A stretch of DNA of 64,000 nt from Bacteroidota bacterium (GTDB lineage Bacteria > Bacteroidota > Bacteroidia > Bacteroidales > NBLH01): the NCBI GenBank assembly GCA_025361565.1, contig JANYKN010000196.1, positions 1 through 64,000 of the forward strand, given 5' to 3'. The notes under the pieces were generated by a model. The model saw only the letters and a list, made by a program, of their open reading frames with translations, did no database searches and was not told the origin of the DNA. The translations under genes and the position numbers were made by a program. Below are positions 1 through 64,000 of the stretch, one piece after another; position 1 is the first letter of the stretch; each line of letters opens with the position of its first letter.

Positions 1-251
1 ACAAAAAGATTCTTTAATTTTACCACATAGTCACAGAGTTTTCTTACAGAACAATATAAATTAAGCAAGAATTGAAACTTATCAGTTTTGAGGATCAACC
101 AGCAGGTAATAATTCAAAAGTTCAACTATTAATTCGCATTAGTAATAATTAATTAACATACAATTCATTCAATTAATATAATCATGATATTAGGTTAACA
201 TTGTGGTAATAAAGCATCTGTATCTTTATATTGAATAAAAATGCAATTGCT

Positions 252-1385
252 ATGAATGAAAAATACATGTTCTTTTATCTGAAAACCGGAAGTGGACATT
301 TATCTACAGCTAAATCAGTAGCCGAGAAAATGCAGAATGAACAAAACGTTAATGTCGAAATTATCCTGGCAGATGGTTTGTCTGAATCAAAAACTTTTAT
401 AAAAAAAATACTTGAGGATGGCTATAAAAGCTCTGTTAATAAGGCGGTTTGGACTTATGAGTTTTTATATGCCTTACATAAAATAAAAATGGTTTCGAAA
501 ATAACTGCCTCCATTATTTCGCATATTGTAAAACGAGGTATCGAAAAACAAATTCTGGAAACAAAACCATTGAAAATAGCAGTGTTTCATTTCTTTCTGG
601 TAAAGCCAATAGCAGAAATTATAAAAAAACACAAACTCGAAATTCCAATCATTACGGTTGTAACCGATCCATTTACAGCACACCCAATATGGTTTTTGCA
701 AAAGAATCAAAACTATTTAGTATTCAGCGAATCACTAAAACAAAAATGTATAAACAACGGAATCAGTGAAAATAATTTACAAGTATTTCCATTTCCGCTA
801 AATAATAAATATTCCCAAAACTTAAGTGAATTCGAAAAAGAAAGAATCCGCTTAATCCATGGATTTGAACTAAATTCTAAAATGATATTGATTATAGGTG
901 GTGGAGATGGAATGCCGCGTGGAATGAAAATATTGAAAAATATCATGATTAAAAATGTTGATGCCGAAATAGCTATCGTTTGTGGCAAAAATGCCAGGCT
1001 TTATAATCAGGCGATGAATCTGAAAAATCAGTTTGGGCTTAATCGTCTTAAAGTCTTTGGTTTTATCGATTTTGTTTACTCTCTTATTGGCATTTCTGAT
1101 GTGGTTATAACCAAATGTGGCCCATCAACCATTATGGAAATATTGTTGATGGGCAAAGTTCCGGTAATTAACAATTATATATGGGAACAGGAAAAAGGCA
1201 ATATGGAATTTGTTTGTCAGCGCCATATGGGTATTATGGAAAAAAAGATAGATCGTTTGCCCGATTTACTTCATAGATTGGTAACAGATAATGATTTTTA
1301 TAATTCCATTGCAGGTAATATCAAAAATGCAACTTTAAGTAATGGCATTTGTCAGGTTTCGGATTATATTTTAAATTTTAGATAA
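252..1385 (+). CDS. Glycosyltransferase, MGDG synthase / processive diacylglycerol glucosyltransferase-like (GT28 family)
   Basis: N-terminal TGSGHLSTAKSVAEKM and C-terminal TKCGPSTIMEILLMGKVPVI motifs typical of the MGDG synthase/MurG-like fold; ORF begins at TTG 231 but ATG at 252 is likelier. Confidence 0.8.
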   Translation: MNEKYMFFYLKTGSGHLSTAKSVAEKMQNEQNVNVEIILADGLSESKTFIKKILEDGYKSSVNKAVWTYEFLYALHKIKMVSKITASIISHIVKRGIEKQILETKPLKIAVFHFFLVKPIAEIIKKHKLEIPIITVVTDPFTAHPIWFLQKNQNYLVFSESLKQKCINNGISENNLQVFPFPLNNKYSQNLSEFEKERIRLIHGFELNSKMILIIGGGDGMPRGMKILKNIMIKNVDAEIAIVCGKNARLYNQAMNLKNQFGLNRLKVFGFIDFVYSLIGISDVVITKCGPSTIMEILLMGKVPVINNYIWEQEKGNMEFVCQRHMGIMEKKIDRLPDLLHRLVTDNDFYNSIAGNIKNATLSNGICQVSDYILNFR

Positions 1386-1419
1386 TAAAAATTCAATGAA
1401 TATACTTGTTTGATACCCA

Positions 1420-1745
1420 ATAAAGTGCATATTCCCCAATCTAATGCCAGAAAATCCAAAAGTGGAATCCAAATTAGCCATTCAGATATTAGAAAATGGC
1501 TTTTGAAAGTGCAAAAGTATGGTTCATGAATTAAAAGAGAGCTTTTACACTTCAAAAACCTATTCCAGAATTCAGAAAAGGCAAAATGGAACTCCAAAAG
1601 TGGTTTCCAACATTCAGAATGCCATAAATGGAGTTGCAAAAGTGCATCCAACATTCAGGAAATGGAAAATTGAACGACAAAAGTGATTTCCAACATTCGG
1701 AATGCCATAAATGGAGCTACAAAAGTGGTTTCCAACATCCAGGAC
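1420..1745. repeat. Degenerate tandem repeat array, unit about 42 bp made of two about 21-bp halves
   Basis: CAAAAGTGG/CAAAAGTG-like unit starts at 1512, 1553, 1595, 1637, 1678, 1720 (spacings 41,42,42,41,42), with diverged units upstream; core unit CAAAAGTGGTTTCCAACATTC-AGAATGCCATAAATGGAGTTG. Confidence 0.85.
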
Positions 1746-1748
1746 AAT

Positions 1749-2216
1749 TTAATTATATGTTTTTCTTGCAATTTCTTCTCCTTTATCATTATACTTTATC
1801 CATGTACCTGTTTTTTCTCCATTTTTATATTGCATCAGGTATAACAAATTGCCGTTATCATCCCAGATTTTCCAGGTTCCATCTTTTTTATCATTCAAGT
1901 AGTTTGCTTCAGCAGTTTTAATATTTTCAGTGTTGTATGTAAGCCAAAGACCATCCATTAAATTCTGTTTGTATGAATATACTTCGTGGATTTTACCATC
2001 CTCAAAGTAAAGGTTAACCTTGCCGTCCTTGATACCGTCAATTAACTCTATTTCCAATTTAACGGCGCCATTTTCATGAAATTCCCTATAAACGCCTGTA
2101 TATGGTAAACCTTCATTATCCAGGTATTTGCCATCTTTTAATTGAAGGGTCTGGCTATTTATATCGATGGAAAAAAAACATAGAGTAAAAAAGAAAATTG
2201 AAATAATTTGTTTCAT
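1749..2216 (-). CDS. MORN-repeat / YwqK-like secreted protein
   Basis: Signal peptide followed by repeated G-x-Y-x-x-F/Y-x-x-G-x MORN-like motifs (YREFHENGAVKLEIELIDG, NLYFEDGKIHEVYSYKQNLMDG, WKIWDDNGNLLYLMQYKNGEKTG). Confidence 0.75.
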   Translation of the reverse strand: MKQIISIFFFTLCFFSIDINSQTLQLKDGKYLDNEGLPYTGVYREFHENGAVKLEIELIDGIKDGKVNLYFEDGKIHEVYSYKQNLMDGLWLTYNTENIKTAEANYLNDKKDGTWKIWDDNGNLLYLMQYKNGEKTGTWIKYNDKGEEIARKTYN

Positions 2217-2925
2217 TTGTAAATTTTAAAAGGTTAATAATATTGCTACACAAAAATAATAAGTTTTTTGTGATAGGATTAATTTAAATTTCATGTTCAA
2301 AGATGGATGAACACAGTTAAAGTAGATGATTCCTGATCTTCTTAAAATATGGGTTAAGTTCATAATATTATACTAAAAATATTAAACCTAAATTTTAATT
2401 CAGATTAAAGATAAATTTTCTATTTCTATTTTGTCAGATTGGATTAAGATCGTAAAACATAAACACTAATGAGTTCATAGTTCAGCAAATAACGAACATG
2501 AAGTTAAGTCTTTTTGTTTTTATTTTCCGTAAAAAGACTAGTCCTATTAACCTTCTTTTCCTTCGGCAGAATCCTATTAGCTATCCTCAATAGTTCTGTA
2601 TTTTCTTTTTTCTTTTCCATGATGAAAAGAAACAAAAATCTAGACAACTAGCGATAGCGACTCATGAATACCTTTAATATATTTATAAAGTCATGAATAA
2701 AAATATCCTTTTCGGTTCATTTACTTTCAGTAGGAGCACGGCCGACGGATTTTTGTCGAAGAACGCCTAAATCTCACTGTATTTTCGGCCTTATGGTAGT
2801 CATTTTTTTTATTTTACCTAATGAGCCGCAAGATATTAATATCGAATTTCATAAGTATTATTTCAATTTATCAAAGTTGAACTATTCAGATTTTGAAGTT
2901 AGATGATTCAAATCAAATAAACAAA

Positions 2926-2946
2926 AGCCGCCTTTTTGAGGCGGCT
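2926..2946 (-). terminator. Rho-independent terminator for the 2974-4617 gene
   Basis: AGCCGCC-TTTTTGA-GGCGGCT; on the minus strand the hairpin is followed by TTTTGTTTATTTG. Confidence 0.8.
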
Positions 2947-2973
2947 CATGAATAGTTAACATTATCAAAGGAA

Positions 2974-4617
2974 TTAGTAATTGGTGTTCTGAGGATCAAA
3001 ATTACACCATCCTGAAGTCCAGTCTGTAGTACCAAATGCACCACGATAGTTTGGCGTTTTATCTATAAACGCATTTCCACTCAAATTGGTGTTTGTGAAC
3101 GATGCACCTGAAGTAAGCACAATGTTGCCAACAGCTGGTAACAAACTTGGTGAGGTTATGCTCAATAAGTTAGCACCCAATATATCTGTTAAACTTGCTG
3201 TTGCATTATTTCTTGAAGGATTTTCGAAATATGACTGTGTTTGCGCAATGGTATAAGCAACATTAGGTGTACCTGAGGTTTCTCCATAATTTGCTGTCAT
3301 ACCACCAAGTATACAATTTTCGATTTGAACGATATTGTCATCCGCTTTGGTAGGTGTATTTCCTAAAGTTCCATCCAATAATAATCCGGTTGGCCAACCA
3401 ACAAAAACAGAATTATAAGAACATAATTGCGAAGACCTGCGGATGTGCATTGCACGTTTGAATAAATGTCCAACAGGAAGTGTTGCAGATGATGCCAATG
3501 GACCATATAAGGTAACATTACAGAATATTGGATGAGATGTTGGGGTAAGCAAAGATCCTTCAGCATCGTTATCTGATTCAAATCCATTTGAACCTGATTG
3601 GTCTGATATATCAGCATCGCGGATACCTAAAAGAAACTGGCATGTGCCTGAATATCCATTGTCTGTATCATATTCATCGTCCAAGCCACGGATACATACT
3701 AAATACTTACAGTTTACTGATCCACCAAACCATTCAAAAGAATCGTCGCCAGAATAGGATACCTGAATATGATCGATGGTTGTACCTCTACCTACTGCGT
3801 ATAATGTCAAACCATTTATTTCGCTATTGGCAGTTGATGTAAGCGCAATACCGGGAAATTCAATGCGAACATATTGAAGTACGCCAGAATTGTCATCATC
3901 GTCAGATCCACCATATTCCGAACCAATTCCACCTTCGGCAATACCTACTCCTGTGCCATTGTCATGTTTGTTTGTTTTGGCCTTGCCTAAAAGCACCAAT
4001 CCACCCCAATCACCTGAATGACGAGAACCTACTGGTTTATCAGAAGTAAAAACGATAGGTTTTAGAGCAGTGCCCTGAGCCATAATTTTAGAACCTCGTT
4101 CAATCATCAATGCAGCTTTTGTTCCTGAAATTCCTTGAATAATAGTTCCTGCCTCAATAGTGAGTGTTGCATTGTTTTTTACATAAACAAAGCCTGATAA
4201 TTTATAACGGGCAACTGCATACCATTTTTGATCAGCTGTTATATCCCCACTGATTGTAATTACTTGACCACTTGATGGTGTTACGGTAACAGTACAAATA
4301 GCTTTTAATGTTGTATCTAATGTAGAAGTAGCAATAATATTGGTTTCCCCTAATGCAACTCCAGTAACTACTCCATCAGCTACAGTTGCAATAGATGCAT
4401 CGTCCGATTTCCATGTCAGTTCTTGGTTTGTTGCATCACTGGGTGTAAAAACAACCGAAAGCATATCAGTTGCACCTATTGCCACAGAAGTATTTGCTTT
4501 ATTAAGTGTAATGCCTGTTAAAGCTACATTTTCATCCTTTTTACATGATGAAACAACAAATAGCGAGCTCATTAATATCAGAGCAAGCATTGAAATGTTA
4601 AATTTAAACTTTTTCAT
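2974..4617 (-). CDS. Lipoprotein with bacterial Ig-like (Big_2) domain and putative right-handed beta-helix region
   Basis: Lipobox-like SSLFVVSSCKKDE; ITLNKANTSVAIGATDMLSVVFTPSDATNQELTWKSDDASIATVADGVVTGVALGETNI is a classic Big_2 domain. Confidence 0.75.
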   Translation of the reverse strand: MKKFKFNISMLALILMSSLFVVSSCKKDENVALTGITLNKANTSVAIGATDMLSVVFTPSDATNQELTWKSDDASIATVADGVVTGVALGETNIIATSTLDTTLKAICTVTVTPSSGQVITISGDITADQKWYAVARYKLSGFVYVKNNATLTIEAGTIIQGISGTKAALMIERGSKIMAQGTALKPIVFTSDKPVGSRHSGDWGGLVLLGKAKTNKHDNGTGVGIAEGGIGSEYGGSDDDDNSGVLQYVRIEFPGIALTSTANSEINGLTLYAVGRGTTIDHIQVSYSGDDSFEWFGGSVNCKYLVCIRGLDDEYDTDNGYSGTCQFLLGIRDADISDQSGSNGFESDNDAEGSLLTPTSHPIFCNVTLYGPLASSATLPVGHLFKRAMHIRRSSQLCSYNSVFVGWPTGLLLDGTLGNTPTKADDNIVQIENCILGGMTANYGETSGTPNVAYTIAQTQSYFENPSRNNATASLTDILGANLLSITSPSLLPAVGNIVLTSGASFTNTNLSGNAFIDKTPNYRGAFGTTDWTSGWCNFDPQNTNY

Positions 4618-4694
4618 TTTGTTTTATTAATTTAGTTGATATTCAATTTTAAACTTAAAGTGTTACTAATTATAATGGTTTGATATAGTGATTT

Positions 4695-7559
4695 TTAAAT
4701 TTTTAAAGTTATACCCAGTGTAAACATCCTTCCGGGATAATACAGTTTAGTGACTTGTTCCCGATCAAAATTTTTAGTTCCGGAGCTGCCATATAAGCTC
4801 ATGTCTACATTGGTTTTAACGTTTTGCGAAAATTCAACCTTTTGGTTCAGTAAATCTTTAATTCCGCCTTTGATTTCTATAAGCCGCCCTATTTTTTTGC
4901 TTATGCTTAAATCGACCAAATTTCTTGGGTTTTCATATATGTCCGGAATGTCCTCCCATTGGTTCGGAGAAGGCCTTCCAACTGCTGAAATTCTTTTACC
5001 AATTATATTATATACAAGGTTTATCATCAATCCATTCTTGTCGTTTTGATAATATAAACCAGCATTAACAATATAAGGCGATTGTCCCTGCAATGGGCGG
5101 TTGCGCTTTAAATCGCCATTTCCTGAACTAATCTGGCTATTTATTAAGGATCCGTTGAATATAACAGCAAAGTTTTTCAGTCCTATAAATTCCAGATTTT
5201 TCTTAAGTTCAATCTCTAATCCATAACTATAGGCCGATTCAATATTTTCGAAAGAGTATTGTGTTGGATTGTTTCCTAAAATAATGAACTCAATGGCATT
5301 GGTAAATTGTTTATAGAAAGCTCCGACTGTGAATATCTCATCAGGTGATGGATATAACTCGTAACGTAAATCGAAATTATTAATATAGGCTTGTTTAATA
5401 TTTTCGTTTCCATAAATTCCTGCATTCAAATTGAAATCGACAAAATAAAAAGGCGCAATCTCCCTAAATTCTGGGCGATTGATAGTTTTTCCATATGCCA
5501 ACCTAAACAGACTTTTATCATTTAGGTGAAATATGGCATTTACAGAAGGAAACAAGTTTAATGTATCTCTTATCGGATCTACTTTAGTGCTTGTTCCATT
5601 TTTATAACTGTGCAAAAACTGTTTGTCCTTTTCTGCTCTTAAGCCAATATTAAATTCCAATTTAGAAATTGGGATTTTAAACATCAAATAAGCGGCTTCT
5701 AAATCAGATCCGGCTGTATATGAATCTGATTTATCGGTGTTTTCAATAAGTTTAATCCCATCGGTTAAATTGTGATTGGGATCGGTAAAAATTAAATCAG
5801 GATTTAGATCTGTACTACTGAATGTACTTCCAGTTGAAGCGTATCCAAAGTTTCGGGAGTTAAATTCACGATCTTTTCTTTCATAGTAAATTCCGGCTTT
5901 TAATTCAAGTTTCTCTTGAAATAAATCCAATTCTTTTGTAAAATTAATTGCACCGGATATAAGCCTTTCACCAAGATCCAACCACCTTCTTGATTGTGAA
6001 GATAAATCACCATTTGGTGAAAAAAGCATCATGTATTTTGTAGTATCTTCAGGATTCTGAATATACCTGTAACGCTTTAAATCCGGTTCGTTTTTATTGG
6101 TTTTCGAATAACCTATAGTCCAATCCAACTTGGTCTTATTATCTTTCATGGTATGAAAGCCCCCAAGTTGTCCGGAATAAATCGACCTGCTTAAAAAGCC
6201 AAGTTCTGTAGATTTAATATATCTGCCATCGTTGTACCATTCCCTTCCATCCCTCATGGTTGTTCGGGTATAGCCTATCTGGTTAAATAAATTTCGAAAC
6301 TCAATTTTATTATTTTTGTTCAGATTGATTGCCCAGTTATGTATAAAACCAATCTTAACCGTATTGGTATATTGCTTATCATGGAACTCATCTACTAGCG
6401 ATGGTTTATCAATCTGATAACTATAGATGGAATAATTGTTGTTTATTTTAATATCATTAAAGTCGTTGGAATTACTGTATGTCAAAGCTGTTATATTTCC
6501 CAAGGTTCTGTTCCCCATATTGAATTTGTGTGAAATACCAATTAAGAACCTTTGATCCGGAATTGCATTTTGTTTATTTGGTTCCCATGATTTGTTCATG
6601 CTTTGACCTATTCCGTTTACCTTTTCCTGAAGTGCCGGATTCTGGGCATTGTTATAGCCCTGAAGGTTGGTTGGCATTTCTTTGGGTATTGAGCGAAATC
6701 CATTATCATAGCCCAGCCAATCGGTTTTGCTTCCTTCATATTTATAAAAATCATTAAAAGTGGCTCCCTGGTTTACAGATGAACTATAGGAGAAGACAAC
6801 ATTGTTTTCCTCAGGAATAGCTTTGGTCGTTATTTTAATAAAACCGCCTGTATAATCTGATGGAAAATCTGCTTCTGCTGTTTTATAAACCATAATATTG
6901 TCAATCATGGAACTGGGAATAACATCAAAAGAAAAAGCTTTTGTGTCGGTTTCTGAGCTTGGTGTGGCCGCATTGTTTAGCCAAACTGTATTATAGCGCT
7001 GCGAAAGACCACGGACGATAATAAATTTATCATCGATAATCGTAATTCCGGGAATGCGCTTTACCACATCAGCTGCATCTTTATCTTGCGATTTGGAAAT
7101 GAGTTGGCTCGATATGCCATTTGCCAAACCCACACTGCCTTTTATTGATTTGATTAAGGAAACCTCATTGGTGGTTGAACGATTCCCTGTAATCTGAACT
7201 GTATTGAGGTTTATTGAAGTTGGAACAAGGAATATTTCAACTTTATTAAAATTTCCTGCTGTTACCGTGATTTCATCCGAAATAAACTCATCATATGAAA
7301 TATATGAAACCTTTAGTTTGTAGGTTCCAGGACTTATATGTTCAAGTTCGAATTGTCCATCGAGATCTGTTATTATTCCAATGTTTGTACCTTCAATTAC
7401 AACCTCTGCACCAATTAGCGTTTCGTTGGTGTTTTTATCTCTGACAATACCTTTTATCAATCCCGATTGGGCAAAAATTGCTCCTGAAAGTGTTAATAGT
7501 AGAATTGACAAACAAAATTTATTGATGTGTTTTTTTAATCGATTAGTTATTCTTTGCAT
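4695..7559 (-). CDS. TonB-dependent receptor with N-terminal carboxypeptidase-like regulatory domain
   Basis: GLIKGIVRDKNTNETLIGAEVVIEGTNIGIITDLDGQFELEHISPGTYKLKVSYISY (CarboxypepD_reg-like), plug domain (DVVKRIPGITIIDDKFIIVRGLSQRYNTVWLNN), C-terminal beta-barrel. Confidence 0.9.
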   Translation of the reverse strand: MQRITNRLKKHINKFCLSILLLTLSGAIFAQSGLIKGIVRDKNTNETLIGAEVVIEGTNIGIITDLDGQFELEHISPGTYKLKVSYISYDEFISDEITVTAGNFNKVEIFLVPTSINLNTVQITGNRSTTNEVSLIKSIKGSVGLANGISSQLISKSQDKDAADVVKRIPGITIIDDKFIIVRGLSQRYNTVWLNNAATPSSETDTKAFSFDVIPSSMIDNIMVYKTAEADFPSDYTGGFIKITTKAIPEENNVVFSYSSSVNQGATFNDFYKYEGSKTDWLGYDNGFRSIPKEMPTNLQGYNNAQNPALQEKVNGIGQSMNKSWEPNKQNAIPDQRFLIGISHKFNMGNRTLGNITALTYSNSNDFNDIKINNNYSIYSYQIDKPSLVDEFHDKQYTNTVKIGFIHNWAINLNKNNKIEFRNLFNQIGYTRTTMRDGREWYNDGRYIKSTELGFLSRSIYSGQLGGFHTMKDNKTKLDWTIGYSKTNKNEPDLKRYRYIQNPEDTTKYMMLFSPNGDLSSQSRRWLDLGERLISGAINFTKELDLFQEKLELKAGIYYERKDREFNSRNFGYASTGSTFSSTDLNPDLIFTDPNHNLTDGIKLIENTDKSDSYTAGSDLEAAYLMFKIPISKLEFNIGLRAEKDKQFLHSYKNGTSTKVDPIRDTLNLFPSVNAIFHLNDKSLFRLAYGKTINRPEFREIAPFYFVDFNLNAGIYGNENIKQAYINNFDLRYELYPSPDEIFTVGAFYKQFTNAIEFIILGNNPTQYSFENIESAYSYGLEIELKKNLEFIGLKNFAVIFNGSLINSQISSGNGDLKRNRPLQGQSPYIVNAGLYYQNDKNGLMINLVYNIIGKRISAVGRPSPNQWEDIPDIYENPRNLVDLSISKKIGRLIEIKGGIKDLLNQKVEFSQNVKTNVDMSLYGSSGTKNFDREQVTKLYYPGRMFTLGITLKI

Positions 7560-7853
7560 GATAAATTTTACAATTTTAATTTCGATGCAAAGAAAGTTTG
7601 CTTACATTACCAGAATGTTAAGCCAAAATTATTTTATTCTTTAAATAATGTTAATTTAATGTTAATTGACTGATTTGTTTGTTTTTATAGTCAAACTGGT
7701 GAGCATTCAGATTGGTAATGATAATATTAGCGAAAGATTATTGCTTTAAATTTTGAGAAAAATGTAATAACTATCTTCTTAAAATTCAATTTGCTACATT
7801 CGGGGATCAAAGTTGAAAACAAATTAATTTTTCAATCTGTCGAAATGGTATTA

Positions 7854-9170
7854 TTAGGCATTTAAATAAACCTTCAAAACATAAATTGACAATAAAATAG
7901 CCGAATAAGTAAACATGTCCTTAAATGCAATATATTTAACTGAAGGGATTTGTATTTTTTGTCTAAGTAAAATAGCGAGTATAATTTTTTCGAAAAAATA
8001 AGCAACGAGTGTTCCATATGCTACTCCTAAATATCCAAAATATTGAATAAGAGTAAGACTTGCAATAACATTTACCACGAGTTCTAAAAAAGCAATTTGC
8101 AATATGAGCATATTCTTTTTTAATCCCATTAAAATGGTTTGAGGAAATATAAATCTACTGATTATCAGCAATAAATAGATATCAAAGACTTTATAGCTTT
8201 GATTGAAGTTTTTATTAAATACCAAAGGAAAAATAAACTGACTGCTGGCAAGCAAAACGATTGCAATTGGGAAGGAATAATGCATCATTCTTTTTGAATT
8301 ACTTTTTATTTCGGCAAGATTTTTTTCCAGGTTTTCTTTTTTAGCCAACAAGGGAATCATGCTTGATCCAAAGGCATTTGCAATAAGCAAAAACAAAGGA
8401 AATTCGCGAGCGCCATACCTGAATATCGCAAAAGTGTTGGAATCATAATTTAAACTAATAATCAACGAGTCAATATACGTTGCCGATCCTACCAACAAGG
8501 CTGTAAATATAAGTGGAGACGATAATTTCAATAATTGCTGCATCTCACTTTTTATTAATTTAAACAACGAATATTTAACCATCAGGCTTATCAAATAAAT
8601 ATTTTTTATTGTTGCCCATAAGATTAGCCCCAAAAAACACCAACTTACAGTAAATCCTAAAAATGCCGGAATGCCAATAATTAAAAAAGGTAAGACTAAA
8701 GAAATTATACCATATTTTATAAGCGTGTTATATTGTTTTTCTAATAAAAGGATGAATTCAATCAAAAATGTGGAGGGATTTATTAAGTTGTAAATGAAAA
8801 ACAGTAGAAAGTCTTCCGGTGAAATTGAAGCTGAAATTTTTGAAGGATTTATCTGATACAAAATCCAAATTGCCAATACACTTATGAATGAAAAAATAAG
8901 GATTAATAAATAAGTGTTGTAAAATAATGTCTTTTTATTGTTTATATTCTTAATTGCATCCGGATAAGAAGTTAACAATCCTTGAGTAATTCCTATTATC
9001 CAAAAAAAGCTTATTGAAGACGAATAAAAAATGAAAGATTCAAAAACGCCTAAATCTGATAATGTTAGATAGCTTTTAGCCAATGCAATGCTAACCAATA
9101 TTGAGGAACCGTATTTAAAAACCTGAAAGACCTGAAATGAATTAATATGGTTAATTTTGAGTTTGGGCAT
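7854..9170 (-). CDS. Oligosaccharide flippase / polysaccharide biosynthesis membrane protein (MATE-like)
   Basis: 438 aa polytopic protein with Wzx/MATE-like organisation. Confidence 0.65.
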   Translation of the reverse strand: MPKLKINHINSFQVFQVFKYGSSILVSIALAKSYLTLSDLGVFESFIFYSSSISFFWIIGITQGLLTSYPDAIKNINNKKTLFYNTYLLILIFSFISVLAIWILYQINPSKISASISPEDFLLFFIYNLINPSTFLIEFILLLEKQYNTLIKYGIISLVLPFLIIGIPAFLGFTVSWCFLGLILWATIKNIYLISLMVKYSLFKLIKSEMQQLLKLSSPLIFTALLVGSATYIDSLIISLNYDSNTFAIFRYGAREFPLFLLIANAFGSSMIPLLAKKENLEKNLAEIKSNSKRMMHYSFPIAIVLLASSQFIFPLVFNKNFNQSYKVFDIYLLLIISRFIFPQTILMGLKKNMLILQIAFLELVVNVIASLTLIQYFGYLGVAYGTLVAYFFEKIILAILLRQKIQIPSVKYIAFKDMFTYSAILLSIYVLKVYLNA

Positions 9171-9374
9171 TGGACGTACAATAGTGAAACAAAATTTTTT
9201 TTCGGAAAAGTATAAAGTTTAGGTTATGTAAATCGCTAAAGTATTGATTTTATTATATTTCGTATTATTTTAAATTATAATAATAAATAAAAACAGTATC
9301 ATTTTAATTGGTCAAAGTACATATAATTATTAAATTTATCACCTAAAATAATTCTCGTAAACCTCAACATTAAT

Positions 9375-12300
9375 ATGCCTGTTATGAAAAGTATAAATAC
9401 TAAATTCTCTTCCAAAATTGAATCAAAATTTTCCAGTTTAGGAGTAAAATTATTGGTTTTTCTCATTTTTATTTTTTGTTTTTCGATACATGCAATTGCA
9501 CAAAAGAAAAAAGAAATTGAAAAAAAGGAGGATAAAAAAGAAGACAAAAAAGATAAGCCTGAAAAAATTACTTCCCTGAATTCATCTACATATTCAGGAT
9601 TAAAATTCAGAAGCATTGGCCCTGCTTATACTTCAGGACGAATTGCTGATTTTGCTGTTAATCCACAAAAGCAAAGTGAATGGTATGTTGCTGTAGCAAG
9701 TGGAAATATTTGGAAAACCGTTAATAATGGACAAACGTTTTCTCCTATATTCGATGAATATGGCTCTTATTCTATAGGTTGTATTATTATAGATCCTAAG
9801 AATTCTAATATTTTATGGGTCGGAACCGGTGAAAATAACCATCAGCGTGCTTTAGGATATGGCGATGGTGTTTATAAATCGCTGGATGGCGGAAAATCCT
9901 GGAAAAATATGGGTCTTAAAGAATCCAGGCAAATTGGAATGATTGCCATTGATCCTCGTAATTCAGATATTGTTTTTATAGCTGCTGAAGGTTCCGTTTG
10001 GGGCCCGGGTGCAGAACGTGGATTATATAAAACTACGGATGGTGGTAAGAATTGGAAAAAAGTCCTGAATATAAGCGAAAATACAGGTGTAAATAATGTA
10101 GTCATAGATCCCTCAAATCCCAATATCATGTATGCAACTTCTGAGCAAAGACGAAGGCATGTGCATACTAAGATTGGAGGCGGCCCCGAATCTGCAATTT
10201 ATAAATCTACTGATGGGGGCGAAACCTGGAACAAACTTTCATCCGGCCTACCAAGCGGAGACAAAGGAGGGATGGGAATTGCAATATCTCCTATAAATCC
10301 AAATTATGTTTATGCCATTATTGAAGCCGAAGGCGAAACCGGGGGCTTTTTTAGATCGACCGACAAAGGCGAATCATGGTCAAAAATGAGTTCTCATGCA
10401 TCAAGTGGCCAGTATTATAATGAAATATATTGTGATCCGGTACTAGCGGACAAAGTATATTCAGTTGAAACAATTACAAATGTGACACTCGACGGAGGAA
10501 AAACATGGACTGCACTTGGTAATAATGAGCGACACGTTGATGATCATGCATTATGGATTGATCCAAAAGATACGGAGCATTTATTAATTGGCGGCGATGG
10601 TGGAATCTATGAATCATATGATGGCGGTGAAAACTACAGGCATATTTCCAATCTTTCTATAACCCAATGCTATAGAGTTTATCTCGATAATGAATATCCT
10701 TTTTACAATGTTTACGGTGGCACACAGGATAATAATAGTATGGGAGGCCCATCAAGGAATATCAGCAGCTCAGGTGTTACTTCAGACGAATGGACAACTA
10801 CAGTTGGAGGTGATGGCTTTTGGGGCAGGGTAGATCCTGAAGATCCAAATATTGTATATTCTGAATCTCAATATGGAAACATTTGCAGATTTGATAAAAA
10901 AAGCGGGGAACTACTTTTTATTCAACCTCAACCAGGTAAAGGAGAACTCACTTATAAATGGAATTGGAACACACCTTTTATAATTAGTCCGCACTCCAAC
11001 AAAAGATTATATTTAGCAGCCAATAAAGTATTTAGGAGTGATGATAGAGGCCAATCCTGGAAGACAATAAGTGGTGATTTATCAGCTAATATTGATAGGA
11101 ATACTTGGCCGGTAATGGGAAAATTTTGGAGTGTTGATGCAGTTGCCAAAGATATTTCCACTTCTCTCTATGGAATGGTAGTTTCGCTTGAAGAATCAAT
11201 AAAAAAAGAAGGGTTGATTTATGCAGGAACAGATGATGGTTTGGTTCAGGTAACCGATAATGGTGGAAATGACTGGGTTAAATATAATGAATTCCCAGGT
11301 GTTCCAGCATATACTTACGTAAGCGATGTTTTCCCTTCAAATTTTGATGAGAATATTGTTTTTGCTTCATTTGATAATACACTCCGCGATGATTTTAAAC
11401 CCTATTTATGTAAAAGTACAAACAAAGGAAAAACTTGGACATCAATTGCCGGTGATTTACCTGTGAATGGTGCCGTTCATTCTATTGTTCAAGATAATAT
11501 TAATCCTGATTTGTTATTTGTAGGCACCGAATTCGGAGTTTACTTTTCATATAATGGCGGTACAAATTGGGTTCAGCTGAAATCTGGAATGCCTACTATT
11601 GCAGTTAAAGATATTGCTATTCAAAAGCGTGAGAATGATTTGGTGCTTGCAACTTTTGGACGCGGTTTTTATATTTTGGATGACTTTTCTGCTTTACGAC
11701 AAGTCAATGCGGATCTGAATATTGATGAAGCTAAAATTTTCCCAATAAAAGATGCACTGGCATTTAATGAATCTGGAGGAAAATATGGACAAGGGTCTAC
11801 TTATTTTGCAGCTAAGAATCCAGATTTTGGTGCCGTTTTTACTTATTATTTAAAGGATGTGCCTAAAAGTTCAAAAGAGCAGCGCAATGAAAAAGAAGCA
11901 GAGCTTTTTAAAGATTCTAAACCAATTCCACAGCTTGGATTGAAAGAATTGAGAGATGAATCTATGCAGGAACCTTCCTATTTGGTTTTTACAATCCTCG
12001 ATGAAGGGGGAAATGTAATCAGAAAACTTAACGTTAAACCATCAAAGGGAATTAACCGAATTAATTGGGACTTGCGATATCCTTCTACCAGGCAGGAAAG
12101 GGAAACAAGCGATAAGTTTGATCCATTTAAGGACAGTGGTTCCGGAATATTAATTATGCCCGGTAAGTATTCAGTTTCTATGGGAATTTATACTTTTGGG
12201 AAATTTAAGGAATTGGCACCCGCACAAAGTTTTGTTGTTAAATCATTAAATAATACCACCTTACCGGCATCAGACAAGAATGAACTTGTTGCCTTCCAAA

Positions 12301-12752
12301 AAAGAGTTTCGGAAAGGGTTAAAGTTGTTAATGCTACAATTGCTTATGCAAATGATGAATGGGCAGAATTAATGACTATTAAAAAAACCATTCTAAATCT
12401 TCCTGAAGCAAAAGCGGATTTAATGAGCCAGGTTCATGAAGTAGAACAGGAACTGGATGAGGTGATTTTTGCTTTCGAAGGTTTGCAACCAAAAGCCAGC
12501 TTTGAAGAAATTCCTCCTCATAATTTGGCAATCAATATGCGAATAGATTATCTGATGCAGACTCATTACAGTTCTACAAGTGCTATTACTCAAACTGAGA
12601 AAGATCAGTTTGCAATTATAGAAGATCAAGTTCCGCCATTAATTGACAAGTTGAAATTGATTGTATTCGAGAAAATGAAAAAGCTTGAAAAATCTTTAGA
12701 TGATGTAAATGCTCCTTGGACTAAAGGGCGTTTTCCTGAATGGAAAAAATAA
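9375..12752 (+). CDS. Large secreted VPS10/sortilin-like BNR beta-propeller protein
   Basis: Signal peptide; repeated Asp-box motifs (YKSLDGGKSWKNMG, YKTTDGGKNWKKV, YKSTDGGETWNKL, FRSTDKGESWSKM, CKSTNKGKTWTSI). Confidence 0.85.
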   Translation: MPVMKSINTKFSSKIESKFSSLGVKLLVFLIFIFCFSIHAIAQKKKEIEKKEDKKEDKKDKPEKITSLNSSTYSGLKFRSIGPAYTSGRIADFAVNPQKQSEWYVAVASGNIWKTVNNGQTFSPIFDEYGSYSIGCIIIDPKNSNILWVGTGENNHQRALGYGDGVYKSLDGGKSWKNMGLKESRQIGMIAIDPRNSDIVFIAAEGSVWGPGAERGLYKTTDGGKNWKKVLNISENTGVNNVVIDPSNPNIMYATSEQRRRHVHTKIGGGPESAIYKSTDGGETWNKLSSGLPSGDKGGMGIAISPINPNYVYAIIEAEGETGGFFRSTDKGESWSKMSSHASSGQYYNEIYCDPVLADKVYSVETITNVTLDGGKTWTALGNNERHVDDHALWIDPKDTEHLLIGGDGGIYESYDGGENYRHISNLSITQCYRVYLDNEYPFYNVYGGTQDNNSMGGPSRNISSSGVTSDEWTTTVGGDGFWGRVDPEDPNIVYSESQYGNICRFDKKSGELLFIQPQPGKGELTYKWNWNTPFIISPHSNKRLYLAANKVFRSDDRGQSWKTISGDLSANIDRNTWPVMGKFWSVDAVAKDISTSLYGMVVSLEESIKKEGLIYAGTDDGLVQVTDNGGNDWVKYNEFPGVPAYTYVSDVFPSNFDENIVFASFDNTLRDDFKPYLCKSTNKGKTWTSIAGDLPVNGAVHSIVQDNINPDLLFVGTEFGVYFSYNGGTNWVQLKSGMPTIAVKDIAIQKRENDLVLATFGRGFYILDDFSALRQVNADLNIDEAKIFPIKDALAFNESGGKYGQGSTYFAAKNPDFGAVFTYYLKDVPKSSKEQRNEKEAELFKDSKPIPQLGLKELRDESMQEPSYLVFTILDEGGNVIRKLNVKPSKGINRINWDLRYPSTRQERETSDKFDPFKDSGSGILIMPGKYSVSMGIYTFGKFKELAPAQSFVVKSLNNTTLPASDKNELVAFQKRVSERVKVVNATIAYANDEWAELMTIKKTILNLPEAKADLMSQVHEVEQELDEVIFAFEGLQPKASFEEIPPHNLAINMRIDYLMQTHYSSTSAITQTEKDQFAIIEDQVPPLIDKLKLIVFEKMKKLEKSLDDVNAPWTKGRFPEWKK

Positions 12753-13426
12753 AAAATACTTTTAAAAAGCTACGATCAACAAATTCTTTATTTTGAATTT
12801 TTAGTTAAAAACAACATTCGTTTTAAATGATATTCTAACCCAAATTTAAATCATGAATAATATTCTTTAAACTAATTCGTTTTTTTTAATGTTCAGTGAA
12901 TTTGTTGGTTTGAAATATTTGCCCTTTCATTTTTTTAAAGGTGGAAGGGCAAATTCGATTAATTAAGAATTATCTAGAAATTAAGTTGAACAATATTTTT
13001 ATTGAAATTATTTCTTTGGAATTTAACCAATTGCCGCTTAGTTAGAGTTCGAAGAACTAATATTCATTAACAATAATTCAGATACTGGTTGTTTAATCAA
13101 ATTCTGAATTGCTCATTTATAAAGAATAAAAATTTGGCATGATTTTTTCATTGATATAATTCAATTTTGATTACAAATGGGCTGAAATTTTTAATCAATC
13201 AAATTACAAAAAATTATTTGAAGCTATTTATATTATTGAATAAAGTATTATCTTTATCGACCATTCAATAGTCGTTAGGGTTAAAGAACATAGAAAACGA
13301 TAATTCTAAAGTTCTTGTAATTCAAAAGATTGAACATAATTTTATAAAGAATTTAATCATTTAAAATCAGGGAAAGTTTTCATATTAGTGTAGCTTTTAC
13401 TTGTGGAAATAATTAAGAATAAACAT

Positions 13427-14233
13427 ATGAAAAATGTAGTTTTAAGCGTTATCAGCATTTTTTTTGTATCTTTTTTGTCGTATTCTCAAAAAACAGAAAT
13501 GGTTCTGGTTCAGGGAGGTACATTTGTAATGGGCAATGATTATTCAATTAATCAGGATGAATCGCCCGAGCATAAAGTTACACTGACCGATTTTAGCATT
13601 GGAAAGAATGAAGTAACTTTTGAAGAATTCGACCGTTTTTGCGTTTCAACGGGATGGGAAAAGCCTGATGATGCAAAACTTGGAAGAGGAAAAAACCCTG
13701 TAATGAACATTAGCTGGGAAGCTGCAGTTATGTATTGTAACTGGCTTAGTAAAATGGAAGGGCTTGATAGGGCTTATACTATTAAAAGAGATAGTCTCGC
13801 TACTACGGTACTTTGTAATTTCGAAACCAATGGTTATAGATTGCCTACTGAAGCAGAATGGGAATATGCTGCAAAAGGAGGTACTCAATCTAAAGGTTTT
13901 GCTTTTAGTGGAAGTAACAATCCTGATGAAGTTGCCTGGTACTTCTTAAATTCAAATGGAATGCCTCATCCTGTTGGTGAAAAAAAGCCCAATGAATTAG
14001 GAATTTATGATATGAGTGGTAACGTAAGAGAATGGTGCTGGGATTTATACGATAAAGATTATTACAAAAAAAGTCCTGAAAGTAATCCAACTGGTCCAAC
14101 TGTAGGTGTTCGAAGGGTATACCGTGGTGGAGCATGGAATTTTAAAATCGATTTTTTAAGGATGACTGGACGTGAATATATGGGACCAAGCAAGAATTAT
14201 GGAAATGTTGGTTTTAGAGTTGCTAAAAGGTAA
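13427..14233 (+). CDS. Formylglycine-generating enzyme (SUMF1/FGE-sulfatase) family protein
   Basis: MVLVQGGTFVMGND...YRLPTEAEWEYAAKGG...GNVREWCWDLYDKDYY...RVYRGGAWNFKIDFLRMTGREYMGPSKNYGNVGFRVAKR; ATG 13427 preferred over GTG 13403. Confidence 0.88.
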   Translation: MKNVVLSVISIFFVSFLSYSQKTEMVLVQGGTFVMGNDYSINQDESPEHKVTLTDFSIGKNEVTFEEFDRFCVSTGWEKPDDAKLGRGKNPVMNISWEAAVMYCNWLSKMEGLDRAYTIKRDSLATTVLCNFETNGYRLPTEAEWEYAAKGGTQSKGFAFSGSNNPDEVAWYFLNSNGMPHPVGEKKPNELGIYDMSGNVREWCWDLYDKDYYKKSPESNPTGPTVGVRRVYRGGAWNFKIDFLRMTGREYMGPSKNYGNVGFRVAKR

Positions 14234-14337
14234 CATCAAATAAATTTATCCAAATCAGTACTTATTTTTAACCCTTGATTTTTTGAAAGACCAATTAAAA
14301 AGCAATATTTCGAATTTATTTTAAAATATTTATCACA

Positions 14338-14367
14338 AAATAATGTCGACAAAAGTCGACATTATTT
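14338..14367. terminator. Perfect 13-bp stem hairpin, probable terminator or palindromic site
   Basis: AAATAATGTCGAC-AAAA-GTCGACATTATTT, followed by GTTTAATT. Confidence 0.6.
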
Positions 14368-14540
14368 GTTTAATTCAAGAAATATGTTTATTTTAATTAG
14401 AATAAAGTAATTTAAAATTGTCATTTTTAGTTTTTTTTATTTAATTTTGTAATGTTGAAATGTAGCAATTCGGCAAAATTATTGTGGTGAAAACAAATGA
14501 GAATTTTTTTCGTCAATTCTATATTTTTAAAAAAAAATAA

Positions 14541-14768
14541 TTGAAAATGCAAAATACTATTAGGGTAGAAAGAGCCAAACAAAACATGACACAGGGCCAG
14601 CTTGCCGAAGCTATTGGTGTGTCAAGACAAACCATTCACGCAATTGAAACAGGGAAATTTGCCCCTTCAGTGATTACTGCTTTAAAAATATCAAAGTATT
14701 TTCATACTACAGTTCAGGAAGTGTTTCAACTGGAAGAAAATGAACTTGTAGATCCTGTTATTCCTTAG
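14541..14768 (+). CDS. Small HTH_3 / XRE-family transcriptional regulator
   Basis: IRVERAKQNMTQGQLAEAIGVSRQTIHAIETGKFAPSVITALKISKYFHTTVQEVFQLEE; canonical HTH. Confidence 0.92.
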   Translation: MKMQNTIRVERAKQNMTQGQLAEAIGVSRQTIHAIETGKFAPSVITALKISKYFHTTVQEVFQLEENELVDPVIP

Positions 14769-14792
14769 TTTTTTTAGCTTAAAAATCTTACA

Positions 14793-15560
14793 ATGCTAAT
14801 TGTATTATCTCCGGCTAAAACCCTTGATTTTTCAAATATCAATTCTGTAAATGAGCATTCACTTCCTGTTTTTATGGAAGAAGCTACGAAGTTGGTTAAA
14901 ATTATTAAAAAATATAAACCAAGCAAGCTATCATCTTTAATGGGAATTAGTGCAAAATTGGCCGATTTGAATTATGAGAGGTTTTTAAAATGGGATTCCA
15001 ATCATATAATTCCTGAAGCCAAAGAAGCAGTATTCGCATTTAAAGGCGATGTTTATATTGGACTTGGAGCCCAAAGCCTCTCTGAGCAAAATTTAGACTA
15101 TTTAAATCTCAATCTCAGAATATTATCTGGCTTATATGGTGTTTTAAAACCATTCGATCTTATCAGGGAATATAGGCTTGAAATGGGGACAGCACTTCCT
15201 AATAATAGAGGAAGTGATTTATACAAGTTTTGGGGAAATCGTATTTCCAAGCAAATAAACCAGGATATTGAGCAATCTTCAGGTGAAAAAGTATTGATTA
15301 ACCTGGCTTCAAATGAATATTTTAAATCAGTTACAGTTAAAGATATTGAGTATAGGATTATTACTCCTGTCTTTAAAGAATATAAAGATAATGATTATAA
15401 AATTGTGAGTTTCTTCGCCAAAAAAGCCCGTGGTTTAATGACTAGATATATTGCTATAAACAATATTACTTCCTCCGATGATATTAAGCGATTTAATTTG
15501 GAAAGATATACGTATAATGAAAGTATTTCAAAACCTGATGAATGGGTTTTTACCCGATAG
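14793..15560 (+). CDS. yaaA: Peroxide stress protein YaaA (DUF328/UPF0246)
   Basis: MLIVLSPAKTLDF...LYGVLKPFDLIREYRLEMGTAL...NLASNEYFKSV...FFAKKARGLMTRYI. Confidence 0.93.
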   Translation: MLIVLSPAKTLDFSNINSVNEHSLPVFMEEATKLVKIIKKYKPSKLSSLMGISAKLADLNYERFLKWDSNHIIPEAKEAVFAFKGDVYIGLGAQSLSEQNLDYLNLNLRILSGLYGVLKPFDLIREYRLEMGTALPNNRGSDLYKFWGNRISKQINQDIEQSSGEKVLINLASNEYFKSVTVKDIEYRIITPVFKEYKDNDYKIVSFFAKKARGLMTRYIAINNITSSDDIKRFNLERYTYNESISKPDEWVFTR

Positions 15561-15610
15561 GCACATACCAGAAAAAAGGAACTCTTAGCAATAAAATTCT
15601 AAAAAAAGAA

Positions 15611-15645
15611 AACTCTTATATTTTGTATAAGAGTTTTTATTTTTT
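15611..15645 (+). terminator. Rho-independent terminator downstream of yaaA
   Basis: AACTCTTATA-TTTTG-TATAAGAGTT followed by TTTATTTTTT. Confidence 0.8.
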
Positions 15646-15684
15646 ACATCAATTGAGGTAACTTCGCAGCTGAAATTTTGAAAA

Positions 15685-18639
15685 ATGAAACGTAGCGAAT
15701 TTGTTATTATTTTATCAAAAAACCGGTTGTTTGGTTGGATGCTAAAACCATACTGGATTGAAAAGGTAAACAAGGATTATTATACTATTACTGAAAGTAT
15801 ATTGGCTGAAAGTAATACACTTCATAATTATTCCGAAGATCAAAAGGAATTGATCAAGCTTGCCACGCAATGTAGCGATAAAGAAATAACCAAATTATTT
15901 TCAAAAAAGAAAGTTAGCACAAGAGACTTTTTAGCTTCACTAACTGACGATAAAATTTTATTCAATATTCGCGAATACATTGAAAGAAGGCTGTTTAAAA
16001 GTTTTGAAATTATCCGTTATGCTGAAATTGATGTTTTCTATAAATCCGAAAGCAAAAATCTATTTGAAGAAGATAGGCTTGAATTGGTAAAAGGAACAGC
16101 TCATGCCATATTTAATTTCAGCAAGGAAAGCGATGGAAGTAAATATTTTCTAAGTATCAGCGATGGTAAATCGGATATTAAATTGTCCGATAAATCAGGT
16201 GAAATAATTACAAATTTACCGTGTATCCTAATGTCGGGACACCGTTTATATTTTTTCAGTAATGGTGATGATGGTATAGACGGTAAAAAATTATTGCCCT
16301 TTTTCGTCAAAGATTTTATTCTAATACCAAAAAGTTCAGAGAAAAAGTATTTTGAAACTTTTGTAAGAAATTCAATCGATAATTATGAGGTTAGAGCCAA
16401 AGGATTTACGATCGAAAACGTTAATATTGACCCCGAACCAATAATCAATCTTGAAAATGACTGGCATCAGGAGTTTTCATTAATCCTCAAGTTTGTTTAT
16501 GAAAGTAGCACCATTTCTCTAAATTATCCCAAAAAGGCATTTGTTGAATTTTCTATCTCGAACGACAATTTTCATTTTCGAAAACTAAACAGAAATTTTA
16601 ATTATGAACAAAAAATACACGATTTTTTGATGTCGTTTAAGGAATTGGAGGAAATTAATCAGGGTTCGTACAAAATAAAAAAGGAACATTTACATGAACT
16701 AAATTTGTTGAACTGGCTCAATTCTAACTCGCAACTTCTTGCAGAAAAGGGTTTTATTGTTAATCAGAATTTTAATAATAAAAAATATTTCACCAAAGAA
16801 ATTTCGCTCAATTTTAAGCTAAAAGAAAACAAAGACTGGTTTGATTTATACGGCACTGTAACTTTCGGCACTTTTACTATTCCGTTTATTAACCTTAAAA
16901 GTCATATTTTAAGCAATAATCCTGAGTATGTACTGCCAAATGGCGAAATTGCAATATTGCCCGAAGAATGGTTTACGAAATATTCAGAACTTATTCAATT
17001 GAGTAAGCACGAAGGTGATGTGCTAAAGATCAAAAAGCACCACTTATCTTATTTTTATTCTGAGTTGGCGGATATTAACAAATCATTGATTACAAAAGCC
17101 GCAGTAATCAATCATCTTAAAATTGCAAGACCAAAGGGCTTAAAAGCTAATTTCAGGCCATATCAGGAGACAGGCTTTAATTGGATTTATTCTTTATATA
17201 AAAGCAGTTTTGGCTCTTGCCTGGCAGATGATATGGGCTTGGGAAAAACCCTTCAAACTTTAGCAACTATTTTAAAAATAAAAGAAGAAGAGCAAGAAAT
17301 TAAACCTTCTCAAGTCAAAAACTTACCCGCTTCAGGCCAATTGAGCCTTTTCGAACAAGTTGCGTCATTAGGTAATGACATGATAAAAGGAGAGAAAAGT
17401 GCCGGAATCATCATTATGCCCACCTCATTAATCCATAACTGGGCAAATGAAATATTGAAATTTGCACCTGAACTAAAGTTTTATATTTATACTGGAGTAA
17501 AGCGAATTAAAAGCACTGTTGAATTTGCCGGATTTGATTTGGTTTTAACCAGTTATGGTGTTTTACGAAACGATATTGAAATTTTGAGAAACTATCATTA
17601 TCGGTTTTTAATACTTGACGAAAGCCAATATATAAAAAACCCGAGTTCCAGGATTTATCAATCAGTAATGGAATTGACAACTGATTTTAAAATGGTACTT
17701 ACAGGAACTCCAATTGAAAATTCTTTGACGGACCTTTGGGCGCAGTTGAATTTTATAAATCCTGGATTATTGGGTGGGATTGAATTTTTTAAAAAAGAAT
17801 TTGCTGACCCAATTGAAAAACAAGCAGATGATATAATTAGACAAATTAAGCAAACGAGGCTGCAAAAACTCATTAGTCCTTTTATATTGAGAAGGACGAA
17901 GCAAGAAGTACTTGATGATTTGCCCGATTTGATGGAATCCATTCAATATTCCACCATGCATGAGGAACAGCGAAAGCTATATGAACAGGAAAAATCAAAG
18001 ATCAGGAACTCATTAATTGATGTTATTGATAGTGGAGATCAGCAAGAAGCCAACTTGATTGTAATACAAGGCTTGACATTATTAAGGCAATTGGCCAATC
18101 ATCCAAAACTTATTGCAGATCATGATGATCTAAGTTCTGGCAAGTTTGAAGATATTATTATGATGATTGAAAGTTTAATGGCAGAAAATCATAAGGTTCT
18201 CATGTTTTCATCTTTTGTGAAGCATCTTAATTTATTTGCAAAATACTTTGATGATAAAAGTATAGATTATTCTAAGTTGGTTGGAGCAACCAGAGACAGG
18301 GAGCAAGAAGTTAATAAATTCCAGGAAGACCCTAAAAGACAAATATTTTTAATTTCGCTAAAAGCAGGTGGTGTTGGTTTAAACCTAACTGCTGCAGATT
18401 ATGTTTTCTTTTTGGATCCCTGGTGGAATCCGGCAGCAGAAAATCAGGCGTTAAGCCGTGCACACAGGATTGGTCAAAAAAACAAAGTGATGGTATATCG
18501 TTTTATTACTGAAGATAGTATCGAAGAGAAAATCCTTAAACTTCAGGAATGGAAAAAAGGGTTGGCCGATGCCTTTATCAACAACAATAATCCTTTTAAA
18601 CAATTGTCAAAAGAAGAGATAGTCGATTTATTTAATTGA
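15685..18639 (+). CDS. SNF2/SWI2-family DEAD/DEAH-box helicase
   Basis: DDMGLGKTLQTLA (Walker A), LDESQYIKNP (DExx variant), LTGTPIENSLTDLWAQLNFI, KAGGVGLNLTAADYVFFLDPWWNPAAENQALSRAHRIGQ. Confidence 0.93.
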   Translation: MKRSEFVIILSKNRLFGWMLKPYWIEKVNKDYYTITESILAESNTLHNYSEDQKELIKLATQCSDKEITKLFSKKKVSTRDFLASLTDDKILFNIREYIERRLFKSFEIIRYAEIDVFYKSESKNLFEEDRLELVKGTAHAIFNFSKESDGSKYFLSISDGKSDIKLSDKSGEIITNLPCILMSGHRLYFFSNGDDGIDGKKLLPFFVKDFILIPKSSEKKYFETFVRNSIDNYEVRAKGFTIENVNIDPEPIINLENDWHQEFSLILKFVYESSTISLNYPKKAFVEFSISNDNFHFRKLNRNFNYEQKIHDFLMSFKELEEINQGSYKIKKEHLHELNLLNWLNSNSQLLAEKGFIVNQNFNNKKYFTKEISLNFKLKENKDWFDLYGTVTFGTFTIPFINLKSHILSNNPEYVLPNGEIAILPEEWFTKYSELIQLSKHEGDVLKIKKHHLSYFYSELADINKSLITKAAVINHLKIARPKGLKANFRPYQETGFNWIYSLYKSSFGSCLADDMGLGKTLQTLATILKIKEEEQEIKPSQVKNLPASGQLSLFEQVASLGNDMIKGEKSAGIIIMPTSLIHNWANEILKFAPELKFYIYTGVKRIKSTVEFAGFDLVLTSYGVLRNDIEILRNYHYRFLILDESQYIKNPSSRIYQSVMELTTDFKMVLTGTPIENSLTDLWAQLNFINPGLLGGIEFFKKEFADPIEKQADDIIRQIKQTRLQKLISPFILRRTKQEVLDDLPDLMESIQYSTMHEEQRKLYEQEKSKIRNSLIDVIDSGDQQEANLIVIQGLTLLRQLANHPKLIADHDDLSSGKFEDIIMMIESLMAENHKVLMFSSFVKHLNLFAKYFDDKSIDYSKLVGATRDREQEVNKFQEDPKRQIFLISLKAGGVGLNLTAADYVFFLDPWWNPAAENQALSRAHRIGQKNKVMVYRFITEDSIEEKILKLQEWKKGLADAFINNNNPFKQLSKEEIVDLFN

Positions 18640-18756
18640 TAATCATCATTAGATATTTCTATTAATTTTTTAACTTTATGGCTCAATCTGAAAAGGGTGA
18701 AATAGGGATTCTTTCAATCTTTTTCTTGCGTTTTTTTAAAATTAAAATATATACAA

Positions 18757-19929
18757 ATGAAACAAACCATTATTATCATTTTTATATTGGCAGGAATGCA
18801 ATGGTTATCCTTTTCACAGGAACTAATATCAATTAAAAATGCATTTAGCTGCAATACTGCAATCGAAATATCAACATTAACCAAATTTGGTCCCACAAGC
18901 CCTCCAAAAGAAGTTAAAACAAAATCGACCGATAACCCGTTTGAACGTTCGCAACATCCTACCTGGTATAAATTTAAAATTGAAAAAGATGGGATATTAC
19001 TTTTTGATATAATTCCAATAGATCAGCTTGATAATTATGATTTTATCATGTATAAAATTGGATCGGGCGATTACTGTAACGATATTTCAATTGGGAAACT
19101 TGAACCAATTACTTCAAATATGAACAGAAATGATCCGGCGAATAATGGAATGACCGGATTATCGATAAATGGCACTCCGGAATCGTATAGTAAAGGAATA
19201 GAAGTTCTTAAAGGTGAGGAATATTTGTTGGCCCTGAACAATATGTATAAAGGGAAAGGACATACTTTGGTTTTTAAGTATCTCGAAAATTTTAAAGTAA
19301 GTGGTACTCTCGAATTTGTTGAAACCAAAGAACCGGTTAAAGCCGAGGTTTTTTGGACTAATCTCAGAACCAAAGAAACAACCTCTTCCATATTATCAAA
19401 TAAAGATGGTTCATTTCAATTGAAAGTGAGCGTAAGTACCGAGGCACACAGGTTTCCCGAGTATTTGTTATGGGCTTATGCCGAAGGATTTTATATAGCT
19501 GATACAATGATTGCCTCGAAAGATATTCCAAATCTTGAAAAGAATCCTTTTAGACTTAAATTGTACAAATTAAATAAAGGGAATAGCGATTTTTTACCTA
19601 AAATTTTCTTTGAACCAAATGATCAGCAAATTACACCTGAATCGTTGCGGGATTTGGAAAGAATTTTACGATTGTTACAGCAAAATCCAAATATTGAAAT
19701 TACGCTCGAAGGACATTCCAATGGTTTTTATCCCAGTACAGAAGTTGATAAAATTTTATCAGAGGGTAGAGCCGAAGTTGTTAAAAAATGGTTGATTGAC
19801 AATGGAATTGATGAAAAACGATTAACAACCTATGGTTTTGGTAGTGAAAAAATGTTATTTCCAATGGCTCAGGATGAAAATGAAGAAAGTATGAACCGTA
19901 GGGTCGAGATTTTTATTTCCAAATTATAA
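18757..19929 (+). CDS. OmpA-family outer membrane protein
   Basis: C-terminal OmpA-like domain: ITLEGHSNGFYPSTEVDKILSEGRAEVVKKWLIDNGIDEKRLTTYGFGSEKMLFPMAQDENEESMNRRVEIFI. Confidence 0.85.
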   Translation: MKQTIIIIFILAGMQWLSFSQELISIKNAFSCNTAIEISTLTKFGPTSPPKEVKTKSTDNPFERSQHPTWYKFKIEKDGILLFDIIPIDQLDNYDFIMYKIGSGDYCNDISIGKLEPITSNMNRNDPANNGMTGLSINGTPESYSKGIEVLKGEEYLLALNNMYKGKGHTLVFKYLENFKVSGTLEFVETKEPVKAEVFWTNLRTKETTSSILSNKDGSFQLKVSVSTEAHRFPEYLLWAYAEGFYIADTMIASKDIPNLEKNPFRLKLYKLNKGNSDFLPKIFFEPNDQQITPESLRDLERILRLLQQNPNIEITLEGHSNGFYPSTEVDKILSEGRAEVVKKWLIDNGIDEKRLTTYGFGSEKMLFPMAQDENEESMNRRVEIFISKL

Positions 19930-19964
19930 TTTAAAGCTAGTACTTCGACAAGTTTAAAACGCAA

Positions 19965-20012
19965 GCGTGAACAAATACTTCATTCCGGAAATGGTGAGGT
20001 AATTGTTCGCGC
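19965..20012. repeat. Intergenic imperfect palindrome
   Basis: GCGTGAACAA ... TTGTTCGCGC arms (9/10 complementary, mismatch can be G-U) with inner CATT/AATG pairing. Confidence 0.5.
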
Positions 20013-20131
20013 TTTTCATCATTTCGAAATAATTTGTACCAATTGCAAATATTAGCGCAATCTCCAGGCAAATCAAATCGTTTTATAAACCAAAATCTTT
20101 TACTTTATACAATTCAGATTAAATATGTGCT

Positions 20132-20932
20132 ATGAGAATAGTTGTAGTCATTTGTTTGTTTAACATACTTTTATTTCAAAATATAGCTGCCCAAGATAAA
20201 GATTCTGCTATTTTGCTGAATACTGCGTTTTTGAGTGATGAACAACTTTCATACAGAGTTGGTTATGGTTTAATAAAGGGAGGAGAAGCTTCTCTTGTGA
20301 TTAACACGGTGCCAGTTGGTGATAGTCAACTATTTCATATCACAGCTATGGCTAAAACTACAGGTGTAGTTGGCTCAATGGTTACCATAAAAGATATTTA
20401 TGAAAGTTATGTCGATATTGCCACCGGTTATCCAATAAAATCCATAAGGAACATTAGAGAGCATAATTATACTTCGTACGATGAAGTGCTTTTTTTTAGA
20501 GATCAAGGTTTTCTCAGAAGTATAAATTCAGGAGATCATCCTGCCCCCAATAATGTACTTGACATATTATCAGCATTTTATTTTGCACGTAGATACTTAT
20601 TTTCAAATGAAGTAAAAAAGGATGAAATAATTACTTTATACACTTTTTTTGATGATCAATTTTTTCCTATTAAAATAAAATTCAAAGAATTTGAAATGGT
20701 AGAAACGAAATTTGGAAAGGTAAAATGTCTGAAATTTGTTCCATTACTTGAAGATAATAAAGTCTTTAAAGAAGAGGATCAGTTTCAGGTTTGGGTAACT
20801 GCCGATAAAAATTTTATTCCGGTTAAAATCCGTGTTAAGTTACCAATTGGTTCATTGAAATGTGATATTATTGATTTTAAAGGCATTAAAGATGAAAATG
20901 GAGAATTGAATAGAAAATCAAAAACAAATTAG
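20132..20932 (+). CDS. DUF3108 domain-containing secreted protein
   Basis: Signal peptide, then EQLSYRVGYGLIKGGEASLVINTVPVGDSQLFHITAMAKTTG typical of DUF3108. Confidence 0.8.
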   Translation: MRIVVVICLFNILLFQNIAAQDKDSAILLNTAFLSDEQLSYRVGYGLIKGGEASLVINTVPVGDSQLFHITAMAKTTGVVGSMVTIKDIYESYVDIATGYPIKSIRNIREHNYTSYDEVLFFRDQGFLRSINSGDHPAPNNVLDILSAFYFARRYLFSNEVKKDEIITLYTFFDDQFFPIKIKFKEFEMVETKFGKVKCLKFVPLLEDNKVFKEEDQFQVWVTADKNFIPVKIRVKLPIGSLKCDIIDFKGIKDENGELNRKSKTN

Positions 20933-21174
20933 TAGACTTTTAAATCCTATTTTGATCCATAACTTTTTAAGTGAAAGATTACCTTTCGATCAGATTAGTT
21001 TAATAATTTTAATACACCTTCAGCTTTTAAAATCACAATCTTGTTGATTTTAAATCCTTTTATCGGCATCATTCGATTATTCTTTGTATATTTGGATACT
21101 ATAAAGTGAAAGAAAATATTGGAAATTATTCATAGAAAATTTGGACAACAAGAGTTTGATTGAAATTACACCTG

Positions 21175-21759
21175 ATGAAAAAATTAGCAACAACCAAATA
21201 TCCAGTAAATGAATTGATTAAAAGCAGGTGGAGTCCACGAGCCTTTTCAGATCATAAAATACCCAAAGACGTAATTTTGACTTTATTTGAAGCAGCAATT
21301 TGGGCTCCCTCCTCACGAAATGAGCAGCCTTGGCGATTTATCTATGGAGTTAAAGACGAAGGAGCTAATTATAAAAAAATTTATGATACGCTGGTACATT
21401 GGAACCAGCAATGGGCAAAATCAGCACCATTATTAGTGATGACAATTGCCAAGCGAAATTCAGAATACCACAACGAAGAAAATACTACAGCTTTATACGA
21501 TTTAGGCCAGGCTGTTGCAAATTTAAGTATACAGGCTACCGATATGGATTTGTTTTGTCATCAAATGGGTGGTTTTGAAAAAGAGAAGGCCAGAGATACT
21601 TTCAATATACCTTCAAATTATGTTGCAGTTACGGTTGTGGCCATTGGTTATTATGGTGATCCAGATAAATTGCCCGATGACATGAAAGAGTTGGAGTTAA
21701 AGGCAAGGAGCCGATATGATTTGGACAGGATAATTTTTAATGAAGATTTTAAGCCATGA
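21175..21759 (+). CDS. Nitroreductase family protein
   Basis: IKSRWSPRAFSDHKIPKDVILTLFEAAIWAPSSRNEQPWRFIYG; GLGQ-like LYDLGQAVANLSIQA. Confidence 0.9.
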   Translation: MKKLATTKYPVNELIKSRWSPRAFSDHKIPKDVILTLFEAAIWAPSSRNEQPWRFIYGVKDEGANYKKIYDTLVHWNQQWAKSAPLLVMTIAKRNSEYHNEENTTALYDLGQAVANLSIQATDMDLFCHQMGGFEKEKARDTFNIPSNYVAVTVVAIGYYGDPDKLPDDMKELELKARSRYDLDRIIFNEDFKP

Positions 21760-21767
21760 AATAAAAT

Positions 21768-21797
21768 AAAAAAGCAAGCACTTAAGCTTGCTTTTTT
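21768..21797. terminator. Bidirectional terminator between convergent nitroreductase and fsa
   Basis: AAAAAAGCAAGC-ACTTAA-GCTTGCTTTTTT. Confidence 0.85.
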
Positions 21798-21839
21798 ATT
21801 GAATCGGAAAGTTTACCTTCTTTCCATAATATAAGAAAC

Positions 21840-22496
21840 TTACCCATTCACTTTTTTATAATCATCAAGGAATTGCTTTAATCCAATATCTGTTAATGGA
21901 TGTTTTAACAATCCGAGAATAGCACTTAACGGGCATGTTGCAACATCGGCACCGGCTTCAACACATTGTATAATATGCATAGTGTGCCTTATCGAAGCTG
22001 CCAATACCTGGGTTTCAAATTGATAAAAATTGAACATTTCAACAATTTTTGATATTAGTTCGATACCATCAGTAGATGTATCGTCAAGCCTGCCAATAAA
22101 TGGTGAAACATAAGTAGCACCGGCTTTTGCTGCCAACAAAGCTTGACCTTGATTAAATACCAGAGTGCAGTTGGTTTTTATCCCAATTGATGAAAGAAAT
22201 TTGATGGCTTTTATGCCTTCTTTAATTGCCGGAACTTTAACAACTATTTGTGGATGCAGGGCCGCTAAATCCTGACCTTCTGTAATCATCCCGTCATAAT
22301 CGGTCGAAATGACTTCAGCACTCACATCTCCATCAACAATTTCGCAGATTTTTAAATAATGGTTTTTTATGTTTTCTTTACCTTTAATCCCTTCTTTGGC
22401 CATCAATGAAGGATTGGTAGTAACACCATCCAAAATACCAAGGTCTTGTGCTTCCCTTATTTGGTCCAGATTTGCTGTATCGATAAAAAATTTCAT
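21840..22496 (-). CDS. fsa: Fructose-6-phosphate aldolase / small transaldolase
   Basis: [36 protein letters not shown]...[54 protein letters not shown]. Confidence 0.93.
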
Positions 22497-22628
22497 AGGT
22501 GTAGAAATAATTAGTTATAGAAGTACTTCGAAATAGAAATAATAATCAATATTCAATTATTGATTGTTAAATATACGAAAAAATCGAGAAGTGTAATCGG
22601 AATTATTAAGAATGGATGGAAATAAAAA

Positions 22629-22732
22629 GTGGGTAAGCTACTTATATCGCACCGCTACAACCACCTACCCTTGCTACCTTCCGGTCCTGGGGGAGTTCAG
22701 TAGGAGCTGGTCGTATAAGACTTACCCGGCAC
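22629..22732 (-). ncRNA. ffs: Small bacterial signal recognition particle RNA (4.5S-like)
   Basis: Minus strand carries AGGACCGGAAGGTAGCAAGGGTAGG (SRP tetraloop-domain signature CCGGAAGGNAGCA) inside a long hairpin with closing arms GUGCCGGGUAAG.../...CUUACCCAC. Confidence 0.9.
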
Positions 22733-22838
22733 AAAAGTAACAATTCTTTTTTTTACTCCAAATTTTATTGAATAATAAAGTATAATTCTTTACTTTGTGC
22801 AATCAAATGCTCTAATCTATAACCAAATTTTTAATATT

Positions 22839-23378
22839 ATGGAAGAAAATAAATCTAGTATGTGGAAAAATGCCCTCAATTGGGGTGTTATTATGGGAAT
22901 CGTTTTAATTATCTATTATCTGCTCATGTTCTTTCTCGAACTCAACCTCCAAAAATGGGTTGGATATGTTAGTTATGTTTTTTTGATTGCGGTTCTGATA
23001 GTCGCAACTATTAATTATCGTGATAAAACTCTTGGAGGAGTTATAACATATGGACAAGCACTTGGTTTTGGGGTGATCTTGATGCTATTTGCCTCAATAA
23101 TTTATGCAATTTTCTTTTATATTTTTGCAGTTTATATTGACCCTGAATTTATAAATAAAACCCTGGCTATGGTTGAAGAAGAATATACTAAAGCCGGTCT
23201 TACTGATGAACAAATTGAAGCAGCTTTGGGAATGGTGAAAAAATTCATGTCACCAATTTTAATAAGTCTCATTTCTATTCCTACATATGTATTTATGGGT
23301 TTAATTTTTTCATTAGTTACCTCTGCATTTCTTAAAAAAAATGCACCTGAAATTCATTTTAACGAAGAACAATCATAA
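22839..23378 (+). CDS. DUF4199 domain-containing membrane protein
   Basis: MEENKSSMWKNALNWGVIMGIVLIIYYLLMFF...GGVITYGQALGFGVILMLFASIIYAIFFYIF, typical DUF4199. Confidence 0.8.
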   Translation: MEENKSSMWKNALNWGVIMGIVLIIYYLLMFFLELNLQKWVGYVSYVFLIAVLIVATINYRDKTLGGVITYGQALGFGVILMLFASIIYAIFFYIFAVYIDPEFINKTLAMVEEEYTKAGLTDEQIEAALGMVKKFMSPILISLISIPTYVFMGLIFSLVTSAFLKKNAPEIHFNEEQS

Positions 23379-23533
23379 TCAGTGACTGGAAAAATAGGAA
23401 TTAGACTGGATATTATGAATTTGCGAATTGAATGCGATAATTGGCAAACTTGTCATTAAACAATATTCGATTTTTCACTTTATGAAATCTAAACGTATTT
23501 ACTTATAAATCATAGAATTAAATTGTATAAATA

Positions 23534-24466
23534 ATGGATATATCCCTTGTAATTTCTATTTACAACGAAGAAGAATCACTTAAAGAACTGATGGACTGGA
23601 TTGCAAAAGTAATGCAGTCCAATCAGTTTACTTATGAATGTATAATGATTGATGATGGTAGTACAGATAAATCGTGGGATATTATCTGTGATTTAAAAAG
23701 AACTCATCCCGAAATTGTTGGAATAAAATTTAGGAAGAACAATGGCAAATCGGCTGCCATGTATTGCGGTTTTGAGGCTGCTAAAGGCGATGTTATTATT
23801 ACTATGGATGCAGATTTGCAGGACAGTCCTGAAGAAATCCCAGATCTTTTCCGAATGATTAAGGAAGAGGGGTTTGATTTGGTTTCGGGCTGGAAGAAAA
23901 AGAGGCACGATCCCATTTCTAAAACACTTCCCAGCAAATTTTACAATTGGACGGCACGCAAGGTTACCGGTATTTATTTGCATGATATGAACTGCGGATT
24001 GAAAGCCTACCGTAACAAAGTAGTTAAAAGTATTGAAGTATTTGGCGATATGCACAGGTATATTCCTGTATTGGCCAAACATGCAGGCTACAAGAAAATT
24101 GGCGAAAAAGTAGTTGCACACCAAGCACGCAAATATGGTTATAGTAAATTCGGCCTTTCACGCTTAGTTACCGGATATCTGGATTTGTTAACTGTTGTGT
24201 TTATTTCGAAATTTGGGAAAAGGCCCATGCATTTTTTCGGTACTTTGGGTTCGCTTTTTTTCCTGATTGGATTGATAATACTATCCTATCTTACTTATGA
24301 AAAAGTATTCTTTCATCAGTATCAAATGACAGACAGGCCTCTTTTTTATCTTGGTTTATTGGCCGTAATGTTTGGAACGCAGCTTTTTTTGACAGGTTTT
24401 ATTTCAGAATTAACTTCAAGAAGTTCGTCTGACAGGAACCTATATAAAGTTGAAGAAAGGATTTAG
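23534..24466 (+). CDS. Family 2 glycosyltransferase (dolichol-phosphate mannosyltransferase-like, two C-terminal TMs)
   Basis: MDISLVISIYNEEESLKELMDWI...MIDDGSTDKSWDI...TMDADLQDSPEEIPDLF. Confidence 0.92.
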   Translation: MDISLVISIYNEEESLKELMDWIAKVMQSNQFTYECIMIDDGSTDKSWDIICDLKRTHPEIVGIKFRKNNGKSAAMYCGFEAAKGDVIITMDADLQDSPEEIPDLFRMIKEEGFDLVSGWKKKRHDPISKTLPSKFYNWTARKVTGIYLHDMNCGLKAYRNKVVKSIEVFGDMHRYIPVLAKHAGYKKIGEKVVAHQARKYGYSKFGLSRLVTGYLDLLTVVFISKFGKRPMHFFGTLGSLFFLIGLIILSYLTYEKVFFHQYQMTDRPLFYLGLLAVMFGTQLFLTGFISELTSRSSSDRNLYKVEERI

Positions 24467-24780
24467 TTTTAGAAACTAGTTATTAGAAATTGGAAATTAG
24501 TAAGTAGTGTCACTCTTTAAACTCTGAAAAACTTCAAAAATGAAAATATTTTAGCCACTGATTGCCTTTGGCGAGATCGCTTCGCTTAGTTCACAGATTA
24601 TCTCAGATAAAAATTATTAAAATCTGTGGCAATTATTTACTTTAGGGATGGACACTAAAAGAAATTAGTAATTCGGATGCGGTGGCCAAAAGTCGACAGA
24701 TATTAGACATTTGATTACCTATTCACTCATTCATACATTTATGCAATCACTCATTCATATATTCACTCATTGAATAAAAG

Positions 24781-26511
24781 ATGCGCAAGTTGTTTTCACA
24801 TTTTTCCGATTTAGTTATACTACTTGCAGTTGTTGTTTTGCTGTTTACCATTGGAAGAGCGTTTTTTTATTTTAACTTTAGGCATAGCTTTGATGGTTTT
24901 GATAATGCTCAAGTTTTGAAAGCTTTTTTATCGGGTTTTGAGTTTGATTTAAAAGTGGTTTTGATGGTAAATTCCATTTTTATTTTGCTTTTTTTTATTC
25001 CATTTAAATTATACAATACTGTATTTTACCTTTCCATTTTAAAATTTATTTATTTTACTTCAAATTCAGCAGCTTTGCTATTTAATTTGCTTGATGTTAA
25101 TTCTTTTGCACACAGCGGAATGCGAATGAGCATTGTCAATTTTAAGGTTGAAATACTGAGAATGTATCATGAATTGATTGTATTTGATATATTGCTAAAA
25201 AGCAATATTGTGATATTGATTTGTTTCATCATTTTTTTAATCATCCTTTGGAATTTACTAGATCTTGTCCAAAAACGCGATTTCGAGGATAAACCGATAA
25301 AAAGAAATTATGTCATTTTTTCTTTTATACTGCTCTGTTTATACGGATGGTTTTCTTATGGATTTATTACTGATAAAGGAGAATGGCTTGCACAGCTATA
25401 CAAGGATGCAGACCGGAAAATTGCACCATTGGTAATGAACAACCCTTATTTGTTTTTATCGTCGGCTAAAAATTGGGATAGTGAGGAAAATGAATATTGG
25501 GATTTTGTTGAATTTCAATCCGAAAGGAAATATAATGCATTAAAAAGCAGTCCAATTCATCATATCTGTATTTTATTTATTGACTCAAATGATTCTTTGG
25601 CACATAAATATTCACCTGATCTTAATGCATTAAACAATCAAACCAAGGCTTTTGAATTCAATGTTTTACAATCGGGTTGTCAATCAATTGATAGGTATTT
25701 GGACGAAACTTTATTGTCGATTCCTTCAATTTTGCCAGTTGATTTTTACCAATCGGTTTATTCGTTGAACAATTTTGAAAGCCTGCCCCAAATACTCGAA
25801 AAGAATTTATTCATTACCAATTTATTTTCTATCGGTTACGACAAAAAACAAATACGCATCATTAAAAATTTTCATGGGTTTAAAAATTATATCATGCTTG
25901 ATTCAATTGAGGACGATGAATCAAAAGTGAATTCAATAATTTTTAAAGATTTCGATTCGAATGGGAGTAAGAAAACATTGGATGTTATTCTTATTCAAAA
26001 TGCAGCTAAAAATGTTTCAGAATCTATTTTAGATGCTTATTTAAAAGCAATTAAAAATGATGGTTTAGCTTTTGTTTATTACATTCCCAAACCAAATCAT
26101 GAGCAAAAAGCATTGTTGATTGAATCCATGAAGCTTTATATGCCTGATAATCTCACTTTTTATAAACCTGTAGAAGAAGTAATTGCCCAATGTTTGGATA
26201 TTAAACCTACCATTTTGCATTATCTTAATCAGCGAACAGCATTTATAGCCTATGGTTCCAGTTTATTTGCCAACGAAGAAAAGTTGATTTTTACTACAAA
26301 TGGATTAAATAGTTACAGTTTGCTCAAAGATAGTTTGTTGTTGAATTATTCAAACAATGAAACTAAAAGCATCCAACTTTTAAAAAACAAGCAATTTTTA
26401 AAAGAGGATTTTAAAGATTCACTTGCTGTTGAAAAGATTGACCTCGAAAACAAGATACATTCCATTTTCCAGAATTTTGAATATAGGGTTGAGGGGAATA
26501 AGATGAAGTAG
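24781..26511 (+). CDS. LTA synthase-like membrane protein with apparently degenerate sulfatase-type domain
   Basis: Multi-TM N-terminus as in Bacteroidetes LtaS-like proteins; C-terminus TAFIAYGSSLFANEEKLIFTTNGLNSYSLLKDSLLLNY resembles the LtaS C-terminal segment, but expected metal/nucleophile motifs are not evident. Confidence 0.55.
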   Translation: MRKLFSHFSDLVILLAVVVLLFTIGRAFFYFNFRHSFDGFDNAQVLKAFLSGFEFDLKVVLMVNSIFILLFFIPFKLYNTVFYLSILKFIYFTSNSAALLFNLLDVNSFAHSGMRMSIVNFKVEILRMYHELIVFDILLKSNIVILICFIIFLIILWNLLDLVQKRDFEDKPIKRNYVIFSFILLCLYGWFSYGFITDKGEWLAQLYKDADRKIAPLVMNNPYLFLSSAKNWDSEENEYWDFVEFQSERKYNALKSSPIHHICILFIDSNDSLAHKYSPDLNALNNQTKAFEFNVLQSGCQSIDRYLDETLLSIPSILPVDFYQSVYSLNNFESLPQILEKNLFITNLFSIGYDKKQIRIIKNFHGFKNYIMLDSIEDDESKVNSIIFKDFDSNGSKKTLDVILIQNAAKNVSESILDAYLKAIKNDGLAFVYYIPKPNHEQKALLIESMKLYMPDNLTFYKPVEEVIAQCLDIKPTILHYLNQRTAFIAYGSSLFANEEKLIFTTNGLNSYSLLKDSLLLNYSNNETKSIQLLKNKQFLKEDFKDSLAVEKIDLENKIHSIFQNFEYRVEGNKMK

Positions 26512-26669
26512 TAGTCATTCGCAGTAATCTGAATCTAATTACAATTGATTTATAGTACTTTACTTATTGCTAAATACTTATTATTTCCAAAAAATTATAC
26601 CGACTAAGACAAAATTCCTTTGTGATTTGAATCAATCCATTTTTTTCCTAATTTTATCCGAAAAAGCAT

Positions 26670-27194
26670 ATGGCTAAAATAATCATTTACATCGCGCAAA
26701 GCCTCAATGGAAAAATAGCCTACGAAAATGGCTCTGTGGATTGGCTCGGCCCTTATGATTCCGAAGATTATGGTTATCATCAATTCTTAAATACAATAGG
26801 TGTGGTGTTGATGGGCAATAAAACCTACCAACAAGTTTTGACTTTTGGCGATGAATTTCCGTACAAGAATAAGCAGGTATATGTTTTTACCAGAAATAAG
26901 TCATTGGTTAAAGACGAAAATGTATCGTTTGTTTCAGAAAATATTGTTGGATTTGTGGCCGATCTAAAAAAATCAAGCCAATCGGATATTTGGCTGGTTG
27001 GGGGTGGCGAAATAATAACCTATCTGCTCGATAAACAGCTTGTTGATGAATTACAGGTGTTTACCATTCCCGTTATTCTGAAATCAGGTATTGGGCTTTG
27101 TAATACTTTGGACACCGATAAAAACCTGAAACTTGTTTATACCAAGTCCTTTAATAATGGAGTAGTTGAAAATTATTACGAAATAGTTTATTGA
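26670..27194 (+). CDS. Dihydrofolate reductase family protein (RibD C-terminal-like)
   Basis: IIYIAQSLNGKIAYENGSVDWL...VVLMGNKTYQQVL...SDIWLVGGGEIITYLLDKQLVDELQVFTIPVIL. Confidence 0.88.
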   Translation: MAKIIIYIAQSLNGKIAYENGSVDWLGPYDSEDYGYHQFLNTIGVVLMGNKTYQQVLTFGDEFPYKNKQVYVFTRNKSLVKDENVSFVSENIVGFVADLKKSSQSDIWLVGGGEIITYLLDKQLVDELQVFTIPVILKSGIGLCNTLDTDKNLKLVYTKSFNNGVVENYYEIVY

Positions 27195-27199
27195 GATTT

Positions 27200-27282
27200 A
27201 AACCTGCCAGCTTTCTTTTTATAGAATGATGTTGATTTGATAAAATCCTATACTTTGCTTTTATTTTAAAGCTGGCAGGTTT
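27200..27282. repeat. 83-bp inverted-repeat element A
   Basis: Perfect 15-bp arms AAACCTGCCAGCTTT (27200-27214) and AAAGCTGGCAGGTTT (27268-27282) separated by 53 bp. Confidence 0.8.
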
Positions 27283-27386
27283 TCGAAATAAAATAGCAAT
27301 TGCCCTTCATACGAATTTTCACATCCATCGAATTCTTTTAATTTTGCGGTTCATTCATTAGCGGATTAAATATGCAATTGTAAATT

Positions 27387-28262
27387 ATGGAATACGAATA
27401 CCCTTTATTTCGACCGCCTTCTGAAGCCAATTCATTGATATTTCAAGTAACGCATGGTTGCTCTTGGAACAAATGTGTTTTTTGCGAGATGTATTCCACC
27501 AAATCGTTTAAGGTAAAAAAACCCGAAACGATAAAAATGGAAATTGAAAAAATGAAATCCTTGGGTTCAAAAGTGAACAAGGTGTTTTTTGCCGATGGCG
27601 ATGCATTGGTTTTAAGTACTCCAAAACTTTTAAATATCCTGACGGAACTTAATGCAGCTTTCCCAAACCTGCGAAGAATTTCGGCCTATGCCAAGCCCAA
27701 AGATATAGCTGCCAAAAGTGTGCAGGAATTGACCGAACTCAGGCAAGCTGGCTTGAATTTGCTTTATACCGGATTGGAATCGGGCGATGATATGGTATTG
27801 AAACTGATGAACAAAGGCGAAACATATCAATCTTCTGTTGAAGGAATGTGCAAATGCAAAAAGGCAGGCATTAAAAGCTCAGTTATGATAATCAATGGAT
27901 TGGGTGGAATCCAGTATTCCACGCAACATGCAGTTAATTCTGCCAAATTGGTCAATGAAATTCAACCCGAATATTTATCCACTTTGGTTTTAAGTTTTCC
28001 TTTTGGAATCGATCATTTTAAAAAAAGGCTTCATGCAGATTTTACTTTACCTGATACCATTGGATTGCTAGATGAACTTGGATTATTTATTGCCAATACT
28101 GATTTGGAATCAAGTATTTTTAGAAGCGATCATGCGTCAAATTATCTTGTGCTGAAAGGCATTTTGGGTAAAGATAAAGAAATGCTACTTCAAAAAATTT
28201 CAAATGCCATTCAAAAACCGGAAGAAGCATCCTTAAGGGAAGAATGGGAGCGGGGATTGTGA
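27387..28262 (+). CDS. Radical SAM protein
   Basis: GCSWNKCVFCEMY = CxxxxCxxC cluster-type motif; LNLLYTGLESGDDMVLKLMNKGE. Confidence 0.88.
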   Translation: MEYEYPLFRPPSEANSLIFQVTHGCSWNKCVFCEMYSTKSFKVKKPETIKMEIEKMKSLGSKVNKVFFADGDALVLSTPKLLNILTELNAAFPNLRRISAYAKPKDIAAKSVQELTELRQAGLNLLYTGLESGDDMVLKLMNKGETYQSSVEGMCKCKKAGIKSSVMIINGLGGIQYSTQHAVNSAKLVNEIQPEYLSTLVLSFPFGIDHFKKRLHADFTLPDTIGLLDELGLFIANTDLESSIFRSDHASNYLVLKGILGKDKEMLLQKISNAIQKPEEASLREEWERGL

Positions 28263-28354
28263 AAATGAAAGTTTAGCCCAGTTTCGGTTACGCACAACGG
28301 CCTGGTTTTTAAAAGTTTGGTATTTGATTTAAATTTTTTAATACGCATACAGTC

Positions 28355-29158
28355 TTATTTCGAAAACTCAATTTCTACATTATTTATCAAACCTTCAGGC
28401 AAAAGATTCATTTCTGCCATATATTGATAAAAAAGTTTCATCGATTTCCTTTTATCGTCGTTTAGTTTATAACTAATGCAATTGGTGAAATAATCCTTCA
28501 GGTCAATTTTGGAATTCGGAAACTTCATCTCATATTCTTTAACAACCTGATCGATATTATCTAAACCTATTTGTAAGGATTTGTTAAACCTGTCAATAAA
28601 TTCCGGATCAATTGGTTTATTTGCAACCCATGCTGCAAATACAAATGGAAGTCCTGTAAATGTGAACCATTCCATCGAAAGATCATATACAAATTGATAT
28701 TCCTTTTTAATAAAAAAAGTCCGGTCACCAATAATTACACCTGCGCTGGTTCCTGCAATATTATTTTCAAAACCTTCGGTTGCATGTATCCATTTTGGGT
28801 TTATTTTCCAATGTTTCTCAGCTAGAATTTGAACCAGGTTAACAGATGTTCGTGATTGATAATCAAGATAAATCGATTCGATTTGATTCAACGGAACATC
28901 GCTCAACAATAAAACCGTTTTTACTTTTTTAAAAGCTCCAAGGCAATAATTCGAAATAAATATTGGATTTTTAACAAAGGGAATAGCCGCAACAGGCATC
29001 AATGCGATATCGACCTTATTTTCAATTAGTCTTTTAGCACTTTCTGAAGGCATATTTAGCTCAAATATATAATTATTGAGTATTTTTGAATGATTAAGCC
29101 CATATAAAAAAGGAAGAGTATTTAAATAGGATACTGCCGAAATTTTAATTTTATCCAT
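28355..29158 (-). CDS. mqnA: Menaquinone biosynthesis protein MqnA (futalosine pathway)
   Basis: MDKIKISAVSYLNTLPFLYGL...VDIALMPVAAIPFVKNPIFISNYCLGAFKKVKTVLLLS; the ORF-track start at 29326 extends into the upstream gene, ATG 29158 or 29164 is likelier. Confidence 0.88.
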   Translation of the reverse strand: MDKIKISAVSYLNTLPFLYGLNHSKILNNYIFELNMPSESAKRLIENKVDIALMPVAAIPFVKNPIFISNYCLGAFKKVKTVLLLSDVPLNQIESIYLDYQSRTSVNLVQILAEKHWKINPKWIHATEGFENNIAGTSAGVIIGDRTFFIKKEYQFVYDLSMEWFTFTGLPFVFAAWVANKPIDPEFIDRFNKSLQIGLDNIDQVVKEYEMKFPNSKIDLKDYFTNCISYKLNDDKRKSMKLFYQYMAEMNLLPEGLINNVEIEFSK

Positions 29159-29172
29159 ATTCATTTGATTTT

Positions 29173-29946
29173 TTAATCGATGTCGCTCGTATAAGCATTT
29201 GTTTGATGAATAGCAATTGTTGCTGCCACAGTTGAAACAATGGCCGCAAATGTGGAAACAAATGCTCCACACAAAGGTATCAACAGGAAAAATGAAAAAA
29301 CAGAACCATTTGAAATTGCCATCCACCTATATTTTCTAACGATAGATACACTTTCCCTTATGTTCATTTTTTGTCTTTCATTGTTATAATCAATAAATGA
29401 AAAACCATAAAAATAGGAAGAAATCAAGAATAGTACAACAGTTCCAAACCACCCAATAACAGGTATAAAACTGATGAAAAACATTAAAATAATAAAAAAA
29501 GTTTCTAACAGAAGGTTTCTTAAAGCAAGCAAAATACCCCTGAATATATCTTTAATCAGCTGTTTTAAACTGAAATCATATGTTTTACCTGTTATAATTT
29601 GTTCGGTTTTTTCTGATAAATAGGCCAAAACAGGTGACATTAAAACAATTATAATGTATCCGGAAAGATAGGCAAATACCAAAAATGAAATTACCCGGAT
29701 TACTACTTCCAGCAATCCACTGATGAATTTTGATAGAAATCCTGTTGTGTCCAACTTGATCCAGTCAAGAACTATTTCTTTCAAATAATCGATAAAGTCA
29801 GTTACCAGTGCTTGACCACCAATCAACATCAAAAGGCTTAATCCCAGAGGAACTAAGAATGTCCATGCCAATTTATTTTTAAAAATAAAACTGATGGCTT
29901 GTCCGTAAGTTCTTAGTCCTAATCCTATTTGATTTATTCTTGTCAT
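29173..29946 (-). CDS. EI24 (CysZ-like) domain membrane protein
   Basis: RINQIGLGLRTYGQAISFIFKNKLAWTFLVPLGLSLLM...GWFGTVVLFLISSYFYGFSFIDYNNERQKMNIRESVSIVRKYRWMAISNG. Confidence 0.8.
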   Translation of the reverse strand: MTRINQIGLGLRTYGQAISFIFKNKLAWTFLVPLGLSLLMLIGGQALVTDFIDYLKEIVLDWIKLDTTGFLSKFISGLLEVVIRVISFLVFAYLSGYIIIVLMSPVLAYLSEKTEQIITGKTYDFSLKQLIKDIFRGILLALRNLLLETFFIILMFFISFIPVIGWFGTVVLFLISSYFYGFSFIDYNNERQKMNIRESVSIVRKYRWMAISNGSVFSFFLLIPLCGAFVSTFAAIVSTVAATIAIHQTNAYTSDID

Positions 29947-30310
29947 ATTTAATAAGTGAATTTCTAATGCTAAAATGTATGAATGCGTAAATGAGTGAAT
30001 ATTTTTAATGCCTTAATACATAATTAATTATCAAATATCAATGAATGATTCCTTTTCTTTCATAAATTGATGAGCTTTTTTTTAACCATTGTCTCATTCA
30101 TTCATCCATTCTTGCATTTAAGCATTAAGATCATTCATTCCTGAAATTGTACCAGTTAATCTTTCTAGATAAAAACATGATTATTGCCATAACTATGAAT
30201 AAACCAATACTTCCCATTAAAAGTGCGTAATCTTCCAACTGCAGAATCACAAATATAAAAGCATACAATATAAATAGAATCAACGCTGTGAATCCTGTAA
30301 GGGACATTTT

Positions 30311-31468
30311 TTAAAAAATGCTGTGGGAATAAAAGCTTATCAGCGAAATAGTTGCTATTGCAGATATCAAATAAGCTAAATTAAAACTTAGGTGTTCCGA
30401 AATTGATAAAAGCAACGAATAAAATATGATTAAAGCAAGTCCAACCAACAAATATTGAATGGGATGGATCCTGGTTTTATTTAATACTTCAACAAAGAAA
30501 AAGACAAGGAATGTAAAAACAATAATCATGATGGCATATTTGGCCGATCTGGTTGATTTTTGATAATGATCAACCGGAATCAATAAGCTTACTCCAAAAG
30601 CAGCATCTTCAACATGGTGCAGGTTTCCTAACCACTGCTGTGGAAAGTTCCGGTTCAGGTGTAATACTTTCCAGTTTGCAACAAAATCATTTTTAGTAAT
30701 CTTGCTGTTATCTGGCAAAAAAGCACCTTTAAAACTCGGATTTTCCCATTTTGAATGAAGTTTAACCGTGGTCATTTTCCCTAGTGGCGAAAAGTAGATT
30801 TCTTCGCTTCCCCTCAGGTTCAGGTGAAATGAAAATTTTTTGACATCTTCATTTTTTTTGCCCGACAAGTCAATAGAAGTGCTTATTCCTGATGCAATTA
30901 CATCTGTTGACTCAACTCCTGGATTAAAAGAGAATTCTTCATTGTTCCATTTCAAAACAATATTTTCCTTAATTCCTCTCATATCAGGTATTCCAAGCGA
31001 AAGAAATGCTTTATCCCATAATATTTCATCCTCTTCAATTTTCCAACCTTTAAAATCAAAACCATTAAAGTTGCCAGAAAAGTTAAGATCCGCAGTATAA
31101 ACAACCACATCATAGATTCCACGATGACGCTTTTCGGGAATTATCTCACCTTTAATATCCAGCATCTCAGGCAGAAAATGGGCATACTCAATTTGCGTGT
31201 AAACTTCATTTTTATCGTTTACATAATGCTTTCGATATGGTATTGAAACAATTGGGCCGCTGAGTGTCTGAACTTGTCCCCAAACAGAACTAACTTCATT
31301 TTTTGCATCATTTCCCCTGTATTCACGTTCAGTAATTAAATCCTGCACCATCAATGTTGGGATTAACAGGATTAGCACCATAAAACCAATGGTTAAAATC
31401 CGGATAGTAAGTGAATTTCTCATCCATGCATTGAATTTTTCAAAAAAAGATTGATCGTTTGGGTTCAT
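30311..31468 (-). CDS. creD: Inner membrane protein CreD, shortened by an in-frame stop (continuation to 30131)
   Basis: SLTIRILTIGFMVLILLIPTLMVQDLITEREYRGNDAKNEVSSVWGQVQTLSGPIVSIPY and IHPIQYLLVGLALIIFYSLLLSISEHLSFNLAYLISA are CreD signatures. Confidence 0.88.
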   Translation of the reverse strand: MNPNDQSFFEKFNAWMRNSLTIRILTIGFMVLILLIPTLMVQDLITEREYRGNDAKNEVSSVWGQVQTLSGPIVSIPYRKHYVNDKNEVYTQIEYAHFLPEMLDIKGEIIPEKRHRGIYDVVVYTADLNFSGNFNGFDFKGWKIEEDEILWDKAFLSLGIPDMRGIKENIVLKWNNEEFSFNPGVESTDVIASGISTSIDLSGKKNEDVKKFSFHLNLRGSEEIYFSPLGKMTTVKLHSKWENPSFKGAFLPDNSKITKNDFVANWKVLHLNRNFPQQWLGNLHHVEDAAFGVSLLIPVDHYQKSTRSAKYAIMIIVFTFLVFFFVEVLNKTRIHPIQYLLVGLALIIFYSLLLSISEHLSFNLAYLISAIATISLISFYSHSIF

Positions 31469-31568
31469 AGCATTCGTATTTTAGTTTATTTTTGGTATTT
31501 AAAAGATAGAATCTTTTATAAATAAAAATATAGAGTAATTATTCAAACAGTTTTCAATTTCATTCAAT

Positions 31569-33899
31569 TTAAAATCTCATTCCAATAATTAGAATATCAT
31601 CCAATTGTTTCAAGTCTCCTTTCCAGTTTTCAAAATTACTATCAATCAGTTCTTTTTGAATATACATTGATTCATTATTAATCGAAAGTAAAAGTTCCTT
31701 GAACTGTTTGCTCTTGAATTTTCCACCGGAAGTGCCACCAAATTGATCCAAATAACCATCAGAAAACAAATAGATTGTATCTTTTTCCTGTAGTTGGATG
31801 GAGTGGTTTGTAAATGGTTCAGCATCTTTGATATGTATACCAATTGGCATTTTGTTTCCTTTTATTTCTGTAAGCTCATTATTTCTAATCATCAAAAGAG
31901 GATTATAAGCTCCAGCAAATTTTAGCTCCTTGGTTTCCATATTTATCACTGTGAGCGCAATGTCCATACCGTCTTTGGCTTCATCATCGCGCCAAGTTTG
32001 ATGCAGTGCATCAATTATTCTCAGGCTCAGCCTGTTTAAAATGTCACCAGGGTCAACAACATGATCTGTCACAATTTCATTTAAAAACGAAATGCCGAGC
32101 ATACTCATAAATGCACCAGGAACTCCATGTCCTGTGCAGTCTGCAGCAGCAATGACCAAATATTTATCCAGTTTTTTCATCCAATAAAAATCACCGCTTA
32201 CTATGTCTCTTGGTTTGAAATAAATAAAATAATCGGGAATCAAATTCACAAATATATTGCGGTGAGGTAATACTGCAGTTTGTATTCGTTTGGCATACTG
32301 AATACTGTCGGTAATTTCTTTTTCCTTTAGAACAGCTATATCTCTTTGAATTTCTACTAATTCTCTTTGTGCTGTTATTTCTTCGTTTAATTGTTTTAAT
32401 TCTTCATTTTTTTGAAGTATTTCTTCTTTTTGGGCAGCAAGCAAGATGTTTGATTTTTGTTTAATCCTGTATCCTCTATATATAAAAAAGGCCAATAAAG
32501 CCATTAGTGCCAATCCTAAAAAAGCACCTTTGGTATACATTGCTTGCGTGCGGATTTCTTCCTCAGCTTTAAGATCTTTTTTTTGCTGTTCAAGCTCCAT
32601 TTCCTTTTGTTTTTTATTTACAGCATAATTGATTTCTTGTTTGTTTAAATTCCCGGCTGTTTCTTTATTCCTGATTCTCTTTTCCATTTCAGAAAAGAGC
32701 TTATGGCTTTCGTAGGCTTTTTGATATTGACCGGTTGCAACATAAGATTTACTCATATTTTCGGCTATTTCGCTTACCAGTTCAGGTGGGGAATTTAATT
32801 CTTTGGTAATTTCAAATGCTTGTTTGTAATACTTAAGGGCCTCATCGAATTTTTTTATTTCGTGATAATAATTTCCATAACTGATATATGAGTATGTTAT
32901 TCCATTTTTATCACCCATTTCCTTATAGGCTTTTAAACTTTTATCGAAAAACTCAATCACATTGTCGAATTTTCCTCTCTTCAAATTAATGTCTCCAATA
33001 CTGTTATTTGTAAGTGCAATACCCTTTTTAAAGCCAATTTCGGAGTATAATGGTAAACTTTTTTGATAATATTCAATTGCCGTTATATAATATTTATCAA
33101 TTTGTTTTTTGTTAACCGAATCCAATCCAGATCTTCCTTTTTCTTTATAGATATCTCCATAATTATTGTAGATATCGGCCATACTTTTTTTATCACCAAT
33201 TTTTTTCGAAATTACCAGCGCTTTTTCATAATAGTCTATAGCCTTTTTAAAATCTTCCTGCACTTTGTATATATTTCCAATGTTATTGTAGGTAGAAGCA
33301 ATTTCAGGTTCATTACCTAATTCCTCATGGCTTTTGAGGCTTAAAAATGAATATTCAAGGGCTTGACCAAAATTTGCCTGTTCAAGATAGATATTGGCAA
33401 TATTGTTATTTGATCTGGCTAATCCATCAATATCTTTTATTGATTTTTGAATGGCAGAGCTTTTAATATAGCTTTCGAGCGCTTTATCATATTGTCCAAG
33501 ATTTTTATAAATAATTCCAATATTGTTATAGGCGCGTGCCTCTCCCCAAGAATCACCTGCTTCCTGCCAGGTTTTAAGGCTAAGGGTAAAGTTTTGGATG
33601 GCCTTGTCATTTTCACCTTTCAAATAATACAAAATTCCTATCTGACGATAAGAATTGGCAACGCCTTTGTAAAAATCTGCTTTTTGTCCAACTTTTAGCG
33701 CTAAATTGCAATAGACAAAAGCAGTATCAGCATTTAATTGTGAATAGATTTTAGCCAACTCAAGGTAATTGTTAACTATATTTGAATCTTTGGGCGCATT
33801 TTGAACTACTTTTTTTAAGCTGTCAATTGTCGAAACCTGGGCATATATTCCGGATTGTAAGAATATGATAAAAACAAGCAATAAGGTTTTGAGTTTCAT
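31569..33899 (-). CDS. Tetratricopeptide-repeat protein with C-terminal SpoIIE/PP2C-type phosphatase domain
   Basis: Multiple TPRs; TM; DYFIYFKPRDIVSGDFYWMKKLDKYLVIAAADCTGHGVPGAFMSMLG...DTIYLFSDGYLDQFGG. Confidence 0.92.
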   Translation of the reverse strand: MKLKTLLLVFIIFLQSGIYAQVSTIDSLKKVVQNAPKDSNIVNNYLELAKIYSQLNADTAFVYCNLALKVGQKADFYKGVANSYRQIGILYYLKGENDKAIQNFTLSLKTWQEAGDSWGEARAYNNIGIIYKNLGQYDKALESYIKSSAIQKSIKDIDGLARSNNNIANIYLEQANFGQALEYSFLSLKSHEELGNEPEIASTYNNIGNIYKVQEDFKKAIDYYEKALVISKKIGDKKSMADIYNNYGDIYKEKGRSGLDSVNKKQIDKYYITAIEYYQKSLPLYSEIGFKKGIALTNNSIGDINLKRGKFDNVIEFFDKSLKAYKEMGDKNGITYSYISYGNYYHEIKKFDEALKYYKQAFEITKELNSPPELVSEIAENMSKSYVATGQYQKAYESHKLFSEMEKRIRNKETAGNLNKQEINYAVNKKQKEMELEQQKKDLKAEEEIRTQAMYTKGAFLGLALMALLAFFIYRGYRIKQKSNILLAAQKEEILQKNEELKQLNEEITAQRELVEIQRDIAVLKEKEITDSIQYAKRIQTAVLPHRNIFVNLIPDYFIYFKPRDIVSGDFYWMKKLDKYLVIAAADCTGHGVPGAFMSMLGISFLNEIVTDHVVDPGDILNRLSLRIIDALHQTWRDDEAKDGMDIALTVINMETKELKFAGAYNPLLMIRNNELTEIKGNKMPIGIHIKDAEPFTNHSIQLQEKDTIYLFSDGYLDQFGGTSGGKFKSKQFKELLLSINNESMYIQKELIDSNFENWKGDLKQLDDILIIGMRF

Positions 33900-34167
33900 T
33901 TTTCCTTTAATTAAACCATTAGCTTGGTAAAAGTAACTAAAATGCGTTATTTAATGTTTGATTATTGCAATTTTTATTAGTCAATTTTATTACGTTTAAT
34001 AATTTCAAAACTTTGATTGTTGGTGGGCATTTGATTATCATTTTTCAACTGATTTGAAAATTATAATAAATAAGATGAACGATATTCTAGATAGATTATA
34101 TATTTTTACTTTGCTATTTAAGAGTAGATATTTAATAAAAATAATGTGTTTTTCTTTAATTTACTGA

Positions 34168-34572
34168 TTGATGAGAGTTTTTGAGAACAGGCATCTTAGT
34201 ATAGATTATTTTGATGAAAAATCTTACTTTAAGGTTGTTCGGATTAGTTCAGAAGAACTGGATGATGAATCTTATAAAGAATTAATGCTTGAATGGAGAG
34301 AACAAATTGAGTATTACACTCCTTTAATTCAGTTGGTAAGTTACCTGAACTACTACACACCTATTCCTCCTCGCATGCAAATCTGGATTAGTGAAAATCT
34401 GGTTAAGCCATCATTCGAAGTAGGAATGCAAAAAGTAGCTTTCATTATTAGCCGCGATTTATATGTTCAGATTTCAGTTGAACAAACTATGAAGGAATCA
34501 TCCGGTGAAAAGCTATCTGTTAAATATTTCGATAATGAAATAGATGCTGAAAAATGGTTGTTTGAAATTTAG
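34168..34572 (+). CDS. Hypothetical STAS/SpoIIAA-like small protein
   Basis: 134 aa; overall layout reminiscent of Bacteroidetes STAS-like proteins, weak. Confidence 0.45.
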   Translation: MMRVFENRHLSIDYFDEKSYFKVVRISSEELDDESYKELMLEWREQIEYYTPLIQLVSYLNYYTPIPPRMQIWISENLVKPSFEVGMQKVAFIISRDLYVQISVEQTMKESSGEKLSVKYFDNEIDAEKWLFEI

Positions 34573-34611
34573 CAATCAAGGTCCTTATTTAAAAAATGTT
34601 ATTTGAAATAA

Positions 34612-34872
34612 TTATTTTTTTTCTTCGTTCTTTTTTTCTTCATCTTTTTTGTCTTTCAAAGGGCCTCTTTTATAAATAATTAATCCATTCAGAAAATTAC
34701 GTAGAAATTGATCGCCACATTCCATATATTTTTCATGATCCTCGGAACGGAACAATGCACCTAATTCACTGGCACTAATTTTAAAATCTACCAATTTGAG
34801 GATTTCAATAATTTCATCGTTTCGCAGATGAAGTGCTACTCGTAGCTTTTTTAATATGTCATTGTTTGTCAT
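34612..34872 (-). CDS. DUF1456 family protein (YehS-like)
   Basis: MTNNDILKKLRVALHLRNDEIIEILKLVDFKISASELGALFRSEDHEKYMECGDQFLRNFLNGLI. Confidence 0.85.
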   Translation of the reverse strand: MTNNDILKKLRVALHLRNDEIIEILKLVDFKISASELGALFRSEDHEKYMECGDQFLRNFLNGLIIYKRGPLKDKKDEEKKNEEKK

Positions 34873-34891
34873 ATCTTTTAGTAATTTGAAA

Positions 34892-35860
34892 TTAGTTATT
34901 TGAACCTGGAACTTTTGTGTTTTGTTGTTTGTTTTTAAATTGTAATCGTTTCATTATTTCATACTTAATTTCTTTTCGCGAAAAAGAATAAATAGCCAAA
35001 GCAATCCAAATACACCCAAAACTAATTTTATCAATATGGGTAAATGGTTCTTTATACAAAAAAATACCCAATACAAGGCTAATACTTGGCGATAAATATT
35101 GGAGAAAGCCCAATGTAGCAAGCGATACACGCTTTGCTCCCTGCGAAAAAAGCAGTAAAGGTATCGAAGTGGCCAGACCTGAAAATATAATCAAAATAAT
35201 TACAATAATCGGTAAAGCTTGATAAGCACCTGAGCCATCATTGACTTTATAAAATAAAAATCCAAAAGCTAATGGTGCTACCATAAGTGTTTCTGCTGCC
35301 AGACCGGTAAGTGAGCTCAGCTTGGATAATTTTTTAACCAATCCATATAATCCAAATGAAACTGCTAAAGAAAGTGCCACCCAGGGAACCTGATTGTATT
35401 GAAAGGCCACAAATACCACTCCTATTGTTGCAATTATAAGCGCAATTATCTGCCAAAAATCTGGCCGTTCTCTTAGAACTATTATACCCAATAATATGGT
35501 AAAAAGCGGGTTGATATAATATCCCAAACTCGCCTCAACAATATGGTTATTGTTTACCGACCATATATAAATAAGCCAGTTGACGCTTATTAAAACTGAT
35601 CCCAAAATTATACCAATAACTCCTTTAAAACTTGAAAAAGCTTGTTTGAACTCTTTCCATTTTTTTGACATAATGATGATTCCAATCAATAAAATGAAAG
35701 ACCAGAATATGCGATGTGCCAGAATTTCACCTGCTGGAATTTGTTTCAAAGCTTTCCAGTAAATAGGTAAAATACCCCAAAGACTATAGGCTGCCAATGT
35801 GTATAAAACTCCTCCACCACCTGGTTTTGCGTGCAATATTGCTATTTGTTTTTTTAGCAT
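34892..35860 (-). CDS. rarD: EamA-family transporter RarD
   Basis: GVLYTLAAYSLWGILPIYWKALKQIPAGEILAHRIFWSFILL is a RarD signature. Confidence 0.88.
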   Translation of the reverse strand: MLKKQIAILHAKPGGGGVLYTLAAYSLWGILPIYWKALKQIPAGEILAHRIFWSFILLIGIIIMSKKWKEFKQAFSSFKGVIGIILGSVLISVNWLIYIWSVNNNHIVEASLGYYINPLFTILLGIIVLRERPDFWQIIALIIATIGVVFVAFQYNQVPWVALSLAVSFGLYGLVKKLSKLSSLTGLAAETLMVAPLAFGFLFYKVNDGSGAYQALPIIVIILIIFSGLATSIPLLLFSQGAKRVSLATLGFLQYLSPSISLVLGIFLYKEPFTHIDKISFGCIWIALAIYSFSRKEIKYEIMKRLQFKNKQQNTKVPGSNN

Positions 35861-36027
35861 AAAAAGATTAAAAGTAATTGATCATTTAATTGTAAAAAAT
35901 AGTCCCTAATAAATTTATGAGCTGTCAAAGGTACTATTTTGAAAAGAACTACAAGATTTTTACTCTTAATGAAAATTGAAAATGCCTTAATCAAATAGGG
36001 TTCTGTATACTTTTCAGCAACTTATAA

Positions 36028-36909
36028 TCAATCAAAAGAATATAATTCTTTCTTCCATCTTTTATGAGACCACATCCAACTTTCGGGTTGTTTTATGATG
36101 GATTTTTCCATGAGTGAGGCGTAGATTTGGGTTAGTTCATTTTCTGCTAATTCTTTTGGAATGGCTGTTACATCCATCATTTCCATAGAATAATATCCAC
36201 GTTTTACTCTTTGCATTTCGATATAAACAACAGGAATATCCAACATTTTCGAATAGTTTTCAGGACCATGCAAAAAAGTGGTATTTGATGAAAAGAAAGT
36301 AGCAGTTTTTTGTTTTTCTTTATTGGTTGGGTATTGGTCTGCAACCATATAATATGCAACAGGTTTTGGCTTTTTTTTAATAAAATAGCGGGTCGTTTGA
36401 TTGATCGAAACAAGCTCCACTCCAAACCTTGCCCTTTTATCCTTAATATATTTATCGATGTACTGATTTGAAATTGGCTTGTAAAGCACTGCCGGCTGAT
36501 GTTTAAAATTTGCTGCGGTTGCTGCTGAACCCCATTCCCAATTGGCAAAATGCCCTGCCAATACGATTACATCCTTTCCTTGGTCAAAATATTTATCGGC
36601 AACTTCACTGTTATAAGCTTTAAACCGTTTTAACAATTCTTCTTTACTCATCGAATATCCTTTAAAACTTTCAAGGAATACATCGCTGAGATTTTTATAG
36701 AATTTTTTTCGCAGCTCTTTGATTTCTTTTTTGCTTTTTTCAGGAAAACATTTGTGCAGGTTTTTGTTAATGACCGATTTGCGATAACCAATAACATAAG
36801 CCATTAAAAAATATACAAAATCAGAAATTATGTATAAAACCGAAAATGGCAGAATTTTAAAAAAACCAATAAATGCTTTAAATAAAATATAGGTTAACTT
36901 TTTTCCCAT
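36028..36909 (-). CDS. Lysophospholipid / lipid A acyltransferase (LpxL/HtrB-like), copy 1
   Basis: VIVLAGHFANWEWGSAA (HxxxxE-type motif), YYMVADQYP. Confidence 0.85.
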   Translation of the reverse strand: MGKKLTYILFKAFIGFFKILPFSVLYIISDFVYFLMAYVIGYRKSVINKNLHKCFPEKSKKEIKELRKKFYKNLSDVFLESFKGYSMSKEELLKRFKAYNSEVADKYFDQGKDVIVLAGHFANWEWGSAATAANFKHQPAVLYKPISNQYIDKYIKDKRARFGVELVSINQTTRYFIKKKPKPVAYYMVADQYPTNKEKQKTATFFSSNTTFLHGPENYSKMLDIPVVYIEMQRVKRGYYSMEMMDVTAIPKELAENELTQIYASLMEKSIIKQPESWMWSHKRWKKELYSFD

Positions 36910-36950
36910 TGTATAATAATAAATTAGATTTTATTGCTGTTTTGTCCTTC

Positions 36951-37826
36951 TTAATATAATTCGCGTTTCCATCTTTTATGCGACCAGATCCAATTTTCAG
37001 GCTGTTTTTTGATCGATTTTTCCAATAGAGTGGCGTACATTTGAGTCAATTCGTTATCTTCCAATTTTCCTGGATATTCAATTACATCTATCATTTCCAT
37101 AGTGTAATAACCTCTTTTTGACCTTTGTATCTCAATATAAACGATAGGAATATCTAATAGTTTTGAATATTTTTCGGGTCCATATAAAAAGGCAGTTTCT
37201 GACGAAAAGAATACTGCTGTTCTTTGTTTATCTTTGAGTGGGGGATATTGATCTGCAGCCATATAATAAGCTACAGGTTTTGGTTTTTTCTTCATAAAAT
37301 ATTGATTGGTTTCATAGATTGAAACTAATTCTGCCCCAAACTTTGCCCTATTTGCATTGATGTATTTTTCAATAAATTGATTCGAAATAGGTTTATAAAG
37401 CACTGCCGGTTGATGTTTGAAGTTTTCTACAACTGTTGCCAGTCCCCATTCCCAATTAGCAAAATGTCCCAATAAAACAATTACATCCTTTCCTTTATCA
37501 AAATATTTATCTGCAATTTCGCTGTTTATGGCCTTAAATCGTTTAATCATTTCAACTTTGCTCATTGAAAATGCTTTAGCTGTTTCCAAAAATAGATCAC
37601 TGAGCATTTTATAGAATCTTTTCATTATTACTTTCAATTCCTTTTCACTTTTGTCTGGAAAACATTTTCTTAGATTTTTAATTACTACGGATTTTCTGTA
37701 AGCTACAACATAGAAAAGTACAATATATACAATACCTGATAGTCGATATAAAAACCAAAAGGGTATTATTTTTAAAAGGGCATTAAATGCCTGGAATAGG
37801 TAAAATGATATTTTTTTTCCAATCAT
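36951..37826 (-). CDS. Lysophospholipid / lipid A acyltransferase (LpxL/HtrB-like), copy 2
   Basis: Closely similar to the adjacent ORF throughout (VIVLLGHFANWEWGLA, YYMAADQYP, ESWMWSHKRWKKELY vs ENWIWSHKRWKRELY). Confidence 0.85.
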   Translation of the reverse strand: MIGKKISFYLFQAFNALLKIIPFWFLYRLSGIVYIVLFYVVAYRKSVVIKNLRKCFPDKSEKELKVIMKRFYKMLSDLFLETAKAFSMSKVEMIKRFKAINSEIADKYFDKGKDVIVLLGHFANWEWGLATVVENFKHQPAVLYKPISNQFIEKYINANRAKFGAELVSIYETNQYFMKKKPKPVAYYMAADQYPPLKDKQRTAVFFSSETAFLYGPEKYSKLLDIPIVYIEIQRSKRGYYTMEMIDVIEYPGKLEDNELTQMYATLLEKSIKKQPENWIWSHKRWKRELY

Positions 37827-38204
37827 AATATTAAGATTTAATTCAATATGAATTATTTATTATTAATCTGAATTAGAAAATTGATATTTGCGTTATTGTG
37901 TCTAAATATGAAAATATAATATTTTAGTAACTCAAACATATATAGGTAATGAAGTAATTTATCTTAAGCTTTTTTGTTTGACAACTATTGTTAACATAAG
38001 AGAATTAATTTTTAGCATTAATTCAAGTATTGTCTATTTATATTTACAAAAGGATATATCATAAACATATGAATTCAAGATCATGCTAAAACATTAATAA
38101 AATTGGATTGTATTTGGATTTGAATTGCAAAAATAGAAAATTAATCAATGAGTTTTTTAATATTTAATTGTATATTTATCTTACTAAACTAAAAATCTAA
38201 AATT

Positions 38205-39224
38205 ATGTTTGGAATTAAATACATCAAGTTCGATTCGATGACGCATGTGATGCGATATAAAAACGGAAAAGTAGCTCAGGAAGGAAGGGGCCTATCTTTT
38301 TTCTATACTGCATTTAATACTTCAATAGTAGCTATACCACTGGGAAGTAATGATATACAGTTCATATTTAATGAATCAACCAACGATTTTCAAAAAGTAA
38401 GTATTCAGGGACAAATTACCTATAAAATTGAAGTTCCAAAGCAGCTTTCCGAGTTACTCGATTTTACAGTAGATGAGAGCGGACAATATAAAAAGGAAGA
38501 TGGCGAGAAACTAAAACAACGTTTAATTAACGAAGCCCAAACAGCTGCTTCATCATTTATCCAGGGTTTGATTTTAAAAGCAGCAATAGTAAATGCAAAA
38601 ACCATTGAAAATAAAATTCTTGAAGGCTTGCAGGTTTCCGAAGCAGTGCGTTTACTTGGAGTTAAAGTCTTTGGAGTTAATGTTATTGCTGTAAAACCAA
38701 GCCCCGAAATGAGCAAAGCTCTTGAAACTGCTACACGAGAGGCTCTTCAGCAAGAAGCTGACGAGGCTATTTATCTTAGGCGGAATTTTGCTGTGGAACA
38801 GGAACGTAAAATCAAGGAGAGTCAGTTAAATACAGAGATTGCTATTGAGGAAAAGCAAAAACAAATTACTGAGAAAAAAATGGAAGCTGAAGTTATTAAA
38901 GCCGAAAATGCAAGAAAGCTTAGGGAAATGAAAATACAGGCAGATATTTCAGTTGAGGAACAGAACAGTCAATTGATTGAAATTAAAATTGGAAATAAAA
39001 AGAAAGAGGCTGATGTTCAGAAATATACAATTGAAGCTAATCTGGAACCATACAAAAATCTCGATTGGAAAACCATTATGGCACTTAATCCCAAAGGTGA
39101 CAATCCCCGATTAAATATAGCATTGGCATTTAGGGAATTGGCCGAAAATGCCAAAAATGTTCAAAATTTAAATATCACTCCTGATTTACTCAATTCATTG
39201 ATTAGTGAAAGTGATTCACGTTAA
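38205..39224 (+). CDS. SPFH / band 7 domain protein
   Basis: VQGQITYKIEVPKQLSELLDF-type SPFH core followed by a long KE-rich coiled coil. Confidence 0.8.
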   Translation: MFGIKYIKFDSMTHVMRYKNGKVAQEGRGLSFFYTAFNTSIVAIPLGSNDIQFIFNESTNDFQKVSIQGQITYKIEVPKQLSELLDFTVDESGQYKKEDGEKLKQRLINEAQTAASSFIQGLILKAAIVNAKTIENKILEGLQVSEAVRLLGVKVFGVNVIAVKPSPEMSKALETATREALQQEADEAIYLRRNFAVEQERKIKESQLNTEIAIEEKQKQITEKKMEAEVIKAENARKLREMKIQADISVEEQNSQLIEIKIGNKKKEADVQKYTIEANLEPYKNLDWKTIMALNPKGDNPRLNIALAFRELAENAKNVQNLNITPDLLNSLISESDSR

Positions 39225-39237
39225 TTAAAACTTAGAT

Positions 39238-39320
39238 AACCCTTTCAGCGCTTATGTTTATATAGAATCTGAGAACTAAAAACTTTCAGTAAAGTTAATG
39301 AGAAAAACGCTGACAGGGTT
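39238..39320. repeat. 83-bp inverted-repeat element B
   Basis: AACCCTTTCAGCG (39238-39250) and CGCTGACAGGGTT (39308-39320), 12/13 complementary. Confidence 0.75.
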
Positions 39321-39343
39321 TAATATAATATAATTTCAATTGA

Positions 39344-40345
39344 ATGAACAATATAGAAAATGCCATTATTGTAAGAAACAAAACCCGGCTGGAGCAGCTA
39401 ACTGAACGGTTTAATACGCAAGACCAGGCAAAGTTTTACATTACTCAATCCAAGCAGGCATTTAATTTTCAGAAAGCTTCAAAAACCTCCTCAAAAGCTG
39501 CTCCGATTATAAAAGAAAAGCCGGATGATGATTTTAAAATGTACGATGATGAGCATAAGCGTTTTTATCAGGCTTTTGAATCAGTGCAAAAGAATGTTTC
39601 TAAATTGTTGAAATTTAAAGTAATACAGCAGGAATTTCTTCCAAATTATATTTTTTCCGAAAAAGACATGGTAATTGTTATCGGGCAAGATGGCTTGGTT
39701 GCAAATACAGCCAAATATGTGCACAATATTCCTATTATTGCTGTAAATCCTGATCAGGATAGGTATGATGGGGTTTTGTTACCGTTCAATCAACATACTG
39801 TTTTCCAGGCTGTTGAAAACGTATTAGCTGGCGATTATCTGTTTGATTTGGTTACAATGGCCGAAACCGAATTAAATGATGGCCAAAAATTACTTGCCTT
39901 TAATGACTTTTTTATTGGCACAACCTCTCATATTTCAGCAAGGTATCAAATTACATTAGGTAATCAATCCGAAAACCATTCTTCGAGCGGAATAATTGTT
40001 TCCACAGGAGCCGGATCTACAGGTTGGTTAAGTTCACTTTTTAATATGGCAAACAGTATTCATCAAACTTTTGGCAATATTCAACCATTGCCTTATGTTC
40101 CAATTGCAAAAAATGAAAACAAGCTTGTATTTGTTGTCCGCGAACCTTTCTTAAGTAAAACATCGCAAATAAGCATTACAAGTGGCATTTTACAGCCTGG
40201 TGATGAACTAATTCTGGAATCGCATATGCCACAAAATGGAATTATTTTTAGCGATGGTATTCAGAATGATTTTCTGACTTTTAATTCTGGAGCTATTGCT
40301 ACCATTAGAGTAGCCGAGGCAAAAGCTAAACTTGTGAAATTATAA
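39344..40345 (+). CDS. NAD kinase / diacylglycerol kinase-fold protein
   Basis: VIVIGQDGLVANTAKYVHNIPIIAVNPDQDRYDGVLLPF (GGDG-like) and GIIVSTGAGSTGWLSSL. Confidence 0.78.
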   Translation: MNNIENAIIVRNKTRLEQLTERFNTQDQAKFYITQSKQAFNFQKASKTSSKAAPIIKEKPDDDFKMYDDEHKRFYQAFESVQKNVSKLLKFKVIQQEFLPNYIFSEKDMVIVIGQDGLVANTAKYVHNIPIIAVNPDQDRYDGVLLPFNQHTVFQAVENVLAGDYLFDLVTMAETELNDGQKLLAFNDFFIGTTSHISARYQITLGNQSENHSSSGIIVSTGAGSTGWLSSLFNMANSIHQTFGNIQPLPYVPIAKNENKLVFVVREPFLSKTSQISITSGILQPGDELILESHMPQNGIIFSDGIQNDFLTFNSGAIATIRVAEAKAKLVKL

Positions 40346-40574
40346 TTATTAACTTTTCGGACAATTTATAAATTAGATTTGTCTTTTATCTAATATGTTT
40401 TTTGATGCAATCTAAAATTGATTTTTTAAAGCTGAATCAATTTTTAGATTATTTTGTTATTTTTACATACGAACTAATTGTTGCGATTTAGGGTATAAAC
40501 CCAAAAGAAAAAAATAAAATATTCTCGAATTCAATCAGATAGATAAAAAAGATATCAAATTAAATTCAATTGAA

Positions 40575-41486
40575 ATGAAAACCAAAAATAAAATACTAGT
40601 AGCACTTGATTTGGAAGAACAGGCAATGATAGCACTAAAATATGCTGCACATTTTGCCGAAATGCTTGATTATGAGATTGAAGCCATGACCATTGTTGAA
40701 GAAAGCAATATTATCAGTAAACTGTTTACTTCGGATGAGGTTGTTATAAAACTGAATCAAAGCATCAAAGAGAAAGTTGATATTGCAATTGCGCCCTATA
40801 TTAAAAAGGTGAAAATTAATACTAGCATTGCATATGGGAAACCTTATGAAAAAATTGTTGAATATGCCGATTTAATAAAGCCCAGTTTTATAATTATGGG
40901 TAAAAGTGAACTATCCAAGCAAAATCAACTTTTATTAGGTTCAAATTCCATGCATGTTATCTTGGAAGCAGGTTTTCCTGTAATTACTATTCGAGGCGAT
41001 TTTGATTTTAACAAATATGTAAAAGATCACAAAGAAATACTTGTGCCACTTGATTTGAAAAAAGAAATTTCGGAGCAGGTAACTGCAGCAATCGAATTTG
41101 CAAAACTATTAAAAACATCAATAAGGATTTTTTCTATTCAAACATCTGGTGGTAAAGGTCGCGAAGCTAAAATGTTAACACAATTGGCTCAAACCAAAAA
41201 AACAATTATTGATGCTGGAATACATTGTATTGCTGAAATTCTTAATGTTCAAGATGGTGACCTTACTGAATTGATTTGCCAGGAGGCAATAAAAAACAAA
41301 TCTGCATTGATTATAATTATGACCAGGGCCGAAAGTAAAATAGCGGAATTAATTATTGGTTCTAAAGCACTGGATATCATTAATAAATCTGATATTCCGG
41401 TGATGAGTATTGAACCATGGGATAGTGAATCTGGGAGTGCTGTATTTTCGATGTTTTACGATCCTTTAAATATTGTTACTAAATAA
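40575..41486 (+). CDS. Tandem-domain universal stress protein
   Basis: KILVALDLEEQAMIALKYAAHFAEML...KEILVPLDLKKEISEQVTAAIEFAKLL; two UspA domains. Confidence 0.85.
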   Translation: MKTKNKILVALDLEEQAMIALKYAAHFAEMLDYEIEAMTIVEESNIISKLFTSDEVVIKLNQSIKEKVDIAIAPYIKKVKINTSIAYGKPYEKIVEYADLIKPSFIIMGKSELSKQNQLLLGSNSMHVILEAGFPVITIRGDFDFNKYVKDHKEILVPLDLKKEISEQVTAAIEFAKLLKTSIRIFSIQTSGGKGREAKMLTQLAQTKKTIIDAGIHCIAEILNVQDGDLTELICQEAIKNKSALIIIMTRAESKIAELIIGSKALDIINKSDIPVMSIEPWDSESGSAVFSMFYDPLNIVTK

Positions 41487-41492
41487 CAACAT

Positions 41493-41903
41493 ATGAGCAG
41501 GGTTTTTATATTATGGAATGAATCATATAATGTTGGTATTACGACTATTGATACCCAGCATAAAAAATTGGTCGATATTCTGAATGAACTTTATGAGTCT
41601 TTTGTAGATCAAACTTCAGGTCAAAAATTGAGCGGTATTCTTAAAGAACTAACTGATTATACTGTTTATCATTTTGGAAATGAAGAACAACTTTTTCAGA
41701 AACATGGATATCCGCAAGCAAAAGAACATCTTGAGGAGCATAAAGGATTTATTGCAAGGATAAACGCATTTAGTGCAGAATTGAATTCAGGAAAAACCAA
41801 ATTGACCTTTCAACTCATGAATTATTTGAAAAATTGGCTTCTTAACCATATTTGTGGAAGCGATCAGGCTTATGTAAGCTATTTTATAGATAAGGAATTA
41901 TAG
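41493..41903 (+). CDS. Bacteriohemerythrin
   Basis: ILWNESYNVGITTIDTQHKKLVDILNELYES...YHFGNEEQLFQKHGYPQAKEHLEEHKGF...LKNWLLNHICGSDQAY: His/Glu/Asp ligand set. Confidence 0.94.
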   Translation: MSRVFILWNESYNVGITTIDTQHKKLVDILNELYESFVDQTSGQKLSGILKELTDYTVYHFGNEEQLFQKHGYPQAKEHLEEHKGFIARINAFSAELNSGKTKLTFQLMNYLKNWLLNHICGSDQAYVSYFIDKEL

Positions 41904-41921
41904 CAATTTAATTGGTGAAAA

Positions 41922-42746
41922 ATGATAAACGATTATAAAACAGCCGCAGAAAATATTAGAAGAATCATTAAAAATTACATTGTTGATCATCATATAAAGG
42001 CACTGATATTAGGCATTTCGGGAGGAATAGACAGTGCCTTGTGTGCTGTTTTGGCTCATAAAGTTTGTCTTGAGCTGGGTATTCCATTAATCGGCAGGAG
42101 CATAACCATCGAAACTAACAAAGCAGAAGAAATTCAGCGAGCAGCAGCAATTGGAAAAAATTTCACCAATGATTTTAAAGAAGTTGATTTGACTGAGATT
42201 TTTAAGCTTATGGCAAATCAATTAACAGAAAATATTGATCAGGAAGACAAAAATGATGTCAGTTACAAAATCAGGCGAGGCAATATGAAAGCACGCACAA
42301 GGATGATTTATTTATATGATTTGGCTTCAAAATATAAAGGAATGGTGCTTTCGACAGATAATTATACCGAACTTTTGTTAGGATTCTGGACTTTGCATGG
42401 CGATGTTGGAGATTATGGAATGGTTCAAAATCTATGGAAAACCGAAATTTATGAAATGTCCAGATTTTTAGCTTCTCAAATGTCTAAGGAACAAAAAGAT
42501 GCTCTTGAAGCATGTATCACAGCTGTTGCAACAGATGGATTAGGCATCACCAATAGCGATCTTGATCAAATTGAAGCAGGAACTTATGAAGAAGTGGATC
42601 AGATTCTAATGAAACTTTATGATAATAATGGTCTGGGAAAATATAAAGATCATCCAGTAATCAAGCGCAAGTTTAATTCGGAATTTAAACGAAATAATCC
42701 ATATAATATTCCAAGAAAAGAAATTACAAGTGAGCCTTATCTTTAG
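41922..42746 (+). CDS. nadE: NAD(+) synthase, no glutaminase domain
   Basis: LILGISGGIDSALCAVLAHK, GNMKARTRMIYLYDLAS, STDNYTELLLGFWTLHGDVGDYGMVQNLWKTEIY. Confidence 0.93.
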   Translation: MINDYKTAAENIRRIIKNYIVDHHIKALILGISGGIDSALCAVLAHKVCLELGIPLIGRSITIETNKAEEIQRAAAIGKNFTNDFKEVDLTEIFKLMANQLTENIDQEDKNDVSYKIRRGNMKARTRMIYLYDLASKYKGMVLSTDNYTELLLGFWTLHGDVGDYGMVQNLWKTEIYEMSRFLASQMSKEQKDALEACITAVATDGLGITNSDLDQIEAGTYEEVDQILMKLYDNNGLGKYKDHPVIKRKFNSEFKRNNPYNIPRKEITSEPYL

Positions 42747-42873
42747 AATGGCTGTAAAGAATGGAGATTAAACCAATTGGTTTCAAAATTTTAAGTTGAT
42801 AGTATCCAGAAAGCATTATTAGGTTAAAAAGTTTAAATAGAAAGTAATTTGAAAAACGATAAAGGAGGGAAAG

Positions 42874-43491
42874 ATGCTGCTTAAAATGTATGATGATAAC
42901 CCGTCAGAACGACAAATCCTTCAGATTGTTGATATTTTGCGTGCCGGCGGTTTAGTTATTTTTCCAACCGATACGCTTTATGGTCTGGGATGCGATATCA
43001 ATCACCACAGAGCCATTGAAAAAATTGCAAAATTAAAAGGCCTTGATTTTAATACCGCCAAATTTTCATTTATTTGTCATGATTTAAGCAGTCTTTCTGA
43101 ATATTGCAAACAGGTTGATACTCCGATTTACAAAATTATGAAGAAAAACCTTCCAGGACCTTTTACCTTTATTCTTAATGCAAGTAGCAAAGTTCCAAAG
43201 ATATTAAAAAACAAAAAAAAGACAATTGGTATCCGTGTACCGAATAATAACATTATCCGTGAAATTGTAAAAGAACTTGGAAACCCTGTTTTAACTACAT
43301 CAATTCATGATAATGAAGACGAAATCCTTGAGTATATTGCCGATCCAGAATTGATATATGAAAAATATAAAGACCGAGTTGATATAGTGATTGATGGCGG
43401 TTTTGGCAAAATAATTGGTTCAACAATTGTAAATTGCACTGGCGATGAAATTGAGATTATAAGGGAAGGGGAGAAGGAATTGGAATATTGA
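42874..43491 (+). CDS. L-threonylcarbamoyladenylate synthase family (Sua5/YciO/YrdC)
   Basis: LRAGGLVIFPTDTLYGLGCDINHHRAIEKIAKLKG...NLPGPFTFILNAS...IGIRVPNNNIIREIV. Confidence 0.9.
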   Translation: MLLKMYDDNPSERQILQIVDILRAGGLVIFPTDTLYGLGCDINHHRAIEKIAKLKGLDFNTAKFSFICHDLSSLSEYCKQVDTPIYKIMKKNLPGPFTFILNASSKVPKILKNKKKTIGIRVPNNNIIREIVKELGNPVLTTSIHDNEDEILEYIADPELIYEKYKDRVDIVIDGGFGKIIGSTIVNCTGDEIEIIREGEKELEY

Positions 43492-43530
43492 AATTCTAAT
43501 CAATTAATCCTTTTTCCGAATGGAATATAT

Positions 43531-44634
43531 TCAATCGGCCCACTCCAATCCCAATTTAATAAATTCAGAAACCTCTTTACTTTCAAGTAGCGTTAAATGA
43601 TTTTCATTCGGAAACAATTTCATATTTACCTTACCAGATATCATTGCATTAGTGTTAAACAGTTCACTTAAAGCACTTTCTTTCTCAACAAGACCATCAC
43701 CAAAAAAAGTAAAAATCCGGTTTTTATTCTTCTCTTCAGTAACTGAGCCAGCTATCAGATAGTAGTCCACATTTGGCAAAGGGAGAATTTTTGTAGCCTT
43801 GATGTTTTTTTCATTTCCATCTTTTACATTCTGCCAGTCTTCATCAACCAAATAAGCAAAACTTAAATCTTTAATTCCATTGCTTCGCACATCAAAAAAT
43901 TTAGCTACTGAATCATTTTCTGATGGATCGATTTTTCTGAAGAAATATTGAGTCATATAAGCAACTCTTGCCAAATATGATCCTTCATTTGGAACACCAA
44001 TTAAAAATACTTTTTTTAATAAGCTAATCCAGTTTTGACTTTGAATTCCGGCATAATAACAAGCGCTGCGCGAAACAAGGCCTCCCATGGAATGACTAAT
44101 AATACACAATTCCTTTATTTCTGTTTGATAAGCTTCAATAAATTTCTGTAATAAATTACTCAACAAACGGCCATTTTCTGAAATATGTAAACCTGTATTG
44201 TAACGTATGTAAAGGATATTGGCTTTTTGCTTTTTTTCCAAAGCAGATCCCAGCCATTCAACTTTGTCGTTTGGGTCTGATTGCCATATGCTTTCATCAT
44301 TCATTAAACCATGAACCATGATAATGACTTTTCCATTGTGTTTTGAAAAATCAAAAGTTTCTTTCAATTTTTCTATAGAAATATCCCTGGATTGGTAACG
44401 GAATGATATTTTGATCAATGCTGGATGTCCTTTTTCAGCCATAGAATCTCCATGAAGCCCATTCAAAATAGGTACCACAAGATTCGAATCAACTTTAAGT
44501 TCATCCAAATGGCTTTTAAACTCATCTTTAAGCATTTTCAGTTTATCATTCAGAAATTGAAAGCTATCTTTTTCCTTGTCAAGCTTATTTTTAAACCAGT
44601 CCGAGATGCTGAATGTTTTCTTTTCCATTTCCAT
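43531..44634 (-). CDS. Alpha/beta hydrolase, PGAP1/lipase-like
   Basis: VIIMVHGLMNDESIW and LCIISHSMGGLVSRSACYYA. Confidence 0.8.
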   Translation of the reverse strand: MEMEKKTFSISDWFKNKLDKEKDSFQFLNDKLKMLKDEFKSHLDELKVDSNLVVPILNGLHGDSMAEKGHPALIKISFRYQSRDISIEKLKETFDFSKHNGKVIIMVHGLMNDESIWQSDPNDKVEWLGSALEKKQKANILYIRYNTGLHISENGRLLSNLLQKFIEAYQTEIKELCIISHSMGGLVSRSACYYAGIQSQNWISLLKKVFLIGVPNEGSYLARVAYMTQYFFRKIDPSENDSVAKFFDVRSNGIKDLSFAYLVDEDWQNVKDGNEKNIKATKILPLPNVDYYLIAGSVTEEKNKNRIFTFFGDGLVEKESALSELFNTNAMISGKVNMKLFPNENHLTLLESKEVSEFIKLGLEWAD

Positions 44635-44817
44635 TAATTTAGTATTGTTACCAAAATTACGTGTTTTTATTTAATATTTTATTTTTTTTGAAGATTTCTT
44701 AACTTGAAATACTGGTTCGTAAATTATTAAAACCCACTCAAAATATTTAGTATATTTGTGAAAGAAAATTGAATTTGTGGCGTTTGACTATTATAACTAA
44801 TCATTTAAAATATAAGA

Positions 44818-45360
44818 ATGGGGCTATTTAACTTATTCAAAAAGGAAAACAAACTTCCAATAATGAAAGATTTGGTTTGGAAAAACCAACCTGGGAAATT
44901 TAATGGTTGTTTGAAATTATTACAGCAATATCCAGATTCAGTTTGGATAAGTTGGTTCCCTGAAACACGCAGTAATTTCATTCAATTTCTTGAAACAAAG
45001 GGCGGGATTAAGCTTGATGTAAAATTGGCAAGAACAATTATGCCTTTTACAGTAGAGAATAAAGCAGTATTTTTTTTAGAACATTATCCTTTGCGGGCTG
45101 AAGAAGAAAAATTGATACAAACCTGGAACCCAAAAGTAATATTTGTTCTAAATGCGCTTGATGAACCATTGTTTGAACAATTTGGCGGAGATCATATCAT
45201 TGGTCTGATGGATAAGTTGGGAATGGCTGATGATGAATACATTGAACATTCAATGATAAGTAGTTCAATAAAAAATGCCCAATCAAAACTTCAACAAAAA
45301 GTGACAATAGAAAATACTACAAATTCTTCAAAAGATTGGTTTAAAATGAATATTGTATAG
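44818..45360 (+). CDS. Hypothetical protein
   Basis: Clean 180-aa ORF with upstream spacing; family not recognised. Confidence 0.55.
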   Translation: MGLFNLFKKENKLPIMKDLVWKNQPGKFNGCLKLLQQYPDSVWISWFPETRSNFIQFLETKGGIKLDVKLARTIMPFTVENKAVFFLEHYPLRAEEEKLIQTWNPKVIFVLNALDEPLFEQFGGDHIIGLMDKLGMADDEYIEHSMISSSIKNAQSKLQQKVTIENTTNSSKDWFKMNIV

Positions 45361-45555
45361 TTCATTTATAGGCATTCAATTAAAGGATTAGAATTAAAAT
45401 AATAATAACTTTATGGGAAAATGCATTTTCAAGCTTATTCGTTCGGATGATCTTTAGTTAATATTTCGTGTTTTACAAGAACAATTTGTACCTTTAATCC
45501 AATAATTCAAATGATTCAATAAAATTATTTATTTTAACCTTTAAATATTATAATT

Positions 45556-46158
45556 ATGAGAACATTCCCCCTATTAAAAAGCAGTTTGATTAATACAAAC
45601 AGAATAGTTATTCAAGTTATTACGATTTTATCATTTGTTCTTTTATTAACAGCCGCTCCTGTTTATACAAATGCACAAGTTAAACCCGATAAAAAAGCAA
45701 CAGCATTAAAAAGTGCACAAACAGGCCTTGACAAAGCACAGGCTAATTTAACAAAAGTTGAAAAGCAGATTGCTACAGCCGATTCATTAATTGAAGTAGG
45801 AACTACCATGGAAAATGAAGCCAAATCTGAAATAAAGCAACTTGAATCGGAGAAAAAGAAAATCGAGAAAGATTATGCCTCTCAGAAAAAATCGCTAGAT
45901 AAAAGGATCAATTCCAAGGATAAGGCGGACGCAACCACTGCAAAAGGAGAATTAAAAGCACTGGATACACAATACAAAGCTGACGCTAAGGCAAATATGA
46001 CAGCACTGACTGCAGCAAACAAAAAAATGACAACTGGTACAGCAAATTTGAATAAAGGAAAAACATCGAAAAAAGCAGGTGAAACATCATTGAAAACAGC
46101 AAAGACCAATGTTGAAGTTGCTCAAGCCAAACTTGATAAATTAAATGCAGAAGAATAA
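45556..46158 (+). CDS. Exported Lys/Ala-rich coiled-coil protein
   Basis: N-terminal hydrophobic signal (ITILSFVLLLTAAPVYTNAQ) then heptad-like KALDTQYKADAKANMTALTAANKKM etc. Confidence 0.6.
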   Translation: MRTFPLLKSSLINTNRIVIQVITILSFVLLLTAAPVYTNAQVKPDKKATALKSAQTGLDKAQANLTKVEKQIATADSLIEVGTTMENEAKSEIKQLESEKKKIEKDYASQKKSLDKRINSKDKADATTAKGELKALDTQYKADAKANMTALTAANKKMTTGTANLNKGKTSKKAGETSLKTAKTNVEVAQAKLDKLNAEE

Positions 46159-46197
46159 GATTCGGATAATATAATTCAGGAGTTAGTATATTCTTAA

Positions 46198-46247
46198 AAC
46201 ATCTATCAGTTATTCGTTTCACGATTTAATGATAGATGTTTTTTTAT
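46198..46247 (+). terminator. Terminator after the coiled-coil gene
   Basis: AACATCTATCA ... TGATAGATGTT followed by TTTTTATTTT. Confidence 0.75.
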
Positions 46248-46438
46248 TTTGATACCGCTCAATTAATTTAGGTTGAACAGAGTCTTTTTTCAATAATTGA
46301 AAATTATTAATATAAACAAATTTGTATAGCAAATATTATAAAATTGGGATTTCATTTTTTATTGTAAATTTGGCTACATTATTAATGAGTAATGCATATT
46401 AACGAATCGAAATTCATCTCATACAATAATTATAAATA

Positions 46439-47053
46439 ATGAAAAAGTTAGTTAGCTATTTTTTACAAGGTTTACTATATATTGCACCAATAGGAATAAC
46501 GTCATATATTGTTTACATTATTTTCACCTTTATCGATGGCCTTTTACAAACTACTCTTGAACAGGTAATACATGTAAAAATACCCGGTCTTGGAATTTTA
46601 ATTATTATCCTATTTCTGGTGGTTGTAGGTTATTTTGGACAAACTATGATTGCCAGTCCATTGAAAGCATTTTTTAAAAGAATGATGCACAAAATACCAC
46701 TTTTGGAAGCAGTCTATTCTGCTTTCAATGATTTATTCAATGCATTTGTAGGTAAGGAAAAGAAATTTAACAAACCAGTATTGGTTCTTGTAAATCCAAT
46801 TTCAAATCTCCACAAATTGGGTTTTTTAACTGAGGAAGATTTGGGATTATTGAACGAAAAAGATAAAGTAGCTGTTTATTTTCCGCACTCTTATAACTTT
46901 TCAGGTGAACTTTTTATAGTTCCAAAAGAAAATGTAAAACCTGTTAATATAAATCCAGCCTTGGTAATGAAATTTATTGTTTCGGCTGGGGTTGCAGGTT
47001 GGGACAATGCCAAAACCAAGGTAATAGATGATGTCCAAGAAGAGGGTATTTAG
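46439..47053 (+). CDS. DUF502 domain-containing membrane protein
   Basis: MKKLVSYFLQGLLYIAPIGITSYIVYIIFTFIDGLLQ...PGLGILIIILFLVVVGYFGQTMIASPLKAFFKRMMHKIPLLEAVYSAFNDL. Confidence 0.85.
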   Translation: MKKLVSYFLQGLLYIAPIGITSYIVYIIFTFIDGLLQTTLEQVIHVKIPGLGILIIILFLVVVGYFGQTMIASPLKAFFKRMMHKIPLLEAVYSAFNDLFNAFVGKEKKFNKPVLVLVNPISNLHKLGFLTEEDLGLLNEKDKVAVYFPHSYNFSGELFIVPKENVKPVNINPALVMKFIVSAGVAGWDNAKTKVIDDVQEEGI

Positions 47054-47132
47054 TGAGGATGTTTTTCACTACATAAAACGAATCTGATAAATTTATATAA
47101 CAAGACAAATAGATTCGATCCATCAAACAACC

Positions 47133-47158
47133 GTAGAGACGCAATATTCTGCGTCTCC
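47133..47158 (+). repeat. REP sequence 1
   Basis: GTAG head; stem GAGACGCA (47136-47143) / TGCGTCTC (47150-47157). Confidence 0.85.
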
Positions 47159-47232
47159 CAATCAATCCTCCACCATCAGGAAATTCGCTGCAACACCCTA
47201 TTTATTAACATCACCAAATATTTGTTTCTATT

Positions 47233-47786
47233 TCAATTATTGAATTTATCCGTATCCCAATTTTGCGGATTATTGATGATAAAATTTTTTATATGCTGGT
47301 ATTCATCTTCATTGCCTATAATATGGTCATGAAAACGCTCTTGCCAGGTAAATTCTATATGATTAACTGTTGAATAGGTTTTTACCCCTGTTTTATAACC
47401 GCGAATTATGGATCCCATATTTTACGATTGTTATTGGGTTTATCAGGAAGATCGGTGATAATTGGTTCATTGTAAATAATTGGCCCACATTCCTGGCCAT
47501 CATCATCCTTGTCAATAATAACAATACCATGCATATGATTTGGCATTACAACATAAACATCTAAAACCACAAATGGAAAATGATCCGGAATTTCCTGCCA
47601 ATATTTTTTCGCAATTTCGCCAATTTCTGAATAATGCATTTCATTATTTACAATATTCCCGAAAAATATTTCTCTGTTTTTTGTGCAAATGGTAATAAAA
47701 TATGATCCATTCCAACCATAATCCCAATTTTTTAAACGGGTCGATTCTATCCTGTATTTATCTTGGAATTTATCTTTCATTCGCAT
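47233..47786 (-). pseudogene. REP-associated tyrosine transposase (RAYT, Y1/IS200-like), frameshifted
   Basis: ORF 47406-47786 has NGSYFITICTKNREIFFGNI and HxH motif PNHMHGIVI; continuation ORF 47233-47418 has GSIIRGYKTGVKTYS and IIGNEDEYQHIKNFIINNPQNW. Adding one G at the GGG run (plus strand ccc 47414-47416) restores RKIWGSIIRGYK. Confidence 0.85.
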
Positions 47787-47870
47787 TCGTTTTTCCCATT
47801 TATTCGTTTTGCTAAAATATTGATTTCATGACCATAATTGGGATTTTTTCTGGTTTTATTTTTTATTTTT

Positions 47871-47896
47871 GGAGACGCAAAATATTGCGTCACTAC
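47871..47896 (-). repeat. REP sequence 2
   Basis: Stem GACGCAA (47874-47880) / TTGCGTC (47885-47891) with GTAG head on the minus strand (ctac 47893-47896). Confidence 0.85.
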
Positions 47897-47934
47897 CGCG
47901 TTCATTGCATCCAACACATTTATAATTATTTAAT

Positions 47935-48194
47935 ATGGTACGAATAAAATTAGATCGTGTATCAAAAACACCTGATCCTAATCTAAACTAATTCATTCGA
48001 GGTGCAAAAAATACCTGATTGTGGTATGAACATAATTGGATTGTGGTATAAAAATACCTGATCGGGGTAAGAATAAAATTAGATCGTGGTATAAAAAATA
48101 CCTGATTGTGGTATGAACAAAATATGATCATGTTCCAAACATGCTTATTCGACGTCCTAACAAATCATGATCCTGGTATTCATTTACTCAATAG
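47935..48194. repeat. Degenerate tandem array of 21/22-bp units alternating in two types
   Basis: Consecutive segments of 22,21,21,22,22,21,22,22,22,21,22 bp from 47935, e.g. GTGGTATAAAAATACCTGATC / GGGGTAAGAATAAAATTAGATC / GTGGTATAAAAAATACCTGATT / GTGGTATGAACAAAATATGATC. Confidence 0.88.
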
Positions 48195-48371
48195 CATTAT
48201 TCACAAATAGAATAAGAATCAATGCAAAAGAACTGTCATTTATAATTACCTTCATATAGAAATAAATTATCCTTTATATTCACATCATCCGTGTTAATTG
48301 TACTAAGTGAGTCGAAGTATCCATGTTCTATTATTATAAAATTTTAATACCTTCGCTCGTAATCGATTAGT

Positions 48372-49256
48372 ATGAACAAAAAGATTGGTATACCAGTATA
48401 TAGTTTAGATAAGTTTCAATCGAAGAACGATAGGAGTAATTTATTCGAGGTTGAGCTTTTTGATGCAAATAGGCATTTTCAGGTTTCTTACCCTCATCGG
48501 CATGATTTTTACGAAATACTTTATCTTTCAAAAGGTTCAGGATTTCATATTATCGACAGCAATAAATATACAATCAATCCACCTTGTATTTTCTTTTTAT
48601 CACCAGGACAGGCGCATAGATTGGAACTTTCGCATGATATCGAAGGCTTTATATTCATTTTTACATCCGAATTTTATTTATTGAACCAAAAAAACAAAAA
48701 TAAGTTACTTGAATTCCCCTTCTTTTTTTCTTTGGATCAAAACAATCCACCTATTTATCTAAGCAATCCAGATGATGATAATTTCATTAAAAACCTGTTT
48801 GCACGATGTACAAATGTTGTTTTAAACAATCATGTTTCATCAGATGAAATTGCACGTTCTACTTTGGATTTAATCCTGCTTACCTGCAACGATCTCTATC
48901 CCGAAGAAATGAAATCTGTGCAGAAAGGAAAAGGCCACATCCTGGTAAAAAACTTCCTTTTATTGATTGAAGAGAACTTTCATAAAAACCTTCGAATTGG
49001 TAATTATGCAAACATATTGGCCATTACCCCAAACCATTTAACCCAAATGGTGAAACGAATAACTGGAAAGTCTTCTGTTTCAATACTCCATGAAAAAACG
49101 GTTGTTGAAATAAAACGATTATTGATTCACACCGATCTAAGCATAGCTGAAATTTCAGATTATATGAATTTCCCGGATCAATCTTATTTTACAAAATATT
49201 TCAAAAAGCTGAGCAATCTTTCACCAATAGCTTATCGTAAGCTTCATGTAAAATGA
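48372..49256 (+). CDS. AraC-family transcriptional regulator with N-terminal cupin
   Basis: SYPHRHDFYEILYLSKGSGFHIID cupin; NYANILAITPNHLTQMVKRITGKSSVSILHEKTVVEIKRLLIHTDLSIAEISDYMNFPDQSYFTKYFKKLSNLSPIAYRK. Confidence 0.93.
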   Translation: MNKKIGIPVYSLDKFQSKNDRSNLFEVELFDANRHFQVSYPHRHDFYEILYLSKGSGFHIIDSNKYTINPPCIFFLSPGQAHRLELSHDIEGFIFIFTSEFYLLNQKNKNKLLEFPFFFSLDQNNPPIYLSNPDDDNFIKNLFARCTNVVLNNHVSSDEIARSTLDLILLTCNDLYPEEMKSVQKGKGHILVKNFLLLIEENFHKNLRIGNYANILAITPNHLTQMVKRITGKSSVSILHEKTVVEIKRLLIHTDLSIAEISDYMNFPDQSYFTKYFKKLSNLSPIAYRKLHVK

Positions 49257-49564
49257 CAAATTATATTAGAATTTTGAAATTAGAAATTGGTAATTTTGTT
49301 TTAATTAAATTCTCGAAGTTTTAGTTCATAATTAATTATTAATCAATGAAATTAATGCAAAATATGCATTGTAAATGATAATATATTGAATAGTTAAATT
49401 TCTAATTTCTAAGGACCAATTTCTAATTTCCAAATATAAATCCATGAAAATTACCAAAACAAACTGAAAAACCAATCTGTATTTTTCAGTTTTATGTCGT
49501 TCCTTTGTAAAATATAATTCTCTAGGAAAACAAGAATAAATATTAACAACTAAATAATTCAGAA

Positions 49565-51040
49565 ATGGCAAATTATTTTAACTCATTACCGCTGCGTCTT
49601 CAAGTTGAAGAATTGTCGAAGTGTACTTTTATGGACCAATCGGAATTTGCTGATGGAGTTCAAAAACTCGTAGGAAAAAAAATAGTTGTATTGGGATGTG
49701 GATCTCAAGGTTTAGCCCAAGGCCTTAATATGAGAGATAGTGGGCTTGATGTAGCTTATGCAGTGCGAAAGGAAGCAATTGATCAAAAAAGAGCTTCGTA
49801 TACAAGTGCAATAGAAAATAAATTCAAAGTTGGAACTTTTGAAGAGCTGATACCAACTGCAGATTTAGTAATGAACTTAACTCCTGACAAGCAACACACT
49901 CCGGTAATACAAAAAGTTGTTCCTTTAATGAAAAAAGGCGCTTGCCTTGCATACTCACATGGATTCAACATTGTTGAAGAAGGAAATCAAATCAGAAAAG
50001 ACCTTACGGTTATTATGGTTGCACCTAAATCTCCAGCTACTGAGGTCAGGGCTGAGTTTTTAAGAGGTTTTGGTGTTCCAACTTTAATTGCTGTTCATAG
50101 GGAGAATGATCCAAACGGTGATGGATTGGAAATTGCAAAAGCCTACGCTGTGGGAACAGGCGGACACAAGGCCGGTGTTCTATTGTCATCTTTTGTGGCT
50201 GAGGTTAAATCGGACCTAATGGGTGAGCAAACTATTCTTTGTGGTTTATTGCAAACCGGTTCAATTCTTAGCTTCAATAAAATGTTTGCAGGTGGAATTG
50301 ACAAAGGTTATGCTTCAAAATTGGTACAATATGGATGGGAAGTCATTACGGAAGCCTTAAAGCTTGGTGGTATTACCCACATGATGGACAGACTTTCGAA
50401 CCCAGCAAAAATTGAAGCATTTAAACTTGCGCATGAGTTGAAAAGTATTATGCGTCCTTTGTTTGAAAAGCATATGGATAATATTATGAGTGGAAAATTC
50501 TCCTCAACTATGATGGAAGACTGGGCTGCAGGCGATAAAAACCTATTGGCCTGGAGAGCTGAAACTGGTGAGACCGATTTTGAAAAAACACCAGCTGGAA
50601 ATATCGAAATAACTGAACAAGAATACTTTAACAACGGTACTCTTTTGGTAGCATTTGTTAAATCGGGTGTTGAGTTGGCATTTGAAGTAATGTGTGAATC
50701 TGGTATTAAAGAAGAATCTGCCTATTACGAATCATTGCACGAAACCCCATTGATTGCAAATACCATTGCCAGAAAGAAATTATTTGAAATGAATAGGGTA
50801 ATTTCTGATACTGCCGAATATGGATGTTATTTATTTGATCATGCTTGTAAACCTCTACTTGCTGATTTTATGTCCAAGGTTGATTTAAGTGTTATTGGTA
50901 AAAACTTTAATGCAGGCAAGACCAATCAGGTTGATAACAAAGAATTAATTGCAATCAACGAAGACATTAGATTCCACGATGTTGAATTAATTGGCGCTGA
51001 ATTGCGCGAAGCGATGGATGCAATGAAAGCAATTATTTAA
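49565..51040 (+). CDS. ilvC: Ketol-acid reductoisomerase, long class II type
   Basis: [35 protein letters not shown]...LTPDKQH...[15 protein letters not shown]; 491 aa. Confidence 0.96.
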
Positions 51041-51091
51041 AGTAGAAATTTGAACTTGGAACTTAAATTTTAATTCAAGTGTTTTTATGAG

Positions 51092-51124
51092 AAAAGGGGC
51101 TGCAATTCGCAACCCTTTTTTATT
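51092..51124 (+). terminator. Terminator downstream of ilvC
   Basis: AAAAGGGGCTGCAATTCGCAACCCTTTTTTATTTTT. Confidence 0.75.
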
Positions 51125-51168
51125 TTTGAGAATTTGATTGTTCCCAATAACTAATTTCCAATTCCACA

Positions 51169-51194
51169 GCTTCGGTTGCTGAGCTTGTCGAAGC
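51169..51194. repeat. Short palindromic REP-like unit
   Basis: GCTTCG-GTTGCTGAGCTTGT-CGAAGC; 3' part TTGCTGAGCTTGTCGAAGCACTAATTTCCAA repeated at 51830-51860. Confidence 0.65.
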
Positions 51195-51207
51195 ACTAAT
51201 TTCCAAA

Positions 51208-51750
51208 TCAGTCCTCAAGAATTTCGTAAGCAGCATTTTTTTCACGGATGTGGATTTCCAGATCTTTCATCGGTTTGGCCATTGCAACTCTTCCTGTTCT
51301 TATAAACTGAAGTATGCCATATGGTTTTAATTCTTCCATCAATTTTTGGGTATCAGCTTTATGACCTGTTTTTTCTATTAAAATATAATCGTTTTCAATA
51401 TTTAAAACACGAGCATTATGTGTTCTCACAACCGATTCTATTTGCAATCCTTTTTCAATGGCCGATATTGGAAGTTTGTACATAGCCAATTCCTGATGTA
51501 TAATCTCATCGTTTTCATAAACAAATACTTTGATAACTCCGATTATGTTTTCGAGTTGTTTAGCAACCCTGTCGATAACATCACGTCTTGTTTTAATAAC
51601 AATTGTGAAACTATAAATACCCTTTATTTTTGATTCGGATACCGTTAAGCTTTCAATATTAAGCTTTCTCCTTGTGAAAACAATGGAAAGATGATTGAGT
51701 AATCCAATATTATTTTCAGTGTTTACAAGGAGTGTAAATTCTTTTTCCAT
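51208..51750 (-). CDS. ilvN: Acetolactate synthase small (regulatory) subunit
   Basis: EFTLLVNTENNIGLLNHLSIVFTRRKLNIESLTVSESKIKGIYSFTIVI, ACT-domain regulatory subunit. Confidence 0.9.
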   Translation of the reverse strand: MEKEFTLLVNTENNIGLLNHLSIVFTRRKLNIESLTVSESKIKGIYSFTIVIKTRRDVIDRVAKQLENIIGVIKVFVYENDEIIHQELAMYKLPISAIEKGLQIESVVRTHNARVLNIENDYILIEKTGHKADTQKLMEELKPYGILQFIRTGRVAMAKPMKDLEIHIREKNAAYEILED

Positions 51751-51829
51751 AATATATATTTATTATTGAATATTGTTTATTGAGTAATGTATAATGTTTA
51801 TAGTCAAAAGACTAAATTCCTACTTCTGT

Positions 51830-51860
51830 TTGCTGAGCTTGTCGAAGCACTAATTTCCAA
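51830..51860. repeat. Second copy of the REP-like unit (5' arm decayed)
   Basis: TTGCTGAGCTTGTCGAAGCACTAATTTCCAA, matching 51177-51206. Confidence 0.6.
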
Positions 51861-51875
51861 TGACCAATTACCAAA

Positions 51876-53612
51876 TTACGGTTCCAAAATAATATCAGAT
51901 ACCGAAGCACCCGATGGTACCATCGGAAATACATTATCTTCTTGTTCTACTTCTACTTCGAGTAAATAGGGTCCATCAAAATTAAACATTTTATCAATAG
52001 AATTCTTTAATTCGTCCCTGGTATTTATTTTGGACGATTCTATTCCATTGCCTTTAGCAATCATTTGAAAATCAGGATTAACCAGGGTTGTAAATGAATA
52101 TCTGCGTTCATGAAATAATTGTTGCCACTGTCGCACCATGCCTAAAAAACCATTGTTTAAAAGCACTATTTTTACTGGTCTTTTGTGTTGCCATATGGTA
52201 GCAAGTTCCTGGATAGTCATCTGGATACCACCATCACCAACAAACACAACTACCGGACGTTTGTCTTGCCCCATAGCTGCACCAAATGCGGCAGGCACAC
52301 CAAATCCCATGGTCCCAAGTCCACCTGAGGTTATCATACTTTTTGTATGGGCAAACTGATAATACCGGGCTGCCATCATTTGATGCTGTCCAACATCAGT
52401 TACAACAATTGCTTCACCTTTAGTTCTTTCAGATACCTGGTGAATAACTTCGGCCATTTTAATTTGTCCGGCTTTAGGATGTATATCTTTCTGTATTATT
52501 TTTTCAAACTCAATGGCTTCAAGTTTCTTGAATTCTTCTAGCCATTCATCATGAACATTGGTTTTTACCATTGGGATTAGTTGTTGCAATGCTTTTTTTG
52601 CATCCGAGATAATCGCCACATCTGCTTTGATATTTTTATCAATTTCAGCCTGATCAATATCAATATGGATAACCTTGGCTTTTATTGCATATCTCGATGT
52701 ATCACCGGTTACACGGTCGTCGAATCGCATTCCTATCGCTATGATTAAATCAGCCTCATTGGTCTGAATGTTGGGTGCATAATTGCCATGCATACCAAGC
52801 ATCCCTGCGTAAAGTGGGTGTCTGGTCGGAAATGTCGATAATCCTAGCAATGTACAACCTACTGGAATACCAGTTTTGTTAACAAATGCTGTTAGTTCTT
52901 CTTCTGCCCCGGCAATAGAGATACCATGTCCTGCCAATAGTAAAGGTTTTTTTGCATTATTGATTAGGTTGGCAGCTTCCCGTATTTTTTCAGGATTAGT
53001 TTTCGGATTTGGAAAATATCCGGAAACCTGATGCACTCTTTTATAGGTAAAATCAATGAATTGATTTTGAGCATCTTTAGTGATGTCTATCAATACTGGT
53101 CCAGGTCTTCCGGATGATGCAATATAGAATGCTTTTGCCATTACTTCAGGAATTTCAGCAGCTTTAGTAACCTGATAATTCCATTTTGTAACAGGCATAG
53201 AAATACCAACAACATCAGTTTCCTGAAAAGCATCGAAACCTAACAAGTGCGAAGGTACCTGTCCTGTAATACATATCATTGGAATAGAATCAATCTTTGC
53301 GTTCGATAATCCAGTAATCAGGTTTGTTGATCCTGGCCCCGAAGTGGCAAATACAATACCTGGTTTATCAGAAGTTTTAGCATAGCCTTGTGCCATATGT
53401 GTTGCTCCTTGTTCGTGACGCACCAGAATATGTTCAATTTTATCCTGATAATCATAAAGTGCATCATAAATCGGCATGATTGCTCCACCTGGATATCCAA
53501 AAATGGTATCAACACCTTCATGCAACAAGGAGAGGATGACCGCTTCTGAACCTTTAACGGTTTTAGCTGTTTCTGTTTTTGTTTCCTCTTTTAAATCTGT
53601 CTTGGTTTCCAT
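51876..53612 (-). CDS. ilvB: Acetolactate synthase large subunit, biosynthetic
   Basis: GSEAVILSLLHEGVDTIFGYPGGAIMPIYDALYD...GDGGIQMTIQELATI. Confidence 0.95.
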   Translation of the reverse strand: METKTDLKEETKTETAKTVKGSEAVILSLLHEGVDTIFGYPGGAIMPIYDALYDYQDKIEHILVRHEQGATHMAQGYAKTSDKPGIVFATSGPGSTNLITGLSNAKIDSIPMICITGQVPSHLLGFDAFQETDVVGISMPVTKWNYQVTKAAEIPEVMAKAFYIASSGRPGPVLIDITKDAQNQFIDFTYKRVHQVSGYFPNPKTNPEKIREAANLINNAKKPLLLAGHGISIAGAEEELTAFVNKTGIPVGCTLLGLSTFPTRHPLYAGMLGMHGNYAPNIQTNEADLIIAIGMRFDDRVTGDTSRYAIKAKVIHIDIDQAEIDKNIKADVAIISDAKKALQQLIPMVKTNVHDEWLEEFKKLEAIEFEKIIQKDIHPKAGQIKMAEVIHQVSERTKGEAIVVTDVGQHQMMAARYYQFAHTKSMITSGGLGTMGFGVPAAFGAAMGQDKRPVVVFVGDGGIQMTIQELATIWQHKRPVKIVLLNNGFLGMVRQWQQLFHERRYSFTTLVNPDFQMIAKGNGIESSKINTRDELKNSIDKMFNFDGPYLLEVEVEQEDNVFPMVPSGASVSDIILEP

Positions 53613-53627
53613 AAGTGTAATTTTAAA

Positions 53628-55460
53628 CTAGTCAATTATTCTAACTGCGCCTTTATCGGCTGATGAAACTAACAATGAATATGCTCTTAATGCTTTTGAA
53701 ACCTTTCTTGGTCTGATCTTCGCAGGTTTAAATGCATTTTGGCCTTTTAGTTGTTCTTCTGCTCTTCTGGTATTAAGTTCCTGATCCGAAATGAGCACAT
53801 TTATCTTGCGTTCCGGAATGTTGATCTCAATTTTATCTCCATTTTTAATGAGTGCAATTTCTCCACCTGAAGCCGCTTCTGGTGAAACATGGCCAATAGA
53901 TAAGCCTGATGTGCCTCCAGAGAATCTACCATCTGTGATTAATGCACAATATTTATCAATTTTTATAGATTTCAAATAGGAAGTAGGATAAAGCATTTCT
54001 TGCATACCTGGGCCTCCTTTGGGGCCTTCATATCGGATAATGATTACATCGCCTTTTTCTATTTTTCCGTTTAAAATAGCATTTACTGAATCTTCCTGTG
54101 AATCATAAACTTTTGCATTTCCTGTAAATATAAGAATGCTTGCATCTACACCTGCGGTTTTTACAATACATCCATTTTTTGCAATATTTCCATACAGAAC
54201 TGCCAGGCCTCCATCTTTGCTGTAAGCGTTCGCAATATTGCGGATACAGCCTTTTTCGCGATCCAAGTCCAACAAAGCTCTGGTAGATTGAGAGGCTAAC
54301 TTAAGATTCCGTCCATTATTGGCAGCTGCACTTCCATAAATATCAAAAGCCTTGTCTATAGCTGTTTCTCGTTTGATATCATAACTATTTATAGCATCTT
54401 TCAAAGTAGGAAAATCGATTCGACTTGCTGTAGTGTCCAGTAATCCATGACGTTCCAATTCTCCCAATATGGATAAAATTCCACCTGCATTATTTACATC
54501 TTCTATGTGATAATGCGAGCTAGGAGCTACTTTGCAAATATTAGGCACTTTACGTGAAAGCTGGTCAATATCGTTCATTGTAAAATCAACGCCTGCTTCA
54601 TTTGCAATTGCCAATAAGTGAAGAACGGTATTTGTACTGCCCCCCATGGCTATATCCAGTGTCATTGAATTTAAAAAAGCTGATTTTTTAGCAATATTCA
54701 ATGGAAGAACTGATTGTTCACCTTGATAATAATGTTTTTCAGTAATTTCTACCAGCATTTCGGCTGCTTCTCTAAATAAATTTTTCCGGTTTTCGTGAGT
54801 GGCAACAATGGTTCCATTTCCTGGTAAACCAAGGCCAAGTGCTTCAACCAGGCAATTCATTGAATTTGCTGTAAACATACCTGAACAGGAACCACAAGTT
54901 GGGCATGCGTTTTTCTCAATTTCTTCAATTTCTGTATCCGAAATATTTGCATCCACGGCCATAACCATAGCATCAACCAAATCAATTTTTTTATTAATTT
55001 GAATTCCAGCCTCCATTGGACCTCCTGATACAAAGATTGTTGGAATATTCAATCGCATGGCAGCCATCAACATTCCAGGTGTAATCTTATCACAATTACT
55101 AATGCAAATCAACGCATCTGCCTGATGGGCATTACACATATATTCAACACTATCGGCAATAATTTCGCGCGACGGAAGTGAATATAACATACCATCGTGA
55201 CCCATTGCAATACCATCATCAATAGCTATGGTATTAAATTCAGCTGCAAAATACCCTTTTTCTTCAATGACGGACTTGATGAATTGTCCTACTCCATGCA
55301 AATGTGCATGACCCGGAACAAACTGTGTAAAAGAATTTGCTATTGCAAAAATAGGTTTACCAAATTGGCTGTCTTTTACTCCATTTGCACGCCAAAGACT
55401 TCTTGCACCTGCCATTCTTCGGCCTTTTGTACTTGTGTCACTTCTTAAATTAATTTTCAT
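53628..55460 (-). CDS. ilvD: Dihydroxy-acid dehydratase
   Basis: [39 protein letters not shown]...[34 protein letters not shown]...[20 protein letters not shown]. Confidence 0.96.
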
Positions 55461-55475
55461 TTTTCTAATTTATGG

Positions 55476-55510
55476 TAAAAAAAAAGCGCCATCCCTGTAG
55501 GAATGGCGCT
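55476..55510 (-). terminator. Intrinsic terminator/attenuator upstream of ilvD
   Basis: Minus strand AGCGCCAT-TCCTACAGGG-ATGGCGCT followed by U9 (plus strand A 55477-55485), about 16 nt before the ilvD ATG. Confidence 0.88.
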
Positions 55511-55536
55511 CGACTTTATATTCTAAAATCTTTACA

Positions 55537-55608
55537 TCATTCCCATCTACTTGCTATGACAATAACAAATACCAGCACACTGCTAAGAATGACGTTAAAA
55601 ACTTCCAT
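55537..55608 (-). CDS. Putative ilv operon leader peptide MEVFNVILSSVLVFVIVIASRWE
   Basis: ATG at 55608, TGA at 55537-55539; 11 of 23 residues are Val/Ile/Leu; located just upstream of the terminator and ilvD. Confidence 0.8.
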   Translation of the reverse strand: MEVFNVILSSVLVFVIVIASRWE

Positions 55609-55813
55609 AAAATTATTCAATACTATATTTCAAAACTCGATGTAAAAATACAGCTATTTTTTTTTAAAAAACAAACTTATTTTTGTAATATTTTTAATTA
55701 TTTATATAAGTTTCAATAATACAGTATGTTACAATTATATTTTATTTATTTAATATTATTCAATTTGATTTATTTTTCAAGATAGATTACATTTATGCCC
55801 TATTTTATATTAT

Positions 55814-56473
55814 ATGACTAAAAATATTTTAAGGGGGCTTTATTTATTGGGGGTAGGACTTATTATTTTTCTATTTTTTCATTTCCAACTAAATAACTAT
55901 TTCAACGTTGATAATATTGAAAAAGTAAAAGTTCTTTTTCTTGGATTAGGGAATTGGGGGTTACTTTACATGATTTTAATTCATATAGTGCTCAATATTA
56001 CCGCTATTCCTCGTGTCTTTTTTACCATTTTTGCAGGATATGTTTATGGAGTATTCATAGGTTTTATTTTCTCCTGGATTGCAACAATGGCAGGGCTTAT
56101 TGTTACTTTTTTAATGGTAAGGTATTTATTTCGCCAAAGTTTTGACAAAAAATTTGGATCAAAGAAAGTGGTGAAGAAGATTAATCGGCAGGTTGATAAA
56201 TATGGAATTTGGATTGTTGTTTTTTTAAGGGCAATATATGTTGTTCCTTCTTCAATTTTAAATTATAGCTTCGGTTTTACTAAAATTAAAACCAAAACCT
56301 ATTTTATAGGTTCTGCTATTGGTTTTATACCTGTGGTATTGCTAAATGTTTGGGCAGGAAATGCGCTGGCTAAGAATTTATTTAATGGATTTCATTATCA
56401 TATTATTATTTTTGGCTTTGTTCTACTTTGCCTTTTTTATTTTTCAAAATATCTTTCAAAGAAATATGTTTGA
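55814..56473 (+). CDS. TVP38/TMEM64 (VTT/SNARE-associated) family membrane protein
   Basis: FTIFAGYVYGVFIGFIFSWIATMAGLIVTFLMVRYLFR...VVFLRAIYVVPSSILNYSFGFTKIKTKTYFIGSAIGFIP. Confidence 0.85.
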   Translation: MTKNILRGLYLLGVGLIIFLFFHFQLNNYFNVDNIEKVKVLFLGLGNWGLLYMILIHIVLNITAIPRVFFTIFAGYVYGVFIGFIFSWIATMAGLIVTFLMVRYLFRQSFDKKFGSKKVVKKINRQVDKYGIWIVVFLRAIYVVPSSILNYSFGFTKIKTKTYFIGSAIGFIPVVLLNVWAGNALAKNLFNGFHYHIIIFGFVLLCLFYFSKYLSKKYV

Positions 56474-56475
56474 AA

Positions 56476-56502
56476 TTTTCCAGATTTTCAAAATCTGGAA
56501 AA
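56476..56502. terminator. Bidirectional terminator between convergent genes
   Basis: TTTTCCAGATTTT-C-AAAATCTGGAAAA. Confidence 0.75.
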
Positions 56503-56503
56503 T

Positions 56504-58324
56504 CTAAAATATTTGTAAATCGTGAAGTTTTTTATAGATACCATTTTTTTCGATTAATTCGTCATGGTTGCCACGTTCTGCAATTTTCCCTTCGTGCAAC
56601 ACACATATTTCATCTGCATGTTTTATAGTTGATAACCTATGTGCAATAACAATGGATGTACGGTTTTTCATCAGATTTATCAACGCATCCTGAACCAAAC
56701 GTTCTGATTCTGTATCTAGTGCCGAAGTGGCTTCATCAAGTATAAGGATTGGAGGATTTTTGAGTACAGCACGAGCAATGCTTATACGTTGACGCTGGCC
56801 GCCTGATAATTTACTGCCCCGATCGCCAATATTAGTTTGATAGCCATCGGGGGCTTCCATAATAAAATCGTGTGCATTAGCTACCTTTGCCGCTGCAATT
56901 ACTTGTTCTTCTGTTGCTTGTTCTACACCAAAAGCAATATTATTAAATATGGTATCATTAAATAAAATAGATTCTTGGTTTACATTACCCATTAAATGTC
57001 TTAAATCTTTGATTTTTATGTTTTTAATATTTTGTCCGTCAATTAATATTTCTCCCTCAGGAATGTCATAAAATCGTGGAATCAAATCAACAAGGGTTGA
57101 TTTTCCGCTTCCAGATTGACCTACAAGGGCTATTGATTTGCCTTTTGGTATAGTTAAATTTATATTTTTTAGAACTTCCGCATCAGCATATTTAAAACTT
57201 GCATTTTTGAAAGTAATCGATGAATTGAATTCTGAGATTCTTACAGGGTTTTCAGCCTCTTTTATCATATGTTCAGCAAGTAAAACATTGTTTATGCGGT
57301 CAATGGCTGCCATTCCTTTCTGAATTCTATAATAGGCTGTTGTTACAGATTTTGCCGGGTTTATAATTTGCGAAAAAATTCCTATAAACCCTATAAATAC
57401 TTCCGGTGATAATTCTGATTTTTTTCCTAATACTAATGTTGCACCATAAATCATGACAACCATAAGAGTTCCTACTCCTAAAAATTCACTTAATGGTGAC
57501 GCTAAATATTCCCTTCTAAAAATTCGATTTGCAATTTTTGTATATTCCTCATTTTCAGCAATAAATCTGTTTTCTATCTTTTTTTCGGCAACAAATGCTT
57601 TGATAATCCTTAATCCACCTAAAGTTTCTTCCATCATCGATAAAAGTGTGCCCATGCGAATCCTGAACTCACCTGAACTTTTCCTTAAGCTTTTTCCTAT
57701 CCGTCCAATGATAATTCCACTTATTGGCAATAAAACCAAGATAATTATTGTCAGTGAAGGGCTAATAAAAAATAATGAAAAGAGAAAAACGATTATTAAA
57801 ATTGGATCTCGGAATACCATTTCAATTGATGCTATTGCCGACCATTCAAACTCTTGAACATCAGTAGTCATACGCGAAATAATATCGCCCTTTTTTTCTT
57901 CTGAAAAGTAACCGATATGTAGGTTTAAAACTTTATTATATATCCTGTTCCGTATATCTTTAACAATTCCATTGCGCAAAGGAGCCATAAAGTAGTTGGC
58001 TAAAAATGCAAAGAGATTTTTGAAAAATGTCATGGCTAAAATAAAAACACTAACCATGACTAATGCTTTTGTTTTTCCACTTTCTACTATAATATTGCTC
58101 ATATAATAATAAAAAGTATTAAGAAGCACCTGTGGTGAAAATGCAAATGCTGGTTTTACCAAAATGAGTTCCTGGCTACCAAACAATATTCCCAGAAATG
58201 GGATTAACATAGCAAGTGAAAATAAAGAAAAGATAGCTGTAAGGATATTTAACATTACATTTAATAGAACCTGGTATTTATATGGCTTGATATAATATAA
58301 TACCGTCTTGAAAAAATCTCTCAT
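56504..58324 (-). CDS. ABC transporter, fused permease/ATPase, MsbA-like lipid exporter
   Basis: VALVGQSGSGKSTLVDLIPRFYD-type Walker A, LSGGQRQRISIARAVLKNPPILILDEATSALDTESE. Confidence 0.93.
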   Translation of the reverse strand: MRDFFKTVLYYIKPYKYQVLLNVMLNILTAIFSLFSLAMLIPFLGILFGSQELILVKPAFAFSPQVLLNTFYYYMSNIIVESGKTKALVMVSVFILAMTFFKNLFAFLANYFMAPLRNGIVKDIRNRIYNKVLNLHIGYFSEEKKGDIISRMTTDVQEFEWSAIASIEMVFRDPILIIVFLFSLFFISPSLTIIILVLLPISGIIIGRIGKSLRKSSGEFRIRMGTLLSMMEETLGGLRIIKAFVAEKKIENRFIAENEEYTKIANRIFRREYLASPLSEFLGVGTLMVVMIYGATLVLGKKSELSPEVFIGFIGIFSQIINPAKSVTTAYYRIQKGMAAIDRINNVLLAEHMIKEAENPVRISEFNSSITFKNASFKYADAEVLKNINLTIPKGKSIALVGQSGSGKSTLVDLIPRFYDIPEGEILIDGQNIKNIKIKDLRHLMGNVNQESILFNDTIFNNIAFGVEQATEEQVIAAAKVANAHDFIMEAPDGYQTNIGDRGSKLSGGQRQRISIARAVLKNPPILILDEATSALDTESERLVQDALINLMKNRTSIVIAHRLSTIKHADEICVLHEGKIAERGNHDELIEKNGIYKKLHDLQIF

Positions 58325-58587
58325 TTTTTTATTATTGGAATTTCATTAAAATTGAATCAAGCGCCAAATTTATAAATATTCATTGAGATATAGATATTGA
58401 TTCCGGCTTAATAGTTTATCTGTTACAAAATAATTAAATAATTATCTGATAATCTTTTAAATTTGCATTTTTTAATAAATATAATATTCCGGAAGTTTTT
58501 TGTTTTTATAATAGCATTACAATTTTTATTTTGGAATAGATTGTTTTATTAATTGGTAAATTTTTTCGTTTTAACTCGTATTGACGT

Positions 58588-59457
58588 ATGAAAATTAGTG
58601 GATTCACTTTTATTAGAAATGCAGTAAAATATGGTTATCCAATTGTTGAGGCCATTAAATCAATTTTACCTGTTTGCGATGAGATATATGTTGCAGTGGG
58701 TAAATCTGATGATAATACACTTGAACTGATCAATGGCATTGATCCACTCAAGATAAAAATAATTGAAACTATTTGGGACGATTCGTTAAGGGAAGGGGGA
58801 AGAGTATTGGCTATTGAAACGGATAAGGCATTTCAATCAATTCCTTTGGATTTTGATTGGGCTTTTTACATACAGGGCGATGAGGTAATGCATGAAAAAT
58901 ATATCACTGAAGTTAAGCAAGCCATGAACAAATGGAAAGATGACCCAAAAGTAGATGGACTTTTATTTAAGTATACACATTTTTATGGCTCATATGATTA
59001 TGTTGGAAATTCTGAACGGTGGTATCCAAACGAAATAAGAGTGATAAAAAATAACAAAAAGATTTATTCCTATCGCGATGCCCAAGGATTTAGGAAAAAC
59101 GAAAATGAAAAATTGAATGTGAAACCTATAGATGCATATATATACCACTATGGATGGGTAAAAGAACCAAAAGTCCATATTGAAAAATTGAAGAATTTTG
59201 AGAAACTTTACAATACAGATAGCAAATTACAGAAAAAAGTTCAAAGTATTGATGAATTTGATTTTTCAAATGTTGATTCACTGGAACTTTTCAAAGGTTC
59301 TCACCCTAAAGTGATCCAGGATTTGATTGAGCGCAAAAACTGGGTTTTCAATCATGATTTGTCAAAAAACAGGGTCACACTTAAAAGTCGTTTCAAACGC
59401 ATTGTTAAAAAGCTTTCAGGAATCGAAATTGGCTACAAGAACTATAAAATAGTTTAA
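58588..59457 (+). CDS. Family 2-like glycosyltransferase
   Basis: KISGFTFIRNAVKYGYPIVEAIKSILPVCDEIYVAVGKSDDNTLELI...DWAFYIQGDEVMHEKYI. Confidence 0.8.
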   Translation: MKISGFTFIRNAVKYGYPIVEAIKSILPVCDEIYVAVGKSDDNTLELINGIDPLKIKIIETIWDDSLREGGRVLAIETDKAFQSIPLDFDWAFYIQGDEVMHEKYITEVKQAMNKWKDDPKVDGLLFKYTHFYGSYDYVGNSERWYPNEIRVIKNNKKIYSYRDAQGFRKNENEKLNVKPIDAYIYHYGWVKEPKVHIEKLKNFEKLYNTDSKLQKKVQSIDEFDFSNVDSLELFKGSHPKVIQDLIERKNWVFNHDLSKNRVTLKSRFKRIVKKLSGIEIGYKNYKIV

Positions 59458-59461
59458 TAAA

Positions 59462-60805
59462 TTAAATCCCAGTATAATTAAAAGGACTTATTTCTTTAAG
59501 TTCTTTTTTTAATTTATCGCTAATAGTCAATTCATCAATAAAATGATGAATCGATTCTTTGGTAACTACCTCATTTGTTCTAGTTAAATCCAACAAAGCT
59601 TCATAAGGGTTCGGATAATTTTCCCTCCTAAGAATGGTTTGAATCGCTTCGGCAACTACAGCCCAGTTCGATTCCAAATCAGTTTGTATCGCAGACTCAT
59701 TAATTACTAATTTGCCCAAGCCTTTAATCAAGGATTCAAAAGCAATGACAGTATGAGCAAATGGAACTCCTATGTTTCTAAGTACGGTTGAATCGGTCAA
59801 ATCTCTCTGTAGCCTGGAAATAGGCAACTTATTGGCCAAATGCTCAAATATAACATTGGCCATACCCAAATTTCCTTCTGCATTTTCAAAATCTATGGGA
59901 TTTACTTTATGAGGCATAGCTGATGAGCCAATTTCTCCTTTTTTGATTTGCTGCTTAAAGTAATGCATAGAAATATATGTCCAAAAATCTCTGCATAAAT
60001 CAATTAGTATAGTATTGATTCTCTTTAAGTTATCAAACATCGCTGCCAAATTATCATAATGCTCAATTTGTGTAGTAGTTTGCGAACGATCAAGATTGAG
60101 CACATGGTTGACAAACGAATTTGCAAATTCAGCCCAATTTACATTCGGATATGCTACTTTATGGGCATTAAAATTACCTGTAGCGCCACCGAACTTGGCA
60201 GAGTATGGTATAAATCGTAGAAGTGAAGTTTGCTTTTGTATTCGTTCGATAAAAACGTCAATTTCTTTTCCCAATCGTGTGGGAGAGGCTGGTTGGCCAT
60301 GTGTTCGGGCAAGCATGGGTATCTCTGACCATTTTTCAGCCAATTCACTCAACTTTGTTATTAAACGATCCAAGATGGGATTATATACATAATTTATAGC
60401 ATCTTGCAATGAATACGGTACAGCAGTGTTATTTATGTCCTGTGATGTTAGTCCAAAATGTATAAATTCTTTAAATTCGGAAAGATTTAACGATACGAAT
60501 TTTTCCTTAATAAAATATTCAACTGCTTTTACATCGTGGTTGGTCGTTTTTTCAAATTCCTTAATCTTTAAAGCATCTTCAAGACTGAAATTTAAATAAA
60601 GTAGTCTAAGTTGTTTGTATAATTTTTTATCCACACCTTGCAATTGATCAAGTGGAAGTTCACACAATGCTATGAAATATTCAACCTCAACAAGTACACG
60701 ATATTTTATCAGCGCAAATTCCGAAAAATATTTGGCAAAAACTTCGGTTTTGTTTCGGTAACGGCCATCAACAGGCGAAATTGCTGTTAAGTTGTTTAAT
60801 TCCAT
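59462..60805 (-). CDS. purB: Adenylosuccinate lyase
   Basis: AISPVDGRYRNKTEVFAKYFSEFALIKYRVLVEVEYFIAL...ARTHGQPASPTRLGKE...GSSAMPHKVNPIDFENAEGNL. Confidence 0.96.
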   Translation of the reverse strand: MELNNLTAISPVDGRYRNKTEVFAKYFSEFALIKYRVLVEVEYFIALCELPLDQLQGVDKKLYKQLRLLYLNFSLEDALKIKEFEKTTNHDVKAVEYFIKEKFVSLNLSEFKEFIHFGLTSQDINNTAVPYSLQDAINYVYNPILDRLITKLSELAEKWSEIPMLARTHGQPASPTRLGKEIDVFIERIQKQTSLLRFIPYSAKFGGATGNFNAHKVAYPNVNWAEFANSFVNHVLNLDRSQTTTQIEHYDNLAAMFDNLKRINTILIDLCRDFWTYISMHYFKQQIKKGEIGSSAMPHKVNPIDFENAEGNLGMANVIFEHLANKLPISRLQRDLTDSTVLRNIGVPFAHTVIAFESLIKGLGKLVINESAIQTDLESNWAVVAEAIQTILRRENYPNPYEALLDLTRTNEVVTKESIHHFIDELTISDKLKKELKEISPFNYTGI

Positions 60806-60971
60806 TGCTTTGTATCGTTTATAGGTTTAAACCGCAAATATAAAAATAAATTAATGGATTTTAACAAATCAATGTCTGGAGTTTGAAGTGTCTGATGCCT
60901 ATAGGTTTTGTTTTTCAGTGAGATGATAAAAAAATGAAACATGAGTTAATTATTTAATAATCAATCCACAC

Positions 60972-61331
60972 TCATTCATTAATTTTCCATACCCTCAAAG
61001 CATTCTTCTTTTCTTTATTCCTGAATGCTTCTTCAAGGTTAACTTCAAACTGGTTGGCTAAATCGAGTAAATAACTAAAAACATCAGCAAATTCACTTTC
61101 AAGTTCATCATCATTAGTTAATTTACCAACTTCATGATAAAGTTTTAACTTATTCCTGATTGCTTTTGCTAACTCTCCAATTTCTTCGGAAAATAAAAGA
61201 AAAATTTCCAGCGGATTATTTTTGTTCCAACCTCTTTCTGCACAAAGTCTTTTCAGATATTCTTGATAATCGGCAAGTGTCGGATTTGGTTTTATTTCTG
61301 TCATTTTTCTTTTATCTAAACTCTGGTTCAC
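60972..61331 (-). CDS. MazG-like nucleotide pyrophosphohydrolase
   Basis: LFSEEIGELAKAIRNKLKL...ELESEFADVFSYLLDLANQFEVNLEEAFRNKEKKN (EExxE...ExxD). Confidence 0.85.
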   Translation of the reverse strand: MNQSLDKRKMTEIKPNPTLADYQEYLKRLCAERGWNKNNPLEIFLLFSEEIGELAKAIRNKLKLYHEVGKLTNDDELESEFADVFSYLLDLANQFEVNLEEAFRNKEKKNALRVWKINE

Positions 61332-61441
61332 TAAAAATCAAAAATATATTCAAATCCCTATTTTCAAGTATATGATAATAGAAATTATCATCAATTCTCA
61401 ATTATTGTTTTTGAAATTTAACATTTCAAAGAAATGCAACA

Positions 61442-62170
61442 CTATTTTAGAAAATCAAATAATTCAGGAAAAACTTTAAACAGTAAATCCGCTCCAATGG
61501 CAGTAACTATTGCAAAAATTAAAATTACTCCAATCATAGTGATGGTAGATTTTTTATTGATAGAAACCGTATTCTTCCTTATAATTTCATTTTTAGCTTC
61601 AAAACTTTGAAAATCAGTTTTTAATTGAACTTGAACCTGATTAAGTTGTATTGCCGCATTTTCAAGATTTCCAAGACGTTTAGGGAAATTAATTTTCTGA
61701 ACTTCTTCGGTTAATTTAGCCGTTGATTGCGCTAATTCAAGGTAATTCTGAAGCAAAGTTTGTACTTCTTCAATTTGTTTATTATGCGATGCGCCAATTT
61801 GATATATTTGTGAATCAGTCTTGTCTAATGTCCTTTTAATCAAATCATTGTTCTGATTCTGTGCAACTACAGTTTTTTTATGGTAGTCTTCAAAAATCCC
61901 ACTTACTTCCTGTAATTGTTTGGTATATTTTTCAGACAGATCATTAACAAGGCTTTGTGCCTGGCCACTGGACTGAGTTAGAATGCTATCCACTTGCTTT
62001 TGGATAAAATCAAGATGATTGCTGTACTTGCCCTGTAGTTCAGTAATGGTTTTAATTACACTGCTTGCTATAGATTCAGCCTTCTCTATTTGCTTTACCG
62101 CACTATCAAGAGCAGATAACTCATCCTGAATTTTAATCAGCTCATTGTTTATTTTTTCATTCATTTTCAA
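61442..62170 (-). CDS. Coiled-coil protein with one C-terminal transmembrane helix, unknown function
   Basis: Long heptad-rich N-terminus; TM near the C-terminus (STITMIGVILIFAIVTAIGADLLFKVF). Confidence 0.65.
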   Translation of the reverse strand: MKMNEKINNELIKIQDELSALDSAVKQIEKAESIASSVIKTITELQGKYSNHLDFIQKQVDSILTQSSGQAQSLVNDLSEKYTKQLQEVSGIFEDYHKKTVVAQNQNNDLIKRTLDKTDSQIYQIGASHNKQIEEVQTLLQNYLELAQSTAKLTEEVQKINFPKRLGNLENAAIQLNQVQVQLKTDFQSFEAKNEIIRKNTVSINKKSTITMIGVILIFAIVTAIGADLLFKVFPELFDFLK

Positions 62171-64000
62171 TGATTTTTATTATTGAAGTCTTTTAGCCAA
62201 ATATAATGCATTCGAAGCCATAAAATTGATTCATAAGTTTCTTTTAAATCTGGCCTGTGTTGATATAATAGGTTTAAATAAGATTGTATATTGCTTTGAT
62301 ATATATCCGGATTGTAATTGTCAAGTTTTCGTATTTTGATAAAACCTCTGGCAATTTGATCAAAGGCAGTATCTATGGCCTCTTCATTTTGTTCGCCCGA
62401 AACCAGATTGGTATAGGCATCCAAAAGAAAAGGTATAGGATTATCATGCATTATTCTGGAAATCAGTTCTGTAGATTTTTTAAGATGAATCCAATTTTCT
62501 TTAAGTGGTCCCAAATTGTTTAAATAGCTGTCAACAATGCTAAAATCTTGAATTCCTTCTTTTTGTGCACTTTGGCCTGGGATCAATCCAAAAAAGCTGC
62601 TTGTAAATTTGGCTCTGAAATAATTGCTGAATAATTCTTGCAACCCTATGTTGTAATCATTTGTGTTGTCTTTATCTTTGGCTATTTGCAAAAATATATC
62701 ATTAAGGCTTTCAATGGAGTTGAGCCTTTCTTTTACAATATAATTATAGCAAAATTCAATGTATCCTTCAACTGCTTTATTAATGTAATTTCCGGCTATT
62801 TTATCGGTTTCTATTTTCTTTTCCAACGTTTTTTCGGGTAACATAAAACTTTCAAAGATTCCATGAAGTTTTAATGTATGCGCCTCGTTTGCTTTTTTTC
62901 TTATTTTAATGATAAATTGCTGGTTAATTTCATCAACAATATAATCATCTATAAAACCAAGTTTGCTAAGTTTATAAATGGCTGCATGGCTTTCAGTTTT
63001 CAATCTTGCCTGATTATAAAGTAGTATTATTGTTTCAAATAAATTACTTTTATTGTCAATGGATTTAATCTCATTTATTTTTTCAATAAAATCGTACTTT
63101 GATAAACTGGATTGATAAAACTCCTTAATCTTAGGCGTTGTAAATGAGTTACTTAATTCTTTTTGTAAGATTTCTGCAATCTTTGACAAGTTGTTATTGG
63201 AAAAAGGAATTGTCAGTTCTTGAATTGCTCCGGTTTTTAATCTATTAAGAATATTTTCAATTCCTTCTGTTTCGATTTGATAAATATCACTACTTAAAAT
63301 TTGAAAACAATTTTCAGGTTTATTGCACCTTTTACGAATCTCCTCGGCGGTATAATTTACTAAGTTTAAGCTTATTTCCCGTTCAAAATTGCTTTCTTCA
63401 ACATTGGTGCTAAAGTTTGACAAATCAATATAACCATAGGTCTTCTTCTGGAATTTAATATACAATCTCACCGGTTTATTGGCAGGCTGGAATATCAGAT
63501 CAGTATCTATTTGAAAATCATTTTCAATAATATCGTGGATAATATCAATATAAGTAGTTTTATCCGCCTTGGTTCCGCTTAACAAATCTTGAATTACTGA
63601 CAGTTCTTTCTCTTTTCCTTTATATTTTTTGATAATTTTCTCGTAAGCAAGATATTTGTCAAAAGTTGTTTTGGAATTATCTGATAAGCTTGACAAGCTG
63701 CTATTTCCAGGAATTTCAAACTCTTGATTATCTGTTATTACCAAACACAGAGCTTCATTTCCATCACGTCCGGCACGTTGTGTATGCTGTATAAAACTCT
63801 CGATTGAATCAGGCGGACTGTAATAAATAATGTTTCTAATGTCTGGTTTATTTATCCCAATTCCGAAAGATGGAGTAGCAATCAGAATATCCAATTCATT
63901 GTTCATAAATTTGATTTGATTTTTTTCTGATTGAAATGAATCTTTCAATAGCACAGTGTCAATTATTTCATCTGTTGTTCCCCAAAATGTTCCTATTCTA
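62167..64000 (-). CDS. RecQ-like/SF2 helicase C-terminal half plus large uncharacterised C-terminal region; 5'-truncated by the window edge
   Basis: ILIATPSFGIGINKPDIRNIIYYSPPDSIESFIQHTQRAGRDGNEALCLVI (SF2 motifs V-VI); reading frame stays open from 63954 to the window end (RIGTFWGTTDEIIDT...). Confidence 0.85.
   Translation of the reverse strand, partial: RIGTFWGTTDEIIDTVLLKDSFQSEKNQIKFMNNELDILIATPSFGIGINKPDIRNIIYYSPPDSIESFIQHTQRAGRDGNEALCLVITDNQEFEIPGNSSLSSLSDNSKTTFDKYLAYEKIIKKYKGKEKELSVIQDLLSGTKADKTTYIDIIHDIIENDFQIDTDLIFQPANKPVRLYIKFQKKTYGYIDLSNFSTNVEESNFEREISLNLVNYTAEEIRKRCNKPENCFQILSSDIYQIETEGIENILNRLKTGAIQELTIPFSNNNLSKIAEILQKELSNSFTTPKIKEFYQSSLSKYDFIEKINEIKSIDNKSNLFETIILLYNQARLKTESHAAIYKLSKLGFIDDYIVDEINQQFIIKIRKKANEAHTLKLHGIFESFMLPEKTLEKKIETDKIAGNYINKAVEGYIEFCYNYIVKERLNSIESLNDIFLQIAKDKDNTNDYNIGLQELFSNYFRAKFTSSFFGLIPGQSAQKEGIQDFSIVDSYLNNLGPLKENWIHLKKSTELISRIMHDNPIPFLLDAYTNLVSGEQNEEAIDTAFDQIARGFIKIRKLDNYNPDIYQSNIQSYLNLLYQHRPDLKETYESILWLRMHYIWLKDFNNKNH

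Follow-up and report, generated by a model that had tools for sequence, protein, structure and literature searches.

What is the run of twelve short, degenerate direct repeats that lies between a REP-like palindrome and the gene for an AraC-family regulator, and why are its units so uniform in length? The run occupies positions 47936–48194 of the 64,000-nucleotide stretch of DNA that was analyzed (the window); no strand is assigned to it or to the other repeat features described below. As the preliminary description claimed, the run is divided here into consecutive head-to-tail units (22, 21, 21, 22, 22, 21, 22, 22, 22, 21, 22 and 21 bp), and unit cutting, TRF and autocorrelation agree on this. 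TRF reports periods of 43 (score 246), 22 and 87 across 47936–48179, with scores of 246–266; the maximum score in a 1.5-Mb Markov control with the genome's own dinucleotide make-up was 129. The autocorrelation at lag 43 is 0.54 vs a maximum of 0.43 across all lags in 2000 shuffles; it is followed by peaks at lags 87, 65 and 22, and all four peaks exceed every shuffle. The described alternation of A and B units, that is, a 43-bp super-period, is real in units 4–9 but blurred at both ends of the array. The units have drifted in sequence while retaining their length, also as described, and they adjoin without spacers, so the array is not a CRISPR; an intergenic, spacer-free array of 21/22-bp units has the form of a BrickBuilt-type minisatellite.

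The array is preceded by the REP-like palindrome (GAGACGCAAAATATTGCGTCAC; 47872–47893) and by a 126-aa ORF on the minus strand (47406–47786) that has no Pfam match, is shorter than its relatives in the same genome, and is presumably RAYT-like from its MPNHMHGI motif. The AraC-family gene (48372–49256, plus strand; PF12833 and PF02311), for which no close homologue was found in the genus, begins 178 bp downstream of the array. A second genomic copy, on contig C132, clarifies how the array is related to these neighbors. Window positions 47958–48261 align with this copy over 304 positions at 88% identity, with just one gap, of 1 bp; the homologous element therefore extends beyond the array to about 48261 by a non-periodic tail of ~67 bp (48195–48261) that is common to both copies and aligns without gaps up to ...ATAGAA. 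The C132 copy has a longer array (about 14 units), with a perfect 16-bp inverted repeat shortly ahead of it, and is located between convergent genes that are unrelated to the neighbors in the window, with no adjoining AraC gene; the left edge of the window copy is cut at the end of the REP/RAYT-like DNA. Because the second copy includes the tail and has unrelated neighbors, the array was copied together with its tail, and its proximity to the AraC and RAYT-like genes in the window is circumstance.

The C132 copy also lacks an adjoining REP core or RAYT gene, and just three of the 13 first-survey arrays have a REP core within 500 bp. The link to a REPtron that was drawn initially is thus not upheld, and we rejected the REPtron as part of the element; for most arrays, REP proximity is incidental. 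Separately, a small contig of the genome (C42, 3355 bp; locus L093) contains two RAYT-like genes, and C169 contains 30-bp tandem repeats of the REP palindrome (AGACGCAAAATTTTGCGTCT...; 97566–97647, 102237–102348 and 110393–110472; loci L175 and L176) within long open frames of 756–1243 codons.

The element of array and tail has two copies in this genome. No terminal inverted repeats that would link its ends were found, nor was a transposase. The exact array pattern has no match in the genome contigs, viral contigs or plasmid collection, and none of the 40 relatives that were searched (6 in the same genus) has such an array; a small sample (279 kb) of a genome from the same genus (G001) contained none.

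Similar arrays, on whose presence elsewhere in the genome the preliminary description depended, do occur. In about 2.04 Mb of the 6.76-Mb genome, we identified 13 array families of mutually unrelated sequence, nearly all intergenic, counting arrays with at least three units and excluding microsatellites, arrays within clear long genes and, as different in kind, one 16-bp REP tandem and one low-complexity AT-rich 63-bp case (the array at C169:120580 was entered as a locus beside a terminator match, outside the survey scan). Their periods are 40, 21, 43, 41, 42, 43, 42, 42, 43, 42, 42, 42 and 42, so all of the families fall at 40–44 or 21–22 bp; the periods of coding repeats in the same genome are broadly spread, from 30 to 273. 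The last 400 kb were a test set, scanned once the pattern had been noticed, and yielded two clear arrays with periods of 40 (a known family) and 42 (a new one). The window itself contains a second array of the class (1549–1748; TRF, period 42), unrelated in sequence to the first.

At least five families are dispersed in 2–4 copies each with 75–88% identity, some with a common leader or tail (e.g., the C149:961/C109 family, in which both are common to the copies). Homogeneity varies widely: the C74 array is nearly homogeneous (93%), whereas C132:40061 is very degenerate, with about 20 units that remain in register while matching approximately half of the consensus. Some arrays reach the end of their contig (C186:1). 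In two families (C149:77458 and C109:125485) the unit length is divisible by 3 and open frames run through the array. No motif or dyad is conserved across families, and no gene context is common to the arrays; what unites the class is repeat length (about 21 or 42 bp), not sequence. A single ancestor for all families found little support, with mostly weak scores in comparisons of the unit consensuses; the best pair, with a high score, joins C149:177574 to a 21-bp array (L185) of an order-level relative, but the L185 array had no counterpart elsewhere among 247 genomes of the order. Arrays of 21/42 bp were observed in other Bacteroidales at L185:52–141 (genome G016) and at L097:13132–13391 (Prolixibacteraceae UBA12447), the latter possibly coding (an open frame of 186 codons). 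Terminator-like hairpins adjoin several arrays (L009:9613–9645, C132:~40525–40555, C149:~77800–77830 and L155:~1500–1535).

The copies of these arrays differ mainly by substitution. Using one pair per family, we counted 5 gap openings (one of them a whole 21-bp unit) and 221 substitutions between array copies; for 41 pairs of other dispersed noncoding repeats taken from the same sequence, under identical BLAST scoring, the counts were 95 gap openings and 942 substitutions (bootstrap of the control ratio, 0.075–0.134). Relative to this control, which is small and may itself be constrained or indel-prone, the arrays have a 4-fold deficit of gap openings per substitution (Fisher p = 8e-5). TRF is biased to low-indel arrays; local BLAST breaks off at large indels, equally in arrays and controls. 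Together with the shared repeat length, the deficit suggests that it is the spacing that is being preserved, which is compatible with the selection on spacing that had been proposed. The accompanying proposal of "two helical turns" is only roughly right: periods differ from family to family (40, 41, 42, 43 or 44) while remaining constant within each one, so that the spacing is not fixed at exactly 4 × 10.5 bp, and, given the 40–44 range between families, they do not all share an exact helical phase.

We consider it somewhat probable that a small dispersed intergenic element carries this array as its internal minisatellite, and that the element is one of a BrickBuilt-like class that shares a repeat length and in which spacing is constrained. 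A short intergenic stretch would first expand in tandem, copies of the array with some flank would then arise at further sites, and point mutation would cause the units to diverge with their length retained. From the indel deficit we infer purifying selection on spacing; by a further step, successive units would perhaps align along the same side of the helix, allowing multivalent binding by an abundant DNA-binding (nucleoid) protein. The 88% second copy beside unrelated genes, the 13 unrelated families, their dispersal, the indel deficit and the repeat lengths known from Porphyromonas gingivalis favor this explanation; against it are the lack of a cross-family motif or dyad, the 40–44 range of periods, the few controls, the low-indel bias of TRF, the lack of terminal inverted repeats, and the lack of an orthologous array in the relatives searched.

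Intergenic minisatellites of bacteria generally serve as typing markers and are taken to be neutral. There is an appreciable chance, short of even, that these arrays are functionless: replication slippage or short-homology duplication in this lineage would favor steps of ~42 bp, and the constancy of length would be inherited from the expansion. The expansion of minisatellites is familiar from bacteria, the range of homogeneity from C74 to C132:40061 is what birth and decay would give, and both a conserved motif and a common gene context are missing. However, neutral decay would not be expected to leave diverged copies with a 4-fold shortage of indels, nor to keep units in register once their identity has fallen to about 50%, and no slippage mechanism is known with a preference for ~42 bp. 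The occurrence of many unrelated families with one period and an indel deficit in one genome therefore makes unit spacing a candidate for a selected trait. The constrained dispersed element is our preferred reading; it is unlikely, in our judgment, that the genome as a whole contains ~50 unrelated intergenic arrays (an extrapolation) in which only the spacing, two and four helical turns, is selected as a sequence-independent phase code that a nucleoid protein or DNA mechanics would read.

Operators and iterons are often spaced by approximately two helical turns, and the array lies upstream of the AraC gene, so it might be an operator/promoter array for that gene or a set of plasmid-type iterons. 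Both are very improbable: the second copy has no AraC gene beside it, the array contains no match to the Bacteroidota -33/-7 promoter, no replication-initiator gene was recognized by eye among the ORFs at 42–54 kb, and the plasmid collection gave no match. Equally improbable are transcribed repeat hairpins or cruciforms, as the GGTAT-A(4/5)-ATACC palindrome in the B units and the strong dyads in some other families (C109:125485, C189:16089 and C35:108425) might indicate, since dyads are not significant in most families, the RNA of neither strand folds better than shuffled sequence (z of -0.6 and -1.5), Rfam has no match for the array, and the B-unit palindrome, unsupported as a functional part, is conserved no better than chance (unit p = 0.37), with no compensatory changes in its stem and pairing below that of shuffles. 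Elsewhere in the window, Rfam identifies a Bacteroidales small SRP RNA (RF04183; 22627–22734, minus strand).

Among known systems, CRISPRs differ in their constant repeats and unique spacers, a pattern that this array lacks. Plasmid iterons are also direct repeats spaced at roughly two helical turns, but the arrays described here are chromosomal, belong to many unrelated families, and have no recognized initiator gene nearby. REP/BIME elements with RAYT transposases are likewise intergenic repeats, and REPs are found near three of the arrays; however, the array units are mostly not palindromic, and a REP core is missing from within 500 bp of most of the surveyed arrays, the C132 copy among them. 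The closest comparison is with P. gingivalis, a member of the same order, in which intergenic tandem repeats of 22, 23 (BrickBuilt) and 41 nt (PgRS) have been described (PMC4596501). BrickBuilt is a MITE with a leader, repeats, a tail and IS5-like ends; it is a single sequence family of 19 copies, some with IS5-type terminal inverted repeats (PMC4596501). Compared by description rather than at the DNA level, both are intergenic and have degenerate, spacer-free repeats near two helical turns (23 nt in BrickBuilt), a unit number that varies between copies, a leader and tail, no fixed gene context, and frequent proximity to terminators; in contrast, the arrays here form many unrelated families with few copies each, have periods of 21–22 or 40–44, and showed no terminal inverted repeats, so we do not file them as members of BrickBuilt. 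MITE464/PgRS and the 22-nt repeats (cited in PMC4596501) are intergenic direct repeats with the same lengths as those here (41 and 22 nt); by report only, their sequences differ, and PgRS has IS5-type ends. The 22-, 23- and 41-nt repeats of P. gingivalis hint that the same pattern extends more widely across the Bacteroidales.

Follow-up and report, generated by a model that had tools for sequence, protein, structure and literature searches.

A predicted ribosome-mediated attenuator upstream of ilvDBN and its counterparts in Bacteroidales

The ilvDBN operon and its leader region

The window, meaning the whole 64,000-nucleotide stretch analyzed here, belongs to a 6.76-Mb draft assembly of 199 contigs and encodes the branched-chain amino acid (BCAA) genes ilvD, ilvB, and ilvN in series on its minus strand. 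A Bacteroidales small SRP RNA found in it, together with relatives that include Saccharicrinis, Labilibaculum, Odoribacter, and Bacteroides, assigns it to Bacteroidales or their close vicinity. The genes, together with a short open reading frame (ORF), a hairpin, and a candidate promoter found upstream of them, are as follows.

55643..55675, minus strand: candidate Bacteroidota-type promoter, with TTTG at 55675-55672, a 21-nt spacer, and TATTTTTA at 55650-55643
55537..55608, minus strand: predicted leader peptide ORF encoding MEVFNVILSSVLVFVIVIASRWE, with a TGA stop at 55539-55537; a Val/Ile/Leu (V/I/L)-rich ORF is likewise placed in most Bacteroidales examined
55477..55511, minus strand: predicted intrinsic terminator, with a 12-bp stem, 4-nt loop, and nine U (−20.7 kcal/mol)
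53628..55460, minus strand: ilvD, dihydroxy-acid dehydratase, first gene of ilvD-ilvB-ilvN (NCBIfam NF009103, 1021.6 bits; TIGR00110, 779.8 bits)
51876..53612, minus strand: ilvB, acetolactate synthase large subunit (TIGR00118, 718.8 bits)
51208..51750, minus strand: ilvN, acetolactate synthase small subunit (TIGR00119, 99.5 bits, above cut-off)

NCBIfam also names ilvC, which lies on the plus strand and is convergent with ilvDBN, while the nearest gene upstream of the leader (55814-56473) is on the opposite strand and divergent. An 18-nt repeat, TGCTGAGCTTGTCGAAGC on the plus strand, is present in the ilvN-ilvC gap (51177-51194) and again in the ilvB-ilvN gap (51831-51848), and looks like a dispersed intergenic repeat.

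The minus-strand ORF comprises 23 codons (ATG GAA GTT TTT AAC GTC ATT CTT AGC AGT GTG CTG GTA TTT GTT ATT GTC ATA GCA AGT AGA TGG GAA TGA), its stop is separated from the ilvD start by 76 nt, and V/I/L account for 11 of the 22 residues that follow the initiating Met. Within the terminator, the stem-loop proper occupies 55511-55484 and contains seven G-C pairs, a run of nine T follows at 55485-55477, and the distance from the stem-loop to ilvD is about 23 nt. Terminator-like sites are more numerous here than in shuffled sequence (two within 1.2 kb, against 0.6 ± 0.7 expected). An earlier note on this DNA, made from the letters alone, had described most of this anatomy: its ORF was recovered with identical letters and coordinates (55608-55537), its tally of 11 V/I/L residues was borne out, its ilvD ATG is indeed at 55460, its naming of ilvDBN agrees with NCBIfam, and its hairpin with U9 is present, with limits (55510-55476) that were one base off from those measured (55511-55477). 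A whole-window scan for leader-terminator pairs returned one other match, a Ser-rich ORF near 51118 that lies in a repeat and was taken as chance.

The Bacteroidota −7 promoter box has the form TAnnTTTG, and TATTTTTA, which carries one mismatch to it, is the best candidate for this box in the window. Of 103 relatives with a leader ORF, 74 have an exact TAnnTTTG in the 90 nt that precede the leader start, mostly 24-51 nt from it, compared with 5.9% in shuffled sequences.

Conservation of the leader among relatives

Relatives of ilvD were gathered from the same genus, from the order, and from named genomes including Saccharicrinis, Labilibaculum, Odoribacter, and Bacteroides, and about 520 nt upstream of each ilvD was searched for a short ORF whose end is fewer than 75 nt from a downstream hairpin with G-C pairs and a U-run. 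Such a leader-terminator pair is present in 116 of 148 Bacteroidota upstream regions, and the V/I/L score exceeds that of dinucleotide shuffles (p < 0.05) in 99 of the 148, with 46 at the floor of p about 0.005; since the set includes related genomes these counts are not independent events, although the matches span many families. In other phyla, any ORF-terminator pair was found in two of 41 regions and a V/I/L-scoring one in 0 of 41. Taken alone, the V/I/L content of the window leader is marginal against dinucleotide shuffles (p about 0.04), and the comparison of sequences across relatives lifts this signal far beyond chance. The non-scoring Bacteroidota regions, about a third, reflect partly the limits of the finder and partly apparent absence: leaders are visible by eye at three loci that the finder missed (L019, L025, and L028), and upstream of ilvD at two others (L007 and L009) a leader appears to be lacking.

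Closer to home, each of the four other ilvD-bearing congeners shows the leader, as does the closest other family. It is also present in Odoribacter laneus (L141), a cultivable relative. The nearest congener encodes MKVFNVILTIVVVSIIIVIDRWE, another congener MQKFQVIVILVVISILQKMQTGRMM, and more distant relatives MKALLSNIILVVVVVLVVARSWVENGIA and MLYNIVTVVVVDVIQ. At codons 3, 11, 12, 15, 17, and 18 the DNA differs from that of the nearest congener, whose ilvD is 84% identical, and V/I/L identity is kept, while residues other than V/I/L drift freely among relatives. The frame and its V/I/L codons thus persist despite varying DNA, where their loss in relatives had been named by the earlier note as grounds for rejecting a leader peptide.

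Across the 103 leaders, V, I, and L together account for 54% of the 2333 residues, against 9% for F, A, M, G, and W combined. A membrane peptide is expected to mix V/I/L with F, A, M, G, and W; therefore, the constraint on these leaders is V/I/L identity rather than hydrophobicity. Codon choice is skewed as well. GTC supplies 45% of leader Val codons versus 11% of those in the accompanying ilvD genes, CTA supplies 20% of Leu codons versus 4%, and CTC (Leu) is also favored in the leaders of relatives relative to ilvD. The pair GTC-ATT occurs 38 times, versus 21.6 in codon-order shuffles (maximum 33), and because it recurs above these shuffles part of the GTC excess may serve RNA pairing. The GTC and CTA/CTC bias possibly reflects the choice of control codons, pairing by strand 1 (below), or both.

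The arrangement varies among lineages. In two loci (L006, genome G022; L002, genome G005) an extra 100-230 nt separates an intact attenuator terminator from ilvD and is apparently a later insertion; in L002, sequence similar to TGCTGAGCTTGTCGAAGC lies in this interval. Four loci (L016 in G317, L061 in G222, L074 in G365, and L125 in Labilibaculum sp. K2S) carry two complete V/I/L leader-terminator modules in series before ilvD, which in L061 encode MRNLNNIILSIIIILVVVIP and then MNTTLIIIVVVIILILIRT and in L016 are near-identical copies. If the serial modules act in this way, a two-stage attenuator gate would be an unusual arrangement. The ilvD relatives found beyond the order belong to another type, roughly 35% identical. 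By inspection, several loci of the same class outside Bacteroidales (L231, L232, L234, L240, and others) have V/I/L ORFs before terminators, for example MQISIIITSVVVVNVIHTSASGML and MLLWVINNVIIVLVGLIPHP, which suggests that the leader arrangement extends beyond the order.

Alternative RNA structures and ribosome position

Three segments of the leader RNA can be assigned to the strands of a putative switch, strand 4 being the partner with which strand 3 would form the terminator.

55587..55595, minus strand: strand 1, ACGUCAUUC within codons 5-8, which pairs with GAAUGAUGU at the leader stop to give a candidate protector helix
55534..55545, minus strand: strand 2, UGGGAAUGAUGU, covering codons 22-24 and the next 3 nt, the 5′ half of the antiterminator
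55498..55511, minus strand: strand 3, GAGCGCCAUUCCUA, the terminator 5′ arm and loop edge, in which CAUUCCUA pairs with UGGGAAUG

The earlier note had pointed to GGAATG at the leader end (55543-55538) and CATTCC in the terminator arm (55505-55500) as complementary words. Both are present and complementary, and their pairing grows to 8 bp (UGGGAAUG/CAUUCCUA) with an inner 3-bp stem and a 7-bp side hairpin. In relatives, the segment that pairs with the terminator arm typically straddles the leader stop, and the complementary words vary by lineage, from GGGAATG/CATTCC here to GTGAGAATGG/CCTTTCTCAC, TCGGTATG/CATGCCGA, and CCGGGAAGTT/AACTTTCCGG. Because different lineages use different complementary words, strands 2 and 3 have changed together. 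Strand 2 pairs with the terminator 5′ arm of its own locus at a mean of −16.1 kcal/mol, compared with −11.6 kcal/mol for arms from other genomes; permutations of these swaps have a standard deviation of 0.26, and the lowest of 10,000 reaches −12.6 kcal/mol. Leader ORFs likewise favor strand 2 of the same locus over a swapped one (−14.1 versus −11.8, permutation standard deviation 0.26).

Nascent RNA was folded with strand 4 still unmade and with the edge of the ribosome set 13 nt past the start of the A-site codon, an assumed value. In these models of the window leader, an antiterminator of −16.9 to −15.6 kcal/mol forms with the A site at codon 11, 13, 16, or 18; with the ribosome at the stop codon no antiterminator forms, and the free RNA is unstructured. 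Antiterminator and terminator are thus alternative folds, and the proposal of the earlier note that a stalled ribosome frees GGAATG, while one at the stop masks it, holds in silico. Across the 103 leaders, the terminator arm is expected to form 12.2 upstream pairs with a ribosome stalled amid the V/I/L codons versus 2.7 with one at the stop, and the difference exceeds three pairs in 100 leaders.

The behavior of an untranslated leader is less like the textbook. In textbook attenuators, untranslated leader RNA terminates because strands 1 and 2 pair. Here, the 1:2 helix belongs to the minimum free energy fold of the full leader, whereas with no ribosome and strand 4 unmade the 2:3 pairing is preferred (8.9 expected antiterminator pairs). 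Since 1:2 does not clearly prevail while strand 4 is unmade, basal readthrough of untranslated RNA may be high, unlike in the textbook trp case.

The genome has a second such layout ahead of hisG, made up of a His leader, MTKTHSHIHHHHLLLSGELFV, and a terminator (L198, 2115-2300, minus strand), with a TATATTTG box upstream. Its nascent RNA is predicted to form an antiterminator of −11.0 kcal/mol with the ribosome at the last His, and none with the ribosome at the stop. No leader-terminator pair was found before ilvC in the window, nor around leuA (L199) or a trpE/pabB-like gene (L203), and so, of the loci checked in this genome, ilvDBN and his alone show predicted attenuation.

Interpretation, alternatives, and related systems

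Judged from sequence comparison and modeled folding, the ilvDBN leader is very probably a ribosome-mediated transcription attenuator, as the earlier note had proposed; the conserved V/I/L frame, strand co-variation, and folding support this reading, and a promoter-like box lies upstream of the leader. RNA polymerase would start upstream of the leader ORF with a ribosome close behind, making the 23-residue peptide. With ample supplies of charged Val, Ile, and Leu tRNA, the ribosome would reach the UGA and cover UGGGAAUGAUGU, leaving strand 3 to pair with strand 4 as a terminator, and transcription would end before ilvD. A shortage of any of the three would stall the ribosome in the V/I/L codons, and the exposed UGGGAAUG would pair with CAUUCCUA before strand 4 exists, such that no terminator forms and ilvDBN is transcribed. 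The sequence anatomy, the coding conservation, and the joint change of strands 2 and 3 were observed here, as was, in silico, the dependence of folding on ribosome position; we infer that the ORF is translated, that stalling depends on tRNA, and that readthrough is controlled in vivo.

Other readings of the locus explain parts of this evidence. The ORF might encode a small hydrophobic membrane protein or toxin-like peptide, with the hairpin as its own terminator and no role in ilvD control; a 23-residue peptide whose core is hydrophobic could cross a membrane, and a terminator does directly follow the ORF. We regard this as highly improbable, as composition is limited to V/I/L in the manner described above, the other residues drift while the location ahead of ilvD is retained, terminator arm and stop-codon region co-vary, and the his operon has a His-rich counterpart. 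That the hairpin instead terminates a transcription unit lying upstream, with the short ORF a product of chance, accords with the usual role of intergenic hairpins with U-tracts as gene terminators and with the marginal V/I/L content of the single sequence. Its probability is nevertheless negligible: the gene at 55814-56473 is divergent and on the opposite strand, so the hairpin is not its terminator, no minus-strand gene ends there, and the conservation of the arrangement in relatives already refutes this explanation.

Two further possibilities keep the hairpin or the leader as a regulatory element and change its mode of action. A translation-independent riboswitch, T-box, or protein-binding RNA could use the hairpin as its expression platform, with a coincidental V/I/L pattern, and the nascent leader does fold an antiterminator without a ribosome. 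We consider it extremely unlikely, given that the coding pattern is kept over many families despite divergent RNA sequence and that the ilvD leader region matches no Rfam family, T-box included, at the gathering threshold, nor credibly at looser ones. A GibS match over the region (34.9 bits versus a cut-off of 115, E 0.17) was treated as chance, Rfam matches at related ilvD loci are sub-threshold only, and the only match at the gathering threshold in the whole window is the Bacteroidales small SRP at 22627-22734. The leader could also act mainly on translation, by reinitiation or by exposing or hiding the ilvD start; leader genes near a structural gene can boost its translation through reinitiation, and for Bacteroidetes a peak lies at 11-14 bp (PMC4833913). 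In this case the distance from leader stop to ilvD start is well outside that peak, and what is conserved is a U9-bearing intrinsic terminator, which in several relatives lies 100-230 nt from ilvD; together these make an effect mainly on translation extremely improbable.

Ribosome-mediated attenuation is textbook knowledge in Proteobacteria and is known in Actinobacteria, and BCAA leader-peptide attenuation is established in Enterobacteria. Like the enterobacterial attenuators of ilvGMEDA, ilvBN, and leuABCD (ilvL, ivbL, and leuL), the arrangement here consists of a short V/I/L-rich ORF with a biosynthetic operon downstream, a leader stop close by the antiterminator segment, 2:3 and 3:4 hairpins that exclude each other, and a U-tract; it differs in that ilvD comes first, the promoter is of the Bacteroidota type, the protector helix is less clear, and no sequence family is shared. 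A leader ORF and terminator also lie directly upstream of ilvD in Staphylococcus aureus, where peptide and terminator mutants relieve repression, although that peptide is Leu-dominated rather than mixed V/I/L, the operon is also controlled by CodY, and the proposed antiterminator, unlike the one here, retains the terminator stem while capturing the poly-U tail (PMC5794164). BCAA leader attenuation is backed by reporter data in Corynebacterium, whose ilvB-II motif, like the ilvB-OMG motif, places a BCAA-codon-rich uORF before an ilv operon, ilvB-II with a terminator stem (PMC10272879); these motifs precede ilvB in other bacteria, and the leader region here matches no Rfam model. The Bacteroid-trp motif (RF01692; PMC2864571) is similarly a predicted Bacteroidetes cis-regulatory RNA named for an amino acid operon, but concerns Trp rather than V/I/L and has no match in the leader studied here.

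A 2010 survey stated that no amino-acid leader peptides were known outside Proteobacteria and Actinobacteria before its own Firmicutes finding (PMC2965389), and a transcriptome map of B. thetaiotaomicron goes no further than describing sORFs as “reminiscent of” leader peptides (PMC7366714). The literature searched yielded no account of such BCAA attenuation for Bacteroidales, and an earlier prediction may be contained in Lopatovskaya et al. 2010. The ilvDBN leader is thus apparently a widespread and uncatalogued case of a mechanistically familiar leader-peptide attenuation. We further propose, tentatively and as a reading that is plausible but falls somewhat short of probable, that BCAA leader-peptide attenuation is ancestral and general for Bacteroidales ilvD operons, and probably for other Bacteroidota, forming an undescribed class with GTC/CTA-skewed control codons and, in some lineages, two-stage gates. 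If this is true, it would add an undescribed class to a phylum with few known cis-regulatory switches. Independently of this, the leader occurs ahead of ilvD across most of the Bacteroidales examined, among them gut genera, which provides a directly testable rule of amino acid control and makes many Bacteroidales 5′ regions and sORFs annotatable by function.
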